DNA from: Hyphococcus sp.
GTDB lineage: Bacteria; Pseudomonadota; Alphaproteobacteria; Caulobacterales; Parvularculaceae
Reading direction: 5' to 3'
Assembly: GCA_021776245.1 (NCBI GenBank)
Contig: JAJFGF010000048.1
Span: forward strand, 62,001 to 126,000
Length of the DNA: 64,000 bases
A program made the translations under genes and the position numbers. How positions within the stretch are numbered: position 1 is the first letter of the stretch; each line of letters begins with the position of its first letter. Shown one piece after another: positions 1 to 64,000 of this stretch. The notes below the pieces were generated by a model. That model did not search any database and had not been told where the DNA came from. It worked only from the letters and a program-made list of their open reading frames with translations.

Positions 1-958
1 AAAAGCGCTCAATGGCGAAGTCAGAGAAGAAGGCCTTACCAAAGGCATGCCGCGGATCGACAGCGCGATTGATGCGGCGGAAGTCATTCTGATGCTGGCG
101 CCGGAAACCAACGGTGAGGTGGCGGTAAAGGCGTGGGACTCTCTGTCGAAAGCAACTGGCCGCGCGCACGCGCATCTGGCGCTCCCGAAAGAGGACGAAA
201 AAATCCGTTTTCGTGATGTCGTTGCGCAACCGCGCAAGATTATTTCCTCACCGACATGGTCCGGCATCGAGTCAGAAAAAGTCTGTTACAACGCAGGCTA
301 CACCAATGTGCATGAGTTGATCCCGTGGCGCACGCTGACCGGGCGTCAGCAGCTTTATCAGGATCATCTTTGGATGCGGGCCTTTGGAGAAACGCTCTGC
401 GTTTACCGTCCGCCGGTTGATACGAAAACCATCGAGCCGATTATCGATTCCAAACCCAATGGCGAAAAACAGATTGTTCTCAACTTCATCACGCCGCATC
501 AAAAATGGGGCATTCACTCGACCTACACAGACAATCTGTTGATGCTGACCTTGTCGCGCGGCGGGCCGATTGTCTGGCTCAGTGAAGACGACGCGAAATC
601 GGTCGGCATTGAAGATAATGACTGGGTTGAAGCCTACAACGTCAACGGCGCCTTGACCGCGCGGGCTGTCGTTTCCCAGCGGGTGAAACCGGGCATGATC
701 ATGATGTATCATGCTCAGGAAAAAATCGTGAATGTGCCAGGTTCGGAAATTACCGGGCAGCGCGGCGGCATCCACAATTCCGTGACGCGCACGGTTTTAA
801 AGCCAACCCACATGATCGGCGGCTACGCGCAACAGTCTTACGGGTTCAACTATTACGGCACGGTTGGTTCCAATCGCGATGAATTCGTCATCGTTCGGAA
901 AATGAGCAAGGTCGACTGGCTTGATGAGCCGGCAAAGCCAATGGAGACGGCACAATGA
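1..958 (+). CDS. narG: Respiratory nitrate reductase alpha subunit, C-terminal part (5' end outside window)
   Basis: This is the last ~318 codons of the Mo-bis-MGD catalytic subunit that reduces nitrate to nitrite at the cytoplasmic face of the membrane. The reading frame is open from base 2 and the start lies upstream of the window. The visible part is the molybdopterin-dinucleotide-binding C-terminal domain, with the family-typical stretches HQKWGIHSTYTDNLLMLTLS, RGGPIVW and YNVNGALTARAVVSQRVKPG. The molybdenum ligand and the FS0 cluster are in the missing N-terminal part. The stop overlaps the start of narH by four bases (ATGA), so the subunits are probably translationally coupled. Narrow alternatives would be other DMSO-reductase-family enzymes, but the following narHJI genes settle the identity. 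Confidence 0.96.
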   Translation, partial: KALNGEVREEGLTKGMPRIDSAIDAAEVILMLAPETNGEVAVKAWDSLSKATGRAHAHLALPKEDEKIRFRDVVAQPRKIISSPTWSGIESEKVCYNAGYTNVHELIPWRTLTGRQQLYQDHLWMRAFGETLCVYRPPVDTKTIEPIIDSKPNGEKQIVLNFITPHQKWGIHSTYTDNLLMLTLSRGGPIVWLSEDDAKSVGIEDNDWVEAYNVNGALTARAVVSQRVKPGMIMMYHAQEKIVNVPGSEITGQRGGIHNSVTRTVLKPTHMIGGYAQQSYGFNYYGTVGSNRDEFVIVRKMSKVDWLDEPAKPMETAQ

Positions 959-2472
959 AAATTCGCGCACAAATCAGCATGATTTTGAATCTCGATAAGT
1001 GCATCGGGTGCCATACCTGCTCCGTTACCTGCAAAAATGTCTGGACCGGCCGCGAGGGTGTTGAATATGCGTGGTTCAACAATGTCGAAACCAAACCCGG
1101 CATTGGGTATCCCGACGACTGGGAAGACCAGGCGCGCTGGAACGGCGGCTGGGAACTCAAAAAGAACGGCAAGCTGCAGCCGAAAATGGGCGGCAAACTG
1201 GGCGTTCTCGCGAAGGTATTTGCAAATCCTGACTTGCCAGAAATCGACGATTATTATGAGCCGTTCACCTTTGACTATGAGCATCTTCAAAAAGCGCCTG
1301 AGATGAAAGCGACGCCGACGGCGCGCCCACGCTCAATGATCACTGGCGAGCGCATGGAAAAAATTAATAAAGGTCCGAATTGGGAGGAGATTCTTGGCGG
1401 CGAATTTTCCAAACGCTCCAAGGACTATAATTTCGAAGACGTCGAAAAGGAAATCTACGGGCAGTTCGAAAATACCTTCATGATGTATCTTCCGCGGCTG
1501 TGTGAGCATTGCCTCAATCCGGCATGTGTTGCGGTGTGCCCATCCGGCGCAATATACAAGCGCGAGGAAGATGGTGTTGTTCTGATCGATCAGAACAAAT
1601 GCCGCGGCTGGCGCATGTGCATATCCGGCTGCCCCTACAAAAAAATCTACTATAATTGGAGTTCCGGAAAATCGGAAAAATGTACGCTTTGCTATCCGCG
1701 CCTTGAAGCCGGCCAACCAACGGTTTGCTCGGAGACATGCGTTGGACGCATTCGCTATCTAGGCGTTGTTCTGTATGACGCTGATCGCATCGAAGAGGCC
1801 GCAAGCGCCGAAAAAGAAACCGATCTTTACGAGAGCCATCTCAATATCTTTCTCGATCCGAATGATCCCGAGGTTCAACGTCAGGCGCGAGCCGATGGCG
1901 TGCCCGATACCTGGCTGGAATCCGCAAAAAAGTCACCGATCTGGAAAATGGCGATGGAATGGAAGATCGCATTTCCGCTGCATCCGGAATACCGGACGCT
2001 TCCCATGGTCTGGTATGTCCCGCCGCTCTCGCCAATTCAATCAATGGCGCAAGCCGGCGCCTTCGGCGAAAAAGGCGCGATGCCCAATGTTCGGGATTTG
2101 CGCATTCCGCTGAAATATCTCGCGAATCTTCTTACCGCCGGCGATGAAGAGCCGGTTGCGCGCGCGCTTGAAAAGCTCATCGCCATGCGCGCTTACATGC
2201 GCTCGAAATCTTATGAGGGCGCTGAGGATGCATCGATCCCCGGCAAGGTGGGTATGACCCCCGAACAGATCGACGAGATGTATCAGCTTATGGCGATCGC
2301 CAACTACGAAGATCGCTTTGTGATTCCCACCACCCACCGTGAATACGCGGAAGACGCTTACGGCATTCGCAATGATTGCGGCTTCAGTTTCGGCGAAGGC
2401 TGCGGTGAACCCAAGCAAGCTGTTGAGTGGACCGGCCTTTTCGCAAAAAACCCGTCCAATGAAAAAGTCTAA
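955..2472 (+). CDS. narH: Respiratory nitrate reductase beta subunit (iron-sulfur)
   Basis: This 505-residue electron-transfer subunit passes electrons from NarI haems to NarG through four Fe-S clusters. The first cysteine set is C16/C19/C22/C26 (CIGCHTCSVTC), at the same positions as in E. coli NarH. Further sets are CEHCLNPACVAVCPSGA near residue 183, CRGWRMCISGCPYKK (a Trp replaces one Cys, as expected for the [3Fe-4S] cluster) and CTLCYPR...CSETCVG. Length matches the family (about 510). The ATG overlaps the narG stop. No signal peptide is present, consistent with a cytoplasmic-side subunit. Confidence 0.97.
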   Translation: MKIRAQISMILNLDKCIGCHTCSVTCKNVWTGREGVEYAWFNNVETKPGIGYPDDWEDQARWNGGWELKKNGKLQPKMGGKLGVLAKVFANPDLPEIDDYYEPFTFDYEHLQKAPEMKATPTARPRSMITGERMEKINKGPNWEEILGGEFSKRSKDYNFEDVEKEIYGQFENTFMMYLPRLCEHCLNPACVAVCPSGAIYKREEDGVVLIDQNKCRGWRMCISGCPYKKIYYNWSSGKSEKCTLCYPRLEAGQPTVCSETCVGRIRYLGVVLYDADRIEEAASAEKETDLYESHLNIFLDPNDPEVQRQARADGVPDTWLESAKKSPIWKMAMEWKIAFPLHPEYRTLPMVWYVPPLSPIQSMAQAGAFGEKGAMPNVRDLRIPLKYLANLLTAGDEEPVARALEKLIAMRAYMRSKSYEGAEDASIPGKVGMTPEQIDEMYQLMAIANYEDRFVIPTTHREYAEDAYGIRNDCGFSFGEGCGEPKQAVEWTGLFAKNPSNEKV

Positions 2473-2485
2473 AGGAGCGAGCCCG

Positions 2486-3193
2486 ATGACCAAAACTTAC
2501 AAAGCCCTGAGCGCGCTTCTGTCATACCCGACGAAGGATTTGAAAGAAGCGGCGGACGAAATCCGCACGGTGATTTCGGAAGAAAGTCTCGCTCCGGACT
2601 GGGCGATTGGAAAACTCGATCGGCTGATTGAGGATCTAAAGACGCTCGATCTTTATGAACTGCAGGAACGCTACGTATTTCTATTCGATCGCACCCGGTC
2701 GCTTTGCCTGCATCTGTTTGAACATGTGCATGGCGAGTCGCGCGACCGCGGTCAGGCGATGGTGGATTTGAAAACGCTTTATGCGCAGGGCGGGCTTGAG
2801 ATTGGCGCCAACGAATTACCGGATTTTCTGCCGCTGTTTCTTGAATATCTGTCAACCCGGTCAGCCGAGGAAGCGCGCGCCCTTTTGGCGGAACCTTTAA
2901 GCGTCATTGCGGCGCTAAAGGAGCGCCTGACCAAACGCAAAACGCCCTATGCCGCTGTATTCATTGTTCTCGAAACGATGGCTGGCAGGGAGCCGACGAT
3001 ATCGCAACTTGATGACCTGCGAAAGGCGCCGGACGACGATCCTAATGATCTCGAAGCGCTTGACGCCGCCTGGGAGGACCAGCCGGTGACCTTCGGCCCG
3101 GGTGAAGAGAGCTGCCCAAAAGTCGACCAGATGCTTGATCGAATGCGCGGTGATGAACCGTCTGCCGGTCATGCGCAACCGGAGCGGAGTTAG
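2486..3193 (+). CDS. narJ: Nitrate reductase maturation chaperone NarJ
   Basis: NarJ is a cytoplasmic, all-helical TorD-type chaperone needed for cofactor insertion and membrane docking of NarGH; it is not part of the mature enzyme. The start is placed at the ATG at 2486 because AAGGAG lies 8 bases upstream and the protein then begins MTKTYKALSALLSYPTKDL, the normal NarJ N-terminus. An in-frame upstream start at 2339 would bury 134 bases inside narH and add an unrelated extension. At 235 residues it is normal length. A conserved RYVFLFDRTRSLCLHLFEHV segment (residues ~64-83) carries the signature E/D-R-T-R-S...HLFEH motif. It sits between narH and narI as usual. Confidence 0.94.
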   Translation: MTKTYKALSALLSYPTKDLKEAADEIRTVISEESLAPDWAIGKLDRLIEDLKTLDLYELQERYVFLFDRTRSLCLHLFEHVHGESRDRGQAMVDLKTLYAQGGLEIGANELPDFLPLFLEYLSTRSAEEARALLAEPLSVIAALKERLTKRKTPYAAVFIVLETMAGREPTISQLDDLRKAPDDDPNDLEALDAAWEDQPVTFGPGEESCPKVDQMLDRMRGDEPSAGHAQPERS

Positions 3194-3197
3194 CGTT

Positions 3198-3923
3198 ATG
3201 GCCAATTACCTCAACCAGTTTCTTTTCGGATTTTATCCTTATATCTGCCTTGCTGTGCTGGCGATCGGCAGCATTCTTCGGTTCGAGCACGGCCAATATT
3301 CCTGGCGCAGCGGCTCGAGCCAGCTTCTTCGGCGCAAACAGCTGGTGATGGGGAGCATTCTCTTTCACGTCGGCATTCTGATCATTTTTTTTGGCCATCT
3401 CGTGGGATTGCTGACGCCGATTTGGGTCTTTGACGCGCTCGGAATCTCTCATGGCGCCAAGCAAATTCTGGCGATCGTTGTGGGCGGCTTCGCGGGTGTA
3501 ATGTGTTTCTTTGGCGCAGTATTGCTGATTCATCGCAGGCTTTTTGACGCGCGCATCCGCGCTACATCGAGTTTCGGCGACACAACGATACTTCTGCTTT
3601 TGTTTGCGCAGCTGCTTTTGGGTCTTTCGACGATATTTGTCTCAATGCAGCATCTGGACGGCCATGAAATGGTCAAGTTCATGAGCTGGGCGCAGCGCAT
3701 ATTCACATTCCGCGGCGGCGCAGCCGACTTTGTCGCCGACGCGCATCCAATCTTTAAGGCGCATCTGTTTTTGGGCCTGACGATCTTTCTCGTTTTCCCA
3801 TTTACACGTCTTGTGCACATGTTGAGTGCGCCAATCTGGTACTTGAACCGGCGTGGTTACCAGCTTGTCAGAACAAAACGGAGGAACCCAATCGGCGACA
3901 ACATTACACCGCCAGCAGAGTAG
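3198..3923 (+). CDS. narI: Respiratory nitrate reductase gamma subunit (cytochrome b)
   Basis: This 241-residue membrane subunit binds two b-type haems, takes electrons from quinol and anchors NarGH. The start at 3198 has the purine-rich GGAGCGGAG upstream and gives MANYLNQFLFGFYPY, the usual start; a longer frame from 3102 overlaps narJ and is unlikely. Five hydrophobic segments are visible. Candidate haem-ligand histidines lie in LFHVGILIIFFGHLVG (helix 2) and in AHLFLGLTIFLVFPFTRLVH (helix 5). The HLDGHEMVKFMSWAQ loop precedes helix 5. The stop is followed by a ~34 bp gap to the porin gene. Confidence 0.95.
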   Translation: MANYLNQFLFGFYPYICLAVLAIGSILRFEHGQYSWRSGSSQLLRRKQLVMGSILFHVGILIIFFGHLVGLLTPIWVFDALGISHGAKQILAIVVGGFAGVMCFFGAVLLIHRRLFDARIRATSSFGDTTILLLLFAQLLLGLSTIFVSMQHLDGHEMVKFMSWAQRIFTFRGGAADFVADAHPIFKAHLFLGLTIFLVFPFTRLVHMLSAPIWYLNRRGYQLVRTKRRNPIGDNITPPAE

Positions 3924-3957
3924 TATTATTGATCGACCAAAAAGCAGGAGAAGGACA

Positions 3958-5205
3958 ATGATCCGTAAAGTTGTGTTGTGTTTAGTGTGCGCCGGTATTG
4001 GGTTGCAGTCTGCATTTGCAGAGGAACAGGCGGCGGCGTCGACCAACACATCGCTTTTCGAGGCAATCAAGGGCGCGAAACCGCTGATTGATGTGCGGTA
4101 TCGTTACGAATGGAAAGATCAGGCGGGATTTGCCAGTTCCGCCCATGCCAACACGCTGCGCACGCGGCTCGGCTTTGAAACAGGCGAATTTTATCATTTC
4201 AAATTCCTGGTCGAAATGGAAAATGTATTTTCCATCGGCAGTGACAATTTCAACAGCACAACCAACGGCCTGACGATGTTTCCGGTGATCGCTGATCCCG
4301 ATGCGACCGAGCTCAACCGCGCTCAGATAACATTTACCGGCATTGAGAAAACACCGATTATTGTCGGCCGCCAGCGCTTCAATCTCAACAATCACCGATT
4401 TGTTGGGGCGGTCGATTGGCGGCAAAACCAACAAACATTTGATGCGGCGCGCTTGTCATCAACACTGATCGACAATCTCACGGTGGATTATCTTTATATC
4501 GACCGGGTTCAGCGAATATTTGGCGATGCGCATCCGCTGGGAGATATCGACAGCGACAGCCACGTCATTTCAGCCGTCTACAATGTGGGGGGGGTCGGCG
4601 TCGTCAAGGGTTATGGCGTTCTGCTGGATCTCCATGAGTTGCCCGGAGCGTCTTCCGCGACCTGGGGCGTGAGATATGAAAACAATTTCACCCTTGATGA
4701 AGATGCGGCGATCAAGTTTGGCGTGGTTGCAGAATTTGCGACGCAGAGCGATTACGCAGGCAATCCATTTGATTATCGTGAATCCTACGTGCATGGCGAA
4801 GCGGCGCTTGGCGTGTCTGCGGCAGGCTTGAAATTCGGCTACGAACGGCTTGGCGGTAATGGTGCGATCGGATTTTCAACGCCACTCGCGACGCTGCACA
4901 AATTCAATGGCTTTGCCGATGTATTCCTGACAACGCCTGCTGCGGGTCTTGAGGATATCTACGGCACTTTGGCGTATAACTGGAAAGACGCGCCCTTTGG
5001 CGCCGACGTCAAGGCATTCGTCACCTATCACAGTTTCAGTTCCGATGTTGGATCGCTTGATTTCGGCGACGAAATTGACGCTGGGCTCACGCTCTCATTC
5101 CGCAAACATTGGTCCGTGAATCTTAAAGGCGCCGTTTACAATGGCGGCGGTTTCGGACCCGCTGACCGGAGTCTGATCTGGACGTCGCTGCGGTTTCAAT
5201 ATTGA
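3958..5205 (+). CDS. Outer-membrane beta-barrel porin, alginate-export family
   Basis: A 415-residue secreted protein. MIRKVVLCLVCAGIGLQS..FAEE is a clear Sec signal peptide, with predicted cleavage after AFA near residue 20. AGGAG upstream of the ATG at 3958 decides the start over an in-frame start at 3853 inside narI. The mature part opens with LIDVRYRYEWKDQAGF and is full of alternating amphipathic strands, ending in an aromatic LRFQY, a barrel-closing C-terminus. The NTLRTRLGFETG and VGRQRFNLNNHRFVG stretches resemble the alginate_exp (PF13372) barrel family. It sits directly after narI with no narK transporter in sight. I infer a role in nitrate/nitrite passage, but the substrate is not shown by sequence. 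Confidence 0.75.
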   Translation: MIRKVVLCLVCAGIGLQSAFAEEQAAASTNTSLFEAIKGAKPLIDVRYRYEWKDQAGFASSAHANTLRTRLGFETGEFYHFKFLVEMENVFSIGSDNFNSTTNGLTMFPVIADPDATELNRAQITFTGIEKTPIIVGRQRFNLNNHRFVGAVDWRQNQQTFDAARLSSTLIDNLTVDYLYIDRVQRIFGDAHPLGDIDSDSHVISAVYNVGGVGVVKGYGVLLDLHELPGASSATWGVRYENNFTLDEDAAIKFGVVAEFATQSDYAGNPFDYRESYVHGEAALGVSAAGLKFGYERLGGNGAIGFSTPLATLHKFNGFADVFLTTPAAGLEDIYGTLAYNWKDAPFGADVKAFVTYHSFSSDVGSLDFGDEIDAGLTLSFRKHWSVNLKGAVYNGGGFGPADRSLIWTSLRFQY

Positions 5206-5222
5206 TCAAAACGAGACAACTT

Positions 5223-5816
5223 ATGACAGTTTCGAACGAAAATTCTGATGAGCCGTTGGGCGACGATGGCGAACGATTGCTCGAATCTTCAGCAATCGGC
5301 GACCCGTGGGCGATAGATAAAATCGAAGCTGGTCTCATTGATGTGCCGCTTGAATTTATTTTTGCGGACCATCATCGGCAGCGTCAGGCGGCCCTGATGC
5401 TCAATATGATCGCCGCAGGCGGATTTGAAGAGCGCGGCGTAAGAAATCTCATTAGGTTTCTAAAAGAGGATTTTGCGCGCCACATTGCTGACGAAGAGCT
5501 TGGGTTTTTTCCATTGCTCCGCGAGCGATGCCTTCCTGAAGACAAGATCGATCCTTTGATCGCGCGTCTCGTTGATGAACATAAAGATGATGAATCATGT
5601 GGGGACGCTGTGATCGCTCTGCTCGAAAAACGTCTGGCCGGACACGAAATAAGCAATAGCGCCAGAGGACAAATTTCAGCCTTTGCCGAGCACATACTTC
5701 AACATCTTGCGGTGGAAAACGCCGTCCTCCTGCCGATTGCCCGCGTCCGCATGGATGCAGCTTCGTTGAAGGCGTTGTCGACGATGCTAAAAGAGCGCCG
5801 TACGGCGCGGAAATAA
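5223..5816 (+). CDS. Hemerythrin-like (HHE cation-binding) domain protein
   Basis: A 197-residue soluble protein, almost all helical, with the HHE pattern: FADHHRQR near the N-terminus, DFARHIADEELGFFPLL (H..E), LVDEHKDD and FAEHILQHLAVENAVLLPIA at the C-terminus. These histidines and acids are placed as in di-iron hemerythrin-like proteins that bind O2 or NO or help repair Fe-S centres. I chose the ATG at 5223; a TTG at 5202 inside the preceding stop is also in frame. It is 17 bases after the porin gene, so it probably belongs to the nar transcription unit. Protection or sensing during nitrate respiration is plausible but inferred. Confidence 0.75.
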   Translation: MTVSNENSDEPLGDDGERLLESSAIGDPWAIDKIEAGLIDVPLEFIFADHHRQRQAALMLNMIAAGGFEERGVRNLIRFLKEDFARHIADEELGFFPLLRERCLPEDKIDPLIARLVDEHKDDESCGDAVIALLEKRLAGHEISNSARGQISAFAEHILQHLAVENAVLLPIARVRMDAASLKALSTMLKERRTARK

Positions 5817-5817
5817 C

Positions 5818-5841
5818 CCGAGGCGCAAAAAAAGCGCTCGG
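5818..5841 (+). terminator. Possible terminator after the nar/hemerythrin unit
   Basis: CCGAGGCGC and GCGCTCGG can pair as an eight-base stem with one bulged G around a seven-A loop, starting just after the hemerythrin stop. It is followed by only a weak pyrimidine tract (TTGCTTTCC), so intrinsic termination may be partial. Confidence 0.4.
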
Positions 5842-6127
5842 TTGCTTTCCAAAACGTGCGTGCTGGTTTTTATGCAAGCCGGCGCAGAATAGATTTAGCG
5901 GGACACAAAATGCGAGTTCCGCGCATCCAGCGCGCGGTATCGGCCCCTAAGGCGCTGAAGTTAGGAGAAAATTTGTGCGCTGGAAAATTCCGCAGATTCC
6001 GGCCAAACCATCAGCTGAACAAGGTTCCGGGGTGTCATTGCTGGCGGCAGATCGAATCGTGGCGCGGCAAAACGCGCCGGATATTAAGGGCTTCGGGAAT
6101 TTTTCGGCGTGATATAAGAAACAGATA
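5842..6127. other. Intergenic region before the formate dehydrogenase operon
   Basis: About 290 bases with no convincing gene. A 90-codon frame beginning at 5856 is Arg-rich, lacks a ribosome-binding site and resembles nothing I know. The segment must hold the fds promoter; I see no consensus sigma-70 hexamer pair or FNR box that I would defend. Confidence 0.4.
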
Positions 6128-6619
6128 ATGACTGCATTGATCAACAAGCTGGAACATGAAGGCGCCCGCGCAATCTGCGGCCGGCACAACAACAAGCCTG
6201 ACGCCCTTCTCGAAATCCTGCATGAAGCGCAGGAATTTGACGGCTATCTCGGTGACCAAGCATTGAGGACCATAGCCGAGGCGCTCAATATTTCCCGTGC
6301 GGAAATTCACGGCGTTGTCAGTTTTTATCATGATTACCGCCGTGAACCGCCGGCCCGGCATGTTATCAAACTCTGCCGCGCGGAGGCCTGTCAGGCGGTG
6401 GGATCGGAGGCGCTGGCGGCCCATGCAGAAGAGAAGTGGAAGACGCCGACAGGCGGCATCAGCGCCGACCAAAAAATTGGGCTGGAAGCAGTTTATTGCC
6501 TTGGCAATTGTGCATTGGGCCCTGCGGCGATGATCGACGGCGAACTTTACGGTCGGATTACGCCCGGACGCCTGGAAGCGCTTGTCGCTGAACGCCTCGA
6601 CAAATCGGAGCGCGAGTGA
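6128..6619 (+). CDS. fdsG: NAD-dependent formate dehydrogenase gamma subunit (NuoE-like)
   Basis: A 163-residue thioredoxin-fold [2Fe-2S] subunit of the soluble, molybdenum-containing, NAD-linked formate dehydrogenase. The four cluster ligands are visible: C83 and C88 (LCRAEACQ) and C124 and C128 (YCLGNCALGP). The N-terminal half contains the NuoE-type helical stretch ending GVVSFYHDYRREPP, where complex I NuoE has VATFYTMF. Start ATG at 6128 has only a weak purine-rich leader. Its end overlaps fdsB by four bases. A second, distinct nuoE copy occurs at 44.8 kb with the complex I genes, so this one belongs to the formate enzyme. Confidence 0.92.
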   Translation: MTALINKLEHEGARAICGRHNNKPDALLEILHEAQEFDGYLGDQALRTIAEALNISRAEIHGVVSFYHDYRREPPARHVIKLCRAEACQAVGSEALAAHAEEKWKTPTGGISADQKIGLEAVYCLGNCALGPAAMIDGELYGRITPGRLEALVAERLDKSERE

Positions 6620-8160
6620 TCATGGTCGAAACAGTAAGAATTTATGTCCCTTGTGACGCGGCGGCTGTGTCTGTCGGCGCCGATGACACCGCGGCCGCTA
6701 TTGCGACGGTTGCGGCAATGCGCAAAATAAAAATTGAAATTATCCGCAATGGCAGCCGCGGCATGTTGTGGCTGGAGCCGCTCGTCGAAATTGCAACAAA
6801 AAACGGGCGTATCGCTTATGGCCCGGTGGCCGCCGAGGATGTCGCCGGCTTGTTCGATGCTGATTTCTTAAAGGGCGGCGAACATCCGCTGGCGCATGGG
6901 ATAACAGAAGAAATCGCCTATTTCGCCCAGCAAGAGCGCCTCACCTTTGCGCGTTGCGGGATTATCGAACCGCTCAATCTGGATGACTACGAAAAGCATG
7001 GCGGCCTCGCGGGATTGCGCAAGGCTCTGAAGCTGGAGCCATCCGACATTGTAGAGGCAGTCACGCAGTCGGGTTTGCGCGGGCGCGGCGGCGCCGGTTT
7101 TCCGACCGGTATAAAATGGAAAACCGCACTCGAACAACAAAGCGATGAAAAATACATCTGCTGTAACGCCGATGAGGGCGACAGTGGAACATTTGCCGAT
7201 CGCCTGCTGATGGAAGGCGATCCGTTTTCGCTGCTCGAAGGAATGGTGGTCGCCGGCAGGGCAGTCGGGGCAAGAACCGGGTATATTTATATACGGTCCG
7301 AATACCCTCACGCGATTAAAACCATGCGCAGGGCGGTAGAGATGTTTCGCGCTGCAGGATTTCTCGGCGACAATATTGATGGTTCCGATACGCGTTTTTA
7401 TATCAGCATCCGTGTCGGGGCGGGCGCTTATATTTGTGGCGAAGAAACGTCGATGCTGGAAAGTATTGAAGGAAAACGCGGCCAGATAAAAGTAAAACCG
7501 CCGATCCCGGCAATAAGCGGCCTTTTCGGCAAACCAACAATTATCAATAATGTTTTATCCCTCGCGACAACGCCGGTGATCCTCGCTAAAGGCGCCGATC
7601 ACTACAAAAATTTTGGCGTCGGCCGCTCGCGCGGCACGCAGCCATTTCAACTTGCCGGCGATATTGCCCGCGGCGGCCTCGTCGAAAAAGCCTTCGGCGT
7701 TACGCTGGGCGATCTGATTAACAATTTCGGCGGCGGCACGCGGTCCGGTAAGCCGGTGAGGGCGGTGCAAACCGGCGGTCCCCTTGGCGCCTATATTCCC
7801 GTTTCGGGATTTTCTGTGGCAATGGAGTATGAAGCTCTTGCGCAGGCTGGCGCTATGCTGGGTCATGGCGGCGTGGTTGTGTTTAACGACACGGTAGATA
7901 TGGCGAAACAGGCGCGGTTCGCGATGGAATTTTGCGAAATAGAATCTTGCGGAAAATGCACGCCCTGCCGCATTGGCGCCGTCCGCGGCAAGGAAACCAT
8001 CGACAAAATCATTGCAGGCGAAGATATCGCGAAAAACTTGGAAATTCTCGATGATTTGTGCGATCTTATGACCGACGCCTCGCTCTGCGCCATGGGCGGT
8101 TTAACGCCCATGCCGGTTCAGAGCGCCGTGAAGCACTTTCCGGAGGATTTTGGCGGGTAA
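6616..8160 (+). CDS. fdsB: NAD-dependent formate dehydrogenase beta subunit (NuoF-like)
   Basis: A 514-residue diaphorase subunit carrying FMN, one [4Fe-4S] cluster and the NAD site. An N-terminal domain of ~130 residues that complex I NuoF lacks is followed by the NuoF core: [10 protein letters not shown] at 156-165 (FMN/NAD binding), [27 protein letters not shown], and the C-terminal cluster motif ESCGKCTPCRIG near 443-454. GTG at 6616 has GGAG five bases upstream; an ATG two codons later (6622) is an equal alternative. It overlaps fdsG. Electrons from FdsA pass through these centres to NAD+. Confidence 0.93.
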   Translation: MIMVETVRIYVPCDAAAVSVGADDTAAAIATVAAMRKIKIEIIRNGSRGMLWLEPLVEIATKNGRIAYGPVAAEDVAGLFDADFLKGGEHPLAHGITEEIAYFAQQERLTFARCGIIEPLNLDDYEKHGGLAGLRKALKLEPSDIVEAVTQSGLRGRGGAGFPTGIKWKTALEQQSDEKYICCNADEGDSGTFADRLLMEGDPFSLLEGMVVAGRAVGARTGYIYIRSEYPHAIKTMRRAVEMFRAAGFLGDNIDGSDTRFYISIRVGAGAYICGEETSMLESIEGKRGQIKVKPPIPAISGLFGKPTIINNVLSLATTPVILAKGADHYKNFGVGRSRGTQPFQLAGDIARGGLVEKAFGVTLGDLINNFGGGTRSGKPVRAVQTGGPLGAYIPVSGFSVAMEYEALAQAGAMLGHGGVVVFNDTVDMAKQARFAMEFCEIESCGKCTPCRIGAVRGKETIDKIIAGEDIAKNLEILDDLCDLMTDASLCAMGGLTPMPVQSAVKHFPEDFGG

Positions 8161-8183
8161 CGCCCGCCGTGCAAGGGATCGGT

Positions 8184-11039
8184 ATGGGTATTTTACGCGA
8201 ACCAGATTTCGGAACGCCTGACGTCAGATCCGCTGGCGGAGAGGCGGCTGATAATGTGGCCGTCGAGATTGACGGCCATACCGTCAGCGTTCCGGCGGGA
8301 ATATCGGTGATGCGCGCTGCCGCGCTGGCCGGGCTGTCGGTCCCCAGGCTTTGCTCGACGGATTCGCTTCAAGCTTTTGGCTCTTGCCGCTTGTGCGTTG
8401 TCGAAGTGGAAGGGCGCAAGGGAACGCCTGCCTCCTGTACGACACCGGTTGAGCAAGGGATGAAAATCCGTACACAGACGAAAAGACTGGCGAAGCTGCG
8501 CCGCGGGGTCATGGAGCTTTATATTTCCGATCATCCCCTGGACTGTCTTACATGCTCTGACAATGGTGATTGTGAATTGCAGGACATGGCGGGCGTTGTC
8601 GGGCTTCGCGATGTTCGTTATGGCTATGCAGGCGACAATCATCTGGAAAGCGTAAAAGACGAAAGCAATCCTTATTTTGCCTATGACCCTTCAAAATGCA
8701 TTGTTTGTTCCCGCTGTGTGCGCGCCTGCGATGAAGTCCAGGGCACGCTGGCGCTGACAATTGAAGGGCGTGGATTTAACTCTCGCGTCGCCGCTTCAAT
8801 GGGCGAAAATTTCTTTGATTCTGAATGCGTTTCCTGCGGCGCTTGTGTTCAGGCCTGTCCAACGGCGACGCTGCAGGAAAAATCGGTTATCGAGCATGGT
8901 GTGCCCGATCGCACCGTCTTGACGACATGCGCCTATTGCGGCGTCGGCTGTTCATTCAAAGCCGAGCTTAAGGGCGATCAGGTCGTGCGTATGGTTCCCT
9001 ATAAGGACGGCAAAGCCAATCACGGTCATTCCTGCGTAAAGGGCCGGTTCGCCTGGGGATACGCTACACATAAGGACCGCATCACGCAGCCGATGATCCG
9101 CGAGAAAATTACCGACCCGTGGCGGACGGTTTCATGGGACGAAGCCATTGGTTTTGCTGCGGACAAGCTAAAAGCGACTCAAAAGCAATATGGCCGCAAA
9201 TCCATTGGCGCCATTTCCTCTTCGCGCTGCACCATTGAAGAGGTTTGGCTGGTTCAGAAAATGGTGCGCACAGCATTTTCTAATAATAATATCGATACTT
9301 GCGCGCGGGTTTGTCATTCACCCACCGGCTATGGGTTGAAACAGACTTACGGCACGTCGGCCGGGACCCAGGATTTCGATTCAGTAATGGAAGCCGACAC
9401 GATCATCGTGATCGGCGCCAATCCGACCGACGCGCATCCGGTTTTCGCTTCGCAGATGAAGCGGCGTTTGCGCGAGGGCGCAAAGCTTATTGTCGCCGAT
9501 CCGCGCGCTATCGATCTTGTGCGCACGCCGCACATTGAAGCAGAATATCATCTACCGCTGTTGCCCGGAACCAATGTCCCGCTGATCAATGCGTTTTCCC
9601 ATGTAGCGGTTATTGAAGGACTTACAGATGACAGCTTCATCGGCGATCGCTGCGATCTGGAGACGTATAAAGAATGGAAAGCCTTCATTTCGGATAACGT
9701 AAATTCCCCTGAAGAAGTTTCGAAAATCACCGGCGTTCCCGCTGACGATATTCGCGCTGCCGCGCGGCTTTACGCTTCCAGCAAAAACTCTGCGATCTAT
9801 TACGGGTTAGGGGTGACAGAACACAGCCAGGGCTCAACGATGGTCATGGGCATGGCCAATCTCGCGATGGCGACGGGCAATATCGGCCGGCGCGGCGTTG
9901 GCGTAAATCCTCTGCGCGGTCAGAATAATGTGCAAGGCTCCTGCGATATGGGTTCGTTCCCGCATGAGTTTTCCGGCTATCGTCCGGTCACCGACGACGG
10001 TGCGCGCGAGATTTTTGAAAAAGCCTGGGGGCGGCCACAAGACGGTGAACCGGGCTATCGCATCCCAAACATGTTCGACGAGGCCTGCGCGGGCGTCTTT
10101 AAAGGCCTCTACGTGCAGGGGGAAGATGTCGCCCAGTCTGATCCAAACACGCATCACGTAGAAGCTGCGCTGACGGCGCTTGATATTCTGATCGTTCAGG
10201 ACCTCTTCCTCAATGAGACGGCGCGTTTTGCCCATGTCTTTTTGCCAGGCACGTCCTTCCTTGAAAAGGAAGGTTGCTTCATCAACGCCGAGCGCCGCAT
10301 CAATCGGGTGCGCCCGGTGATGAAGTCGCAAACCGGCAAAGATGAATGGGAAGTAACGCAAGATCTCGCCCGCGCTCTTGGCTATGACATGGGCCACAGG
10401 TCGGCGTCAGAGATCATGGATGAAATTGCTGCGCTGACGCCGACATTCAAAAATGTCTCCTATGCTGTTCTTGATGAAAAAGGCAGCGTCCAATGGCCAT
10501 GTAATGACTCTGCGCCGGACGGTACGCCGATTATGCATGTTGATGGTTTCGTGCGCGGCAAGGGCGCTTTTATGGTCACTGAATTTGTGCCGACAGAAGA
10601 AAAAACCAATCGCAAGTTTCCGCTGATCCTGACCACCGGCAGAATTCTCAGCCAATATAATGTGGGCGCGCAAACCCGGCGCACCGAAAATATTGACTGG
10701 TGGGAAGAAGATGTTCTCGAGATCCATCCATCGGACGCCGAAACGCGCGGCATTCGGGATGGTCAATGGGTCGCCATCCGCAGCCGTAAGGGAGAAACGA
10801 GTTTACGCGCCGTGATTTCGGAGCGGATGACGCCGGGCGTTGTCTATACGACCTTTCACCATCCGGAATCCGGCGCAAATGTCGTGACAACGGAACTTTC
10901 CGATTGGGCGACAAGCTGTCCGGAATATAAAGTCACTGCGGTTGAGGTAACGCCTGCCAACCACAAATCTGACTGGCAAAACGCGTATGAAGAGCAAACG
11001 CCGGGCTATCGCAGAATTGAAACGACACCCGCTGAATAG
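8184..11039 (+). CDS. fdsA: NAD-dependent formate dehydrogenase alpha subunit (Mo-bis-MGD, catalytic)
   Basis: A 951-residue catalytic subunit that oxidises formate to CO2. It has a NuoG-like front end: a [2Fe-2S] domain (C57, C68, C71, C85), a His-Cys cluster (H117, C121, C124, C130, in HPLDCLTCSDNGDC), and two 4Fe-4S sets (CIVCSRCVRACDEVQG and CVSCGACVQACPTATL). The molybdopterin domain follows, with its own cluster (CAYCGVGC...CVKG). The molybdenum ligand is C377 in NNIDTCARVCHSPT, so this is a cysteine rather than a selenocysteine enzyme. The ATG at 8184 is chosen (AAGGGA upstream); an upstream in-frame start at 8058 lies inside fdsB. The C-terminus is the MGD-binding domain. Confidence 0.94.
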   Translation: MGILREPDFGTPDVRSAGGEAADNVAVEIDGHTVSVPAGISVMRAAALAGLSVPRLCSTDSLQAFGSCRLCVVEVEGRKGTPASCTTPVEQGMKIRTQTKRLAKLRRGVMELYISDHPLDCLTCSDNGDCELQDMAGVVGLRDVRYGYAGDNHLESVKDESNPYFAYDPSKCIVCSRCVRACDEVQGTLALTIEGRGFNSRVAASMGENFFDSECVSCGACVQACPTATLQEKSVIEHGVPDRTVLTTCAYCGVGCSFKAELKGDQVVRMVPYKDGKANHGHSCVKGRFAWGYATHKDRITQPMIREKITDPWRTVSWDEAIGFAADKLKATQKQYGRKSIGAISSSRCTIEEVWLVQKMVRTAFSNNNIDTCARVCHSPTGYGLKQTYGTSAGTQDFDSVMEADTIIVIGANPTDAHPVFASQMKRRLREGAKLIVADPRAIDLVRTPHIEAEYHLPLLPGTNVPLINAFSHVAVIEGLTDDSFIGDRCDLETYKEWKAFISDNVNSPEEVSKITGVPADDIRAAARLYASSKNSAIYYGLGVTEHSQGSTMVMGMANLAMATGNIGRRGVGVNPLRGQNNVQGSCDMGSFPHEFSGYRPVTDDGAREIFEKAWGRPQDGEPGYRIPNMFDEACAGVFKGLYVQGEDVAQSDPNTHHVEAALTALDILIVQDLFLNETARFAHVFLPGTSFLEKEGCFINAERRINRVRPVMKSQTGKDEWEVTQDLARALGYDMGHRSASEIMDEIAALTPTFKNVSYAVLDEKGSVQWPCNDSAPDGTPIMHVDGFVRGKGAFMVTEFVPTEEKTNRKFPLILTTGRILSQYNVGAQTRRTENIDWWEEDVLEIHPSDAETRGIRDGQWVAIRSRKGETSLRAVISERMTPGVVYTTFHHPESGANVVTTELSDWATSCPEYKVTAVEVTPANHKSDWQNAYEEQTPGYRRIETTPAE

Positions 11040-11046
11040 CGCGCTC

Positions 11047-11850
11047 ATGTTTCCCGTAAAAACAATTGGCGAAAGTCCGGCGCCCGACAGCGAAACCGCT
11101 GTCCAAACCTTAGGAGGCTTGCCTGCAGTCTGGCGGACGCCGGAAGAAACGCCCGTCGCTTTTGTCTATAACCGGCGCAATTATGCGGTAATGCTGGCGA
11201 CGCCGCAGGACCTCGTTGATTATGCCGTAGGTTTTAGCGTGACGGAACGCGTTGTCAGCTCGGTGAGCGATATTCTCGGGCTGGATGTTTCGCATAATGA
11301 TCGCGGCGTCGATTTGCGCCTTCGCATTTCTGAAGAATGTCTGGAGCGATTTGATTTGCGCCAGCGCCGACGTAATTTGCCAGGCAATGCGGGATGCGGC
11401 GTTTGTGGACTTGAAAACATCGACGAATTTTTTACACCCCTTCCGAGAGTCGCCAGAGATAAAGTCTCATTAAATCCTCCGGCGGTCGCCAGGGCTTTTA
11501 AATCGCTCGGTGGCCATCAACCCATTAATAAAAGAACCCGAAGCGTTCATGGCGCCGCATGGGTAAGCGTTGAGGGCGACATTGTTGACTTGCGAGAAGA
11601 TGTTGGGCGTCACAATGCGCTCGACAAACTTCTTGGCGCGCTGGTGCTGGCGGACATTGATATGAAATCCGGTTTTGTCCTGATGACGAGCCGCTGTTCT
11701 TACGAACTGGTCGAAAAAGCTGCGCGCTGCGGCATAACGGCGCTTGTGACAATTTCCGGCCCAACAAATTTTGCACTGCGAAAAGCGGCGGAAGCCAATA
11801 TGGCGCTTTATGCGCACGGGCCAGACGGCGTTGTTGAGCTGAGCTGCTAG
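11047..11850 (+). CDS. fdhD: Formate dehydrogenase accessory sulfurtransferase FdhD
   Basis: FdhD transfers sulfur to the molybdenum cofactor of formate dehydrogenase, without which the enzyme is inactive. Family hallmarks are the CxxC loop GNAGCGVCGLENI (about residues 116-128) and the near-invariant VDLREDVGRHNALDKLLG, followed by GFVLMTSRCSYELVEKAA. The start is placed at 11047 (267 residues); an ATG at 10987 would overlap fdsA by 53 bases. The gap to fdsA is 7 bases, so it is co-transcribed. In related operons (fdsGBACD) this gene is fdsC. No small fdsD (delta subunit) gene is recognisable in the following 196 bases. Confidence 0.92.
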   Translation: MFPVKTIGESPAPDSETAVQTLGGLPAVWRTPEETPVAFVYNRRNYAVMLATPQDLVDYAVGFSVTERVVSSVSDILGLDVSHNDRGVDLRLRISEECLERFDLRQRRRNLPGNAGCGVCGLENIDEFFTPLPRVARDKVSLNPPAVARAFKSLGGHQPINKRTRSVHGAAWVSVEGDIVDLREDVGRHNALDKLLGALVLADIDMKSGFVLMTSRCSYELVEKAARCGITALVTISGPTNFALRKAAEANMALYAHGPDGVVELSC

Positions 11851-12046
11851 ACGTCTTGTCGCCAATGCTGAGGAATTCTGGAACCAGATTGCCATCAGAT
11901 AATGACGATGGGGACTTCAGTTTCATGGTATTTTCAACGACAATAAGACTAACTCCATTCAGAGGTTTGCGGCGCCGCAAAATATCAGTTTAAAGAACAA
12001 TCAATACGCTGCGATAGGGACGGACTTCCATCCGATAAGTGTGAAT

Positions 12047-13747
12047 ATGACCAGAGATAATCTGCCTGCGCCAGGCGCGCCGGATATCGACATCGCCCGC
12101 GCAGCGGAAATGAAACCGATATTGCCCCTGGCGCATGACCGCCTCGGCATTCCCGCCGACGCCCTCATTCCCTACGGCCACCACAAAGCGAAATTGTCAC
12201 TTGATTATATTTCATCGATCAAGGATCGCCCCAAAGGCAAACTCGTTCTTGTAACCGCGATCACGCCAACGCCGGCGGGCGAGGGCAAAACGACAACAAG
12301 CGTCGGCCTTAGTGACGGGTTAAATAAAATTGGCGTTAAATCGATGGTTTGCCTGCGCGAGCCGTCGCTGGGTCCCTGCTTTGGGATGAAGGGCGGCGCC
12401 GCTGGCGGCGGACGCGCGCAGGTTCTGCCCATGGAAGACATCAATCTCCATTTCAACGGTGATTTTCACGCGATAACCTCCGCTCACAGCCTGCTGGCGG
12501 CGATGCTCGACAATCATTTGCATTGGGGTAACGGGCTGGACATTGATCCGCGCCGGGTCAGCTGGCGCCGCGTAGTCGATATGAACGACCGGGCGCTGCG
12601 CAACATCACCGTCGGCCTTGGCGGCCCGGCCCATGGCGTGCCGCGTGAAAGCGGTTTCGACATCACCGTCGCCTCGGAGATTATGGCGATCCTTTGTCTG
12701 TCTGAAAGCTTACGGGATCTGCGACGCCGCCTCGGCGACATCATTATCGCGCGCCGGCGCGATAAATCGCCTGTAACCGCCCGTGAAATTGGCGCCGATG
12801 GCGCCATGGCGGTTCTTTTGAAGGACGCGCTTGCGCCCAATCTTGTGCAAAGCATTGAACATAACCCGGCCTTCATTCATGGCGGTCCATTTGCAAACAT
12901 CGCCCATGGCTGCAATTCAGTAATGGCGACAAAGACCGCCATGTCCCTTGCCGACGTCGTCGTGACCGAAGCCGGGTTTGGCGCTGACCTCGGGGCCGAA
13001 AAATTTCTCGATATCAAATGCCGTCAGGCGGGTTTGCGACCAGACGCCGTAGTGCTGGTCGTCACGATCCGCGCGCTCAAAATGCAGGGCGGCGTCGCTA
13101 AAGCCGATCTTGGATTGCCGGATGCAGGTGCTGTTGTGCGTGGATCCGTCAATCTGATCCGCCACATTGAAAACCTGAAAAAATTCGGCGTAACGCCAAT
13201 TGTCGCGATTAATCACTTCGTTAAGGATACGGATGAGGAAATCGATGTTGTCATGGGCGTTTGCAACGAACAAGATATTCGCGGTGCAGTCTCAAAACAT
13301 TGGGCTGAGGGCGGTGTGGGCGCGACCCAGCTGGCGCAAGTGGTAATGGAGCAATTCGAAGTCAAAGCGCCCAAAATTAAGTTTCTTTATACAGATGACA
13401 TGACGTTAGCGGACAAAATTGAGACGATCGCAAGAGAAATTTACGGGGCCGGCGATGTATCGATAATTTCATCGGCCGCTCGCAGTCTTAGTGAATTTGA
13501 AAAACTTGGATATCGGGCGTTGCCTGTCTGCATTGCGAAAACGCAATACAGCTTTGCGACGGACCCAACATTGCTCGGCGCGCCCACGGGCCATACGCTT
13601 GAGGTGCGTGAAGTGCGTCTTTCCGCCGGAGCGGGGTTTGTTGTCGCGGTCTGCGGCGACATCATGACCATGCCGGGCCTGCCGCGAAAACCGGCGGCGA
13701 TTGATATCGGCTTGAACGATGAGGGCGAGATTGTCGGTCTCGCCTGA
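12047..13747 (+). CDS. fhs: Formate-tetrahydrofolate ligase
   Basis: This enzyme uses ATP to join formate to tetrahydrofolate, giving 10-formyl-THF for purine and one-carbon metabolism. The P-loop [16 protein letters not shown] is near residue 69. [45 protein letters not shown] and [13 protein letters not shown] are all family signatures. At 566 residues it is full length. ATG at 12047 is preferred to the GTG at 12041; no strong Shine-Dalgarno is visible for either. A 196-base gap separates it from fdhD, so it may have its own promoter, but placement next to the formate dehydrogenase genes gives the cell a fork between formate oxidation and assimilation. Confidence 0.95.
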
Positions 13748-13929
13748 GCGTTGGCGTCAGATCATTGACGGCCGGCGCGACACAAATCCCGCTCTGCCAT
13801 CACCTTGTCTCCTCACCGAGGATGAGTTTGGATGGATGGAAATCAGGCGCCCAACGCGGCAGTTCCGGCTCCGCTACGGCCTGAAGGCCAATAAATTCAA
13901 CGTTTTTCCACGCTGTTGCGGCGCTGCGG

Positions 13930-13959
13930 CAAAAATGGTAACAAATGTTACTAATTTTG
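13930..13959. promoter_or_regulatory. Palindromic operator-like site upstream of hmgA
   Basis: Two 13-base half sites face each other around a central AAAT; 11 of 13 positions are complementary, and the inner GTAAC/GTTAC arms are perfect. It lies 33 bases upstream of the hmgA start, a typical position for a MarR- or TetR-type repressor operator. No regulator gene is present nearby to pair with it. Confidence 0.5.
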
Positions 13960-13992
13960 CCGAGCCCCAAAATCAGCGCAAAGGAGGCGATC

Positions 13993-15135
13993 ATGACGCG
14001 CAAATGGATTACTGCATCGCGGATTGAGGGCGAGACGTCGCGCCAGGCTCACGCGGATATGCCCGCAGGCACCTATGAGCGCGAGATGTCAAAAGAGGGC
14101 TTTTTCGGGCCCGCAGCCTTTATGCACCACAAACGCCCGCCAACGGGATGGGTGAATTTTGAAGGTCCATTGCGGCCGCGCGCTTATGATCTTGCGGCGT
14201 TAAATGCCCCAAGCGCCAGCCCGTGGCAGGCGCCGCGCATTTTGCACAATGCTGCAACGGAAATCCGCTTCTGGAAACTCGATGCGCCGATGCCGGCGCT
14301 TGTTCGTAATGGCGACGGCGATCAGCTTTTGTTTATCCATCAAGGCGAAGGCGATCTTTTTTGCGATTTCGGACATCTCGCTTTTGAAGCCGGCGATTAT
14401 CTCATGCTGCCGCGTGGAACGATGTGGCGCCTGGCGCCGTCATCACCGGCGGCGATCTTGACCATTGAAGCGACGAACACACACTACACGTTGCCGGACC
14501 GAGGGTTGATGGGGCCGCACGCAGTTTTTGACCCGGCGATGCTCGACGCACCCACGATTAATGAGCCGTTTAAGGATCATCAGTCTGACGACCGCGAAAC
14601 CTGCGTTGAAATAAAAAAACGCGGTGCGGTATCGGTCGCGACCTATCCTTATAATCCGCTTGATGTTGTTGGATGGCACGGTGAATTGTCGCCAGTGCGT
14701 TTGAACGTTCGACATATTCGCCCGCTCATGAGCCATCGTTATCATGTGCCGCCGTCCGCGCATACGACATTTTTGTCGGACCGCTTTGTTGTTTGCACAT
14801 TCGCGCCGCGCCCGTTCGAAACCGATCCCGGCGCCCTGAAAGTACCGTTTTTTCATAATAATGACGATTATGACGAAGTGCTGTTCTATCACGCCGGTGA
14901 TTTTTTTAGCCGTGACAATATTGATGCGGGCATGATGACGTTTCATCCATCAGGCTTCACCCACGGTCCGCATCCCAAGGCGCTGAAAAATATGCTTGAG
15001 CAGAAAAAACCGGGCACTGATGAATATGCAGTAATGATTGATACGCGCGATCCACTTGACGTGGGTGAGGCTGCGACAGCCGTCGAAAATAATGACTATG
15101 TCAATAGTTGGAAAACCTCGGAAGCGGCTGAATGA
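13993..15135 (+). CDS. hmgA: Homogentisate 1,2-dioxygenase family protein
   Basis: A 380-residue cupin-type, non-haem iron ring-cleavage enzyme that opens homogentisate to maleylacetoacetate in tyrosine breakdown. The start is firm: AAGGAGG at 13981-13987, five bases from the ATG. Family features are KRPPTGWVNFEGPLRPRAYD near the N-terminus, DGDQLLFIHQGEGDLFCDFG and GDYLMLPRGTMWRL in the first cupin half, then FFHNNDDYDEVLFYHAGDF and MTFHPSGFTHGPHP, which carry the candidate Fe-binding His/Glu/His residues. It is shorter than the ~435-residue classical HmgA, fitting the short bacterial branch. A palindrome upstream suggests repression when substrate is absent. The fumarylacetoacetase-family gene 2.4 kb downstream supports the pathway. 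Confidence 0.82.
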   Translation: MTRKWITASRIEGETSRQAHADMPAGTYEREMSKEGFFGPAAFMHHKRPPTGWVNFEGPLRPRAYDLAALNAPSASPWQAPRILHNAATEIRFWKLDAPMPALVRNGDGDQLLFIHQGEGDLFCDFGHLAFEAGDYLMLPRGTMWRLAPSSPAAILTIEATNTHYTLPDRGLMGPHAVFDPAMLDAPTINEPFKDHQSDDRETCVEIKKRGAVSVATYPYNPLDVVGWHGELSPVRLNVRHIRPLMSHRYHVPPSAHTTFLSDRFVVCTFAPRPFETDPGALKVPFFHNNDDYDEVLFYHAGDFFSRDNIDAGMMTFHPSGFTHGPHPKALKNMLEQKKPGTDEYAVMIDTRDPLDVGEAATAVENNDYVNSWKTSEAAE

Positions 15136-15362
15136 CAGCGCGGACCCAGCATCCGGCTCCGGATACGCTGTGTTGCGAGTCGATGCAGGCGGCGCTGGAA
15201 ATGAACTGCGAGGCTCACGACGATCCGTTTGAATGCCCGGACAGCTTGATCGCCTATAACGAAGCGTTCAAACAGTTTGGTCTTATCGTGCATGATGGCG
15301 GGCGGGATGTAGTGATTATTCGTCATTGTCCATGGTGCGGCGTTCAATTGAATGCTGTATAA
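15132..15362 (+). CDS. Small CC...CPWCG protein (DUF6980-like)
   Basis: A 76-residue protein overlapping the hmgA stop by four bases (ATGA), hence probably co-translated. It shows TLCCESMQAAL, a second Cys/His pair (NCEAHDD), FECPDSLIAYNEAF, FGLIVHDGG, and a terminal IRHCPWCGVQLN. This matches my memory of the DUF6980 family, which has paired cysteines and a CPWCG end and is probably a small zinc-ribbon protein. Function is unknown; a metal-binding or protein-protein role next to an iron dioxygenase is a guess. Confidence 0.6.
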   Translation: MTARTQHPAPDTLCCESMQAALEMNCEAHDDPFECPDSLIAYNEAFKQFGLIVHDGGRDVVIIRHCPWCGVQLNAV

Positions 15363-15398
15363 TTTCAGGCGTAATATGGGCTGTCTGTGATTGGCTGC

Positions 15399-16463
15399 CT
15401 ATGATTGGCTTGCCCTGATCTCTTCCTTTGCGACTTTTTTGATCCGGCGGGAGTGGCGCTTGAGATAGGAGAAAAGCGTAATCCCAGCAGTAAATTCCGA
15501 GTGGTTTTTTTTGACTGCCCCTGCCAGATCGTAGACAAGCGCCGCGCCACGCGGGTCACCCTTCTTTACCAGTAAAAATGACGTGGGGCGATCTTCCCGC
15601 AACATCTGAAAGCCGGATTTCTCAAGCGCAAAAAGCAAATTATCGCGCGAAAAGCCAAGGACATGGGCAAAATGAAAGCAGTCAAAACCCTTTAATACAT
15701 AATTCTGCATATTCGGCGTTTCCAAATACAAAACACCGCCATCTGCAAGCCAGTCATGAATTTTTTCAAGCGCCGCCATCGGATCATTCAAATGCTCCAG
15801 AACATGCAGACAGGAGATCGCATCAAAACTGTTTGCCGGATAATCCATATCGCGCCACGATCCAACGCGAATGGCGTTCGCGCCGCCAGCGTCTTCAGCG
15901 AGTTTATCCTGACCAAAGGATCCGTAATCGACGCCGGGCTCAAAGCCGTGCGCCTCGTATCCGCGCACGGCCATCGCACGTACGAGCTCCCCTGATCCGC
16001 AACCAAAATCAAGAAAACGAACCGGTTCGTTGAAGCCGATAATTTCACTTATTCGGCTTGACCGGCTGTCTGCTTCCCGTTGTTTTCTGATCTGGTGTGT
16101 TTTTCTCGGCCGCAGAAAGGCGAACTGATATTCTGCGCGATAGGTTGCTGCATAAAAGCGATCGAGCTCGGCAGATGACGGCATGGGATTGGTAAAAAAG
16201 AGGCCACACGTAAAACACATATGCGTTGATAGGCGCTTCAATCTGCGATCAAATCTCGCGATTTGCTTATGATTGCTCGCACCGCATACCGGACAATCGA
16301 TGATCGCGCCTTCATAGGGATAGCCAGTGAACGGAAGTAAATTCTGTAACAAGGACAACCCCGCCATTCGCCTGAAGACGCCCATCTTCTGAAACGCTTT
16401 TTCCGATACGGCAAGGCCGACCCCTAATTCGCGAATTAGCGCTGACGCCAGCTGAATTAACAT
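15399..16463 (-). CDS. SAM-dependent methyltransferase with N-terminal zinc-binding domain
   Basis: A 354-residue protein on the opposite strand. Residues ~57-90 contain CPVCGASNH...HMCFTCGLFFTNP, a four-cysteine zinc knuckle found in front of many glycan- or small-molecule methyltransferases. The class I methyltransferase motif follows: FLDFGCGSGELVRAMA (motif I), GFEPG (acidic residue after beta-2), DAISCLHVLEHLNDP (motif IV/post), then LADGGVLYLETPN. The N-terminal ~50 residues are hydrophobic but not a clear signal. It is convergent with the small protein gene before it. The substrate cannot be read from sequence. A 9-base direct repeat (TGATTGGCT twice, 14-base period) overlaps its stop. 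Confidence 0.75.
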   Translation of the reverse strand: MLIQLASALIRELGVGLAVSEKAFQKMGVFRRMAGLSLLQNLLPFTGYPYEGAIIDCPVCGASNHKQIARFDRRLKRLSTHMCFTCGLFFTNPMPSSAELDRFYAATYRAEYQFAFLRPRKTHQIRKQREADSRSSRISEIIGFNEPVRFLDFGCGSGELVRAMAVRGYEAHGFEPGVDYGSFGQDKLAEDAGGANAIRVGSWRDMDYPANSFDAISCLHVLEHLNDPMAALEKIHDWLADGGVLYLETPNMQNYVLKGFDCFHFAHVLGFSRDNLLFALEKSGFQMLREDRPTSFLLVKKGDPRGAALVYDLAGAVKKNHSEFTAGITLFSYLKRHSRRIKKVAKEEIRASQS

Positions 16464-16520
16464 TGCCCATGCTGCGCTGCAGCGCTAGGTTTCACTGCAT
16501 AATCAAGCGGGAGAATTAGT

Positions 16521-17534
16521 TTGACAGATGTTCGCGCCTGGGCGGCCGATGGCCCGCATGAGGAATTTAAAGCCTTTGGCTACAAGCTGGGTCCACTTGG
16601 TGTCGATGAAGTAGATATTGACGTAGATTATTGCGGGCTATGTCATTCCGATTTGTCGATGTGGACCAATGAATGGGGGCGCACGCAATATCCGTTTGTC
16701 GGCGGCCATGAGGTGGTCGGGCGCGTACGTGCGACGGGCGCGCAGGTTCCAAATCTAAAACCCGGCGACAAGGTTGGGCTTGGCTGGTTTGCGCGCAGCG
16801 ACCTTGCGAGCCGCCAGTCGATGGCTGGCGATCACCACCTGTCACCAGGCAATGAAGGCACCATTATGGGCCGCCATGGCGGGTTTGCGGATATCGTGCG
16901 GTGCCAGTGGCCCTGGGCCTCGCCATTGCCCGATGACCTCGATGTCGCCAAAGCGGGCCCATTATTTTGCGGCGGCATAACGGTTTTCAGCCCGATCATG
17001 AGCTTTGGCGTTAAGCCGACCGACAAGGTTGGCGTTGTCGGTATTGGCGGGCTCGGCCATCTCGCCACGCAGTTCCTCAATAAATGGGGTTGCGAAGTAA
17101 CTGCCTTTACGTCCTCGCCGGACAAGGCTGAAGAAGCAAAAAAGTTCGGCGCTCATAAAACGCTTAATTCCCGTGACCCGAAATCCTGGAAAGAAGCCGC
17201 TGGGCGGTTCGATTTTCTATTGGTAACCGTCAATGTAACGCTCGACTGGCAAAGGCTGACGGCGACTTTGGCGCCCAAAGGACGGCTGCATTTTGTCGGC
17301 GCCGTCACCGAGCCCGTCCCCGTGCATGTACCGTCGATCATGGGCGGCCAGAAGCAAGTGAGCGCGTCGCCGCTTGGCGCGCCTGCGACGATTATGCAGA
17401 TGCTTGAATTTTGCGGACGCCACGACATTGCGCCGCTAACAGAGCATTACAAGATGTCGGACATCAATAAAGCGATTGAACATCTTGAAGCCGGCAAGGC
17501 GCGCTATCGTATCATTCTCGAAAATGACTTCTAG
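16521..17534 (+). CDS. NAD(P)-dependent zinc alcohol dehydrogenase (YahK/CAD-like MDR) lacking the structural zinc site
   Basis: A 337-residue medium-chain dehydrogenase/reductase. The catalytic zinc site is visible: C38 in YCGLCHSDL and GGHEVVG. The nucleotide-binding GIGGLGHLATQFLNKWG is followed by TSSPDKAEEAKKFGA. Where YahK-type enzymes carry four cysteines for structural zinc, this protein has WFARSDLASRQSMAGDHHL with none. The start is a TTG at 16521, supported by GGGAG about eight bases upstream. It is 14 bases before the FAH-family gene, so the two form an operon. Reduction or oxidation of an aldehyde or alcohol in aromatic catabolism is plausible but not demonstrated. Confidence 0.82.
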   Translation: MTDVRAWAADGPHEEFKAFGYKLGPLGVDEVDIDVDYCGLCHSDLSMWTNEWGRTQYPFVGGHEVVGRVRATGAQVPNLKPGDKVGLGWFARSDLASRQSMAGDHHLSPGNEGTIMGRHGGFADIVRCQWPWASPLPDDLDVAKAGPLFCGGITVFSPIMSFGVKPTDKVGVVGIGGLGHLATQFLNKWGCEVTAFTSSPDKAEEAKKFGAHKTLNSRDPKSWKEAAGRFDFLLVTVNVTLDWQRLTATLAPKGRLHFVGAVTEPVPVHVPSIMGGQKQVSASPLGAPATIMQMLEFCGRHDIAPLTEHYKMSDINKAIEHLEAGKARYRIILENDF

Positions 17535-17548
17535 ATAAAGGCAAACTC

Positions 17549-18562
17549 ATGAAACTCGCTTCCCTAAAACATGGCCGCGACGGTAAACCTGTCATCGTTT
17601 CAAAGGATCTAACGCGTTATACGGACGCAACACGTATTGCGCCAACATTACAGGCGGCGCTAGACGATTGGGAGCGTGTGGAACCGGATCTACGCGCACT
17701 TGCGCAAAGCCTGGAATCCGGCGCCGCGCCGGTTGAGCGGTTTCATGAACGCGATTGCGCTTCGCCCCTGCCACGCGCCTATCAGTGGGCGGATGGATCG
17801 GCCTATATCAATCACGTGGAGCTCGTTCGAAAAGCACGCGGCGCAGAAGTGCCCGATAGCTTTTATGACGACCCATTGATGTATCAGGGCGGTTCTGATT
17901 CGTTCTTAGGCCCCCGTGACGACATTGTCATGCCGACAGACGAAGGCTGGGGCATTGATATGGAAGCAGAAATTGCAGTGATCACCGGTGATGTCCCGAT
18001 GGGCGTCAACCCGGATGACGCTGCTCAGCATATTCGGCTCGTGATGCTCGTGAATGATGTTTCCCTGCGCGGTCTGATCCCCGGCGAACTGGCGAAGGGT
18101 TTTGGGTTTTTCCAGTCAAAACCGTCTTCTGCATTTACGCCATGCGCCGTCACGCCCGATGAACTGGGCGATGCATGGGATGGCGGTGCGCTGCATCTGC
18201 CATTGCTGGTGCGTTACAATGGCGAGGAATTCGGTCAGGCGAATGCTGGTGTTGATCTCACTTTCAATTTTCCGCAGCTCATTTCCCATGCCGCGAAATC
18301 GCGCCCGTTAGGCGCGGGAACAATCATTGGTTCCGGCACGGTTTCAAACAAGCTCGGCGGCGGTCCGGGCAAGCCCGTTCGCGACGGCGGCGCGGGATAT
18401 TCCTGTATTGCAGAGATCCGGATGATTGAAACCATCAGGGATGGCGCGCCAAAAACGTCCTTTATGAAATTCGGCGACACTGTTGAAATCAAAATGAAGG
18501 ATAAGGACGGACATTCGATTTTCGGTTCGATCGAACAGAAAGTCTCCAGATACGAAGAGTAG
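17549..18562 (+). CDS. Fumarylacetoacetate hydrolase family protein
   Basis: A 337-residue FAH-fold hydrolase. Metal-binding residues appear in GWGIDMEAEIAVITGDVP (E.E...D pattern), and later family segments are LVMLVNDVSLRGL, GFGFFQSKPSSAFTPCAVTPDELG, and LGAGTIIGSGTVSNK. With homogentisate dioxygenase nearby it could complete tyrosine degradation to fumarate and acetoacetate. However, this two-domain FAH layout is shared by several bacterial acylpyruvate-type hydrolases, so I do not assign fahA. No maleylacetoacetate isomerase gene is present in the window. Confidence 0.82.
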   Translation: MKLASLKHGRDGKPVIVSKDLTRYTDATRIAPTLQAALDDWERVEPDLRALAQSLESGAAPVERFHERDCASPLPRAYQWADGSAYINHVELVRKARGAEVPDSFYDDPLMYQGGSDSFLGPRDDIVMPTDEGWGIDMEAEIAVITGDVPMGVNPDDAAQHIRLVMLVNDVSLRGLIPGELAKGFGFFQSKPSSAFTPCAVTPDELGDAWDGGALHLPLLVRYNGEEFGQANAGVDLTFNFPQLISHAAKSRPLGAGTIIGSGTVSNKLGGGPGKPVRDGGAGYSCIAEIRMIETIRDGAPKTSFMKFGDTVEIKMKDKDGHSIFGSIEQKVSRYEE

Positions 18563-18667
18563 CTCTTTAGGCGGCCAAATCCGCGCTGGAAAATATCAGT
18601 TTGCGCCTGAATCCTATTGTACAGGCGCTCGGCAAAGCGATGCCCCGGGGCGCCGAAAGGCGCAAAG

Positions 18668-19087
18668 ATGGTGATTTCTTCTCTGCCGGAAATTAACGCC
18701 CTCATTCGCCGGGTTCCCAGGGGATGGATCATTCGCTTTGAAGATTTGCGCCTGATTATCTCCAGAAAACATCAGGCGGATGTTACATGCTCCCTGACCA
18801 CGGGCATATTTTTGAACATCGCGTCAAATGCGGCTGAAGAACAAAAATCGGCTGGATGCAAAAACACGCTTGCCTGGTGGCAGGCGCTGAAGGGTGGCGA
18901 TGAGCCCAACCCAAAGGCGCCCGGCGGCGTAGAAGCTCACCGGAAATACCTTGAAGCTGAAGGCATTAATGTCGTTACAAAACTGCGCAGTAAAAAATTA
19001 GCCGTCGCTGATATTGATAAATACGCCATTCCAATCTCAAATCTGATCCAGCAAGCGCAACGAGAGATGAGGATTGAAAGTGTCTGA
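18668..19087 (+). CDS. Atl1-like (MGMT-family) protein without the alkyl-acceptor cysteine
   Basis: A 139-residue protein. PRGWIIRFEDLRLIIS resembles the winged-helix DNA-binding entry of O6-alkylguanine-DNA alkyltransferase relatives. The ADVTCSLTTGIFLNIASNAAEEQ stretch, the W-W-Q-A-L-K segment and the PNPKAPGGVEAHRKYLEAEG motif are shared with the COG3695 'alkylated DNA nucleotide flippase' group. The PCHR active site of true MGMT is absent. ATG at 18668 is chosen over a TTG at 18617. Its 3' end overlaps the TonB receptor gene by 8 bases, so the two are co-transcribed, an odd pairing. Confidence 0.6.
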   Translation: MVISSLPEINALIRRVPRGWIIRFEDLRLIISRKHQADVTCSLTTGIFLNIASNAAEEQKSAGCKNTLAWWQALKGGDEPNPKAPGGVEAHRKYLEAEGINVVTKLRSKKLAVADIDKYAIPISNLIQQAQREMRIESV

Positions 19088-21098
19088 GCGTATCCTGTCA
19101 GCGGGTTTATCACTTTTGTTACTTAGTTCAATTTTCTCAGTAGCATTTGCGCAGGAGATTATTGTCGTAACGGCCGAACGCCGCCCACAGCCCGCTGAAG
19201 ACATTACACAAAGTATCTCGGTGATCGACAATGATCAGCTGACGTTTGTCGGCGCGGATCATATCGCGGAAGCACTCGCACGGGCGCCGGGCGTTAGCCT
19301 TCATCGCGGTTCCGGCGCCGAACATTTAACCGCCATTCGTTCGCCGGTGCTGAACGCGGGGGCCGGGGCAGGGTCATTTTTGTTTCTTGAAAACAGCGTT
19401 GCGTTGCGCTCACCTGGTTTTGCGAACCTCAATGGATTGTTCGACGCCCATTATGAAATCGCGGATCAATTGGAAATTGTGCGCGGACCTTCCGGCGCCC
19501 TCTACGGCGCCAATGCGATCCACGGCGTTGTTAATGTGCTGACGCCGGCGCCCAGCGAAGAGTTTTCGATCTTTGCCGAAGTCTTCGGCGATAGCGAGGA
19601 TCGTTACAAATGGAAGGGCCTGGTTTCCGCAAGCACCGGCGCCCACGGCTTTCTTGCCGCCGCTTCTGTCACCAGCGAATCCGGATACCGTGTGGATGCG
19701 GGCCTCGATCAGCAGAAGCTGACCTTACGGCATTTGTTCGATAATGACGACATCAGTGTCGATACGATATTTTCCTTCGATAATCTGGAGCAGGAAACCG
19801 CGGGGTTCATATTTGGCGCGGCGACGCTTCTCGATCGCGACTTACGCAGAACCAACAATTTTCCTTTTGCGTTTCGCGATGCAAAATCGGCGCGCCTGCA
19901 GTCCACAGTGGAATGGCGCGCGGGCGAGAATACGAGATTGCGTGTAACGCCCTATGCGCGCTGGAATGAGATGGCGTTTCCACAACATTTTCTACCGTCC
20001 AATGCGTTGGAGGAAAACGGCCATTGGAGCATTGGCGCCCAGAGCGCCATTTATCACGATGCCGGGCGCGTATCGTTCATTGCCGGAATTGACGGCGAAT
20101 ATACGCAAGGATATTTGCGCGAGCTTCAATCACGTCCAACAATCTTCTCTTTCACTCAGGGGCTGCATTACGACTATGAAGTGCGGGCGCTCAATGCTTC
20201 GGGCTTCGTTCAGGGAAAATATGAGCTAACGCCGGGAACAATATTGACTGCCGCGGTGCGTATTGACGGAACGATCTATGATTATGACAATCTGACCGCA
20301 AGCGGCGTTGTCGGGCGGTTTTTGCGCCTCGACGATCAAACGGACCGCTTTGTCACAGCGAGCCCTAAATTCAGTGTTCGTCATCGATTATCGGATGCGC
20401 TTACAGGGTATATAAGTTTTTCGCGCGGCGCACGGCCGCCGCAAACAACCGATCTTTATCGACTGCAGATCAATCAGACCGGAGACCGCGCGCGGCCGGA
20501 ATTAATCGATGCGCTTGAAGCGGGCATAAAAGGGCCGATTGGCGAGCGCATTCAATTCGATGTCGCAGCGTTCTTCATGGACAAACGCAATTTCTTTTTT
20601 CGCGATGCAGACGGCTTCAACGTCGCCAACGGCGAGACCCGGCACCTCGGCGTGGAATCCGACATCAAAATCGCACTGCATGAAACGCTGACCTTGGAAA
20701 GCGCATTGACCTATGCGGTGCATAGCTATCGTTTTGACCGGCCAACGGGAAACGCAGCCGAGTCGATAAGCGTTGGCGATGATGTAGACACTGCGCCGCG
20801 TGTCATTGCCAATACGCGCCTGAAATGGCGGCCTCAGGAGCGGATACAGCTTGAGGCCGAATGGGTTTCAGTGGGGTCCTATTTCACCGACGCCGCGAAT
20901 GATCATATCTATGATGGCCACAATATCGTACATTTGCGCGCAGAAGCGTCTGTGACTGACCGGTTGGCCGTGTTCCTGATGCTGCGGAATGTTACCGATG
21001 CGCTTTATGCGGAACGCGCTGATTTCGCGTTCGGCAATGATCGCTTTTTTCCCGGCGAGGAGAGAACCTTCGGCTTTGGGCTGCGTTATCGGCACTGA
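19080..21098 (+). CDS. TonB-dependent outer-membrane receptor
   Basis: A 672-residue receptor. The N-terminus (MSERILSAGLSLLLLSSIFS.., cleavage near AFAQE) is a signal peptide, and IIVVTAERRPQPAEDITQS is the TonB box region. The plug domain contains EALARAPGVSLHRG, QLEIVRGPSGALYGANAIHGVVNV and the barrel runs from ~residue 170 to the aromatic C-terminus GFGLRYRH. The GTG at 19080 is preferred because TGAGGA lies 6-7 bases upstream; a TTG at 19074 is too close to it. Substrate is not evident: no cobalamin riboswitch or iron-uptake gene adjoins it. It overlaps the Atl1-like gene. Confidence 0.9.
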   Translation: MSERILSAGLSLLLLSSIFSVAFAQEIIVVTAERRPQPAEDITQSISVIDNDQLTFVGADHIAEALARAPGVSLHRGSGAEHLTAIRSPVLNAGAGAGSFLFLENSVALRSPGFANLNGLFDAHYEIADQLEIVRGPSGALYGANAIHGVVNVLTPAPSEEFSIFAEVFGDSEDRYKWKGLVSASTGAHGFLAAASVTSESGYRVDAGLDQQKLTLRHLFDNDDISVDTIFSFDNLEQETAGFIFGAATLLDRDLRRTNNFPFAFRDAKSARLQSTVEWRAGENTRLRVTPYARWNEMAFPQHFLPSNALEENGHWSIGAQSAIYHDAGRVSFIAGIDGEYTQGYLRELQSRPTIFSFTQGLHYDYEVRALNASGFVQGKYELTPGTILTAAVRIDGTIYDYDNLTASGVVGRFLRLDDQTDRFVTASPKFSVRHRLSDALTGYISFSRGARPPQTTDLYRLQINQTGDRARPELIDALEAGIKGPIGERIQFDVAAFFMDKRNFFFRDADGFNVANGETRHLGVESDIKIALHETLTLESALTYAVHSYRFDRPTGNAAESISVGDDVDTAPRVIANTRLKWRPQERIQLEAEWVSVGSYFTDAANDHIYDGHNIVHLRAEASVTDRLAVFLMLRNVTDALYAERADFAFGNDRFFPGEERTFGFGLRYRH

Positions 21099-21113
21099 AG
21101 CATTTCCAAGCCA

Positions 21114-21160
21114 GCGCATTTCCGGAAAAGTGTGGCGCGGTTTTCCGATAAGAAATGCGC
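21114..21160. repeat. Alphaproteobacterial-type dispersed palindromic repeat
   Basis: A 47-base imperfect palindrome. The outer arms GCGCATTTC/GAAATGCGC are perfect over nine bases and the inner arms CGGAAAA/TTTTCCG over seven, with a GTGTGGCGCGG core. The GGAAAAGTGTG...GCGGTTTTCC layout is that of the abundant intergenic palindromes I know from many alphaproteobacterial genomes. It begins 15 bases after the TonB receptor stop and could act as a 3' stability hairpin. Confidence 0.65.
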
Positions 21161-21175
21161 CCAATTATGAATCCG

Positions 21176-21222
21176 GGCGTTTCCGGATGACAATCCATGA
21201 ACCATTTGATCTCGGAAACGCC
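21176..21222. repeat. Second inverted repeat beside the dispersed palindrome
   Basis: GGCGTTTCCG at 21176-21185 and CGGAAACGCC at 21213-21222 are perfect 10-base inverted arms around a 27-base interior. Arm sequence resembles that of the preceding repeat (CGTTTCCG vs CATTTCCG), so it may be a diverged second copy. The rest of the 21223-21382 stretch shows no gene. Confidence 0.5.
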
Positions 21223-21382
21223 TGTTGTGGGAACCGGTTCGCGTGAAGGAAATGCGACAAAATCAAAAACCAGAGCATATGACGTGAACCGTGGTGAGCC
21301 AACTATGCACTAGCTGCTAGCCGGCCTTTTCCCGACGGCCATTATCTTTCATAAATCTACGGAAACTGGAGGAGCAGCGATC

Positions 21383-22279
21383 TTGGCGAGCTTGCGTGCA
21401 AAGCTATTTAATCTCTACATGAAGCGAAGTGTGAAATCAAAGCCGCTTCATTTGATAGACCCGGCAATTCTCAGGGCTGGCGCCGACGACCTCGCGCCGA
21501 AAAAAACGCCGCGCGGCGTCACATGCGAAAAAATTGTCATGAATGGCATTTCCGGCGAACGTCACAGCGCCGCCAATGCGGAAGCCGGTCGTGCGATTCT
21601 TTATTTTCACGGCGGCGGTTACGTGTTTGGATCCGCCAGATATGCTCGCGGGTTGACATTCGATCTCGCAGTAAAATCGCGTTCGGATATTTTTTCTGTC
21701 AATTATCGATTGGCGCCGGAACATCAGTTCCCAGCCGCAGTGGAAGATGCTGTAGCCGCCTATCAATGGTTGTTGGATCAGGGGCGCGACCCGGCCAGCA
21801 TTATCTTCAGTGGTGATTCCGCCGGAGGCGGCCTCGCGCTTGCACTATTGTTATCGTGTAAAGAACGGGATTTACCGATGCCTGCCGGGGCCGTTTTATT
21901 TTCGCCGTTTACCGATCTGGCGGCCACTGGCCAATCGCTGGTTTTCAACGAACAAAGCGATGTGATGTTCAAGAAGGTCTATATCGCGGAAGGCGCCAAG
22001 CGCTATCTGGGAGAGGCTGATCCCAAATCTCCATTGGCCTCGCCGCTATTTGCTGACCACAATGGATTGCCGCCGGTCCTGACTTTTGTCAGCAGGGATG
22101 AGGCGCTCTATAATGATTCAACACGGCTTCATGAAAAGCTGCTCATCGCAGGCGTTGACGCCACACTGGTGGAGGAAAAAGGGCTCGCCCATATCTGGCC
22201 GCTGTTTTGTCCGCGATTTCCTGAAGCCGGCAGAACGATCTCACATGCTGCGGATTTTATCGTTGAACGAACGATTTGA
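21383..22279 (+). CDS. Alpha/beta hydrolase of the hormone-sensitive lipase (esterase) family
   Basis: A 298-residue esterase. It has the oxyanion-hole motif YFHGGGYVFGSAR, the strand VNYRLAPEHQFPAAVEDAV, the nucleophile elbow FSGDSAGGGLAL (Ser in GDSAG), the acid DEALYND region and the catalytic His in LAHIWPLF, a complete HSL-type triad. The start is a TTG at 21383 with GGAGGAG eight bases upstream; a later ATG at 21419 lacks such a site. It is followed after 13 bases by a small membrane protein. The natural ester is unknown; short-chain acyl esters are usual for the family. Confidence 0.85.
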   Translation: MASLRAKLFNLYMKRSVKSKPLHLIDPAILRAGADDLAPKKTPRGVTCEKIVMNGISGERHSAANAEAGRAILYFHGGGYVFGSARYARGLTFDLAVKSRSDIFSVNYRLAPEHQFPAAVEDAVAAYQWLLDQGRDPASIIFSGDSAGGGLALALLLSCKERDLPMPAGAVLFSPFTDLAATGQSLVFNEQSDVMFKKVYIAEGAKRYLGEADPKSPLASPLFADHNGLPPVLTFVSRDEALYNDSTRLHEKLLIAGVDATLVEEKGLAHIWPLFCPRFPEAGRTISHAADFIVERTI

Positions 22280-22292
22280 AAGTTGGAGTGTT

Positions 22293-22571
22293 ATGTCAGA
22301 TCGGGCGAAACTCATATTGGCGATCATTCTTGACATTCTCGATTTCACACTCGGGCGCATTCCCGGTTTTGAATTATCGTTCGATGCCGTTCTTGGCGTT
22401 GTCGCCGTGCTGCTTTGGGGATGGCCGGGTTTGTTCGCCTTTTGGGAGATCGCCGATCCGACGGGTCAAATTGACGGCTTTGCGCCCACATTGACGTTGA
22501 TTGCGTTGAGCCAAATGGGGAAGGGCAAAAAGAAATCGGCCCATCCTGATTCTGATATCAGGACGGGCTGA
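22293..22571 (+). CDS. Small two-helix membrane protein of unknown function
   Basis: A 92-residue protein with two hydrophobic stretches (KLILAIILDILDFTLG and FDAVLGVVAVLLWGWPGLFAFW) and a lysine-rich tail (MGKGKKKSAHPDS). ATG at 22293 has GGAG close upstream and lies 13 bases after the esterase stop; a longer frame from 22086 is antisensible overlap with the esterase and is discarded. I do not recognise the family. A G-x-I-P-G-F-E-L turn between the helices and the W-P-G-L-F motif are the most distinctive features. Confidence 0.6.
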   Translation: MSDRAKLILAIILDILDFTLGRIPGFELSFDAVLGVVAVLLWGWPGLFAFWEIADPTGQIDGFAPTLTLIALSQMGKGKKKSAHPDSDIRTG

Positions 22572-22601
22572 TCGGCATTCGTCGAATTCACAGAGGCTGA
22601 A

Positions 22602-22952
22602 TCAATAGCCGTTGCCATATTCGCGGAAGGATCCGTCTTCCCAATAGCTATCACCATAATCCGGGTCTACGTAATAATAGCGGCCTGAATAGCGGTCATA
22701 GCGCCGATGTCCGTGATCGCGGGCGCGACCGTAGCATGTACCGGCGCGTGAGCATCCTTCATAGGCGCCGAGCGCGCCGCCGATGAGTGCGCCATACGCA
22801 GCGCCCGTGCCGGGACGGCCGGCAAAAATTTCACCTGCAATGGCCCCGCCCGCAGCGCCGATAACGGCTCCGGTGAGCGCGCCTTCGCCAGTCGTCTGGC
22901 AACCTGTGGCGGCCAGCAGCATGGCCCCCGAGGCGAGTATCAAATTCTTCAT
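22602..22952 (-). CDS. Glycine-zipper lipoprotein
   Basis: A 116-residue protein with a lipoprotein signal peptide: MKNLILASGAMLLAATGC, the lipobox ending at C18. It is followed by a glycine-zipper segment (ALTGAVIGAAGGAIAGE...GAAYGALIGGALGAYEG) typical of Rick_17kDa/OmpA-like-associated lipoproteins, then a Tyr/Arg/Asp-rich tail. AGAAGGG before the ATG at 22952 decides the start. It probably sits in the outer membrane or periplasm; cell-envelope function is inferred. Confidence 0.75.
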   Translation of the reverse strand: MKNLILASGAMLLAATGCQTTGEGALTGAVIGAAGGAIAGEIFAGRPGTGAAYGALIGGALGAYEGCSRAGTCYGRARDHGHRRYDRYSGRYYYVDPDYGDSYWEDGSFREYGNGY

Positions 22953-23161
22953 TACCCTTCTCCCTTTTCTACGGAACGTCGCCTTGATCGCGGGGTCCAC
23001 AACAATCAGGAGCGGCCCGCAACCGCCGTGAACGCCAGAATTGCCGTCCCACAAGGCGAGAATGAGGCAAGTGTCGGGCCGAATTGCGCCCGCTGCATCA
23101 CGCTCTTGCGAGCAGCCGCTGATGGACTACGGTGCCGAGGCATTTTTTGAGGAGAGATTTT

Positions 23162-24199
23162 ATGGCGACCGCAACCGGCAAGGCGATTTTTCTGAAGGAC
23201 TATCCTGCGGGCATGCCGGAACCATCGCTGTTTGAAGAACGCGATATTGAAACGCCGTCGCCGGGCGCCGGGGAAATGCTCTGCCGCACTGTCTGGATGT
23301 CTGTGGACCCCTATATGCGAGGCCGCATGCGCCCGGATATCAAAAGCTATATCCCGGCATTTTCCCTTGATGCGCCGCTGGAAGGCGGCGCCGTATCGCA
23401 AGTGGTCGAATCGAATATCGATGGTTTCTCACCCGGCGATTATGTCGTCGATTTCACCGGCGGCTGGAAAGAATATTATCTGTCAAAAGGCGAGCGCACG
23501 CAAAAGGTTGACCCCAATCTTGCGCCTCTGTCGTCCTATCTCGGCGTTCTCGGCATGCCCGGCATGACCGCGTGGGCCGGGGTGACGCAAATTATGAAAC
23601 CCAAAGAAGGCGAGACGATGTTTGTCTCGGGCGCGGCTGGCGCTGTCGGCTCCGTGGTTTGCCAACTCGGCAAGGCGAAGGGTGCGCGCGTTATTGGGTC
23701 TGCCGGTTCAAAGGCAAAATGCGAATGGCTGGAGAATGAAGCCGGCATTGATGTGGCGCTCAACTACAAGGATTATAAAAACGCTGCCGAGCTGACAAAA
23801 GCATTGGCCGAAGCGGCGCCAAACGGTGTTGACTGTTATTTTGAAAATGTCGGGGGCATGCATCTTGAGGCGGCGCTCAATTGCATTGGATTTGGCGGGC
23901 GTATCGCGCTGTGCGGCATGATCTCGCAATACAACAATCAGAAGCCGGAACCGGGCCCGCCCAACCTCGTGAATTTGATCGGGCGCGGCGTCATGGCGCG
24001 TGGGTTTATTGTTTCGGAATATATCGACAAGGCGATGGAGTTTGCCGCGGAAGTGGCGCCGCTGTTGATGCAGGGCAAGATCAAGTTTCAGGAATCCGTA
24101 TATGAAGGGCTCAACAAGGCGCCGGAAGCGTTTATTGGCCTGTTCAAAGGCGAGAATTTCGGCAAAGCGGTAATACGCGTTGGACCGGATAATCTCTAG
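23162..24199 (+). CDS. NADP-dependent enone/alkenal reductase (CurA / leukotriene-B4-dehydrogenase-like MDR)
   Basis: A 345-residue zinc-independent medium-chain reductase. Family signatures are VSVDPYMRGRM near the N-terminus, YLGVLGMPGMTAWAG, MFVSGAAGAVGSVVCQLGKAKGARVIG (nucleotide-binding fold), GVDCYFENVGGMHLEAAL and GRIALCGMISQYN. These enzymes reduce alpha,beta-unsaturated carbonyls with NADPH. The ATG at 23162 follows GAGGAGAG; an upstream in-frame start at 23132 is less likely. It is convergent with the EF-G-like gene. Confidence 0.88.
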   Translation: MATATGKAIFLKDYPAGMPEPSLFEERDIETPSPGAGEMLCRTVWMSVDPYMRGRMRPDIKSYIPAFSLDAPLEGGAVSQVVESNIDGFSPGDYVVDFTGGWKEYYLSKGERTQKVDPNLAPLSSYLGVLGMPGMTAWAGVTQIMKPKEGETMFVSGAAGAVGSVVCQLGKAKGARVIGSAGSKAKCEWLENEAGIDVALNYKDYKNAAELTKALAEAAPNGVDCYFENVGGMHLEAALNCIGFGGRIALCGMISQYNNQKPEPGPPNLVNLIGRGVMARGFIVSEYIDKAMEFAAEVAPLLMQGKIKFQESVYEGLNKAPEAFIGLFKGENFGKAVIRVGPDNL

Positions 24200-24213
24200 T
24201 TATTGCGCCGCGC

Positions 24214-26214
24214 CTAATGTTCCAACGCCGCTTTTCGTTCTTTGATGATCTTTTCCGCGTCCTTGCCAAAAAGTTCCTGATAGTGGTCAAAATCCGCGCT
24301 AAATGTTGCAGAACCCTGGCTTAGAGACCTGATCTCGATGATCAGATCCTGCAAAGCGGATTCCGGCATCATGGCTGTAATCGTATCCCAGCCAGGCCAA
24401 TCCTCGCGCGCGTCAAACCCGAGAATTTGACCGCGCCGACCTGAAATAACGCCATGCACTTTGTTTGTGTATTCACGCGGCGTGTGGATCGCGGTCTGAT
24501 AGATCGGTTCCAACAGAACCGGATCGCATTCAGGCAGTGCATCGCGCATCGCCTGCCGGCCTGCCAGCTTGAACGACATTTCATTGCTGTCCACCGGATG
24601 ATGCAGGCCGTCACACAGCGTCACCGCGAGGTCGACAACTGGAAATCCAAGCGGACCTTTTTTCAACTCTTCCTGAACGCCAGCGTCAACGGCGGGAATG
24701 AATTGTTTCGGCACTGTGCCCCCGTGGATGACTTCATCATATTTATAGCCCTCGCCGCGCGCCCGCGGCTTAATCTTGATTTTGATGTCAGCGAACTGGC
24801 CGTGGCCGCCGCTCTGTTTTTTGTGCCGCGCATGATGTTCCGCATTTTTCCTGATCGTCTCGCGATAAGAGGGCCTTGGCGTTGCTGTGATGATTTCAAC
24901 ATTATAGCGGTTTTTCAGTTTCGCGACGGCAAGGCGTAAATGAATATCGCCTTGTCCGTGCAGCACCAGTTCTGCTGTATCTGCACGGCGTTCAGTGTAA
25001 AGCGATGCATCTTCGTCGTAGAGTTTGGAGAGCGCCGTTGACAGCTTGACGTCGTCCTTGTCGTTCTTGGCGCGGATCGCAAGTGAATAAACGGGCGACG
25101 GCGCAGCCCGGTTGACGTCTCCGCTGTTAATTTTCCCATCGATCAAAACATCGCCGGTTGCCAATTCGTCGAGGCGCGGCAGGCCGACTATATCACCGGC
25201 GACTGCCTGAGCCTGTTTGTTGCGGTCGTCGCCATTGATCGCAAACATGCCTGAAAGGCGGCCGCCATTGATCGCGTCGCCGTCTTTGAGCGTTCCATCC
25301 CAAATGCGCGCAACCGATATTTTGCCTGCATGAGGGACATGCATGGTGCGAATAATCGACGCGACAGTTTTGCCTGTTGCCTTAAGGCCGCAACGACCAG
25401 CGGCGATTGACGGACCCGGCGTTTCATGACGCAGCAGCTTAAAGAGCCGGGTGACGCCGTGACCATGCGCCGCCGACCCCAGCAGCACCGGCGCAAAGAA
25501 ATCCTGCTGCAGTTCCTGCGCCATCAGATTGAAAATTGTTTCGCTGGGCGGGACCTTGTCTTCGAGGATCTGCTCCATCAATTCTTCGTCGAAGTCGGCC
25601 ATCACGTCGAGCATCTCTTCGCGCGCTTCATCCTTTCGCGCCTGCGCCGCTTCAGGAATTTCGATCAATTCGGATTGTTTGCCGTCACGATATTTCCAGG
25701 CGCGCTCGCTCACGAGGTCGACTGCGCCGACGACATTGTCACCGTCGCGGATAGGCACCTGTCGCAACACCAGCGGTCGTTGTGTATGGGATTGCAAGGA
25801 TTGCAGAAGGTCACGCACGCGTATCTGCGATTCGCCCATGCGATTAACAAAAAGAACATGTGGAATGTTGAGAGCGTCCAAAAACCTGAAATAGGGGCCG
25901 AGGCTGGCGCCGCGCTCAGCATTTGGTTCTGCGACGACGACGACAATGTCAGCATTGCGCATAGCTTCGAAGCTATGCTGGATAAGTTCGACCGAACCGG
26001 GACAGTCGATGAAATTCCACGTTTCCCCGTGATATTCGCATCGCGCGAAATTGGGTTCGGTGGTCATCGCGAATTCCTTCGCTTCGGGCGATGTATCAAA
26101 GGGCGGCGCATCGGCGCCGCTCCGGCTGATAAGAGCGCTAAGCAGGGTTGTCTTGCCGGACCCTTGCGGCCCGACCAAGACAGCGCATCTGTGAGCGCGG
26201 TCGTTCTCCTTCAT
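24214..26214 (-). CDS. Divergent elongation factor G paralog (EF-G-like GTPase)
   Basis: A 666-residue protein with EF-G domain order. The G domain has the P-loop GPQGSGKT (15-22), but the usual DTPGH is IDCPGS (residues 69-74), so the catalytic histidine is Ser, and NKMD is NRMG (124-127). The RGITI switch I motif is missing. Domain IV is well conserved (SGGHGQFADIKIKI, EVIHGGTVPKQFIPAVDAGVQEEL, DSNEMSFKLAGRQAMRDAL). GGGAGGAA upstream of the ATG at 26214 supports this start over 26274. It resembles the alphaproteobacterial EF-G2-like branch; the GTPase is probably slow or has a non-elongation role, but that is inferred. Confidence 0.85.
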   Translation of the reverse strand: MKENDRAHRCAVLVGPQGSGKTTLLSALISRSGADAPPFDTSPEAKEFAMTTEPNFARCEYHGETWNFIDCPGSVELIQHSFEAMRNADIVVVVAEPNAERGASLGPYFRFLDALNIPHVLFVNRMGESQIRVRDLLQSLQSHTQRPLVLRQVPIRDGDNVVGAVDLVSERAWKYRDGKQSELIEIPEAAQARKDEAREEMLDVMADFDEELMEQILEDKVPPSETIFNLMAQELQQDFFAPVLLGSAAHGHGVTRLFKLLRHETPGPSIAAGRCGLKATGKTVASIIRTMHVPHAGKISVARIWDGTLKDGDAINGGRLSGMFAINGDDRNKQAQAVAGDIVGLPRLDELATGDVLIDGKINSGDVNRAAPSPVYSLAIRAKNDKDDVKLSTALSKLYDEDASLYTERRADTAELVLHGQGDIHLRLAVAKLKNRYNVEIITATPRPSYRETIRKNAEHHARHKKQSGGHGQFADIKIKIKPRARGEGYKYDEVIHGGTVPKQFIPAVDAGVQEELKKGPLGFPVVDLAVTLCDGLHHPVDSNEMSFKLAGRQAMRDALPECDPVLLEPIYQTAIHTPREYTNKVHGVISGRRGQILGFDAREDWPGWDTITAMMPESALQDLIIEIRSLSQGSATFSADFDHYQELFGKDAEKIIKERKAALEH

Positions 26215-26445
26215 GGCTGAGTTCCTCCCATTGGCGAGGCGCGTCCCGTCAAATTGAGGCGCCCGCATCGTCATGAGAGAGTGCGGGCGTCAGCGGCCTC
26301 GCAATTTCGCTGTTAAAGACACGTCCATCAAAGCCCTTTGACGGCTGCCATTCAATCCCTTGAGCGCAAAACTTGTAGATTTCCTGCGCTTTTTGAGGCT
26401 GGCCTGACCGGGGACGCGTCGAAGGCCGACCGGGCCATATCCGGC

Positions 26446-26473
26446 TTGACGGGCCAGCAACCCTAGCCTACAC
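26446..26473 (+). promoter_or_regulatory. Putative sigma-70 promoter of tRNA-Asp
   Basis: TTGACG at 26446-26451 and CTACAC at 26468-26473, spaced 16 bases, about 32 bases before the mature tRNA 5' end. The rest of the 26215-26445 gap shows no gene. Confidence 0.45.
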
Positions 26474-26505
26474 CGCCTGCCTTGCCGCCAAGCGGCGGCC
26501 CCTTA

Positions 26506-26582
<77 letters not shown>

Positions 26583-26650
26583 TTTTTGGCAAAAAAATCA
26601 ATAGAATAACGATCAGGCGGCGTGCGGCACCGGATGCGTGTTTTGCGGCG

Positions 26651-27985
26651 TCACGACTCTTTGAATGAATTATCCAGCGAGCGCACGACCGGTTTCAGAA
26701 TATATTCCATCACTGATCTGGTTTGCGTGACAATTTGAACCTGCACGACCATGCCGGCAGTGAGGGCGCGTTCGAACTTGCCGGCGCCGATCAAATCGCT
26801 GTCGAGGGCGACGGTGCCTTTGTAATATGTCAGCCCGGTGCGTTCATCGACAAAAGTGTCAGGCGTAACGAAGGTGATCGTGCCATTGACTTTGCCGTAG
26901 CGGTTTGCATCGAAAGCAGTGACGCTGACCTCTGCTAATTGCCCCGTTGTGATGTGCCCGATATCTTTAGGACTGATGCGGATTTCCGCAACAAGATCGG
27001 CGTCAGCCGGCACGATTTCAGCGACAATGCTTCCGGCGGGGATAACCGCGCCTTCGCCGGAGGGGACAATCTCCTGGACGACGCCGCCAACCGGCGAGCG
27101 CACGGTGAGCCGGTCGGCGCGGTCTTCCAATGAGATTATGGGTTGCGCGAGCTCCGCCAATTCGGCGATTGCTGTTGCGCGTTCTTCAGATGAATCGTTT
27201 TGGAATTTTGCTTCAAGCCTTTCGTAATCAGCCTGATATTTGGCAAGGTTTCGATCCGCCTGTTCGCGACGGGCTGACGCTGCGGCGCGCGCCGCCTTTG
27301 CGGCGGAAAGAGAGGTTTTTGCATCGAGAAAGGACTGTTTGGATGTATAACCGTCTTCGATCAGCTTTGCTTGAATGCCATATTGCTCTTCTGCGATCTT
27401 GAGTTGTTCGGATTTCGCAGTGAACTCTGCGCTCGCATTGGCCAGTTCCGCGCGCACAAATTCAACCTGCTCGCCCAGAGACCGCTTGTCCGCTTCAAAT
27501 TCAGAAATTGTCGAGGCGTAGATGGTGCGCTGCTCGGCGATCAGCGACGACCATCGATCAATGAACTGCTTAAAGTCCGGCGCCCGGCCTTGTGCTTGCG
27601 CCTCCAGCCGTTCAGCCCGAATCAATAAATTCGCGCGCCGTGCTTCGTAACGCTCAAATTCGCCATTACCGCTTTCCGGGCGCATTTTTAATATTGGATC
27701 GCCGGCTTTGACCGATTGACCGGGCGATACAAATATTTCCGCAACGATGCCGCCTTCAAGATGGGCGACGGGGCGCGTTGATCCGAGCGGAATGATTTCG
27801 CCGGGCGCAACAGACGCCTCCCGGATTTGCGCAATATTCGCCCAAACAAGCAGGGTGATGATGAGCGCGCTCAATATCGAAAGTGCAGATTGCATGTAGA
27901 CCGACGGCGCGCCTTCTTCGAGATGAAGCGGTAGCGCCAATTGCTGACGTTCGCCAGTTGAAGAAAGGTCAATGTTGCTTGTCAT
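26651..27985 (-). CDS. Type I secretion membrane fusion protein (HlyD family)
   Basis: A 444-residue periplasmic adaptor linking the ABC pair to the outer-membrane channel. One N-terminal transmembrane helix (SVYMQSALSILSALIITLLVWANIA) follows a short cytoplasmic tail. The lipoyl half-motif HLEGGIVAEIFVSPGQSVKAGDPIL and the long coiled-coil region (residues ~110-280) come next, then the second lipoyl half (VRSPVGGVVQEIVPSGEGAVIPAGSIVAEIVP), and a beta-barrel ending. ATG at 27985 is preferred to a TTG at 27991. It is the last gene of the abc2-abc1-hlyD unit and probably exports the adjacent RTX adhesin. Confidence 0.92.
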   Translation of the reverse strand: MTSNIDLSSTGERQQLALPLHLEEGAPSVYMQSALSILSALIITLLVWANIAQIREASVAPGEIIPLGSTRPVAHLEGGIVAEIFVSPGQSVKAGDPILKMRPESGNGEFERYEARRANLLIRAERLEAQAQGRAPDFKQFIDRWSSLIAEQRTIYASTISEFEADKRSLGEQVEFVRAELANASAEFTAKSEQLKIAEEQYGIQAKLIEDGYTSKQSFLDAKTSLSAAKAARAAASARREQADRNLAKYQADYERLEAKFQNDSSEERATAIAELAELAQPIISLEDRADRLTVRSPVGGVVQEIVPSGEGAVIPAGSIVAEIVPADADLVAEIRISPKDIGHITTGQLAEVSVTAFDANRYGKVNGTITFVTPDTFVDERTGLTYYKGTVALDSDLIGAGKFERALTAGMVVQVQIVTQTRSVMEYILKPVVRSLDNSFKES

Positions 27986-28027
27986 ATCCAAATCCTATTT
28001 CAATGCGTGCATCTCAAATCACTATTG

Positions 28028-30232
28028 CTAAGCCGCCAAAAAACTCGGCACGACTTTGTCCGGGCTGTCGAATGCCTGTGTAACGCCTTCATTAAGCCAA
28101 AGAATCTTGTCGGCGATATTCATGTGACTCGGGCGGTGTGTGACCATGATGATGGTCCGTTTGCCGCGGAGCTTGTCGATGTGAGAAAGAAATGCTCTCT
28201 CACCATCCATGTCGAGATTGTCAGTCGGATTATCCAACAAATAGAGCGGGCAATCCTTCACAAAGGCGCGGCAAAGGGCGAGGCGTTTTTTTAGCGGGTC
28301 AGGCCATGCCTGCAATGTTTGAGGTGTGATTTTTGTCTCTAATCCCTGGTAAAGCAGACCATCATAATGGTCTGTGACGCCGAATGCCTCCGCAATCTTT
28401 TGCAGTTCGAGATCTGTCGCCGCCGGATGAGCGAGGCGAAGGTTTTGCGCAATGGTCCCAAAAAAGAAATCGAGGCTTTCCGGCAAATGCCCGACGGCCT
28501 GGCGCCACTCGGCGCAATCGATCTGGCGCGTATCCATGCCGTCGGTCAGAACCGCGCCGCTTTGTTGCTGGTACAAACCAAGAATGAGTTTCAGCGTCGT
28601 TGTTTTGCCTGCCCCGCTTGCGCCGCAAATCGCGATAAGCTCGCCCGGGCGGGCAGCGAATGTGACGCCGCGCAGCGCCGGGTCGCGGCGGGACGGATAA
28701 CGAAAGCTGACTTGGTTAAGCACAATATCGCCCTGAAAGCGGCGCTCGATAGTCGGTGTTTTTTCCGGCGTCAGCTCGAGGGGCATCCGCATCAGCGCAT
28801 TGATCTGATTGATGCTTTGCACCGTCTGTCCGAATGTCATGCTACTGAGGAATATGCCGCGGATCGGACCGAGCACGCGCCAGCTGAGCGCCATAAGAGC
28901 AATCAGGGCGCCGGAGCTAAGATCGCCGTTCACCACTTTCCCGACGCCGATCGCCAGAACCAGAACGCCTGCGAATGCGAGAAGCGATTGAGAGATTGTC
29001 TGTACAAACAAGTTGAACTGACGAACCTTCATATTTGAAAAGGCCGCTTCCGCAGAGAGTTTTCTAAAGCGGCTCGACCAGACATGCTGAGCCGACAATT
29101 CGCGAATTGCCTGATGGTGCGTCACCGTTTCAACGGTCAGGTTTTGAATTTTTGCCTTTGCCTCGCCGAGATTTTTCAACAGCTGTTTATAAAGCGGTGT
29201 CGCCCACAGCGCGATCAGTCCGTAAACGGCGATGAGCCCAAGGGGAATAAACACAAGCGGACCGGCAATGATTGCAATCGTTGCAATGAACAAGGTCACA
29301 AACGGCAGGTCGAAAATCGCGGTCGCCAACACGCCCGTGAACATGTCGCGCAGCGACGTCATTTGGCGCAAACGCGTAAGCTGCGATCCGATCGGCGCGT
29401 CTTCTGTCATCGATAGGGGAAAAAACATGAGTTGGCGGAACGCCGATTCGCTCGATTGCTCATCGAGGCGCGCGCCGAGATAGGATTGGAGTCGTGTGCG
29501 AATGTGCCTTAAGGCAAATTCTGTTATCGCAATCAAAAGAATTCCCGTCGTCAACCCAACGAGTATATCGACGGATTTTGCTGTGATGGCTTTGTCATAA
29601 ACGGACATGACATAAAGCGGCGGCAGCAACGCAAATATGTTGATGATAAAGCTAAGAAAGAAGATCTGAACGACAACCGGTTTCAAGGCCCGTAGTGCTG
29701 TAATTATCCAGCTCGTCGCTTGTGGTGTTTTTTCATCGGACGCGTATGTGCGTTGTTCCGGAAAAATCGCTTCGCCGGTCAACTCTTCCGGGAATTTCTT
29801 TGTCGAAGAGTTTGCCGTCGGCTCGACGATCTCCAGCGAACCATCGGGGTTTTTCTTTGTAATAATATAAAGCCGGCCCGACTCCTCGCGCAAAAGACAC
29901 GGCAGAAATTCGTTTCTGAATACTTCAGGGCGCGCTTTTTCAATGATTGTCTTAAACCCTAAGCGGTAAAAAACACCCTGCAGCGCGTAAATTGTATCAA
30001 TCGCTTCCATATGCGGCAGGGTTTCGAAGAACCGCCGCTTCATGCCGCGCCAACCGACAAGCCTTAGATAGTGGCGAAGGCTGGCGACGGCTTGGTCGTT
30101 GATCGTTAGTCTGTTTTCACGATTCGGATTGAAAGCGGTTTCCAACTGACTGCGAAAGTTCCGAACGGCGTTAATCGCTCCCGCCTGCGCGTCAAGTTCA
30201 GTTTCGCCGGTGATTTGTGTTGGCTCTGTCAT
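28028..30232 (-). CDS. T1SS ABC half-transporter 1 (C39-like domain, degenerate NBD)
   Basis: A 734-residue protein: an N-terminal ~170-residue C39-like region without a catalytic Cys/His pair, a six-helix membrane domain from ~residue 180 to 450 (VVVQIFFLSFIINIFALLPPLYVMSVYDKAI is the first helix pair), and a C-terminal ATPase. The Walker A GASGAGKT is intact. The Q-loop is HLPESL, the LSGGQ signature is replaced by WPDPL, and Walker B is LYLLDNP, with Asn in place of the catalytic Glu. The H-loop THRPS is kept. ATG at 30232 lies eight bases after the abc2 stop with GAGAAG upstream. LapB/HlyB-type exporters are the closest class. Confidence 0.88.
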   Translation of the reverse strand: MTEPTQITGETELDAQAGAINAVRNFRSQLETAFNPNRENRLTINDQAVASLRHYLRLVGWRGMKRRFFETLPHMEAIDTIYALQGVFYRLGFKTIIEKARPEVFRNEFLPCLLREESGRLYIITKKNPDGSLEIVEPTANSSTKKFPEELTGEAIFPEQRTYASDEKTPQATSWIITALRALKPVVVQIFFLSFIINIFALLPPLYVMSVYDKAITAKSVDILVGLTTGILLIAITEFALRHIRTRLQSYLGARLDEQSSESAFRQLMFFPLSMTEDAPIGSQLTRLRQMTSLRDMFTGVLATAIFDLPFVTLFIATIAIIAGPLVFIPLGLIAVYGLIALWATPLYKQLLKNLGEAKAKIQNLTVETVTHHQAIRELSAQHVWSSRFRKLSAEAAFSNMKVRQFNLFVQTISQSLLAFAGVLVLAIGVGKVVNGDLSSGALIALMALSWRVLGPIRGIFLSSMTFGQTVQSINQINALMRMPLELTPEKTPTIERRFQGDIVLNQVSFRYPSRRDPALRGVTFAARPGELIAICGASGAGKTTTLKLILGLYQQQSGAVLTDGMDTRQIDCAEWRQAVGHLPESLDFFFGTIAQNLRLAHPAATDLELQKIAEAFGVTDHYDGLLYQGLETKITPQTLQAWPDPLKKRLALCRAFVKDCPLYLLDNPTDNLDMDGERAFLSHIDKLRGKRTIIMVTHRPSHMNIADKILWLNEGVTQAFDSPDKVVPSFLAA

Positions 30233-30240
30233 TACACTTC

Positions 30241-31959
30241 TCAAATCGCCTGCGCATGGTTTGATTGCACGGCCGTGATTTTTCCGGCGTCGAGATCGTA
30301 TCTTGTATCAGCGAGTTGAATCAGTGACGGCCGATGGGTGACAATGACGATGGTGATTTTTCCGCGCAGCCGTTCCAGCGCTTTGATCAGGCTTCGTTCA
30401 CCTGGGATATCTAATGCGGTGTTAGCGTCATCAAGAACAAGAATTGAAGGCGTGGTCGCAAGGGCGCGCGCAATAGAAATGCGCTGGGCAATGGCTGCCG
30501 GGACGCCTCGGCCGGTTTCACCGTCCAGCGGCGTATCGTACCCCAAAGGCATGCGGAAAATGAGCGCTTCCAGGCCGATCAGAGACGCAGCCCAGCGCAC
30601 TTTTTTTACCGACGACATCCCGAACATTGTCAGATTTTCCAGGATCGTTCCGCGGAAAATGATCGGGTTCTGATCGACATACCGGATCATCGATCGCATG
30701 CGGGTTCGGTTATCGGGACCGATAGTCTCTCCATCAATTGTGACGCTTCCGGAACGGGGTATCGCAGCGCCCGCAATAATTTTCACAAGGCTTGATCGGC
30801 CGCTCCCATCCTCTCCGGTGATTGCAACGAATTCTCCGGCCGCAATTTCCAGTTTTGCCGAAGAGAGAAGCGGCGCGTGTTCGCCATATTGTATCGTCAC
30901 ACCGTCAAGCTTGATCGATGCGGGGTTTCCAATTTTAGTTTTTTGGGCGCTGTCCGCTTGCGGCTGCCAATTATCGGTGCTCTTATAAAAAGCGGAAATC
31001 TGTTCACGATTATGTTCTGCGACCTGTGTTTCATTCCACGCAGTGATGAGGCGCATCATTGGCTGCAGAAGTTGAGATGAAAGCAACATACAACATGCCA
31101 GCCCGCCAACGGTCATCCGCCCGTTGAACACCAGCAATGCGCCGATGGCGACAACAGTGATTGTCGACGCTGTTGCATAGAATGCGCCGATATTCTGGGT
31201 GCCGGATGTCGATTGGATAAGCCGCTTGGTGATAAGGCTTGCAGCAGATTGAAGACGTTCGAAGCGCCGCAAAATTAACGGCTCCATTGCGTTCGCCTTA
31301 ACTGTGTCGATGGCGCGCAGGATTTCGATGATGAAATCCGATTTGCGTGAATCCTGCTTTTCTCTGTCGGTAATCAGGCTGCCAAGCTCTGCAGTCCGAT
31401 GCAAAGTCGCTACAGTGAAAGCGCCGAACAATATGACCGGCGCCAAAATGATCGGTCCCCCCACGAGATAGATGATGGCGATGAAGACAGGTATGAAAAA
31501 TATATCGACGCTGACCAATTTTGAAACGCCGCCCAGATGATCGCCAAGTTCGGCAACCGCATTGAAGCTCTTGATGCGTTCGCTTGCGGGCACGCTCGCG
31601 AGATCCGCATTCGATGTTCCCAATAGTCGCCCCAACGCGTCCATTGATGTTTTGTGCGCAAAGGAAGCCGCCGACCAGTTCAACATGTATGAACGGAGAT
31701 ACTTCAAGGCTGCGTCAAGAATGATGGTCGCGGTCAGTCCGAGCACCAGAAATATCAGCGTATCAAACGACGAATTTGGCAGGACACGGTCGTAAACCTG
31801 TAAAATGGTTAGCGGCAGGGCGAGCGCCAGGATGTTGATCACAATTGTTCCGGCAATTACCGAATGCGGCATGTTTGGTTCTTTAAACGGCAAATCGTCG
31901 CGCTCAATTAATCCCAATTGATACGTGCAAAAGCGTCTGATTTTTTCCGGCCATGACAT
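30241..31959 (-). CDS. T1SS ABC half-transporter 2 (degenerate NBD, no C39 domain)
   Basis: A 572-residue ABC half-transporter. Transmembrane helices run from ~residue 30 to 310, beginning HSVIAGTIVINILALALPLTILQVYDRVLPN. The NBD is unusual: Walker A is GEDGSGRSS, with Arg (codon CGA) where Lys is required; the Q-loop YVDQ is present; the signature reads VPAAIAQRI; and Walker B is ILVLDDAN, with Asp in place of Glu. The H-loop THRPS is kept. It is the first gene of the unit and probably forms a heterodimer with half-transporter 1. The start is ATG at 31959; the stop overlaps the leader of abc1. Confidence 0.87.
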   Translation of the reverse strand: MSWPEKIRRFCTYQLGLIERDDLPFKEPNMPHSVIAGTIVINILALALPLTILQVYDRVLPNSSFDTLIFLVLGLTATIILDAALKYLRSYMLNWSAASFAHKTSMDALGRLLGTSNADLASVPASERIKSFNAVAELGDHLGGVSKLVSVDIFFIPVFIAIIYLVGGPIILAPVILFGAFTVATLHRTAELGSLITDREKQDSRKSDFIIEILRAIDTVKANAMEPLILRRFERLQSAASLITKRLIQSTSGTQNIGAFYATASTITVVAIGALLVFNGRMTVGGLACCMLLSSQLLQPMMRLITAWNETQVAEHNREQISAFYKSTDNWQPQADSAQKTKIGNPASIKLDGVTIQYGEHAPLLSSAKLEIAAGEFVAITGEDGSGRSSLVKIIAGAAIPRSGSVTIDGETIGPDNRTRMRSMIRYVDQNPIIFRGTILENLTMFGMSSVKKVRWAASLIGLEALIFRMPLGYDTPLDGETGRGVPAAIAQRISIARALATTPSILVLDDANTALDIPGERSLIKALERLRGKITIVIVTHRPSLIQLADTRYDLDAGKITAVQSNHAQAI

Positions 31960-31989
31960 TGGCGTTAATCACCTAGGATGCGGAAACAC

Positions 31990-32076
31990 CAACCAAAGGT
32001 TGTGTGATCTCGGTCAGAACTAAATTGAGATGCTTTAGGAAACGATAATGGCGGTGTGTTTACAGGCGCTGCCTGT
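31990..32076. promoter_or_regulatory. Divergent control region with two inverted repeats
   Basis: The 202-base interval between abc2 and the adhesin must hold both promoters. CAACC-AAA-GGTTG lies at 31990-32002 and ACAGGC-GCT-GCCTGT at 32062-32076; both have perfect arms with three-base spacers, the size of small regulator operators. A TATAGT at 32124-32129 could be the adhesin -10, but I see no good -35 for it. Confidence 0.35.
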
Positions 32077-32161
32077 CAATAACGCATTAATCATATTGGT
32101 AAGGAATCGATTAATTCAAATTGTATAGTTTTGCGTGAATCTTAAGCCAAGGACTATTCCC

Positions 32162-35100
32162 ATGGTGCAAAACGATCAGCAGCGTAATTCAGCCGGCGAC
32201 GAACGAGACAGCGAAGAACTGGCGGCCCATGAGGCCGAAAGAAAGGCGCTTGAAAAGGCGCGCGACCCTGTCGATACGCTCTCGCAGAGCGGCGATGAGG
32301 ATGCAAATGCTGCGAACTTGCATTACGGATCGCGGACAGATGAAGGATTGACAGCCCAATCAGAAGTTAATGATGGCGCCCCTGAAGCGCCGCCGTTTGA
32401 TAGCGAACTTCATTCAGACGAACGGTCGCAAGGTGTCGAAGAAACACAAGAGCCGGGCGGCGCAGATAAGAGCCTGGGCGAAACCGGTTCAGATTCAGCG
32501 CAGCGCCTGCGGGAAAACCGCAATCAGGAAGATCGTTCAGCCTCTTCGGAAACGGCGCCAGCCGCGCAACAAGTCGAGGGCGGCGATATCGCGATCCCCG
32601 GAGTGGAAGACAGCGGATCAGGGCCGGTTCAGGCCGCAGCGCTATCTGTAAAACGCGGCGGCGCAAACGAGGCGCCGTTTGATATCGAGCTTTCAGACAC
32701 GATAATCGACGAAAATGTCAGCGGCGCCAAGATCGCTGAACTTTCATCTTCCGATAATGATGAAGACGCGACCGCGACTTATTCAATTGCTAAAGATGAT
32801 TCCGGTCTGTTTGAAATCGTCGGCAATGAACTTCGCCTGAAAGTAGGCGCCTCATTCGATTTTGAAGGCCAGGGCGAATATTCGATTACGTTGACCGTCA
32901 CGGATTCCGACGGCGCGACATATGATGAAACCTTCTCGATTGCTGTCGGCGACGTCAATGAGGCGCCTGAGGCTCTATCGCTGTCGAATGCAACGATAGA
33001 TGAAAACGAGGCCGGCGCCATCGTCGGCGATTTAAGCTTGGCGGATGTGGATGCCGGTGACAGCCATACATACGATGTTGACGACGCGCGTTTCGAAGTC
33101 GTCGGGGGCCAGCTCAAGCTCAAAGACGGTGTTGCATTAGATCATGAGGCTGCGGCAAGCGTAGACGTTACAGTTACAGCGACCGACCGCGGCGGGCTTT
33201 CGATCAACGAAACCTTCTCGATTGCTGTCGGCGACGTCAATGAGGCGCCTGAGGCTCTGTCGCTGTCGAATGCAACGATAGATGAAAATGAAGCCGGGGC
33301 CATCGTCGGCGATTTAAGCTTGGCGGATGTGGATGCCGGTGACAGCCATACATACGCTGTTGACGACGCGCGTTTCGAAGTCGTCGGGGGCCAGCTCAAG
33401 CTCAAAGACGATGTTGCATTAGATCATGAGGCTGCGGCAAGCGTAGACGTTACAGTTACAGCGACCGACCGCGGCGGGCTTTCGATCAATGAAACCTTCT
33501 CGATTGCTGTCGGCGATGTGAACGAGGCGCCTGAGGCGTTGACGCTGTCAAATGCAACGGTTGATGAAAACGAGGCCGGCGCCATCGTTGGCGATTTGGG
33601 TCTCACCGATGTCGATGCTGGCGACAGCCATACATTCGCGGTGTCCGATAATCGTTTTGAAGTGGTCGGCGGCCAGTTGAAACTCAAAGACGGCGTCGCT
33701 CTCAATCATGAGACTGCGGCGAGTATTGACGTCACCGTCACAGCGACGGACAGCGGCGGCCTTTCCACCAGTGAATCTTTCTCAATCTCTGTCGGCGATG
33801 TGAATGAGGCGCCTGAGGCGTTGACACTGTCAAACGCCACTATCGATGAAAATGAAGCCGGGGCCATCGTCGGCGACCTTACGTTCAGCGACGTCGACGC
33901 CGGGGATACGCACGCCTATTCGGTCGATGACGCACGTTTTGAAGTCGTCGGCGGTCAGCTCAAACTTAAAGATGGCGTCGCTCTCGATCATGAAACAGTG
34001 GCCAGCCTTGATGTTACTGTCACCGCAACCGATAGCGGCGGTCTCTCCACCAACGAAACATTTTCCTTAGCTGTTGGCGATGTGAACGAAGCGCCGGAAG
34101 CGCTGACGCTTTCCAATGCGACAGTCGATGAGAATGAAGCCGGCGCGGTCGTCGGCGATCTCGCGCTCACCGACGTCGATGCGGGCGACAGTCACATTTA
34201 TGCCGTTGACGATGCGCGATTTGAAGTTGTCGGCGGCCAGCTGAAGCTGAAAGACGGCGTGGCGCTCAACCACGAAGAAGTTGACTCCATTGACGTCACC
34301 GTCACGGCGACAGACGCGGGCGGCCTTTCGACCAATGAAACATTTTCCATCGCGGTTGGCGATGTTAATGAAGCGCCGACAGATATCGCATTCACTTCTG
34401 TGCGGCAGGTACCAATTGACAATGCGGGTTTTGAAGCCCGGTCTTATGGTGATCAGCGCTGGGGCAGCGGGGCGCCGGGCTGGGAGTCCAGCGGCGGCAG
34501 CGGAGACTGGAATCCGGCAGCACGTAGTCTGGCGGCAGAAGCATCAGAAGGCGACAACGTAGCCTACGTTAACAGCGGCAATCTTGCGCAGACCGTGGAT
34601 GAAATCTTCGCCCAAGATGGTGAGTATACGCTTTCTGTTGATGTCGGAAACAGGCAGGACATCAGCAGCTTTGGCGAATATGAGGTCCGGCTTTACGCTG
34701 GCGATGAGTTGATTGGATCCGCAGATGGAGGCGCGCCTGCAGAAGGCGGCTGGCAAACCGTGACATTAAATGTCGATGGTTCCGACTTTCCAGCGGACTT
34801 TGCGGGCTTTGGCGAAAACCTAAGAATCGAATTAGTGAAAATTAGCGGCGGGCAGGTCAATTTTGACAATGTACAGCTTGGCGTAACCGATTCAGGATCA
34901 GAAATGGTTGTGCCGGAAAACCAGCCCGGCGCACAAATAGCAGTACTGTCCGCCAGCGATCCGGATATCGGCGATACGCACACTTTCACTATTTCTGATG
35001 ACCGATTTGAAATCGTTGATAATGCCCTCAAGCTGAAGGACGGCGTTTCGCTCGATCATGAAGAAGCCGATAGCGTTGACATTATCGTCACTGCGACAGA

Positions 35101-38053
35101 CGCTGACGGTCTTTCCTATGACGAAAATTTCTCAATTCGTATTGGAGATGTAAACGAGGCGCCGGACCAGCTTTCGCTGTCAAATACGACTGTCGATGAA
35201 AACGACGCCGGCGCCATTGTCGGTGATCTCTCGCTCAGTGACGTTGATGATGGCGACAGTCATAATTTTGTCGTTGATGACGCGCGTTTTGAAGTCGTTG
35301 ACGGACAGTTGAAACTCAAAGATGGAGTCTCTCTCAATCATGAGCAGGCAGACTCGATTGACGTAACAGTTACGGCAACAGATTCCCGTGGGCTTTCCAC
35401 GAATTCGAGCTTTTCGATCGGCATTGGCGACATAAACGAAGCGCCCTCGAAAATAGGCGTCATTACCTCACGCGAAATCGAAATTGACAATGCAGGTTTC
35501 GAAGACCGCGCCTATAGCGACCAGCGATGGGGCAGCGGCGCGCCGGGCTGGGAGTCCGACGGCGGCAGTGGCGACTGGAATCCGGCGGCGCGCAGTCTGG
35601 CCGCGGAAGCATCAGAAGGCGCCAACGTAGCCTATATCAATAGCGGCGGCCTGGCGCAGACAGTGGATGAATTCTTTTCGGCTGACTCCAATTATGAGCT
35701 TTCCGTTGACGTGGGCAACCGCCAGGACATTTCAGGATTTGGTGAATATGAAATCCGTCTCTATGCGGGCAATGAATTGATCGGCGCCGCCGATGGCGGC
35801 GCGCCTGTTGAGGGCGGTTGGGAAACCGTAACGCTAAACGTCAATGGTTCCGATCTTCCTGCAGATTTTGCCGGCTTCGGTGAGAGTCTGCGGATCGAGT
35901 TGGTAAAAATTGGCGGCGGTCAGGTCAATTTTGACAATGTCCGTCTCAATGCTGTTGATGTTAGTCACGATCTTAGTGTTGATGAAAACACGCCTGGCGC
36001 AGTAATTGCCAATTTGAACGTGATCGATGAGGATGCAGGCGACGGCCATACCTATGCCGTCGATGATGCGCGCTTTGAGATTGTTGGAAACCAGCTCAAG
36101 CTGAAAGACGGCATTGAGCTCGACCATGAAGCCGCGTCGAACATTGAAGTCGTTGTGACGGCGACAGATAGTGGCGGCCTTTCGACTAATCAGACTTTCT
36201 CGGTTGCGGTTGGTGATGTGAATGAGGCGCCGGAAAGCCTTGCGCTGTCAAATACGACAATTGACGAAAACGACGCGGGCGCCGTTATCGGCGAATTGAG
36301 TCTGACGGATGCCGACGCCGGCGACAGCCACACCTACGCCGTGGACGATGCGCGCTTTGAAGTGGTTGGCGGTCAATTGAAACTAAAAGACGGCGTCGCG
36401 CTCGATCACGAAGCGTCTGACTCTATTGATGTTACGGTGACAGCGACGGACGGCGGCGGTCTTTCGACCAATGAAACCTTCTCGATTGCAGTCGGCGATG
36501 TGAATGAAGCGCCAGAGGCGCTGACGCTGTCCAACACAACGATTGACGAAAACGATGCCGGCGCCATTGTTGGCGATCTCGCTCTCACCGACGTCGATGC
36601 AGGCGACAGCCACACTTATGCCGTTGACGATGCGCGCTTTGAAGTGGTCAGTGGCCAGTTAAAGCTGAAAGACGGCGTAGGCCTCAAAAATGAAGATGCA
36701 GCGTCTGTCGATGTGACGGTAACGGCGACTGATAGCGGCGGACTTGCGACAGAGGAGACCTTTACGATTGACGTCACTGACCATGATCAGGTGATCAACG
36801 GCAGCGCTGATCCCGTCATCGGTGATGTGGGGCAGGTCGGGACCGTCACAGTCGGCCAAGCATCATCGGCGCAATGGCATAGCGTGGCGTTTGATCAGCC
36901 GATCACCGATGCTGTGGTCGTTATGAGCGGCAATACGCAAAACGGATCTGATCCGTTCACAATTCGTGTGCGCAATGTGACGGAAAACGGATTTGAATTC
37001 CAGATTGACGAATGGGATTATCTTGACGGCTATCATGTGACCGAAACACTAAGCTGGATGGCGGTGGAAGAGGGCGTACATACGCTTGAGAATGGCCAGA
37101 CGCTGTATGCGGGCAATGAAAATGTCGACAGCAAAAAGGCAAAATTTGACCTGCCAGATGAACTGACCGATCCGGTTGTGCTGGCGCAGGTGCAAAGCGT
37201 CAATGAAGCTTCCGCTGTTACAGTGCGTACTGATATTCAAAACAATGGCAAGGTGCAGCTCTACCTTCAGGAAGAAGAAAGCATCAGGAACAAAGGTCAT
37301 GTCGATGAAACGGTTGGCGTCATCGCGATCGACAATGGCGGCGCCGCGGCTGAAGGCATAGTGGTGGGAACAACGGGCGATAAAGTTCGCCACACAAATT
37401 TCAGCGAGTCCTACGGCGACGACTTTAATGGCGTAGAGCACGCGCTATTTACTAACATGCAAACAGATGACGGCGGAGATACTTCCGTTTCGCAGATTTC
37501 ATCATCAAGCGATACGGGGTTTTCGGTGCACATTGAGGAAGAACAGTCCAAAAATTCGGAGATCAATCACACCACAGAAGATGTCGGTTTTGCGGCTATT
37601 GAAATCGGGACGCTAAAGGCGATCACGACGCCAGGCGCGGCCGATCTTGATGACACGCTGACCGGTGGGCTTGGCGACGACACGATTTCCGGCGGCATGG
37701 GCAATGATATTATTGACGGCGCGGCCGGCGACGACGTTCTGATCGGCGGTCTCGGTGATGACATGATCTCCGGAGGCGATGGGTCCGACACGTTTATCTA
37801 TCAGATGGGCGACGGAAACGACATTGTCAGCGGCGGCGTCGGCGGCGGCTGGACGGACGTTTTACAGCTTGACGCCGGCAATGGCGATTTCGGCGATTTG
37901 GGCGCGGACTGGACGATTAGCTTGTCGCAAGGCGCCGTCACCGCACAGGACGGCGACAGTGTAAATCTCTCTGACGATGCAGAAGGCATCATTACGTTTT
38001 CTGATGGATCAACTGTCAGTTTTGACGGCATTGACGAGATCGGGCTCGCCTGA
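32162..38053 (+). CDS. Giant cadherin-repeat RTX adhesin secreted by T1SS
   Basis: A 1963-residue protein without a signal peptide. An acidic, low-complexity head (~1-165) is followed by eleven ~94-residue cadherin-like repeats, each with DENxxGAxV and GDVNEAP calcium-site motifs: repeats 1-6 (~170-735), two jelly-roll-like modules (~750-905 and ~1105-1260) separated by repeats 7-8, and repeats 9-11 (~1265-1540). Residues ~1543-1816 hold an H-lectin-like pair of segments, then RTX nonapeptides (GGLGDDTISGGMGND, ending GSDTFIY) at ~1826-1885, and a C-terminal secretion region. ATG at 32162 has AAGGA eight bases upstream; a GTG at 32135 is also in frame. It is expected to be a surface-attached, Ca-stiffened adhesin. 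Confidence 0.9.
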   Translation: MVQNDQQRNSAGDERDSEELAAHEAERKALEKARDPVDTLSQSGDEDANAANLHYGSRTDEGLTAQSEVNDGAPEAPPFDSELHSDERSQGVEETQEPGGADKSLGETGSDSAQRLRENRNQEDRSASSETAPAAQQVEGGDIAIPGVEDSGSGPVQAAALSVKRGGANEAPFDIELSDTIIDENVSGAKIAELSSSDNDEDATATYSIAKDDSGLFEIVGNELRLKVGASFDFEGQGEYSITLTVTDSDGATYDETFSIAVGDVNEAPEALSLSNATIDENEAGAIVGDLSLADVDAGDSHTYDVDDARFEVVGGQLKLKDGVALDHEAAASVDVTVTATDRGGLSINETFSIAVGDVNEAPEALSLSNATIDENEAGAIVGDLSLADVDAGDSHTYAVDDARFEVVGGQLKLKDDVALDHEAAASVDVTVTATDRGGLSINETFSIAVGDVNEAPEALTLSNATVDENEAGAIVGDLGLTDVDAGDSHTFAVSDNRFEVVGGQLKLKDGVALNHETAASIDVTVTATDSGGLSTSESFSISVGDVNEAPEALTLSNATIDENEAGAIVGDLTFSDVDAGDTHAYSVDDARFEVVGGQLKLKDGVALDHETVASLDVTVTATDSGGLSTNETFSLAVGDVNEAPEALTLSNATVDENEAGAVVGDLALTDVDAGDSHIYAVDDARFEVVGGQLKLKDGVALNHEEVDSIDVTVTATDAGGLSTNETFSIAVGDVNEAPTDIAFTSVRQVPIDNAGFEARSYGDQRWGSGAPGWESSGGSGDWNPAARSLAAEASEGDNVAYVNSGNLAQTVDEIFAQDGEYTLSVDVGNRQDISSFGEYEVRLYAGDELIGSADGGAPAEGGWQTVTLNVDGSDFPADFAGFGENLRIELVKISGGQVNFDNVQLGVTDSGSEMVVPENQPGAQIAVLSASDPDIGDTHTFTISDDRFEIVDNALKLKDGVSLDHEEADSVDIIVTATDADGLSYDENFSIRIGDVNEAPDQLSLSNTTVDENDAGAIVGDLSLSDVDDGDSHNFVVDDARFEVVDGQLKLKDGVSLNHEQADSIDVTVTATDSRGLSTNSSFSIGIGDINEAPSKIGVITSREIEIDNAGFEDRAYSDQRWGSGAPGWESDGGSGDWNPAARSLAAEASEGANVAYINSGGLAQTVDEFFSADSNYELSVDVGNRQDISGFGEYEIRLYAGNELIGAADGGAPVEGGWETVTLNVNGSDLPADFAGFGESLRIELVKIGGGQVNFDNVRLNAVDVSHDLSVDENTPGAVIANLNVIDEDAGDGHTYAVDDARFEIVGNQLKLKDGIELDHEAASNIEVVVTATDSGGLSTNQTFSVAVGDVNEAPESLALSNTTIDENDAGAVIGELSLTDADAGDSHTYAVDDARFEVVGGQLKLKDGVALDHEASDSIDVTVTATDGGGLSTNETFSIAVGDVNEAPEALTLSNTTIDENDAGAIVGDLALTDVDAGDSHTYAVDDARFEVVSGQLKLKDGVGLKNEDAASVDVTVTATDSGGLATEETFTIDVTDHDQVINGSADPVIGDVGQVGTVTVGQASSAQWHSVAFDQPITDAVVVMSGNTQNGSDPFTIRVRNVTENGFEFQIDEWDYLDGYHVTETLSWMAVEEGVHTLENGQTLYAGNENVDSKKAKFDLPDELTDPVVLAQVQSVNEASAVTVRTDIQNNGKVQLYLQEEESIRNKGHVDETVGVIAIDNGGAAAEGIVVGTTGDKVRHTNFSESYGDDFNGVEHALFTNMQTDDGGDTSVSQISSSSDTGFSVHIEEEQSKNSEINHTTEDVGFAAIEIGTLKAITTPGAADLDDTLTGGLGDDTISGGMGNDIIDGAAGDDVLIGGLGDDMISGGDGSDTFIYQMGDGNDIVSGGVGGGWTDVLQLDAGNGDFGDLGADWTISLSQGAVTAQDGDSVNLSDDAEGIITFSDGSTVSFDGIDEIGLA
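32942..34351 (+). repeat. Five 282-bp tandem repeats (cadherin-like units 2-6)
   Basis: Identical motif positions recur every 282 bases (94 codons) at 32942, 33224, 33506, 33788 and 34070, ending at 34351. The first two units are almost identical in DNA, differing at a handful of bases, so they arose by recent duplication; the others are more diverged. Such an array can expand or contract by recombination. Confidence 0.9.
34415..35938 (+). repeat. Duplicated 456-bp jelly-roll module (34415-34870 and 35483-35938)
   Basis: The two modules begin IDNAGFE and end GGQVNFDN and keep the same length (152 codons) and an exact 1068-base offset with no visible indel. They share QRWGSGAPGWES, GGSGDWNPAARSLAAEASEG, SVDVGNRQDIS, EYE.RLYAG and RIELVKI. 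The fold resembles carbohydrate-binding jelly-rolls of the N-x-G-F-E...W type. Confidence 0.75.
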
Positions 38054-38186
38054 ACAAATTCGTCGCAATGACCTGGAAACAGAAACCGTCGACTCGCCGC
38101 GCGCGTGGGTTTGGATTGTATTCACATTCATTAAGTCTTTCTTGCCCGCGCCAAGTTCATCGGCGTGCTCTCGGCGTATGAGTTAA

Positions 38187-39590
38187 ATGAATTGCAACCA
38201 TGTCGTGCAATTGTGCGATATGGTTAACAAAACTCTAGCATTTCTATCCAGCATAAGTGCGAGCCTGTTATTTTGCGGAACGGCTGACGCGGAAAATGTC
38301 GCTGAAGCTATAGCATTCGCAATGAACCATGATCCGCGCGCAGAACTCGCTGAAGCGGCGACAAAACTTGCGCGTTCTGACGCCGTCAGCCAGCTTAGCG
38401 GTTTCTTGCCGACGATAGAGGGAACCGTTTCCTATACGGATGATGAATTCCGCAGTTCGTCCCTCGACACGCTTCAGGAAAGAGATGGCACCACATTGGG
38501 CGTCACCGTTTCACAGCCGGTTTTCCAGGCGTTTTCGGACATCAACCGGTATCGTGCAGCTCGAAAAGGGGTTGAACAACAGGAATATCTGGAAGTTGAC
38601 ACCCGTAATCAGATCGCCCTGAGTGCTGCGCGGGCCCATGCGGCGACGATTTTTTATCGCGACGTCGTCGGCAGCCGCAATGGCAATATTAAATTGTTGA
38701 GCCGCCAACATGAAATTGCACGCCGCCGGATGGAAGCCGGCGCCCAAAGTAAAACCGGTGTTGAACAGGCGCTTATGCGCCGGGACCAGGCAATTGTTGA
38801 TCTTGAACAGACGCGCGCGATTCTCGTCTCAAATGAAGCGGCTTACCAGCGCATTGTAGGTCACAGGCCGCCAGAAAACCTGACATTGGACGATGGACAT
38901 TTGTTCGACAATTTTGACACGCTTGAAACGGCGATCGGCGCGGGCATGCAAAATAGCCCGGTGTTAAATGCGGCGCGATATGGCGCCGATGCAGCACATC
39001 TGGGCGTTGCTGCAGCGAAAGGCGATTTTGGGCCAAAACTGTTTGTAGAAGGAAGTTATCTAAACCGTCTGCGCCAACAGTCCGGTCTTGTGCAGGAAGA
39101 CGAATATCAGGTGGTCGCCCGCATGCGCGTGCCGATTTTTTCCGGGGGGCGCAATATCGGTGGTCATCGGCGTGCATCTGCGCGATATGCGCAGAGCAAA
39201 GCAGAATACACGAATGCAAGTCTGGCCCTTCGCGAAACGATCGAACGGAGTTGGCGCCAAATGCAGATCGCAAAGACCCGCGGCGTGATTGCAGCGCGTG
39301 CAGTCAAATCCGCTGAAAGGGCAGTTAAAGGCCTCGAGATTGAATATGAGGCGGGCCGACGCAACGTAATCGACGTCCTGGACGGACAACGTGATCTGGT
39401 GAACGCGCAGATTGGCCGATCCCAGGCGGATTACGACTATCGCGTGGCGGGTTATGAATTGCTGGCGACGATTGGCGTGCTTGCCGACAACAACTCGGCG
39501 GACACATCAACGCCTCAAAGCGAAAATGAACCTGCAATCAACCTTGATGAAATTAATTTTGGTGATGAAGAACCGGCGGAGCGTTTGTAG
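38187..39590 (+). CDS. TolC-family outer-membrane efflux protein for the T1SS
   Basis: A 467-residue outer-membrane channel. The signal peptide is MVNKTLAFLSSISASLLFCG..ADA if translation begins at the ATG at 38220; the upstream ATG at 38187 adds 11 residues. Neither has a good Shine-Dalgarno. The mature protein has the TolC layout of paired coiled-coil hairpins with repeated TRNQIALSAARAHA and RRMEAGAQSKTGVEQAL motifs, and the second half repeat AEYTNASLALRETIERSWRQM and YEAGRRNVIDVLDGQRDLVNAQ. The Asp/Glu-rich C-terminal tail is dispensable in relatives. It lies 133 bases after the adhesin and completes the T1SS set. Confidence 0.9.
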   Translation: MNCNHVVQLCDMVNKTLAFLSSISASLLFCGTADAENVAEAIAFAMNHDPRAELAEAATKLARSDAVSQLSGFLPTIEGTVSYTDDEFRSSSLDTLQERDGTTLGVTVSQPVFQAFSDINRYRAARKGVEQQEYLEVDTRNQIALSAARAHAATIFYRDVVGSRNGNIKLLSRQHEIARRRMEAGAQSKTGVEQALMRRDQAIVDLEQTRAILVSNEAAYQRIVGHRPPENLTLDDGHLFDNFDTLETAIGAGMQNSPVLNAARYGADAAHLGVAAAKGDFGPKLFVEGSYLNRLRQQSGLVQEDEYQVVARMRVPIFSGGRNIGGHRRASARYAQSKAEYTNASLALRETIERSWRQMQIAKTRGVIAARAVKSAERAVKGLEIEYEAGRRNVIDVLDGQRDLVNAQIGRSQADYDYRVAGYELLATIGVLADNNSADTSTPQSENEPAINLDEINFGDEEPAERL

Positions 39591-39741
39591 CTTCGGCGAC
39601 AATCCTCGCGTTACTCGCCGTTCCTGCGGCAACTCGACCCGGAATTCATCTGACCCTTCGTAAGAAAATAGTTTAGGCTGATATCCTGCTGTATTTGGTG
39701 CATTCCATTCTGGTAGACATAGTTGAACCGGAGAATTCGCG

Positions 39742-40284
39742 ATGTTGAAATATTGCGCCCTTTTGGCTGTCTTTGGTCTGGCCGCCTGTGGCGAAGCAAC
39801 CAGGACTGTTGGGGAAAAAGCCGCAGCCGCCCATGACCTCGAAGTAATCTCCCGCGACGTCAATTCGTCCAACGGCAAGGCGCTTTTTGTCGATCAGGGT
39901 TGCGTCATCTGCCATTCGGTCAATGGCGTTGGCGGCAAAGCCGCGCCGGCGCTTGACGCGGCCATCGGGGCGCCGGCGATCGATCCCCTCGATTTTGCGG
40001 CGCGGATGTGGCGCGGCGCGCCTGCGATGATTGAACTTCAGTCGATCGAACTTGGCTACACGATCTACCTGACCGCTGATGAAATTGGCGATCTTGCGGC
40101 TTTTGCCGGCGATATCGCTGAGCAGAAGACGCTCAACCTGGAAGACGTGCCCGAGACCTTGCGCAGCGGCTTTCTCGATGAGCAGTTTTGGGAAGTAGAA
40201 AATTGGGAAGATTTCCTGCGTTCCGGGCAGGAAGAGGCCGGTCAGCAGGAAACTGAGACGCCGGGGCCCGACCAACAGCCCTGA
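39742..40284 (+). CDS. Class I cytochrome c lipoprotein
   Basis: A 180-residue protein with a lipoprotein signal (MLKYCALLAVFGLAAC, lipobox C16) and one haem attachment site CVICHSV at residues ~54-60. Distal methionine candidates are in RMWRGAPAMIEL. GGAG lies upstream of the ATG. The C-terminal tail is acidic and Gln/Glu/Pro rich (EEAGQQETETPGPDQQP). It is anchored to a membrane on the periplasmic side and probably shuttles electrons. It lies between the tolC gene and nuoA; a link to either is not shown. Confidence 0.85.
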   Translation: MLKYCALLAVFGLAACGEATRTVGEKAAAAHDLEVISRDVNSSNGKALFVDQGCVICHSVNGVGGKAAPALDAAIGAPAIDPLDFAARMWRGAPAMIELQSIELGYTIYLTADEIGDLAAFAGDIAEQKTLNLEDVPETLRSGFLDEQFWEVENWEDFLRSGQEEAGQQETETPGPDQQP

Positions 40285-40297
40285 ACGGCGCCGTCAA

Positions 40298-40323
40298 GCC
40301 GCGAGAAAACTGCGGTTTTCGGC
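40298..40323 (+). terminator. Hairpin between cytochrome c and nuoA
   Basis: GCCG..GAAAAC and GTTTTCGGC can pair around TGCG with a three-base bulge. There is no T-run after the stem, so it may be a weak or factor-assisted terminator before the nuo operon. Confidence 0.3.
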
Positions 40324-40420
40324 CTCACAAGCACTGAATCGCGTTGCGTTCTCATCCGCATCTTTCTAGTTTCCGGCCAGATTTGATACTGGGGCGACGG
40401 GGCCCCGAAGGAGTGCATTC

Positions 40421-40816
40421 GTGGCGACGCCGGACTTTTTGCTCAACTATCTGCCGATCCTGATTTTTTTGGGGCTCGCAATTGTGCTTGGCCTTGGTTT
40501 CCTGGTCGCACCGGCAATTATTGCACCCGCTGACCCGGATCCCGAAAAAGTCTCGACCTACGAATGCGGGTTTAATGCGTTTGACGATGCGCGAATGAAG
40601 TTTGACGTTCAGTTCTATATCGTTGCGATCCTCTTCATTATTGTCGATCTCGACGTTGCTTTCCTGTTTCCGTGGGCGGTGATGCTGTTCAATCCGGAAC
40701 TCGGCCATGATCGCGGGTTTCAGATCTTCGCCTTCTGGTCGATGTTTGTGTTTATCGCCGTCTTCGCCATTGGCTTCCTCTATGAATGGAAAAAGGGGGC
40801 CCTGGAATGGCGCTAG
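40421..40816 (+). CDS. nuoA: NADH-quinone oxidoreductase subunit A
   Basis: A 131-residue membrane subunit of complex I at the junction of the peripheral and membrane arms. Three helices are visible, with the conserved [20 protein letters not shown] loop (Cys of the switchable loop) and [11 protein letters not shown] in helix 2. The start is a GTG at 40421, supported by GAAGGAG seven bases upstream. The end overlaps nuoB by ten bases. Confidence 0.96.
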
Positions 40817-41376
40817 AGCCTGGAAAAATGCCATATGGGACGGCAGCGCGCGTGGGCGCGGCGGGCTATAACCCGACCGCCAAAGATCCGTTCCATTCCG
40901 AATTGTCAGACCAGCTCGCTGATCGGGGCTTCATTACCGCCCCTGCTGATGCGTTGATCAATTGGGCCCGCACGGGTTCCCTGATGTGGATGACCTTCGG
41001 GCTTGCCTGCTGCGCCGTTGAAATGATGCAGGCGTCAATGCCGCGCTATGACGTAGAACGCTTTGGCTTTGCGCCGCGTGCTTCCCCGCGCCAGTCGGAT
41101 GTGATGATTGTCGCCGGCACGCTGACCAACAAAATGGCGCCGGCGCTTCGCAAAGTTTACGATCAGATGCCGAACCCGCGCTACGTGATCTCCATGGGAT
41201 CCTGCGCCAATGGCGGCGGTTATTATCATTATTCCTATGCTGTAGTGCGCGGCTGTGACCGCGTCGTGCCGGTCGATATCTACGTGCCCGGCTGCCCGCC
41301 GACGGCAGAGGCGCTGGTCTACGGCATTTTACAGCTTCAAAAGAAAATCCGCCGTGAAGGCTCGATTATTCGGTAA
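40807..41376 (+). CDS. nuoB: NADH-quinone oxidoreductase subunit B
   Basis: A 189-residue peripheral-arm subunit that binds the terminal [4Fe-4S] cluster N2, which reduces quinone. The ligands are seen in [11 protein letters not shown] (tandem Cys), [15 protein letters not shown] and [11 protein letters not shown]. The ATG at 40807 overlaps the nuoA stop. An N-terminal ~45-residue extension before the core is Gly/Ala rich, normal for alphaproteobacteria. Confidence 0.97.
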
Positions 41377-41382
41377 TATGGC

Positions 41383-41991
41383 ATGAGCGAAGAACTCAAA
41401 GAACTGGGCGAGCATATCGCGGCGTCCATCGACGCCGACATCCGCGGCTGGCAGGTGGAGCATGGCGAGCTGACGGTTGATGCGCGGGCCGACCGCATCG
41501 CACCCATATTGAAGTTTTTGCGCGACGATCCCCTGGCGAAGTTTCTGGTGCTGATTGATTTGACCGGCGTCGATTATCCGGAACGGGGCAAGCGTTTCGA
41601 TGTCGTTTATCATCTGTTATCGATGCATAATAATACGCGCATTCGCGTTAAGGCGCAGCTGGGCGAAGACGAAACCATCCCAACCGCGACTGAGGTCTAT
41701 CCCTGCGCCGACTGGTTCGAGCGCGAGGCGTTCGATATGTACGGCATTGTCTTTTCCGGCCATCCGGATTTGCGCCGAATCCTCACTGATTACGGCTTTG
41801 AAGGTTATCCATTGCGCAAGGACTTCCCGCTCACCGGCCATGTGGAGGTGCGCTATGATGACCAACAAAAACGCGTCGTTTATGAGCCGGTGAAGCTAAC
41901 CCAGGAATTTCGCAATTTCGATTATCTCTCTCCATGGGAAGGCGCGCAATATGTGCTGCCGGGCGATGAAAAAGCTGACGCGAGCGAGTAG
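41383..41991 (+). CDS. nuoC: NADH-quinone oxidoreductase subunit C
   Basis: A 202-residue 30-kDa subunit of the peripheral arm without Fe-S clusters. The signature is ERAEFDMYGI-like (here [29 protein letters not shown]) with [11 protein letters not shown]. Its last residues (DEKADASE) and the TAG stop run into the first heptad of the inverted-repeat element (41984 onward). A fused nuoCD is not used here: nuoD is separate and 490 bases away, unlike the close spacing usual in alphaproteobacterial nuo operons. Confidence 0.95.
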
Positions 41992-42013
41992 TGAATAGCG
42001 AGTAGAGAATAGA
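41991..42013 (+). repeat. Left terminal inverted repeat of the S23 element
   Basis: It matches the reverse complement of 42438-42460 at 21 of 23 positions and is made of degenerate GNGARTA heptads. The nuoC stop (41989-41991) touches its first base. Confidence 0.8.
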
Positions 42014-42024
42014 ATTTGAGATGA

Positions 42025-42678
42025 ATGGCGACCGAACAGAAATTTCAATCCTATCGCGATCTGCTGGTTTGGCAGTCGGGGATGGCTGTTGCGGAAGCCT
42101 GCCATCATGCGACAAAGCAATTTCCACGCGAAGAGTTGTTTGGAATGACATCGCAAATTCGTCGCGCAGCCGCGTCTATTCCGGCCAACATTGCCGAAGG
42201 CCACGGGCGAGAAACTTCGGGGTCATTCATTCATTTTTTGCGCATAGCGCAGGGCTCTCTGAAAGAACTGGAAACCCACCTTCTCCTCTCTGTTCGCGTC
42301 GGCCTCATAAGCGAGACCGGTTCACAACCTCTTCTCGATCAGTGCCTGGAACTCGGAAAAATGCTGCGCGCATTGATAAGATCGATTCAACGAAAAGCGA
42401 CCAACGAAAAGCGACCAACGAAAAATGATCACTATTCTCTATTCTCTACTCCCTATTCGCTTAATGCAGCAGGCATCCCATGCCTGACGGAACCAAAGTC
42501 ATTGATGTCGAAGATAGCGCTTCCGACGCGTCCTCGGAGCGTTCTTTTACGATTAATTTCGGCCCGCAGCACCCAGCGGCGCACGGCGTGTTGCGTCTCG
42601 TACTTGAACTTGATGGCGAAGTTGTCGAACGCGTTGATCCGCATATCGGTCTTTTGCATCGCGGCACCGAAAAGCTGA
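42025..42678 (+). CDS. Four-helix-bundle S23 (23S rRNA intervening-sequence-type) protein
   Basis: The first ~120 residues are unmistakably the S23 family (PF05635): [75 protein letters not shown]. Family members are usually ~115-130 residues and end there. Here the frame runs on without a stop through the right repeat and 199 bases into nuoD (to 42678, 217 residues in all). The tail after RSIQRK looks like out-of-frame nuoD sequence and not a real domain. Function of S23 proteins outside rRNA is unknown. Confidence 0.75.
42389..42430 (+). repeat. Three 14-bp direct repeats (AACGAAAAGCGACC) at the end of the S23 gene
   Basis: Perfect copies at 42389-42402 and 42403-42416 and a diverged third at 42417-42430 that runs into the right heptad array. 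The period is two heptads, so the DNA tract may have grown by slippage. It is translated in the S23 frame as [12 protein letters not shown]. Confidence 0.8.
42438..42460 (-). repeat. Right terminal inverted repeat of the S23 element
   Basis: Reverse complement equivalent of 41991-42013, 21 of 23 matching. It ends 19 bases before the nuoD start, so the nuoD ribosome-binding region may be drawn from or next to the element. Confidence 0.8.
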
Positions 42679-43706
42679 TCGAGCACAAGACTTACTTACA
42701 GGCGATCCCTTATTTCGACCGCCTTGATTATGTGGCGCCGATGAACCAGGAGCATGCTTTCTGTCTTGCGGCGGAAAAACTGCTCAAAATTGAGGTTCCA
42801 AAACGCGCGCAACATATTCGCGTTCTCTTCTGCGAAATCGGCCGCATCCTGTCGCATATATTGAATGTTACGACACAGGCGATGGATGTGGGCGCATTGA
42901 CGCCGCCGCTCTGGGGGTTCGAAGAACGCGAAAAGCTGATGGTGTTTTATGAGCGCGCATCAGGCAGCCGCATGCATGCAGCCTATTTCCGTGTCGGCGG
43001 TGTGCATCAGGACCTGCCGCCTGAGCTCATCGATGATCTTGACGCCTGGTGCGACCAATTCCCGGAAAAGATGGCGGACATCGAAACGCTGATTACCAAC
43101 AACCGTATCTTTAAACAGCGCAATGTGGATATTGGCGTTGTCACCAAAGAAGAGGCGTTCGCCTGGGGCTTTTCCGGCGTGATGGTCAGGGGGTCAGGCA
43201 TTCAGTGGGATTTGCGGCGCGCCCAACCCTATGAAACATACGACGAATATGAATTTCAGATTCCCATCGGCAAAAATGGCGACTGCTATGATCGTTATCT
43301 CTGCCGCATGGAGGAGATGACGCAATCTATTTCCATCATGAAGCAGGCAATTGAAAAGCTAAGGGAAACGCCGGGCCCCGTCATGACCACTGACGGTAAA
43401 GTGGCGCCGCCAAAGCGCGCTGAGATGAAGGGCAATATGGAAGCCCTGATCCACCATTTTAAGCTTTACACGGAAGGCTTTCACGTGCCAGCGGGCGAAG
43501 TCTATGCCGCCGTTGAAGCGCCAAAAGGCGAGTTTGGCGTCTATCTTGTCTCAGACGGTTCCAACAAACCCTATCGCTGTAAAATTCGTGCGCCGGGATA
43601 CCCGCATCTACAGGCGATGGACTGGATGACAAAAGGCCATATGCTGGCGGATGTCTCGGCCATCATCGGCTCGCTTGACGTGGTGTTTGGAGAGATTGAT
43701 CGGTGA
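42480..43706 (+). CDS. nuoD: NADH-quinone oxidoreductase subunit D
   Basis: A 408-residue 49-kDa subunit lining the quinone cavity. It shows [44 protein letters not shown] and, at the C-terminus, [41 protein letters not shown], all typical. Start ATG at 42480 with only a weak GCAGCAGG upstream; it lies within the S23 reading frame's overrun. Its stop overlaps the next gene's GTG by four bases. Confidence 0.97.
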
Positions 43707-44095
43707 GTACCGACGCCGCCATTGCCGGAATTACGCTAGGTTCATTCGTTGGGTTTGTGATACTCGGCAGCGTCATAGGGTCAGCTGTAAGAATGCACAA
43801 CGAGAGTCCCAAACGTGTGGTATTGGGGGGTATGATTTGGGGCGCCCTTATGTATGTGTTCATATTGATGCCGATGACCGTCCTTGCATTGTTTTTCGCC
43901 GACGCCAAGCTGGAGGCGTGGACCCAGATATTGCCAGGCACTATTTTGTTGATTGTGTTGCAAGTAACAAGAGCGCTCTTTCAGCTACCGCTGATTGGCC
44001 CCCCACTTTTGGCGTACGAAATTGCGCATGCGCGGTCTCGGGCTGTGCGGATGAATAAACACCTTCGAAAACTTGAAGCACTTGAAAAAGCCTGA
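43703..44095 (+). CDS. Small three-helix membrane protein inside the nuo operon
   Basis: A 130-residue protein with three or so hydrophobic segments ([69 protein letters not shown]) and a basic C-terminal helix ([18 protein letters not shown]). GTG at 43703 overlaps the nuoD stop by four bases (GTGA), implying coupling. Not a complex I subunit I recognise. Confidence 0.6.
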
Positions 44096-44175
44096 TCGAC
44101 ATATCCAATTACACATCAACGTTCAGAAGTTCGCATTCTGGGAGTGCGACTCGTGACGGGGATGTGGGGTTTCAA

Positions 44176-44442
44176 ATGAAAATCCCTTCTGTCACCTGCG
44201 GCACCCATGGCGAACAGCCCGAGACCTTTGTCTGCGTCCACATCATTGCGGCGCTGAAAAAGGGCGAACCGAGCGGTTTTTGGTGGTCGCGCTCTGAAGA
44301 AGGCGTCTGGGACGCGATCTGCAATGATTGCAACAATCTCTCTCAACAGGAATTCGATGCGCTGGGCGCCGATAATATCGGCATTGTTTGTCTTGGCTGT
44401 TTCGAAGACGCCGCGACGCTTAATGAGATCCAGCTTGACTAG
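44176..44442 (+). CDS. Small zinc-ribbon-like protein
   Basis: An 88-residue protein with two Cys/His clusters: TCGTHGEQPETFVCVHI at the N-terminus and CNDCNNLS...VCLGC near the C-terminus. These resemble small bacterial zinc-ribbon proteins with a C-x2-HG...VC.HI opening. ATG at 44176 is chosen; a GTG at 44164 is also in frame. GTGGGG lies just upstream. Function unknown; placement between nuoD and nuoE is unusual. Confidence 0.55.
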   Translation: MKIPSVTCGTHGEQPETFVCVHIIAALKKGEPSGFWWSRSEEGVWDAICNDCNNLSQQEFDALGADNIGIVCLGCFEDAATLNEIQLD

Positions 44443-44770
44443 AATTCCGGGTTCTTTCCCGCGTGCCGCTGCTGTCGGCGCTTGTGTTGATTGCGGCGAA
44501 CCGCCGCGCTGATTCGACCTGAGATCGCTGCATCACGGTCATCGGACCCTGTGAGCAGCGCCGGATGGAAAGCGTTGTCTCCGAAACAGTCCGATAAAAT
44601 GTCGAAGGCGGCCCAGATTAGACGATCTCACTGGCCGATGGAGAAAGCTCCAAGAGGCTTGCCCTGTGCTAATGAAAAAGCCTAACAAACAGCCGGGCGC
44701 GTTCTGGATCAGGCGCGTTGAGCGTTAGGTCGAACGCCGCCTTTCCGGCGGCATTGAGCAACAATGGTGA
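44443..44770. other. Unassigned 328-base gap before nuoE
   Basis: No convincing gene. A 64-codon Arg/Ser-rich frame at 44491 has no supporting signal. A GCCGCC-TTTCC-GGCGGC hairpin (44736-44752) sits about 18 bases before nuoE and could mark processing. I could not match any known ncRNA (no tmRNA, RNase P, 4.5S or 6S landmark) by eye. Confidence 0.4.
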
Positions 44771-45457
44771 ATGACTATGGCGGCGCGCAGACCCGCTACC
44801 CAGCAGCCGGCTTCGTTTGAGTGGAGCGCGGAAAACCAGCGCTGGTGCGATGAACAGATTACGAAATACCCTGAAGGGCGGCAGGCCTCCTGTGTGATTC
44901 CGTTTTTATGGCGCGGCCAGAAACAGGAAGGCTGGTGCTCGATACCGATGATGGAGGCGATCGCACGGCAGCTGTCGATGCCGTATATTCGCGTCTATGA
45001 GGTCGCGACATTCTATACGATGTTTAATCTCGCCCCGGTTGGCGAGTATTTCGTCCAGATTTGCGGCACGACGCCCTGCATGCTGCGTGGGGCGCAGGAT
45101 TTGCGCGAGGTTTGCAAAAAGGTCATTGGCGTGGAAAATCACGTTTCCGATGACGGGAAGTTTTCCTGGCTGGAGGTTGAATGTCTCGGCGCCTGCACGA
45201 ATGCGCCGATGATCCAGATTTCGACCAAAGTCGGCGATCATTATTACGAGGATCTGACGCCGGAGATCTTTGAAGACCTGCTCGCGAAAATCCGGCGTGG
45301 CGAAGAGGTCAAAATCGGCACACAAAATCCGGGACGCCATACGTCAGACCCGGACGGCGAGAACACGACGCTCACCGACCCAACGCTTTATGACGGATCG
45401 CGCGCGCAACCCTTAAAAGAAATACCGAACGCGCAAGCCCCAACGCCTGCTGAATAA
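44771..45457 (+). CDS. nuoE: NADH-quinone oxidoreductase subunit E
   Basis: A 228-residue [2Fe-2S] (N1a) subunit. The four ligands are CGTTPCML and CLGACTNAPM. YPEGRQASCVIPFLWRGQKQ and YIRVYEVATFYTMFNLAP are typical. The C-terminus extends ~50 residues past the core (HTSDPDGENTTLTDPTLYDG..), a common alphaproteobacterial feature. ATG at 44771 is preferred; a second ATG follows at 44777. Confidence 0.95.
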   Translation: MTMAARRPATQQPASFEWSAENQRWCDEQITKYPEGRQASCVIPFLWRGQKQEGWCSIPMMEAIARQLSMPYIRVYEVATFYTMFNLAPVGEYFVQICGTTPCMLRGAQDLREVCKKVIGVENHVSDDGKFSWLEVECLGACTNAPMIQISTKVGDHYYEDLTPEIFEDLLAKIRRGEEVKIGTQNPGRHTSDPDGENTTLTDPTLYDGSRAQPLKEIPNAQAPTPAE

Positions 45458-45458
45458 A

Positions 45459-45695
45459 ATGAACGCCATCGACGACCAAAAACGCAAGGATGCGATCAAG
45501 GGATTGATCAATATTGTGATCCTGGAAGGCATTGTTCTGATGCTGGTCGTTGCAGTTTTTCTGTCAACGCAGAGTATGATCTTTCTGATTGGCGGGATCA
45601 TGGGCTCCACGCTGATTTTTGCGCCAATGATTCTTCGCTGGTCAAAGGCTCATGGCGCGGCAATGAAACCGAATAGCGACAATAACGCAAATTGA
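45459..45695 (+). CDS. Small two-helix membrane protein between nuoE and nuoF
   Basis: A 78-residue protein, one base after the nuoE stop. Two hydrophobic helices (LINIVILEGIVLMLVVAVFLS; MIFLIGGIMGSTLIFAPMILRW) are flanked by charged termini. I do not recognise it as a complex I subunit. It may be an assembly helper or lineage-specific insertion; only its tight spacing supports expression with nuoE and nuoF. Confidence 0.55.
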   Translation: MNAIDDQKRKDAIKGLINIVILEGIVLMLVVAVFLSTQSMIFLIGGIMGSTLIFAPMILRWSKAHGAAMKPNSDNNAN

Positions 45696-45712
45696 TCTGA
45701 TAGGCTTAACCG

Positions 45713-47020
45713 ATGCTCGAAGATAAAGACCGGATATTCACCAATCTCTACGGCCTCCATGACTGGCGGCTGGAAGCAGCGAAAAAACGCGGCGCCTGGA
45801 ACGGCACGGCGGATTTAATCCGTATGGGGCCGGACTGGATTATTCAGCAGATCAAGGATTCAGGCTTGCGCGGCCGCGGCGGCGCCGGGTTTCCCACTGG
45901 TCTCAAATGGTCCTTCATGCCCAGGGAAGTAGGTGAGCGGCCGCATTATCTCGTTGTGAATGCTGACGAATCTGAGCCAGGCACTTGCAAGGACCGCGAG
46001 ATGATGCGCCATGACCCGCATCTTTTTATCGAAGGATGCCTCATTGCTTCCTACGCGATGAAAGCGAGCGCCTGCTACATCTATATTCGCGGCGAATATG
46101 TTGATGAACGCAACAATTTACAGGCGGCCGTCGATGAGGCTTATGCCGCGGGTCTTTTAGGCAAAAATGCTGCCGGGTCGGGGTGGGATTTCGATCTTTA
46201 TGTTCACCACGGCGCCGGCGCTTATATTTGCGGCGAGGAAACGGCGCTGCTTGAAAGTCTTGAAGGTAAAAAAGGCCAGCCGCGTTTAAAGCCGCCTTTT
46301 CCCGCGGGCGCAGGTCTTTATGGCTGCCCGACGACTGTCAACAATGTGGAATCAATCGCGGTAGTACCAACGATTTTACGCCGCGGCGCCGATTGGTTTC
46401 AAAAATTCGGCCGCGACAACAACAAAGGCACGAAGGTTTTTTGCATTTCCGGGCACGTCAATCGCCCATGCAATGTGGAAGAAGCGATGTCGATCCCATT
46501 GCGGCAGTTGATCGATACGCATTGCGGCGGCGTTAAGGGAGGCTGGGACAATCTGAAAGCGATCATTCCCGGCGGATCATCTGTGCCGTTGCTGCCCAGG
46601 GAAATCTGCGACGATGTGCTGATGGATTTTGACGCCTTGCGCGATGTCAGATCGGGCCTCGGGACGGCGGCGGTCATCGTTATGGACAAATCGACGGATA
46701 TTGTCCGGGCGATCTCACGCATCAGCTATTTTTACAAGCATGAAAGTTGCGGCCAGTGCACGCCATGCCGGGAAGGAACCGGCTGGATGTGGCGCGTTCT
46801 CGAGCGAATGGCGGAAGGAAATTCTTCCACGGCCGAGATCGACAAGCTGCTTGATGTTGCCGGTCAGATCGAGGGCCACACCATATGTGCGCTTGGCGAT
46901 GCTGCTGCATGGCCTGTTCAAGGGCTCATTCGACACTTCCGCAGCGAGATCGAAGAGCGAATCAATGCCTATCGCGCAGATCGCGGGCCGGTCTCGATGA
47001 CCAGCGTGGCTGCAGAATAA
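45713..47020 (+). CDS. nuoF: NADH-quinone oxidoreductase subunit F
   Basis: A 435-residue subunit with FMN, cluster N3 and the NADH site. It shows [59 protein letters not shown] and [17 protein letters not shown] for N3. The length is normal. It is a separate copy from fdsB at 6.6 kb. It is followed by a ~120-base gap before the HU gene. Confidence 0.97.
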
Positions 47021-47143
47021 TAATCGGCAATAGTTTTTTTCAGTGCTGACTTTGCCGCGAAATTGTGGAAAGTGCTTGCGCTGCAGCGAATCGCGTGATT
47101 CTGTCCGCGTTTCGGAATTACAACATTAATAAAGGAATTTCCT

Positions 47144-47602
47144 ATGGCCGTTAAACGGAAGACTGCAAAGAAGAAGGCGCCGGCGAGAAAAGCCCCCGCC
47201 AAGAAGAAGGCCGCCAAGAAAAAAGCGCCTGCCAGAAAAGCGCCCGCCAAGCGTAAAGCGGCGAAAAAAGCGCCTGCCAAGAGGGCGCCAGCAAAGAAAA
47301 AAGTCGCTATCAAGGCGCTACCGCCTGTCGTGACGCTGAAGCATCTGGCGGCTGAACTCGCCGCGACCCATGATCTTCCGAAAAAGCAAACTGAAGAATA
47401 TCTTTCAGAATTTATCGGCCTGATCGGCAAATACCTGAAAAAAGGCAAGAAGGTTCGCATCGCCAGCCTCGGCATCATGCAAGTGCGCCATCGCGCAGCG
47501 CGCATGGGGCGTAACCCGGCGACGGGCGAAGCCATCAAAATCAAGGCAAGCAAGAAAGTTGCTTTCCGCGTTGCGAAAGATCTCAAAGAATCGGTTCTTT
47601 AG
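47144..47602 (+). CDS. HU-family DNA-binding protein with histone-H1-like N-terminal tail
   Basis: A 152-residue protein. The first ~58 residues are a basic Lys/Ala/Pro tail with KKAPARKAPAKK-type repeats. The rest (HLAAELAATHDLPKKQTEEYL.., KGKKVRIASLGIMQVRHRAARMGRNPATGEAIKIKASKKVAFRVAKDLKE) is a complete HU/IHF fold with the RNPATGE DNA-intercalating arm. AAGGA lies upstream of the ATG. It stands after nuoF and ends at a strong terminator, so it may be the last gene of a nuo sub-operon or have its own promoter. Confidence 0.88.
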   Translation: MAVKRKTAKKKAPARKAPAKKKAAKKKAPARKAPAKRKAAKKAPAKRAPAKKKVAIKALPPVVTLKHLAAELAATHDLPKKQTEEYLSEFIGLIGKYLKKGKKVRIASLGIMQVRHRAARMGRNPATGEAIKIKASKKVAFRVAKDLKESVL

Positions 47603-47620
47603 GTCAGCAAAAGACAACAA

Positions 47621-47661
47621 GGCCCGGCGTTACGGTAGGGATACCGGCGCCGGGTTTTTTT
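47621..47661 (+). terminator. Strong intrinsic terminator after the HU gene
   Basis: The CCCGGCG/CGCCGGG stem (47623-47629 and 47648-47654) with an inner GGTA/TACC stem is followed by seven T's. It ends transcription coming from nuoF/HU. Its last T's overlap the end of the convergent acyltransferase gene. Confidence 0.9.
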
Positions 47662-48745
47662 ACGGCCGGAATTTTTTTCGCAAGGCTAAGAAGCGCTTTT
47701 CAAAAATATAGAAACTTATCGCCGAGACCGAAACCGTGCCGGCAAGCGCAAGCAAAAATTCCAGATACAGGTGGGGCAAGCCAAGCCTGTTGATGATCGC
47801 ATTGGCGATGTGGATGCACCACATATGGTAAAGATACATGCCGTAGCTGACGCCGCCGACAAAAGCGACCGGCCGCCAATCAAGGAATTTCGTGATATTT
47901 GCCGCCGGTTGCAGGACAATACTCGCAATCCATAAGGCCATGGCCAGATGGATGGAAAACCTTATGGTCCCGGATATATCCGAGGCGGGGATATTCAAAA
48001 GCACCAGCAAAAGCGCTGCAAAAGCCATGGTGGCCCCGCGAAAACCGGCAATTTTTTCCGCAAGTAGAAAGGTTCTTTGGCGGTTCAACAAATGCGCCAG
48101 CCCGACGCCCAGAAGAATTGGCGTGAAAGTCGATTGCAGGATTTCCGGATGGTCGGCGACGGTTAGGCCAAAGACCGACGCCATAGCTGGATCGAGCACG
48201 CCGAAATTAATCAGTTGATTTGCAAGTAATGCCGTTGCCCAAAAAACAACCATAACAATCGGCGCCGCAAAAGCTTCGATCAATGGCCATATCAAATAGA
48301 ACTGCTCTTCCGTCGCGAGCGACCACGTAATCGAAAGATTATTGGCGCCCGGTTCAATCCAGTTTGAGAGGTAAAGCGCATAAACAGGAAAACCGTCGAC
48401 CAAGGTTTTCGTATCAGGGTCACCCGGCTTGAAAATCAAATAGGCGCCAAGCAAGGAAAATAGCACCAGATAATATGCCGGGACGAGCCTCAGGATACGG
48501 CGCATCCAGAAATCCTTGAGTGAAATTCGCCCGTTTTTCGCCTTCTCGCGGATCAGAAGCGTTGAAATGAGAAAACCGCTTAAAACGAAAAACAGATCAA
48601 CGCCAACGAAGCCCCGAAGAAACATTGGCAGAAACGCCGGATGCGCAGAATGGTGCCAGACCACGGCGATAATCGCGACAGCGCGCAGCCCGTCCAGCCC
48701 GGCAAAATGCCGACGCTGCAAATATGACTGATGGCTGCTGCTCAT
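47660..48745 (-). CDS. Acyltransferase family 3 integral membrane protein
   Basis: A ~361-residue membrane acyltransferase of the OafA/NolL type. The conserved opening FAGLDGLRAVAIIAVVWHHSA contains the R..H catalytic-region residues, followed by FFVLSGFLISTLL, WMRRILRLVPAYYLVLF and ATEEQFYLIWPL. About ten hydrophobic helices. ATG at 48745 is chosen; an earlier start at 48868 adds 41 low-complexity residues. It transfers acyl groups to cell-surface sugars or small molecules. It interrupts the nuo cluster on the opposite strand. Confidence 0.85.
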   Translation of the reverse strand: MSSSHQSYLQRRHFAGLDGLRAVAIIAVVWHHSAHPAFLPMFLRGFVGVDLFFVLSGFLISTLLIREKAKNGRISLKDFWMRRILRLVPAYYLVLFSLLGAYLIFKPGDPDTKTLVDGFPVYALYLSNWIEPGANNLSITWSLATEEQFYLIWPLIEAFAAPIVMVVFWATALLANQLINFGVLDPAMASVFGLTVADHPEILQSTFTPILLGVGLAHLLNRQRTFLLAEKIAGFRGATMAFAALLLVLLNIPASDISGTIRFSIHLAMALWIASIVLQPAANITKFLDWRPVAFVGGVSYGMYLYHMWCIHIANAIINRLGLPHLYLEFLLALAGTVSVSAISFYIFEKRFLALRKKFRP

Positions 48746-48983
48746 CGCGGGATTGTTCCTGGCGTCTCTGCTTGATTTCCTAACCGACGATCCGCCTGAG
48801 CGCTTGGGCGTCGTCAAGCGCGCCGAACCACGCTCAGGAATTGAATCACGGTTCGAAAAATACCTCAAATCTGCTAAATTATATTACCGGGATGGCAATT
48901 GACGGATATATGTCCGGAAACACGTGTTGGACGCGCCCATAAGGCCCTCAGGCCGGGTTGCAGTGATAATTGAGGGGCCTGCA

Positions 48984-49514
48984 GTGGTTCTTACGGAAAC
49001 GCATTTGAGAATTGAAAAATGTGAAGATCCCGGCGCTGCGGAGATGATCTCTGCGCTCGCCAGCGTCACATTTACCGAGAGTTTCGGCGATATGTACAAG
49101 CCGGAAGATCTGAACATGTTTCTACGCGACAAGCATGCGCCCGACATCTACCGCCAATTGCTTACCAACCCGGCCTTTGGAATTTGGGTCGCATATGATG
49201 AAAAAGATGGGGCGGCAGCCTATCTCGTCGCTGGGCCTTGTGATTTGCCGGTTCCTAACATGGCGGAAAACGCGGGCGAAGTGATCCGATTTTATGCGCG
49301 CAAATCGTGGCATGGATCCGGGGTTGGCGGTCGCCTGATGACCACAGCACTTAAATGGCTGAAGGCGCGTCATGATCATATCTACGTTAGCGTTTATGCG
49401 GAAAACCATGGCGCGCATCGGCTTTATCGACGGCATGGGTTTGAAAAGATACATGAATATTTTTACAAAGTAGGCAATCAAGCCGATCCGGAATTCATTT
49501 TTGAACGCCGATGA
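48984..49514 (+). CDS. GNAT-family N-acetyltransferase
   Basis: A 176-residue protein with the GNAT fold: FYARKSWHGSGVGGRLMTTALKWLKARH is the acetyl-CoA binding R-x2-G-x-G/A loop, and VSVYAENHGAHRLYRRHGFEKIHEYFY is the conserved C-terminal region. A GTG at 48984 is preferred because GAGGGG lies about seven bases upstream; a TTG at 48924 is also in frame. It overlaps the sulfotransferase by four bases. Confidence 0.8.
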   Translation: MVLTETHLRIEKCEDPGAAEMISALASVTFTESFGDMYKPEDLNMFLRDKHAPDIYRQLLTNPAFGIWVAYDEKDGAAAYLVAGPCDLPVPNMAENAGEVIRFYARKSWHGSGVGGRLMTTALKWLKARHDHIYVSVYAENHGAHRLYRRHGFEKIHEYFYKVGNQADPEFIFERR

Positions 49515-50359
49515 CAAACACACTCCTCTTATGTATCGGAGCGCAAAAAGCCGGCACGACCTGGCTTGCTGATTATTTTCGCGAGCACCCGGAAGTGCAC
49601 ATGCCGCCGGTAAAGGAAGTGCATTATTTTGACGCCCGGTTCGTTCCCGAATGGTGCGCCAAATATGAAGAAGAAATGCTTGCAGAGTTTCAAGCAGAAT
49701 CCGCCGGCTTGACCCTTGAGACTTGCGGCGATCCGGCCTTGCAGCAGAAACTCCACGCGATGTTGTTGCGCTTCCGGATGATTAGCAATTCGAGTGAGTA
49801 TATCCGGTTCATGAGCTGGGGCGCGCAAACCCGTTCCGTTTTGTTTGAAGCGACGCCTGATTATTCGATGATTGACGCCGCCGGTTTCCGGGCAATGAAG
49901 AATATGCATGCCGATACGAGATTGATTTTCCTGCTACGTAATCCGGCGGAGCGTTACTGGTCATCGATGAAATTCAACCGCACGCATAATCCGGCATTTG
50001 ACATTGACGCCATGTTCGACCGGCTGATCGACCGGGAAGATTTCATGCTGCTGACGGATTACGACCGGACGATTCGTGAAGCGTTGAAAATATTTGAGCC
50101 GGGCAGGCTCCATCTTGAGTTTTATGAACGGCTGTTTGACCAGTCCGCGACCGACCGGATTTGCCGGTTCGCCGGGATTGGGCCGCGCAAGGCTGACTTC
50201 GGCGGCCGGTCAAATGCGTCGATCGCCGGCGATATGCCCGCCGAACGGCGCGCCCAGGCGGTGCGCGCCTATAGCCGGGTCTATTCTGAAATTGCGGAGC
50301 GGTTTCAGGGCGATATCCCGCAAAACTGGAAGGCTGACATGGCGCTCCTTGGCGGGTGA
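49511..50359 (+). CDS. Sulfotransferase (PAPS-dependent)
   Basis: A 282-residue sulfotransferase. The 5'-phosphosulfate loop is LCIGAQKAGTTWLADYF near the N-terminus and the 3'-phosphate site is FLLRNPAERYWSSMKFN. HYFDARFVPEW and FEATPDYSMI are family-typical. It transfers sulfate from PAPS to a glycan or lipid. It is coupled to the GNAT gene by a four-base overlap (ATGA) and sits between the acyltransferase and nuoG. Confidence 0.88.
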   Translation: MTNTLLLCIGAQKAGTTWLADYFREHPEVHMPPVKEVHYFDARFVPEWCAKYEEEMLAEFQAESAGLTLETCGDPALQQKLHAMLLRFRMISNSSEYIRFMSWGAQTRSVLFEATPDYSMIDAAGFRAMKNMHADTRLIFLLRNPAERYWSSMKFNRTHNPAFDIDAMFDRLIDREDFMLLTDYDRTIREALKIFEPGRLHLEFYERLFDQSATDRICRFAGIGPRKADFGGRSNASIAGDMPAERRAQAVRAYSRVYSEIAERFQGDIPQNWKADMALLGG

Positions 50360-50450
50360 AGTGTCGCGCTGATCGGTGCTGGCAAGCCGCCGAAAATGTG
50401 TCTAAAGAGGCGCTTCAGAGCAGAAAAACAGATCAGGAAAGACCCTCGAG

Positions 50451-52556
50451 ATGAGCGATACGCGCGTCATAAAGGTGAATGGCGAAGAGCACGAAGTTCG
50501 ATCAGATTTGACGCTTCTGCAGGCTTGCGAGGAGGCGGGAGAGGAAATACCCCGCTTTTGCTATCACGAGCGCCTGTCCGTCGCCGGCAATTGCCGCATG
50601 TGCCTGATTGAAGTCAAAGGCGGCCCGCCCAAGCCGGTCGCGTCATGCGCGCAGAATGTGCGTGATCTGCGCCCTGGTCCCGATGGCCAGCCGCCTGAGC
50701 TTTTCACCAATACGCCGATGGTCAAAAAAGCCCGCGAAGGGGTGATGGAGTTCCTGCTGATCAATCACCCCCTTGATTGCCCGATTTGCGATCAGGGCGG
50801 TGAATGTGATCTTCAGGACCAGGCCATGGCTTATGGCCGGGACGGATCACGCTTTGAGGAAAACAAGCGCGCCGTCGAAGAAAAACACATGGGCCCGCTC
50901 ATCAAGACGATCATGACGCGGTGCATTCAATGTACGCGCTGTGTTCGCTTTGCGACTGAAATTGCAGGCGTTGACGATCTCGGCCTGGTTAATCGCGGCG
51001 AGAATGCAGAGATTACAACTTATCTTGAACAGGCTGTGCGATCGGAACTGACTGGCAATTTAATTGACGTATGTCCGGTCGGCGCCCTGACCTCGAAACC
51101 CTACGCATTTAACGCACGCCCCTGGGAATTGAGAAAAACCGAAACCGTCGATGTGATGGATGCGGTTGGTTCAAATATTCGAGTTGATGCGCGAGGGCGG
51201 GAGGTGTTGCGAATCCTTCCCGTGCTGCATGAGAACATCAACGAGGAATGGATTGCCGACAAAACGCGATTTGTCTGGGACGGCCTTAAACGCCAGCGGC
51301 TGGATCGCCCTTATGTGCGGCGCGACGGCAAATTGCAGGCTGCGAGCTGGGACGAGGCCCTGACGGCGGCGGCGGAAAAACTGAAAGCTGCGCCAGCCGG
51401 CAAGATCGCGGGCATCGTCGGAGATCTCGCGCCAACAGAGGCCGTCAAAGCCCTCAAAGATATGATGGTGTCGATCGGCGCGCCGCATATGGACTGCCGT
51501 CAGGATGACACCAAGTTCGGCGGCGGCGATCGTCGTTCATATCTGTTCAACACCGGCATTGCCGGGCTTGAAAGCGCTGATGCGATTTTGCTGATTGGAA
51601 CCAATCCGCGCGTTGAAGCGCCAATGGTCAATGCGCGTATCCGTAAAGCATGGCTCAATAATCTTGATCTAAAAATCGGCGTGATCGGCGAACAGGCCGA
51701 CTTGTCTTACGACTATGAATATCTCGGCGCCGGGCCGGAAACGCTTTCCAAATTGGCTGCAGGTGAAGGCGACTTTTTTGAAATGCTGAAGAATGCAAAG
51801 CGTCCGGCAATCATCCTCGGTATGGGCGCTCTCGCGCGTAATGACGCCGCCGCGATCGAAGCGCTGACCGCTAAACTCGCAACTGCGGTGCGCGCCGTGT
51901 TCGGCGACTGGAACGGATATAATGTCCTGCAAACCGCCGCGGGCCGGGTTGGGGCGCTCGATCTTAAATTCCTGCCGGCGCAGGGCGGGCGCGATTTTTC
52001 GTCAATCCTTGACGGCTGCAAGTCAGGCCAGATCGATGTGGTCTATAATCTTGGCGCCGATGAGTTTGATACAAAGCGTCTCGACGGGGCTTTCGTGATT
52101 TATCAGGGCCATCATGGCGACGCCGGCGCGCGTCACGCTGACGTCATTTTCCCGGGCGCTGCCTATACCGAGCAGAATGCGATTTACGTAAACCTCGAGG
52201 GCAGGGCGCAAATGGCTTCCCGCGCCTCCTTTCCGCCTGGCGACGCCCGTGAAGATTGGGCGATCCTGCGCGCGCTTTCCGACCGTATCGGCCGCACCTT
52301 GCCCTATGACGATCTTTTCGCGTTGCGTCAGGCAATGATTGAGGATGCGCCCAATCTCGGCCGTATTGACGCGATTGGCGAAGGCGATGCGCCTTTCGAT
52401 CTTTCCGTGATCGGCGAGACCGGCGCCGTCAGCGATGCGCCATTCCGGTCGCCCATTCGTGATTATTATTTGACTAATCCCGTTGCCCGCGCCTCGAAAA
52501 CAATGGCGGAGTGTTCCGCAATGATGGGCGGCGCGCAAAAAATTGCGGCGGAATAA
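50451..52556 (+). CDS. nuoG: NADH-quinone oxidoreductase subunit G
   Basis: A 701-residue subunit, mitochondrial size. Cluster motifs in order: N1b (RFCYHERLSVAGNCRMCLIE...SCAQNV), N5 (HPLDCPICDQGGECDLQD), N4 (CIQCTRCVRFATE...DVCPVGALTSK). The N7 motif of the E. coli type is absent, as in mitochondrial-type enzymes. The C-terminal half has the degenerate molybdopterin fold. Confidence 0.95.
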   Translation: MSDTRVIKVNGEEHEVRSDLTLLQACEEAGEEIPRFCYHERLSVAGNCRMCLIEVKGGPPKPVASCAQNVRDLRPGPDGQPPELFTNTPMVKKAREGVMEFLLINHPLDCPICDQGGECDLQDQAMAYGRDGSRFEENKRAVEEKHMGPLIKTIMTRCIQCTRCVRFATEIAGVDDLGLVNRGENAEITTYLEQAVRSELTGNLIDVCPVGALTSKPYAFNARPWELRKTETVDVMDAVGSNIRVDARGREVLRILPVLHENINEEWIADKTRFVWDGLKRQRLDRPYVRRDGKLQAASWDEALTAAAEKLKAAPAGKIAGIVGDLAPTEAVKALKDMMVSIGAPHMDCRQDDTKFGGGDRRSYLFNTGIAGLESADAILLIGTNPRVEAPMVNARIRKAWLNNLDLKIGVIGEQADLSYDYEYLGAGPETLSKLAAGEGDFFEMLKNAKRPAIILGMGALARNDAAAIEALTAKLATAVRAVFGDWNGYNVLQTAAGRVGALDLKFLPAQGGRDFSSILDGCKSGQIDVVYNLGADEFDTKRLDGAFVIYQGHHGDAGARHADVIFPGAAYTEQNAIYVNLEGRAQMASRASFPPGDAREDWAILRALSDRIGRTLPYDDLFALRQAMIEDAPNLGRIDAIGEGDAPFDLSVIGETGAVSDAPFRSPIRDYYLTNPVARASKTMAECSAMMGGAQKIAAE

Positions 52557-52623
52557 AGCCGCACTTTTTGATTGCTTGCCGAGCATCAGCAATTAATTTT
52601 TTTCTCGGGAATGAGGGGCGCAG

Positions 52624-53133
52624 ATGGACGATCTCCAAACTCAGTTTGCCGATCAGATCCGCATTAACACCGCATTCGAGCAAATGATCGTTTCGGTATT
52701 GATCGGCGCCAGTTTTTGCGGCGTCGTTTTTTTTGTTGTGAGTGCGTTTTACACAGTTCTGGGCGGCTATGGCTGGCTGGAATTTATTGTCGGCGACTTT
52801 GTCAATGCGCTTCTCTACGCCTTTGTGATTTTCCTTGCAGGTTTTCTTGCTGCAGCGATTGTAGCGGCGCCGCTTTTTGTTGCGCTGGAAAAAATTCCCT
52901 ACCGGCATATGTGGCCCTATGTCATCGCAGCACTGGCTTTTGAGTTTGTACTTTATGTTCTGTTCTTCAGAAGCTTTGCCAGTGCAGGAGGAAGCTCGGG
53001 CCTGTTTTTCCTGCCGATGTTTGCGCCAGGCGTAATTGTGTCGGTGATATTCGGGTTTCGCATGCGGCCTTTCTGGCGCGCTGTAGCGCAGACGGAGCAA
53101 GCGGCGACGGATCATCATCAGCGATTGCATTAA
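52624..53133 (+). CDS. Four-helix membrane protein of unknown function
   Basis: A 169-residue protein with four hydrophobic segments (MIVSVLIGASFCGVVFFVVSAF; ALLYAFVIFLAGFLAAAIVAAP; YVIAALAFEFVLYVLFF; FFLPMFAPGVIVSVIFGF). GAGGGGCGC upstream of the ATG. No recognised domain. It lies between nuoG and the GIN-domain pair and is probably an inserted accessory gene. Confidence 0.6.
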   Translation: MDDLQTQFADQIRINTAFEQMIVSVLIGASFCGVVFFVVSAFYTVLGGYGWLEFIVGDFVNALLYAFVIFLAGFLAAAIVAAPLFVALEKIPYRHMWPYVIAALAFEFVLYVLFFRSFASAGGSSGLFFLPMFAPGVIVSVIFGFRMRPFWRAVAQTEQAATDHHQRLH

Positions 53134-53245
53134 GCTAACGCCCATGTTGGCGCGACTTTCGACCGGGCGCCGGGACTTTGCGACAGGCCGATCTTCACTC
53201 TCTTGAGCTTGCTTGCTACATTCGTCGCACAAAAAGGAGGGAACC

Positions 53246-53926
53246 ATGAAAAGACTTGCAGGCATTTCCATAAAAACAATGACCGTTGCCGCCGTGGCAT
53301 TCGGAATCGCCACAACTGCTGCGGCTAGAGACAGCGACAAGATTACCCGCAATCTCGATTTATCCGGATTTGATCGCATCGAAATTTCCGGCGTGTATGA
53401 ATTAAACGTAAGTGTCGGATCCGATTATTCGATTGAACTTTCCGGACCAGAATATGAGATGCAAAGAGTTGAGGCATCCGTCAAAAACGGCGTTTTGGTG
53501 CTTGACCGGCGTGATCGCAAACGCGGCGAAAAACGCCGGCGCTGGAATGAAAATCGTGAAGGCATTGATGCGGTGATTACACTGCCGAGCCTCATTGGGT
53601 TTGAAGTGTCAGGCGTCGTTGACGGAAAAATTACCGGCGTTGATTCAGATCGCTTCGATCTCGACATTTCGGGCGTTGGCGATGTGGAAATTGACGGTGA
53701 ATGCGGAACGCTCGACGCAGATGTGTCCGGTGTCGGCGATCTCGACGCGGAAGGATTACAATGCAGGGTCGTCTTGGTTGAGGTGTCCGGCGTTGGCAGC
53801 GCCAGCGTCTACGCCAGCGAAGACGTTGACGCGAAGGTTTCAGGAATGGGCGATATCGATGTCTATGGATCACCGGAAAAAGTGCGCAAGGAAAACAGCA
53901 TGTTTGCCGATATTACGGTGCACTAG
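53246..53926 (+). CDS. GIN-domain (DUF2807) secreted protein 1
   Basis: A 226-residue secreted protein with signal peptide MKRLAGISIKTMTVAAVAFG..AAARDS. The rest is the DUF2807 parallel beta-helix-like fold: FDRIEISGVYELNVSVG at the start, EVSGVVDGKITG, then SGVGDVEIDGECG, DVSGVGDLDAEG and VSGVGSASVYASEDVDAKVSGMG. AAGGAGG five bases before the ATG at 53246 fixes the start. It probably works in the periplasm or at the surface; function is unknown. Confidence 0.85.
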   Translation: MKRLAGISIKTMTVAAVAFGIATTAAARDSDKITRNLDLSGFDRIEISGVYELNVSVGSDYSIELSGPEYEMQRVEASVKNGVLVLDRRDRKRGEKRRRWNENREGIDAVITLPSLIGFEVSGVVDGKITGVDSDRFDLDISGVGDVEIDGECGTLDADVSGVGDLDAEGLQCRVVLVEVSGVGSASVYASEDVDAKVSGMGDIDVYGSPEKVRKENSMFADITVH

Positions 53927-53944
53927 CGAAACAGCAGGAAATAA

Positions 53945-53969
53945 TGCGCCGGTCGTCGCGACCGGCGCA
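53945..53969. terminator. Perfect 11-bp hairpin after GIN protein 1
   Basis: TGCGCCGGTCG and CGACCGGCGCA pair perfectly around TCG. It is followed by GAAAATTGTTC, a weak T tract, so it may be a terminator or a 3' stability hairpin. The rest of 53970-54227 holds no gene. Confidence 0.55.
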
Positions 53970-54227
53970 GAAAATTGTTCGCTAAATTTCGCCGGATTGT
54001 GCTATTGCGGCGCTAAATGACGAGGTCGCTGGTGCTGTCATTTAGAGATGACCCAACTTTTGCATTTACGCAGCGGCCCGTGAGCCCAGTTGCCGCAAAG
54101 CGCCGCATCTTCTAAGCCGCTCAAAGTAAACCGGATTCCGCCAAGCGCGCGCATTTTGCGACAAGCGGCATTTCACAAATTCAAACCACGCGCTATCGTC
54201 CCCACAGGGTAATACGGGAGGCGACCC

Positions 54228-54920
54228 ATGAAATTTTTCTTGGGGCTAATAATTGGTTTGTTCTTGGCAGTCGGCATTGCTGCTGCTGCGGCCTATATGG
54301 CTTTTGGCGAGCTTGGTGATTTCGGTGAGCGCGATAGAAGCAAGGACATCACCCAGCAATATGATTTTGTCGATTTCGACAAGATCGATATTGGCGGCGT
54401 TTATGAAATTGACGTGACCGTTGGCGGTGACTTCTCCGTTGAAATTTCCGGCTCGCCGGAAGAAATGGAGCGGGTCGAAGCCGCCGTTGAAAATGGCGAA
54501 CTCGTGCTGGGTGAGGAACGTCAGTTGCGCGGCAAGGGCCGCTGGCGCAATCGCGGCCTGACGGCGGTAATATCGATGCCGTCTCTGACGGCGATCGACG
54601 TCGCTGGCGTCGTCGATGGCGACGTCACAGGCATCAGCGCTGATCAATTTGACGCGGATCTTTCCGGCGTCGGCGATCTCGATCTTGAAGGCAGTTGCGG
54701 CAGCCTTAACGTCCATGTTTCCGGCGTTGGCGATCTCAACGCCCGCAATCTTGAATGTGAAAATGTCGAGGTCAGCGTATCCGGGGTTGGCGACGCCAGC
54801 ATTTACGCCAGCCAGTCGGTTGACGCCTCGGTGAGCGGTATTGGGTCGATTTCGATCTATGGTTCGCCGTCGGTCGTTGAGAAGAATGGCGGGTTCTTGT
54901 CGAGCATCGACGTCAAATAG
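54228..54920 (+). CDS. GIN-domain (DUF2807) protein 2, paralog of the preceding gene
   Basis: A 230-residue protein with an N-terminal hydrophobic signal/anchor (FFLGLIIGLFLAVGIAAAAAY) and a DUF2807 domain like GIN protein 1: FDKIDIGGVYEIDVTVGGDF, VAGVVDGDVTG, DLSGVGDLDLEGSCG, HVSGVGDLNARN, VSGVGDASIYASQSVDASVSGIG. GGGAGG lies before the ATG. Tandem duplication is likely; the first copy has a cleavable signal and this one a longer hydrophobic start. Both are inserted between nuoG and nuoH. Confidence 0.85.
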   Translation: MKFFLGLIIGLFLAVGIAAAAAYMAFGELGDFGERDRSKDITQQYDFVDFDKIDIGGVYEIDVTVGGDFSVEISGSPEEMERVEAAVENGELVLGEERQLRGKGRWRNRGLTAVISMPSLTAIDVAGVVDGDVTGISADQFDADLSGVGDLDLEGSCGSLNVHVSGVGDLNARNLECENVEVSVSGVGDASIYASQSVDASVSGIGSISIYGSPSVVEKNGGFLSSIDVK

Positions 54921-55025
54921 AGCCGGACCCCATCTCATTCAGTCGCAAATTTTTGCAAAATTGCGACCGAATGGCCCGCCTTGACCCCGTGACTAGCGGG
55001 GCAATCCGCATTATGACGCGGGCCT

Positions 55026-56093
55026 ATGGAAGCGATTTGGAAATATGTAGCAACCCGCGACCCCTCGGACCCGGTCCAGTGGGTGGTCGGAACCGGCGCG
55101 CAAACCCTTGCGCTGATGGTGGCGCTCCTCGTGGCGCTGGCGTTCATACTTTTGTTTGACCGCAAGGTCTGGGCGGCGGTGCAAATGCGCAAAGGGCCGA
55201 ATGTCGTCGGGCCGTTTGGCTTGCTGCAGTCCTTTGCAGACTTTTTCAAATTTGTTTTTAAGGAAATCATCATCCCGGCGGGCGCGGACCGGACAGTTTT
55301 TATTCTCGCGCCGCTGGTTTCTTTCGTACTCGCTTTTATCGGATGGGCGGTCGTGCCGGTGGGACCGGGCATGGTTGTCGCCGATATCAATGTCGGCATT
55401 CTTTACCTTTTCGCGATTTCCTCCCTGGGCGTTTATGGCATCATCATGGGCGGCTGGGCGTCGAACTCAAAATATCCGTTCCTTGGGAGTTTGCGGTCGG
55501 CGGCGCAAATGGTCTCCTATGAAGTCTCATTAGGCTTTGTGATCATTACCGTTTTGTTGCTGGTCGGTTCAGTGAACCTCAGTGATATCGTCAACAGCCA
55601 GAATCGCGGCGCAGGCATGCTCAATTGGCATTTTATTCCGCTGTTTCCGATGTTCGTGGTTTTCTTCATTTCAGCGCTCGCTGAAACCAACCGTCCGCCC
55701 TTTGACTTGCCGGAAGCAGAGTCAGAACTCGTTGCCGGTTATCAGGTTGAATATTCTTCAACGCCCTATCTTCTTTTCATGATCGGCGAATATCTCAACA
55801 TCGTCTTGATGTGCGCCATGTTGACGATCCTGTTTTTCGGCGGCTGGTATTCGCCGTTTGATCATCCGATATTGAACGCTGTTCCGCTGTTCTGGTTCGG
55901 AGCCAAAGTGATTTTCTTTTTCTTCCTTTTCGCCATGGTGAAGGCGATCGTGCCGCGTTACCGTTATGATCAGCTGATGCGTATTGGCTGGAAGATTTTT
56001 CTGCCGCTGTCCCTGTTCTGGGTCGTCCTGGTCGCGGGGATGTTGATATTGTTCCCGGACCTGGCGGACTGGTTCCAGAGCTGGAGGGTCTAA
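55026..56093 (+). CDS. nuoH: NADH-quinone oxidoreductase subunit H
   Basis: A 355-residue membrane subunit that forms the quinone entry channel. It shows [56 protein letters not shown] and [11 protein letters not shown], all strongly conserved. The start ATG follows the GIN gene by ~105 bases. Confidence 0.97.
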
Positions 56094-56097
56094 ACTC

Positions 56098-56586
56098 ATG
56101 TCCCGTGTTGTTCAGGCGCTGAACGGTTTTCTTTTTAAAGACTTTCTCGGCGCCTTCTGGCTCGCCCTGAAATATTATATGCGGCCCAAGGCGACGGTGA
56201 ATTATCCTTTCGAAAAAGGACCACTATCCCCCCGCTTTCGCGGCGAGCATGCGCTGCGGCGCTATCCTAGTGGCGAGGAACGCTGCATCGCATGCAAACT
56301 TTGTGAGGCAATTTGCCCGGCCCAGGCGATCACTATTGAGGCGGAACCCCGCGACGACGGTTCACGTCGCACGACGCGCTATGACATCGACATGACCAAA
56401 TGCATTTATTGCGGGTTCTGTGAGGAAGCCTGTCCTGTTGACGCGATTGTCGAAGGTCCGAATTTTGAATTCGCCACCGAGACCCGCGAAGAGCTTTTCT
56501 ATGACAAGGATCGGCTGCTCGCTAATGGCGATCGTTGGGAACGCGAGATTGCAAAAAATCTCGAGCTCGACGCGCCCTATCGGTAG
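56098..56586 (+). CDS. nuoI: NADH-quinone oxidoreductase subunit I
   Basis: A 162-residue ferredoxin-like subunit with two [4Fe-4S] clusters, N6a and N6b: [16 protein letters not shown] and [35 protein letters not shown] precedes them. It is the last gene of this nuo block; the following gene is on the opposite strand. Confidence 0.97.
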
Positions 56587-56597
56587 GTCTGCGCCAC

Positions 56598-58331
56598 TCA
56601 ATCAACCACTGTCAGTTTCGATTGTGCAGCGACAAAAACTGTCAGCAACAGTGCGCGGTTTTTTACGGTGTTGATCCCGGCGATCTCGCCGATGGAGCGC
56701 GGCTCCATCCCTGTCGCAATTACTTCCGCGTTGAAGCTTTCCCATTCGCTTTGATCAATAAACGCAACGCTGCAGTCCGGGCTTTCGGCCAGATGCGTTG
56801 CGGCATTGGCGCCGGTAGCGGCAAGATAAGTTTTTGTGCCATTGTAGAAAACATTGCTCGGCTCGCGATAGCCCGCCGTCACGACATCTATGGTTGAACA
56901 TCCCTTAAGCCCGCTAACCAATTGCGCCATCTGCTGAGACGGCCAAAGCGGCGTAACGCGCGGCGCCGCAAAACCGAACAACAGGGCATGAAACGTCATT
57001 GCGCTTAGAATAAATGCGAGAACACGCGGCGCGGTTGGCTGCAATGCAAACCAAACGCCAAGCGCGACCGTCGCAATGCCGGCAGCGGCCGCAGCGAGCG
57101 TCGCAAGCGGCATCGCGCCCATCAGTTGTTGCGCGCCATAGGCCGCCAGACCGGCGGCAATGAGGCCAATGACGACAAACACAACGATTGAGGCCCAATG
57201 CACGCGCCGCACCCATTGATGGGTGAGCAGCGCGCTGGCGTCGCGCACCGCTAACCCGGCGAGGATCGCAATCGCCGGATAAACCGGCAGCACATAATGC
57301 GGTAGTTTGGTGCCGATGAGTTCAAATATGATCCAGCCAGGCAAGATCCAGGCGGCAAGGAATGCAACATGATCTGTCTTGCGGTTAAGCCATGCATAAC
57401 CGCCATACAATCCGGCCAGGATGGCGCCGGGCCAGTAAACGCCCATGAAAAGAGCGAGATGATAGCCCGGCGGCCCGCCATGCGAATCGTCTGCCTTGTT
57501 CACCTTGCCAAGCAGCGCGTGGCCGATCGAGTCTTCCAGAAACGCGCCGCCGGTCATTACCGTAATTGCAATGACCCAGGGCAGGGCGATCAATGCCGTC
57601 ACCAACAGGCCTTTCACGAGATGCAAATGATGAAGCCATGCGCGCTCTTTTTTCACAAAGACCAGTGCGGCGATTGTCGCCGCCGACACCATCGCAATGA
57701 TTGGCCCCTTGATCATCAACGCAACGCCATGAGCCGCCCAGAACAATGCGGGTTTGCCGAAAAATTTAAGCTTTGGCCTATTGCCTGCACGCACCAGCAG
57801 AAAGAGCATGGCTTGGGCGATGACAGCCGCCGCAAGCAGCATCGCGTCAGTTTTTGCCGTCCGCGCTTCGATCTGCATGACAAAGCTGGCGGCGAGAAAG
57901 AGACCCGCCATGAGCCCGACGCTCGCGCCGCCAATGCGCGCGCCGAGCCAGGCAGTTCCGGCGACCGCGATCAACGCGCCCAACAGCGACGGCAGCCGAT
58001 AGGCCGCGATGGGGGCGTCTGTTCCGCCGAAGATGGCGGCGCTGGCCGCCTGCATCCAATATATTCCAGCAGGCTTTACGTGACGCGGCGCCTCTTGAAA
58101 GCGGATGTCGATAAAATCGCCCGTCTCCAGCATTTGTTTTGATGCTTGCGCATAGCGCGCCTCGTCGCGATCCATGACCGGAACCGACGTGATGCCTGAG
58201 CCCAACATCACAAGACAGATCAACAAAAGCGCCCCCCACGCTCTGCGGCCGAGAGTTTTCGAGTCCGCCGCCGGGACGAACCAGGACCACAGGCGCGATA
58301 ACGCGCCTTCGCCGTCACCCGGCATCGTCAT
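56598..58331 (-). CDS. ArnT/PMT-like glycosyltransferase (GT83 family)
   Basis: A 577-residue membrane glycosyltransferase. The hallmark opening PVMDRDEARYAQASKQMLETGDFIDIRF and RHVKPAGIYWMQAASA is the ArnT-type catalytic loop region. About eleven hydrophobic helices follow. It uses a polyprenyl-phosphate sugar donor to modify lipid A or another envelope glycan. It is convergent with nuoI (11-base gap) and overlaps the GT2 gene by 17 bases, so those two are co-expressed on the minus strand. Confidence 0.85.
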   Translation of the reverse strand: MTMPGDGEGALSRLWSWFVPAADSKTLGRRAWGALLLICLVMLGSGITSVPVMDRDEARYAQASKQMLETGDFIDIRFQEAPRHVKPAGIYWMQAASAAIFGGTDAPIAAYRLPSLLGALIAVAGTAWLGARIGGASVGLMAGLFLAASFVMQIEARTAKTDAMLLAAAVIAQAMLFLLVRAGNRPKLKFFGKPALFWAAHGVALMIKGPIIAMVSAATIAALVFVKKERAWLHHLHLVKGLLVTALIALPWVIAITVMTGGAFLEDSIGHALLGKVNKADDSHGGPPGYHLALFMGVYWPGAILAGLYGGYAWLNRKTDHVAFLAAWILPGWIIFELIGTKLPHYVLPVYPAIAILAGLAVRDASALLTHQWVRRVHWASIVVFVVIGLIAAGLAAYGAQQLMGAMPLATLAAAAAGIATVALGVWFALQPTAPRVLAFILSAMTFHALLFGFAAPRVTPLWPSQQMAQLVSGLKGCSTIDVVTAGYREPSNVFYNGTKTYLAATGANAATHLAESPDCSVAFIDQSEWESFNAEVIATGMEPRSIGEIAGINTVKNRALLLTVFVAAQSKLTVVD

Positions 58332-59079
58332 TTTCCCGGCGCATATATTCCGCGCGGATAAAATCCGCAGACGGAATATGGGTTCGGCGCATCAGCCAGA
58401 TGACCCCCATCAAATCAAAAAAACCAGCAGTCGCCCGGCCAATATTGGAATATTTTGATTGCCCCGCATCGCGCGGGCGGTCATTGACCGGTACATTCAC
58501 AACGTCATAGCCGAGATGGTTTACCAGCGCTGGCAGGAAACGATGGAGCGCATCAAAAAACGGTAACGCCAAAAACACATCGCGGGAGATCAATTTGAGG
58601 CCGCATGCAGTATCTGGACAATCGTCATTCAATAGCGTGCGCCGCAAACCATTGGCAAAGCGCGACGCCCATTTTCGCGACCTGCCATCATGGCGCGATT
58701 TGCGATTGCCCGCGACAAGGCCGACGCGCTGGACTTTCGCCAGGTCAATTTCTTTCGCCATCTCGATGAGATAAGCGGGATCGTTCTGTCCGTCCCCGTC
58801 CATCATGGCGATCCAGCGCCCCCGCGCTGCAAGCGCGCCAGTGCGCAGCGCCGAACTTTTGCCGGCGCGGTCGGGATGGCGAATGACGCGGCATTGTCCA
58901 AGTGCTGCCGCGGTTTTTTCAGCGACTTCCGCCAGACCGTCCTCGCTGCCGTCATCGACGACGATCATTTCAATGGGCAGAACGGCGCCGATGATTTCAT
59001 GCGCCTCGCGCATAACATTCTCAATCAACGCCGCCTCATTATAGGCGGGAATGATAATTGAGAGCATGGATTGTGACAA
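58315..59079 (-). CDS. GT2 polyprenyl-phosphate sugar synthase (DPMS-like)
   Basis: A 254-residue family 2 glycosyltransferase: MLSIIIPAYNEAALIENV, MIVVDDGSEDG, IAMMDGDGQNDPA (DXD-type motif), and GQSKYSNIGRAT, typical of dolichyl/undecaprenyl-phosphate sugar synthases. It lacks C-terminal membrane helices. TTG at 59079 has GGAG eight bases upstream; an ATG at 59067 is the alternative. It probably supplies the lipid-linked sugar to the overlapping ArnT-like enzyme. Confidence 0.85.
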   Translation of the reverse strand: MSQSMLSIIIPAYNEAALIENVMREAHEIIGAVLPIEMIVVDDGSEDGLAEVAEKTAAALGQCRVIRHPDRAGKSSALRTGALAARGRWIAMMDGDGQNDPAYLIEMAKEIDLAKVQRVGLVAGNRKSRHDGRSRKWASRFANGLRRTLLNDDCPDTACGLKLISRDVFLALPFFDALHRFLPALVNHLGYDVVNVPVNDRPRDAGQSKYSNIGRATAGFFDLMGVIWLMRRTHIPSADFIRAEYMRRENDDAG

Positions 59080-59169
59080 AGGAACCGCTCCGGTCTCTTG
59101 ATCCGCCCTGGCGGAAAGCGAAATTCGTTTATTCAGGTTTTCCGGTTGCGTGTCACGTTCGCACGCCGC

Positions 59170-59985
59170 CTATATCCGTTCCGCAATGATTTCCATCACC
59201 AGCGGCGTAGTCATCACAGTATTCGGGTCGGCCTCGGCCGCTGCGAATTCGCGCACCACGTCATTGGCCCATTCTTCGGTAACGATGCCTGAGCGGGCAA
59301 GGTCGTAGGCGTGATTGGGGATAAATGTGCCCGGCCAGCGCCAGACATAGTTGTCGGGGCGCACGGCGTGGATGATCGGGCGGGCATCCTTCAGCCGCAA
59401 ACCGGATTTTGGCAGCATCGGCAAGAGCTGCACGGCAATGTCCGGTTCGCCGCCGCTCGAGCGCCATTCACGAATTGCAACCTCGACAAAATCGCTCAAC
59501 GCCGCGCGTTGCGGTGCCCAGTTGAGAGTGCCCCAATCCATATATTCATGAATAATAATAACGCCGCCCGGACGCAGCGCCGCACTGAGCTTTTTCAAGA
59601 CGGCAATCGGATCGCTGACAAACGCAAAAACCCAGCGAATCCAGACCGCGTCAACGCCGTCAACAGGGATTTCATCAGTCACAAGATCGGCGATATGGGT
59701 TTCGATATTGGCAAGACCCCGCGCGCGCGCGGCGCCATTGAGCGCCTCCAAAAAGCGCTCAGATCGCTCAAGGGCAAAGACTTTGCCGTCCTCTTCGACA
59801 ATTTCCGCCAGATCAAGGCTTGCATAGCCGGGGCCGGCGCCGGCGTCGATGACGGTTGAGCCGGTCGTGACGCCGGCGCGCCGCCAGGCGTCAAGGACAT
59901 GAGGCCGCCAGGCCCGATGTTGAACGCCCAGCCTGCGAATTTCCTGATCATGGGTGCCGAGATAGTAACTGCGATCCTGGCTCAT
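59170..59985 (-). CDS. Class I SAM-dependent methyltransferase (UbiE-like)
   Basis: A 271-residue methyltransferase with motif I VIDAGAGPGYASLDLAEIV, the acid FALERS, DAVWIRWVFAFVSDP and LRPGGVIIIHEYMDWGTL. GGGAGA lies before the ATG at 59985; an upstream frame from 60174 is rejected. It precedes the GT2 gene by ~90 bases. The substrate is unknown. Confidence 0.8.
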   Translation of the reverse strand: MSQDRSYYLGTHDQEIRRLGVQHRAWRPHVLDAWRRAGVTTGSTVIDAGAGPGYASLDLAEIVEEDGKVFALERSERFLEALNGAARARGLANIETHIADLVTDEIPVDGVDAVWIRWVFAFVSDPIAVLKKLSAALRPGGVIIIHEYMDWGTLNWAPQRAALSDFVEVAIREWRSSGGEPDIAVQLLPMLPKSGLRLKDARPIIHAVRPDNYVWRWPGTFIPNHAYDLARSGIVTEEWANDVVREFAAAEADPNTVMTTPLVMEIIAERI

Positions 59986-60254
59986 GGCTGTCTCCCTATG
60001 CCCCGCACAGATTTGGGCTCTTTTCGTAACCTTTTTTGCGCTCTGGCGCACCGCCGCGCCACCCGGAAGTTGAGGCGCAGCTTGCAGCGCTTCAACCCTT
60101 TGCAAACCGGGCTCAAGCGGTCTAAAAGCGCGCCGATCCGCCGCGCTCCTGAGTCGCATTGTTTTAGGGGCCAATCCTCGTCAAGCAAACGCCTTTCGGC
60201 TTCGTTTTCAACAGCCTAGCCAGGTTCAGGGACTTCGCGTAAGCGCATATCGGT

Positions 60255-60893
60255 ATGTCAATCGCCGCCATCGCCTTTTTTGTTTTTGCCGCTGCCGTGA
60301 TCGCCTCTGCGCTGATGGTCGTGGCGTCGAAGAATCCTGTGCATTCGGTGCTGTTCCTGATCACGGCTTTCATCTCGGCTGCGGGACTTTTTGTGCTGAT
60401 GGGCGCTGAATATCTCGCGATGGTGCTGGTCGTCGTTTACGTCGGCGCCGTCGCAGTCCTCTTTTTGTTCGTTGTGATGATGCTCGACGTCGACTTCGTT
60501 GAGTTGAAACAAGGGTTTCTGCAATACCTGCCGGTTGCCGGCGTCCTCGCGACAATTGTGGTTGTTGAATTAATTATGGTGGTGGCGGTCTGGACGGCGC
60601 CGTCCGACGCCGAGTTCGCGCGCGCGCACCCGGCGCCCACGGCGGCTGAAACAATTACCGATCCGAATGGCCCAACCAACATCGAGGCGCTTGGGCTCAT
60701 CCTTTACACCGATTACATCCACTATTTTCAGATTGCCGGGATCGTGCTGCTGGTTGCGATGATCGGCGCCATCATTCTTACATTCCGCACCCGCGAGGGC
60801 GTCAGGAGGCAGGATCCGGCAGCCCAAGTGGCGCGCAAACGCAAAGACGGCGTCGAACTGGTCGACATCAAATCAGGGCAGGGTTTGTCATAA
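60255..60893 (+). CDS. nuoJ: NADH-quinone oxidoreductase subunit J
   Basis: A 212-residue membrane subunit with about five helices. [57 protein letters not shown] is the conserved core. nuoJKLM form a tight block. The ~270-base gap upstream of this gene (59986-60254) holds no gene and probably carries the promoter for nuoJKLM, because the minus-strand genes separate it from nuoI. Confidence 0.96.
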
Positions 60894-61204
60894 TGGCCGA
60901 TATCGGACTTGGACATTATCTGACAGTTGCGGCAATCCTTTTTGCCATCGGCATGGCGGGGATTTTTATCAACCGCAAAAATGTCATCGTCATCCTGATG
61001 TCGATCGAATTGATGCTGCTCGCGGTAAACATCAATCTCGTTGCGTTCTCACAATTTCTTGGCGATCTCACCGGCCAGGTCTTCGCCTTTATGGTGCTGA
61101 CGGTGGCCGCTGCTGAAGCCGCTGTAGGTCTTGCAATTCTTGTCGCTTATTTCCGCAATCGCGGCGATATCGCCGTCGAAGACGCCAATTTGATGAAGAA
61201 CTAG
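60893..61204 (+). CDS. nuoK: NADH-quinone oxidoreductase subunit K
   Basis: A 103-residue three-helix membrane subunit. [30 protein letters not shown] carries the conserved glutamate in helix 2 and [20 protein letters not shown] the second. The ATG overlaps the nuoJ stop (TAATG). Confidence 0.97.
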
Positions 61205-61209
61205 GGTTC

Positions 61210-63342
61210 ATGGAAGCTTTTGTTGTCTTACTGCCCTTGTTTGGCGCGATGTTCGCGATGCCCGTCGGGCGCGCCTTTGGCTATCGCGCTTCGGAATTGC
61301 TGACGACCGGCTTTATGTTGCTGGCCGCAATCGGCGCGTGGCTGGTATTCTTTGATGTCGGCCTTGGCGGCGGTGAAGACCGAACCATACCGCTGTTTAC
61401 CTGGATCGGTTCCGGCGCATTTCAGGCGCAATGGGCGATGCGTATCGACACTTTGTCGGCGGTGATGCTGGTTGTTGTGAATTCGGTTTCGTTCCTCGTT
61501 CACTGGTATTCCATGGGCTACATGAAGGATTATGGCGAGCAGCCGCGGTTCTTCGCATATCTCTCACTCTTTACTTTCGCCATGCTGACGCTTGTGACAG
61601 CGGATAATTTCCTGCAGCTGTTTTTCGGCTGGGAAGGCGTTGGGCTGGCGTCTTATTTGTTGATCGGATTCTGGTTCAAGAAAAAATCCGCCAATGATGC
61701 GGCGATCAAAGCGTTTGTCGTCAACCGCGTTGGCGATTTCGGTTTTGCCCTCGGCATTATGTGCATTTTTTACGTGTTCGGATCGATCGACTTCGATACA
61801 GTTTTCGGCGCCATTGCCGCGAACAGCGAAGCCGTTCCGTTCGGCCAGGCGGCGGGCGCGCCGATCCAGGAATTGACCATCAATTTCCTGGACAATGACT
61901 GGCACGCCCTGACGGTGATTGGCGTGCTTTTGTTCATCGGCGCTATGGGAAAATCAGCGCAGTTTTTCCTCCACACCTGGCTGCCCGACGCCATGGAAGG
62001 CCCGACGCCGGTTTCCGCGCTTATTCACGCAGCGACGATGGTGACCGCCGGTGTCTTTCTCGTCTGTCGTTGTTCGGTCATTTATGAATATGCGCCGGAC
62101 GCAGCCGCAATGGTGACGCTTGTCGGCGCGGTCACGGCGTTCTTTGCGGCGACAGTCGGTCTATTACAGGACGATATCAAAAAGATCGTTGCCTATTCGA
62201 CCTGTTCCCAGCTCGGATATATGTTCTTCGCGGCCGGCGTCGGCGCTTATGACGCGGCGATGTTTCACCTGTTCACCCATGCCTTCTTCAAGGCGCTTTT
62301 ATTCCTTGGTTCCGGCGCCGTCATAATCGGCATGCATCACGAGCAGGACATCAAAAAGATGGGCGGCGTGCGTGCGCTGATGCCGTTCACGCATATTCTA
62401 ATGGTGATCGGCACCATCGCGATTACAGGCATTGGCATTCCTGGCCTTGTTCTATTCGGCGCGCCGATTGGAACGGCGGGGTTCGTTTCCAAGGACATGA
62501 TCATTGAAGGCGCATTCCTCGCTGGTGAAGCGGGCAGGGCGTTCGGATATTTTGCGTTCACGCTCGGCCTGTTAGCAGCAGTAATGACGGCGTTTTATTC
62601 CTGGCGGCTTATCTTTCTTACGTTCTGGGGGCCGTCACGGGCGCCAGAGGCAGTGAGAAAACATCCGCATGCGGTGCCCGATACAATGATGGCTCCGCTC
62701 GTGCCGCTGGCGATCGGCGCCCTGGCGGCTGGCGTCGCCTTCTATGGTAATTTTGTCGGCGATAAATCCGAATCCTTCTGGAACGGCGCCCTCTATGAAA
62801 AAGCTGAGCAGCATGAAGCGCCCGTTGCAGACCATCCGCAAGCGGATGGTCATGGCGCGGTTGACACCCACGCGGCGGAGACATCCGACGACAGCGCTGA
62901 AGGTGAGGAAGAAGCAGCAGAAGATCATGGCGGCGGGCATCATGTCCCCGTTTGGGTCTTGTGGTCGCCGTTCTTCGCCATGGTATTGGGCACAGGCGCT
63001 GCGGCGCTGCATTATTTGCGCGGCGATCCGCTGCGGCCGGGCCTGTTGCGCCCTGGCGGCATGATCTACGGATTTCTCAAGAACAAATGGTATTTTGACG
63101 AAATCTATGACTTTTTACTGGTGAAACCGGCATTCGCATTCGGACGCTTTTTGTGGAAGGAAGGCGACGGCAAAACCATTGACGGCGTCGGCCCAGACGG
63201 CATCGCAGCATTGGTGGCCGCCGGCGCCCGGCGCATCGTGAAAATTCAAAGTGGTTATCTTTATCACTATGCCTTTGCGATGCTTGTCGGCATCGCCGTC
63301 TTTGTCACCTTTATGCTGATCATGGCCGGGGGCGGACAATGA
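61210..63342 (+). CDS. nuoL: NADH-quinone oxidoreductase subunit L
   Basis: A 710-residue antiporter-like proton-pumping subunit with the lateral helix. The core contains FFGWEGVGLASYLLIGFWF (Glu of TM5), FLHTWLPDAMEGPTPVSALIHAATMVTAGVFL and HLFTHAFFKALLFLGSGAVI (Lys in TM8). An acidic, His-rich loop (~residues 535-580: EQHEAPVADHPQADGHGA...EEEAAEDHGGGHH) precedes the last helices. It overlaps nuoM by four bases. Confidence 0.97.
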   Translation: MEAFVVLLPLFGAMFAMPVGRAFGYRASELLTTGFMLLAAIGAWLVFFDVGLGGGEDRTIPLFTWIGSGAFQAQWAMRIDTLSAVMLVVVNSVSFLVHWYSMGYMKDYGEQPRFFAYLSLFTFAMLTLVTADNFLQLFFGWEGVGLASYLLIGFWFKKKSANDAAIKAFVVNRVGDFGFALGIMCIFYVFGSIDFDTVFGAIAANSEAVPFGQAAGAPIQELTINFLDNDWHALTVIGVLLFIGAMGKSAQFFLHTWLPDAMEGPTPVSALIHAATMVTAGVFLVCRCSVIYEYAPDAAAMVTLVGAVTAFFAATVGLLQDDIKKIVAYSTCSQLGYMFFAAGVGAYDAAMFHLFTHAFFKALLFLGSGAVIIGMHHEQDIKKMGGVRALMPFTHILMVIGTIAITGIGIPGLVLFGAPIGTAGFVSKDMIIEGAFLAGEAGRAFGYFAFTLGLLAAVMTAFYSWRLIFLTFWGPSRAPEAVRKHPHAVPDTMMAPLVPLAIGALAAGVAFYGNFVGDKSESFWNGALYEKAEQHEAPVADHPQADGHGAVDTHAAETSDDSAEGEEEAAEDHGGGHHVPVWVLWSPFFAMVLGTGAAALHYLRGDPLRPGLLRPGGMIYGFLKNKWYFDEIYDFLLVKPAFAFGRFLWKEGDGKTIDGVGPDGIAALVAAGARRIVKIQSGYLYHYAFAMLVGIAVFVTFMLIMAGGGQ

Positions 63343-64000
63343 TTGAACAACTGCATTCAGATCAGCCCTGGCTCAGCCTGCTTACTTTTGCGCCATTGAT
63401 TGGCGCATTAAGCATCATTTTGCGCCGGATGATGTCACGCACTGATGAGAATGGCGTGATCGTCGATCCCAAGGAAGCTGCGCAGATCGATACCAACGCC
63501 CGCAGGATTGCGCTGGGCATTACCTCGCTGACCTTCCTCGTCTCCCTTGGCGTTTACGCTCTTTATGACTCATCGTTTGCCGGATATCAGCTTGTCGAAG
63601 AAGTTCCGTGGCTCGGCGGCGGCATCAAATATAAGATGGGCGTTGACGGCATTTCGATTTTGTTCGTTCTCTTGACGACTTTCATCATGCCGATCTGCAT
63701 TCTCTCCTCATGGGACTCGATCAAGTCTCGTGTCGCCGACTACATGATCGCGTTTCTCGTTCTCGAGACATTGATGATCGGCGTCTTTTGCGCGCTGGAT
63801 TTGTTTCTGTTTTATTTCTTCTTTGAGGGCAGCCTCATTCCGATGTTCCTGATTATCGGAGTCTGGGGCTCAAAAGGCACGAAAGAGTTCGCCGGCATCA
63901 CAATGCCGAGCCGGGTCTATGCGGCGCTGAAATTTTTTCTTTTTACGCTCCTCGGCTCGCTCCTGTTGCTTGTTGCGATGGCGTGGATGTATGCGGAAGT
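63339..64000 (+). CDS. nuoM: NADH-quinone oxidoreductase subunit M, N-terminal part (cut by window end)
   Basis: The ATG at 63339 overlaps the nuoL stop (ATGA). The visible 220 codons read MIEQLHSDQPWLSLLTFAPL and include MGVDGISILFVLLTTFIMPI, AFLVLETLMIGVFCALDLFLF and FFEGSLIPMFLIIGVWG, where the Glu is the key proton-pumping residue of TM5. The frame is open to the window end. Confidence 0.96.
   Translation, partial: MIEQLHSDQPWLSLLTFAPLIGALSIILRRMMSRTDENGVIVDPKEAAQIDTNARRIALGITSLTFLVSLGVYALYDSSFAGYQLVEEVPWLGGGIKYKMGVDGISILFVLLTTFIMPICILSSWDSIKSRVADYMIAFLVLETLMIGVFCALDLFLFYFFFEGSLIPMFLIIGVWGSKGTKEFAGITMPSRVYAALKFFLFTLLGSLLLLVAMAWMYAE

Follow-up and report, generated by a model that had tools for sequence, protein, structure and literature searches.

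The junction between nuoC and nuoD in the complex I operon of the alphaproteobacterium Hyphococcus sp. probably holds one copy of a mobile element, composed of an S23 gene and flanking arms of heptad repeats, which inserted at the nuoC stop codon ahead of nuoD and is of the same kind as the S23-encoding intervening sequences (IVSs) of 23S rRNA. The evidence for this is comparative and comes from sequence. We analyzed a 64,000-nt stretch of assembly GCA_021776245.1 (contig JAJFGF010000048.1, positions 62,001–126,000 of the forward strand), referred to as the window, and all coordinates given are those of the window; the genome it comes from is labeled G000. The feature has the look of a small, selfish DNA cassette that is kin to bacterial rRNA intervening sequences, and judging from its relatives elsewhere, mobile elements of this kind may be widespread but have received little notice.

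All parts of the window copy lie on the forward strand. The upstream host gene nuoC (41383–41991; PF00329, NF004733) runs into the left arm (41983–42012), a tandem array of 7-nt repeats reading AGCGAG, TAGTGAA, TAGCGAG, TAGAGAA and TAG in succession, G-rich on the sense strand, which overlaps the end of nuoC and supplies its TAG stop codon (41989–41991). Next come an open frame of 217 aa for an S23, or four helix bundle, protein (42025–42678, with the S23 domain at 42055–42369), a 14-nt tandem repeat (42388–42429) at the 3′ end of the S23 gene, with two exact copies and a degenerate third, the right arm, an inverted copy of the left (42432–42461), and the downstream host gene nuoD (42480–43706; PF00346, TIGR01962). 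The window ORF matches PF05635 over residues 11–115 (E 3.6e-36, 124.1 bits against a cut-off of 33.8) and TIGR02436 (120.9 bits against a cut-off of 24), and solved relatives of S23 exist as 2gsc and 2rld. A first-pass annotation of this DNA had described an S23 gene lying inside the ends; the PF05635 match bears out the gene, but the frame is open through the right arm to 42678, with no stop before that arm, and extends 199 nt into nuoD in another frame. Since the 14-nt repeat sits where, judging from relatives, the S23 gene usually stops, the window copy may be decaying at its 3′ end. This S23 gene is the only one found in G000. Elsewhere in the window, a 1972-aa ORF at 32135–38053 has many cadherin-like repeats and a C-terminal glycine-rich region of calcium-type repeats, and is followed by a TolC-like gene at 38187–39590 (both named by eye).

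The two arms stand out clearly from their surroundings. The 23-base inverted ends of the first-pass annotation were confirmed, 41991–42013 being identical at 21/23 positions to the reverse complement of 42438–42460, and the best longer arms, 41983–42012 and 42432–42461, match at 25/30. The arm score of the window copy is 19, a value reached at none of 1466 random window spots with similar spacing and the same scoring (maximum 12). When the whole window was scanned, the right arm was the only lag-7 array above the threshold used. The GNGARTA heptads that had been described are indeed present, but this unit is the window copy's own and other copies have other heptads; an exact-match search for the GNGARTA pattern across G000 returned no second site. 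An Rfam scan of 40000–45000 gave no match, and a promoter and terminator scan of 41300–42700 gave two promoter-like matches, where 1.1 were expected, both outside the element. The element probably has no promoter of its own and would live on read-through from the host operon.

How common is this arrangement? Among the relatives searched, 26/119 genomes, G000 included, bear S23. Within the family of the window genome 22 of 62 genomes have S23 and 40 lack it, and S23 was present in 20/385 genomes of a class-level set and 62/398 of a phylum-level set. A scan of genome contigs, using the family and order S23 proteins as query, matched at least 592 stretches; the best 80 loci, which are not a random sample, come from many phyla and include one archaeal and one Kaiserbacteria record. 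These 80 and 35 family and order loci make up a set of 115 loci (L070 duplicates L014). S23 was also found in 29 of 72,556 plasmid records. A single weak match in 50,697 phage records does not indicate carriage by phages.

Heptad ends flank most of the S23 genes examined when relatives are searched for such ends together with S23, the check that the first-pass annotation had proposed. Across the 115 loci the inverted-repeat score of a copy's own ends had a median of 17, compared with 8 for left and right ends taken from different loci, and it exceeded the 95th percentile of 600 mixed pairs in 93 loci and the 99th in 47. The best tandem period was 7 on the left side of 82/114 loci and on the right side of 86/114, with the remainder mostly 14, and the mean score was 16 vs. 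4.6 in control stretches; no significant tandem period was found on either side in 16/114. In the class, plasmid-free and phylum set, 50/78 loci lay above the 95th percentile of mixed pairs and 28/78 did not. The distance from arm to arm had a median of 460 nt in the 137 copies with a clear score. Two outliers deserve description. A Planctomycetota record (L091) has very long heptad arms on both sides of S23, with a score of 93. The 1.5-Mb genome G483 has eleven diverged S23 copies (L157, L168, L170–L178), of which L172 alone has a clear arm score, possibly reflecting a different use of S23.

The arms are matched within a copy and vary freely between copies. The consensus heptads of 94 copies comprise 72 different units, and when aligned in phase these share little beyond NAGNNNN (T 61%/C 19%, A 79%/G 18%, G 95%). 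Within a copy, the two arms agree at 87.6% of positions in register and at 75.0% when shifted by one unit, with the register better in 88/94 copies. This in-register agreement, with variant units following one another in the same order, indicates that the ends are inverted copies of each other. Own ends also match better among copies at a single junction: at nuoC-nuoD own ends score 17.2 vs. 10.6 for mixed ends on average (21 loci), the own pair being the single best in 8/21, and at murB-ddl 17.7 vs. 11.5, the own pair being the single best in 3/7. Between different sites, the similarity of units grows with that of S23, from 3.68 to 4.80 of 7 (as high in 0/200 permutations), with a weak heptad-S23 rank correlation of 0.16. 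The unit AGGATTG is common to two loci that are sisters in the S23 tree, L098 of Chitinophaga and L119 of Betaproteobacteria. We infer that movement of the element makes its two ends identical, probably by copying one to produce the other, and that they decay thereafter.

A non-autonomous, MITE-like transposon that carries S23 as a passenger and is mobilized in trans by an enzyme encoded elsewhere in the genome, either a transposase or a reverse transcriptase, is a possible but clearly less probable account of these copies. It would sit well with the S23-less inverted heptad pairs seen near S23 copies and at S23 junctions (L028, L093, L172, L183 and L193). Ends that are read by one transposase are conserved in sequence between copies, whereas the ends here are not, and with 72 consensus heptads in 94 copies these elements lack the conserved terminal inverted repeats by which insertion sequences are recognised. 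Between the arms of the window copy no transposase gene was found: the Pfam scan of the S23 ORF matches the S23 family only, and the other listed ORFs overlap it. As for a partner in trans, reverse transcriptase (PF00078) occurs in 4/22 S23-bearing and 6/40 S23-less genomes of the family, with none found in G000, and Y1 transposase (PF01797) in 6/22 and 6/40, respectively; G000 is among the six S23-bearing genomes, with one match of 29.1 bits at a cut-off of 23. Judged by comparing counts only, and for these two families searched, neither has a clear association with S23 in the family genomes.

The complementarity of the ends might alternatively be maintained for a role in RNA. The feature would then be an RNA-level IVS whose ends form a double-stranded stem in nuo mRNA that RNase III cuts, separating the nuoC and nuoD mRNAs, with selection keeping the ends complementary. 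The minimum-energy fold predicted for the sense strand does pair the window ends, the element lies mostly in sense orientation, and the copies in rRNA carry the same arms; an excerpt of PMC4990558 describes RNase III cleavage of the 23S IVS of Coxiella, which has tandem heptamers and a terminal stem of 28 bp. Selection for pairing in the sense RNA would predict an excess of G-U among arm mismatches, and there is none: 96 G-U vs. 102 A-C in 134 copies, 83 vs. 94 in an earlier set of 112 copies, and 2 vs. 6 in three rRNA copies. The fold z-score is better for the antisense strand (−3.66) than for the sense strand (−1.71), and in the close pairs L016/L017 (murB-ddl) and L018/L022 (nuoC-nuoD) unpaired changes and one-sided heptad loss are apparent by eye. 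The lack of a G-U excess favours ends that were made alike at movement and then decayed over upkeep for an RNA function, and we regard the RNA-level reading as possible but clearly less probable. The suggestion in the first-pass annotation that the paired ends act in the mRNA, uncoupling nuoC from nuoD, is thus so far unsupported, with the strand-specific G-U/A-C test null and the arms of two close pairs apparently drifting with no compensating changes. Cleavage of nuo mRNA at the paired ends as a side effect is possible.

Mobility is best seen by comparing filled with empty sites. We compared 30 nuoC loci, G000 included, of which three do not extend to nuoD. S23 lies between nuoC and nuoD in six of the 30 (one of these has it immediately behind nuoC, close to where its contig stops), eight have an empty junction with at most 21 nt between the two genes, and 12 have other sequence of 424–879 nt with no S23 at this position. 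Small non-S23 genes occupy the junction in L036, L038, L041, L044, L045, L047–L049, L051, L053, L055 and L058; they are mostly GFA-like by eye, and that of L041 is confirmed by Pfam as GFA-family. In G020 (L028/L035), S23 precedes nuoC, and an S23-less piece of ~190 nt with heptad-like bounds follows a GFA-like gene before nuoD. The nuoC-nuoD junction thus seems to be a general entry point. Eleven family genomes have S23 at the nuoC/nuoD junction, counting G030, where nuoD is beyond the contig end, and G011, where nuoC falls outside the locus. The closest empty relative at this junction is G021, with a NuoC identity of 94%.

Pairs of filled and empty sites also occur outside the family, on plasmids, and give a sharper contrast there; these junction comparisons cover seven matches among those listed and were read by eye. 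In the Nostoc plasmid C052, S23 lies behind a TraM-domain gene, and two plasmids of C057 at about 95% identity are empty there; Nostoc ATCC 53789 has an S23-less, heptad-bounded piece at the site that is filled in C052. Calothrix brevissima has S23 between an integrase gene and a hypothetical gene, and three others at about 90% are empty. In Anabaena 90, S23 lies between cas6 and cas4, and a 98.7% relative has a different insertion. At cas6-cas4 of L188 (Dolichospermum), where Anabaena 90 has the S23 element, there is a different inverted-repeat insertion with the ends GTAGGTTGGGTT and AACCCAACCTAC. Inspection by eye of empty against filled sites in Nostoc, in Calothrix and at nuoC-nuoD showed no target-site duplication; junction bases are replaced, and empty and filled junctions differ by between a few and some forty bases.

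These sites bear directly on the idea that S23 belongs to the complex I operon as an accessory gene passed on vertically, for example as a small protein that regulates nuo expression, and that the repeats are decorative. S23 does recur at nuoC-nuoD, both in Rhizobiales and in several genera of the family, and purifying selection acts on it, the closest pair giving a dN/dS of 0.11 and the next closest, in which one copy has an in-frame stop, 0.10. Against this, 40/62 family genomes are without S23, several S23 lineages occupy one junction, and further copies are found in rRNA genes, on plasmids and at junctions such as cysD-cysN, sdhA-sdhB and gmk-nadD. We consider the accessory-gene explanation, largely refuted by the S23 tree and the empty sites, very improbable; S23 would serve the element and not complex I. 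The postulate of the first-pass annotation, a small mobile unit that contains no transposase gene, is supported by empty sites and by copies at other junctions, on plasmids and in rRNA. That annotation had also named the state of affairs that would speak against mobility, with no empty site and no such ends elsewhere, and both parts of it are contradicted, as empty junctions exist and heptad ends occur elsewhere.

The S23 tree was built from 129 proteins over 117 columns, with 19/148 rows dropped for a low arm score or short sequence, and its bootstrap support was unsettled. In this tree the 20 nuoC-nuoD copies need five changes, four of them forced by well-supported branches, and three cysD-cysN copies need three. 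Even the copies from the genus of the window genome are split, with L002 and L023 apart from L005, L007 and L008. This provides good but not perfect evidence that the same junction appears to have been entered by different S23 lineages; part of the S23 polyphyly could come from poor resolution or from transfer of whole operon pieces.

Where the mobile S23-heptad element inserts follows a recognizable pattern. Neighboring genes on both sides run in the sense direction relative to S23 in 72 of 82 decided loci, both run antisense in two and eight are mixed; orientation was undecided in 33/115 loci, and the calls come from an amino-acid-composition score that mis-calls nuoC in L073 and L090. The sense bias could arise from selection rather than from insertion preference. 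The upstream stop codon falls inside the left arm in 32/74 loci and at most 30 nt before it in 39/74, together 71/74. Beyond nuoC-nuoD, seven loci have S23 at murB-ddl (genes named by reading the flanks), and clustered S23 loci from Bacteroidetes and one Chloroflexi lie at sdhA-sdhB (Pfam of one or two loci). Further junctions identified by Pfam, at one or two loci each, are cysD-cysNC, gmk-nadD, the space between an amino-acid-kinase/NAT gene and an argC-like gene, and others. The gmk-nadD junction of L138 is the same junction as in a Flavobacterium columnare phage region in which, in an excerpt of PMC5524665, guanylate kinase, four helix bundle protein and nicotinate-mononucleotide adenylyltransferase genes stand in a row.

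Several junctions have features of their own. The genes upstream of S23 in L222, L231 and L234 end CysD-like by eye (EGYF or QGYF before the stop), and cysD-cysN may be a common S23 site in other Pseudomonadota too. At cysD-cysN of L013 (S23 at 1483–1821) and L024 (S23 at 1495–1821, locus reversed), the heptads enclose S23 and a second gene, of 214 and about 189 aa, respectively. The two second genes are alike by eye, that of L013 is without a Pfam match, and its end (SPIPNPQSPL) is encoded by the right heptads of L013; it looks like a passenger gene. In L003, L005, L007, L010, L022, L073 and L106, inspection by eye shows a small palindrome centered on GGAG (for example GCGCCGGAGGCGCC or GCACCGGAGGTGC) between the right arm and the start of nuoD, perhaps a ribosome site brought by the element.

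Heptad arrays are also found away from S23. At a distance of over 320 nt from S23, the S23 loci contain 33 such arrays, vs. 0–2 at each of the lags 5, 6 and 8–11; they include one in L065 that is an arm of the neighboring element L021, and the far right arms of L013 and L024. Similarity to the arms of their own S23 copy was scored for 21 arrays and is 5.14 of 7, vs. 3.94 for random S23 arms (as high in 0/2000 permutations); the other 12, which either have no clear S23 unit or are the L065, L013 and L024 cases, were left out, and several arrays can share one locus. Excerpts of two papers report intergenic heptameric tandem repeats in Xanthomonas and Nostoc (PMC4692102) and in Beggiatoaceae (PMC4679880), and inverted pairs are formed in 70 and 75 cases in two Xanthomonas genomes. 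Like S23 arms, these are 7-nt tandem arrays between genes with some inverted pairs. The terms S23, four helix and intervening have no occurrences in the main text of either paper. Going by this likeness, the intergenic heptads of Xanthomonas, Nostoc and Beggiatoaceae may derive from S23 elements.

The kinship with 23S rRNA intervening sequences claimed in the first-pass annotation holds, as S23 insertions in the 23S rRNA of three genomes have the same arms. S23 with period-7 inverted arms lies inside 23S rRNA in L158 (G394), L160 (G131) and L218/L219 (G692, two identical places), where the flanks contain five, five and three, respectively, of five motifs that we take to be conserved in 23S rRNA, and where the flanking sequence is presumably helix 45. 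All of these came from the class and phylum sets; the 23S motif check of the first 115 loci found none. In the S23 tree, L158 and L160 group with L154, L169 and L172, in which no 23S motif was seen, in a well-supported separate group, so that the copies in rRNA form a divergent branch in which copies from elsewhere are interspersed.

A broader proposal, which we consider about as likely as not, is that S23-heptad elements form a bacteria-wide, partly archaeal class of mobile elements without a transposase, of which the rRNA IVSs would be the special case that was noticed. They would insert at stop codons of operon junctions, be recognised by the 7-nt period rather than by fixed ends and, whenever they move, rebuild one of their ends from its partner; orphan intergenic heptads, as in Xanthomonas and Nostoc, would be S23-less derivatives, and some copies would have a passenger gene. 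Heptad-flanked S23 genes outside rRNA are not described in the portions surveyed of the open-licence literature (PMC4990558, PMC8700078, PMC5524665, PMC11270868, PMC4692102, PMC4679880 and PMC5896051). The same architecture at operon junctions of many phyla would turn an rRNA curiosity into a general mobile element, and S23 elements may tie in 7-nt repeats that were described separately. It would be unusual for an element to be defined by ends that correspond within each copy yet have no fixed sequence from copy to copy. Movement and RNA processing can be tested on culturable cyanobacteria, which offer natural pairs of filled and empty sites, and on the filled junctions of Rhizobium.

How does the S23-heptad element compare with known systems? 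Short intergenic inverted-repeat elements without a transposase of their own are known as REPIN/RAYT and MITE, and their ends are conserved within a family. Unlike these, the element described here has ends that differ by copy, and it encodes S23. Avd of diversity-generating retroelements is a distant sequence relative of S23 (NF033474, E 5.8e-4, 20.1 bits against a cut-off of 80); such retroelements need a reverse transcriptase, and G000 has no PF00078 match. The closest counterparts are the S23-encoding 23S rRNA intervening sequences, found in Coxiella and, as another known case, in Leptospira. As excerpted, PMC4990558 describes the Coxiella IVS as an insertion at helix 45 with an S23 ORF, RNase III cutting at its 28-bp terminal stem and three tandem GACAGAT heptamers whose number varies among strains; it adds that a Xanthomonas S23-related protein is a pentamer and that S23 proteins and rRNA intervening sequences were long without a known role. 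The Coxiella IVS measures 428 nt in the same source, against the median of 460 nt for the copies here. The window element and the 23S rRNA IVS are alike in having one S23 gene, complementary ends and tandem 7-nt repeats, the last being seen in the Coxiella IVS and in the three rRNA genomes here rather than being a published defining feature of IVSs. They differ in that the window copy sits between protein genes of an operon and not in rRNA. In sequence terms, the rRNA IVS and the operon element share every anatomical feature tested except location, and the window element, though not an rRNA IVS by location, is apparently the same element.
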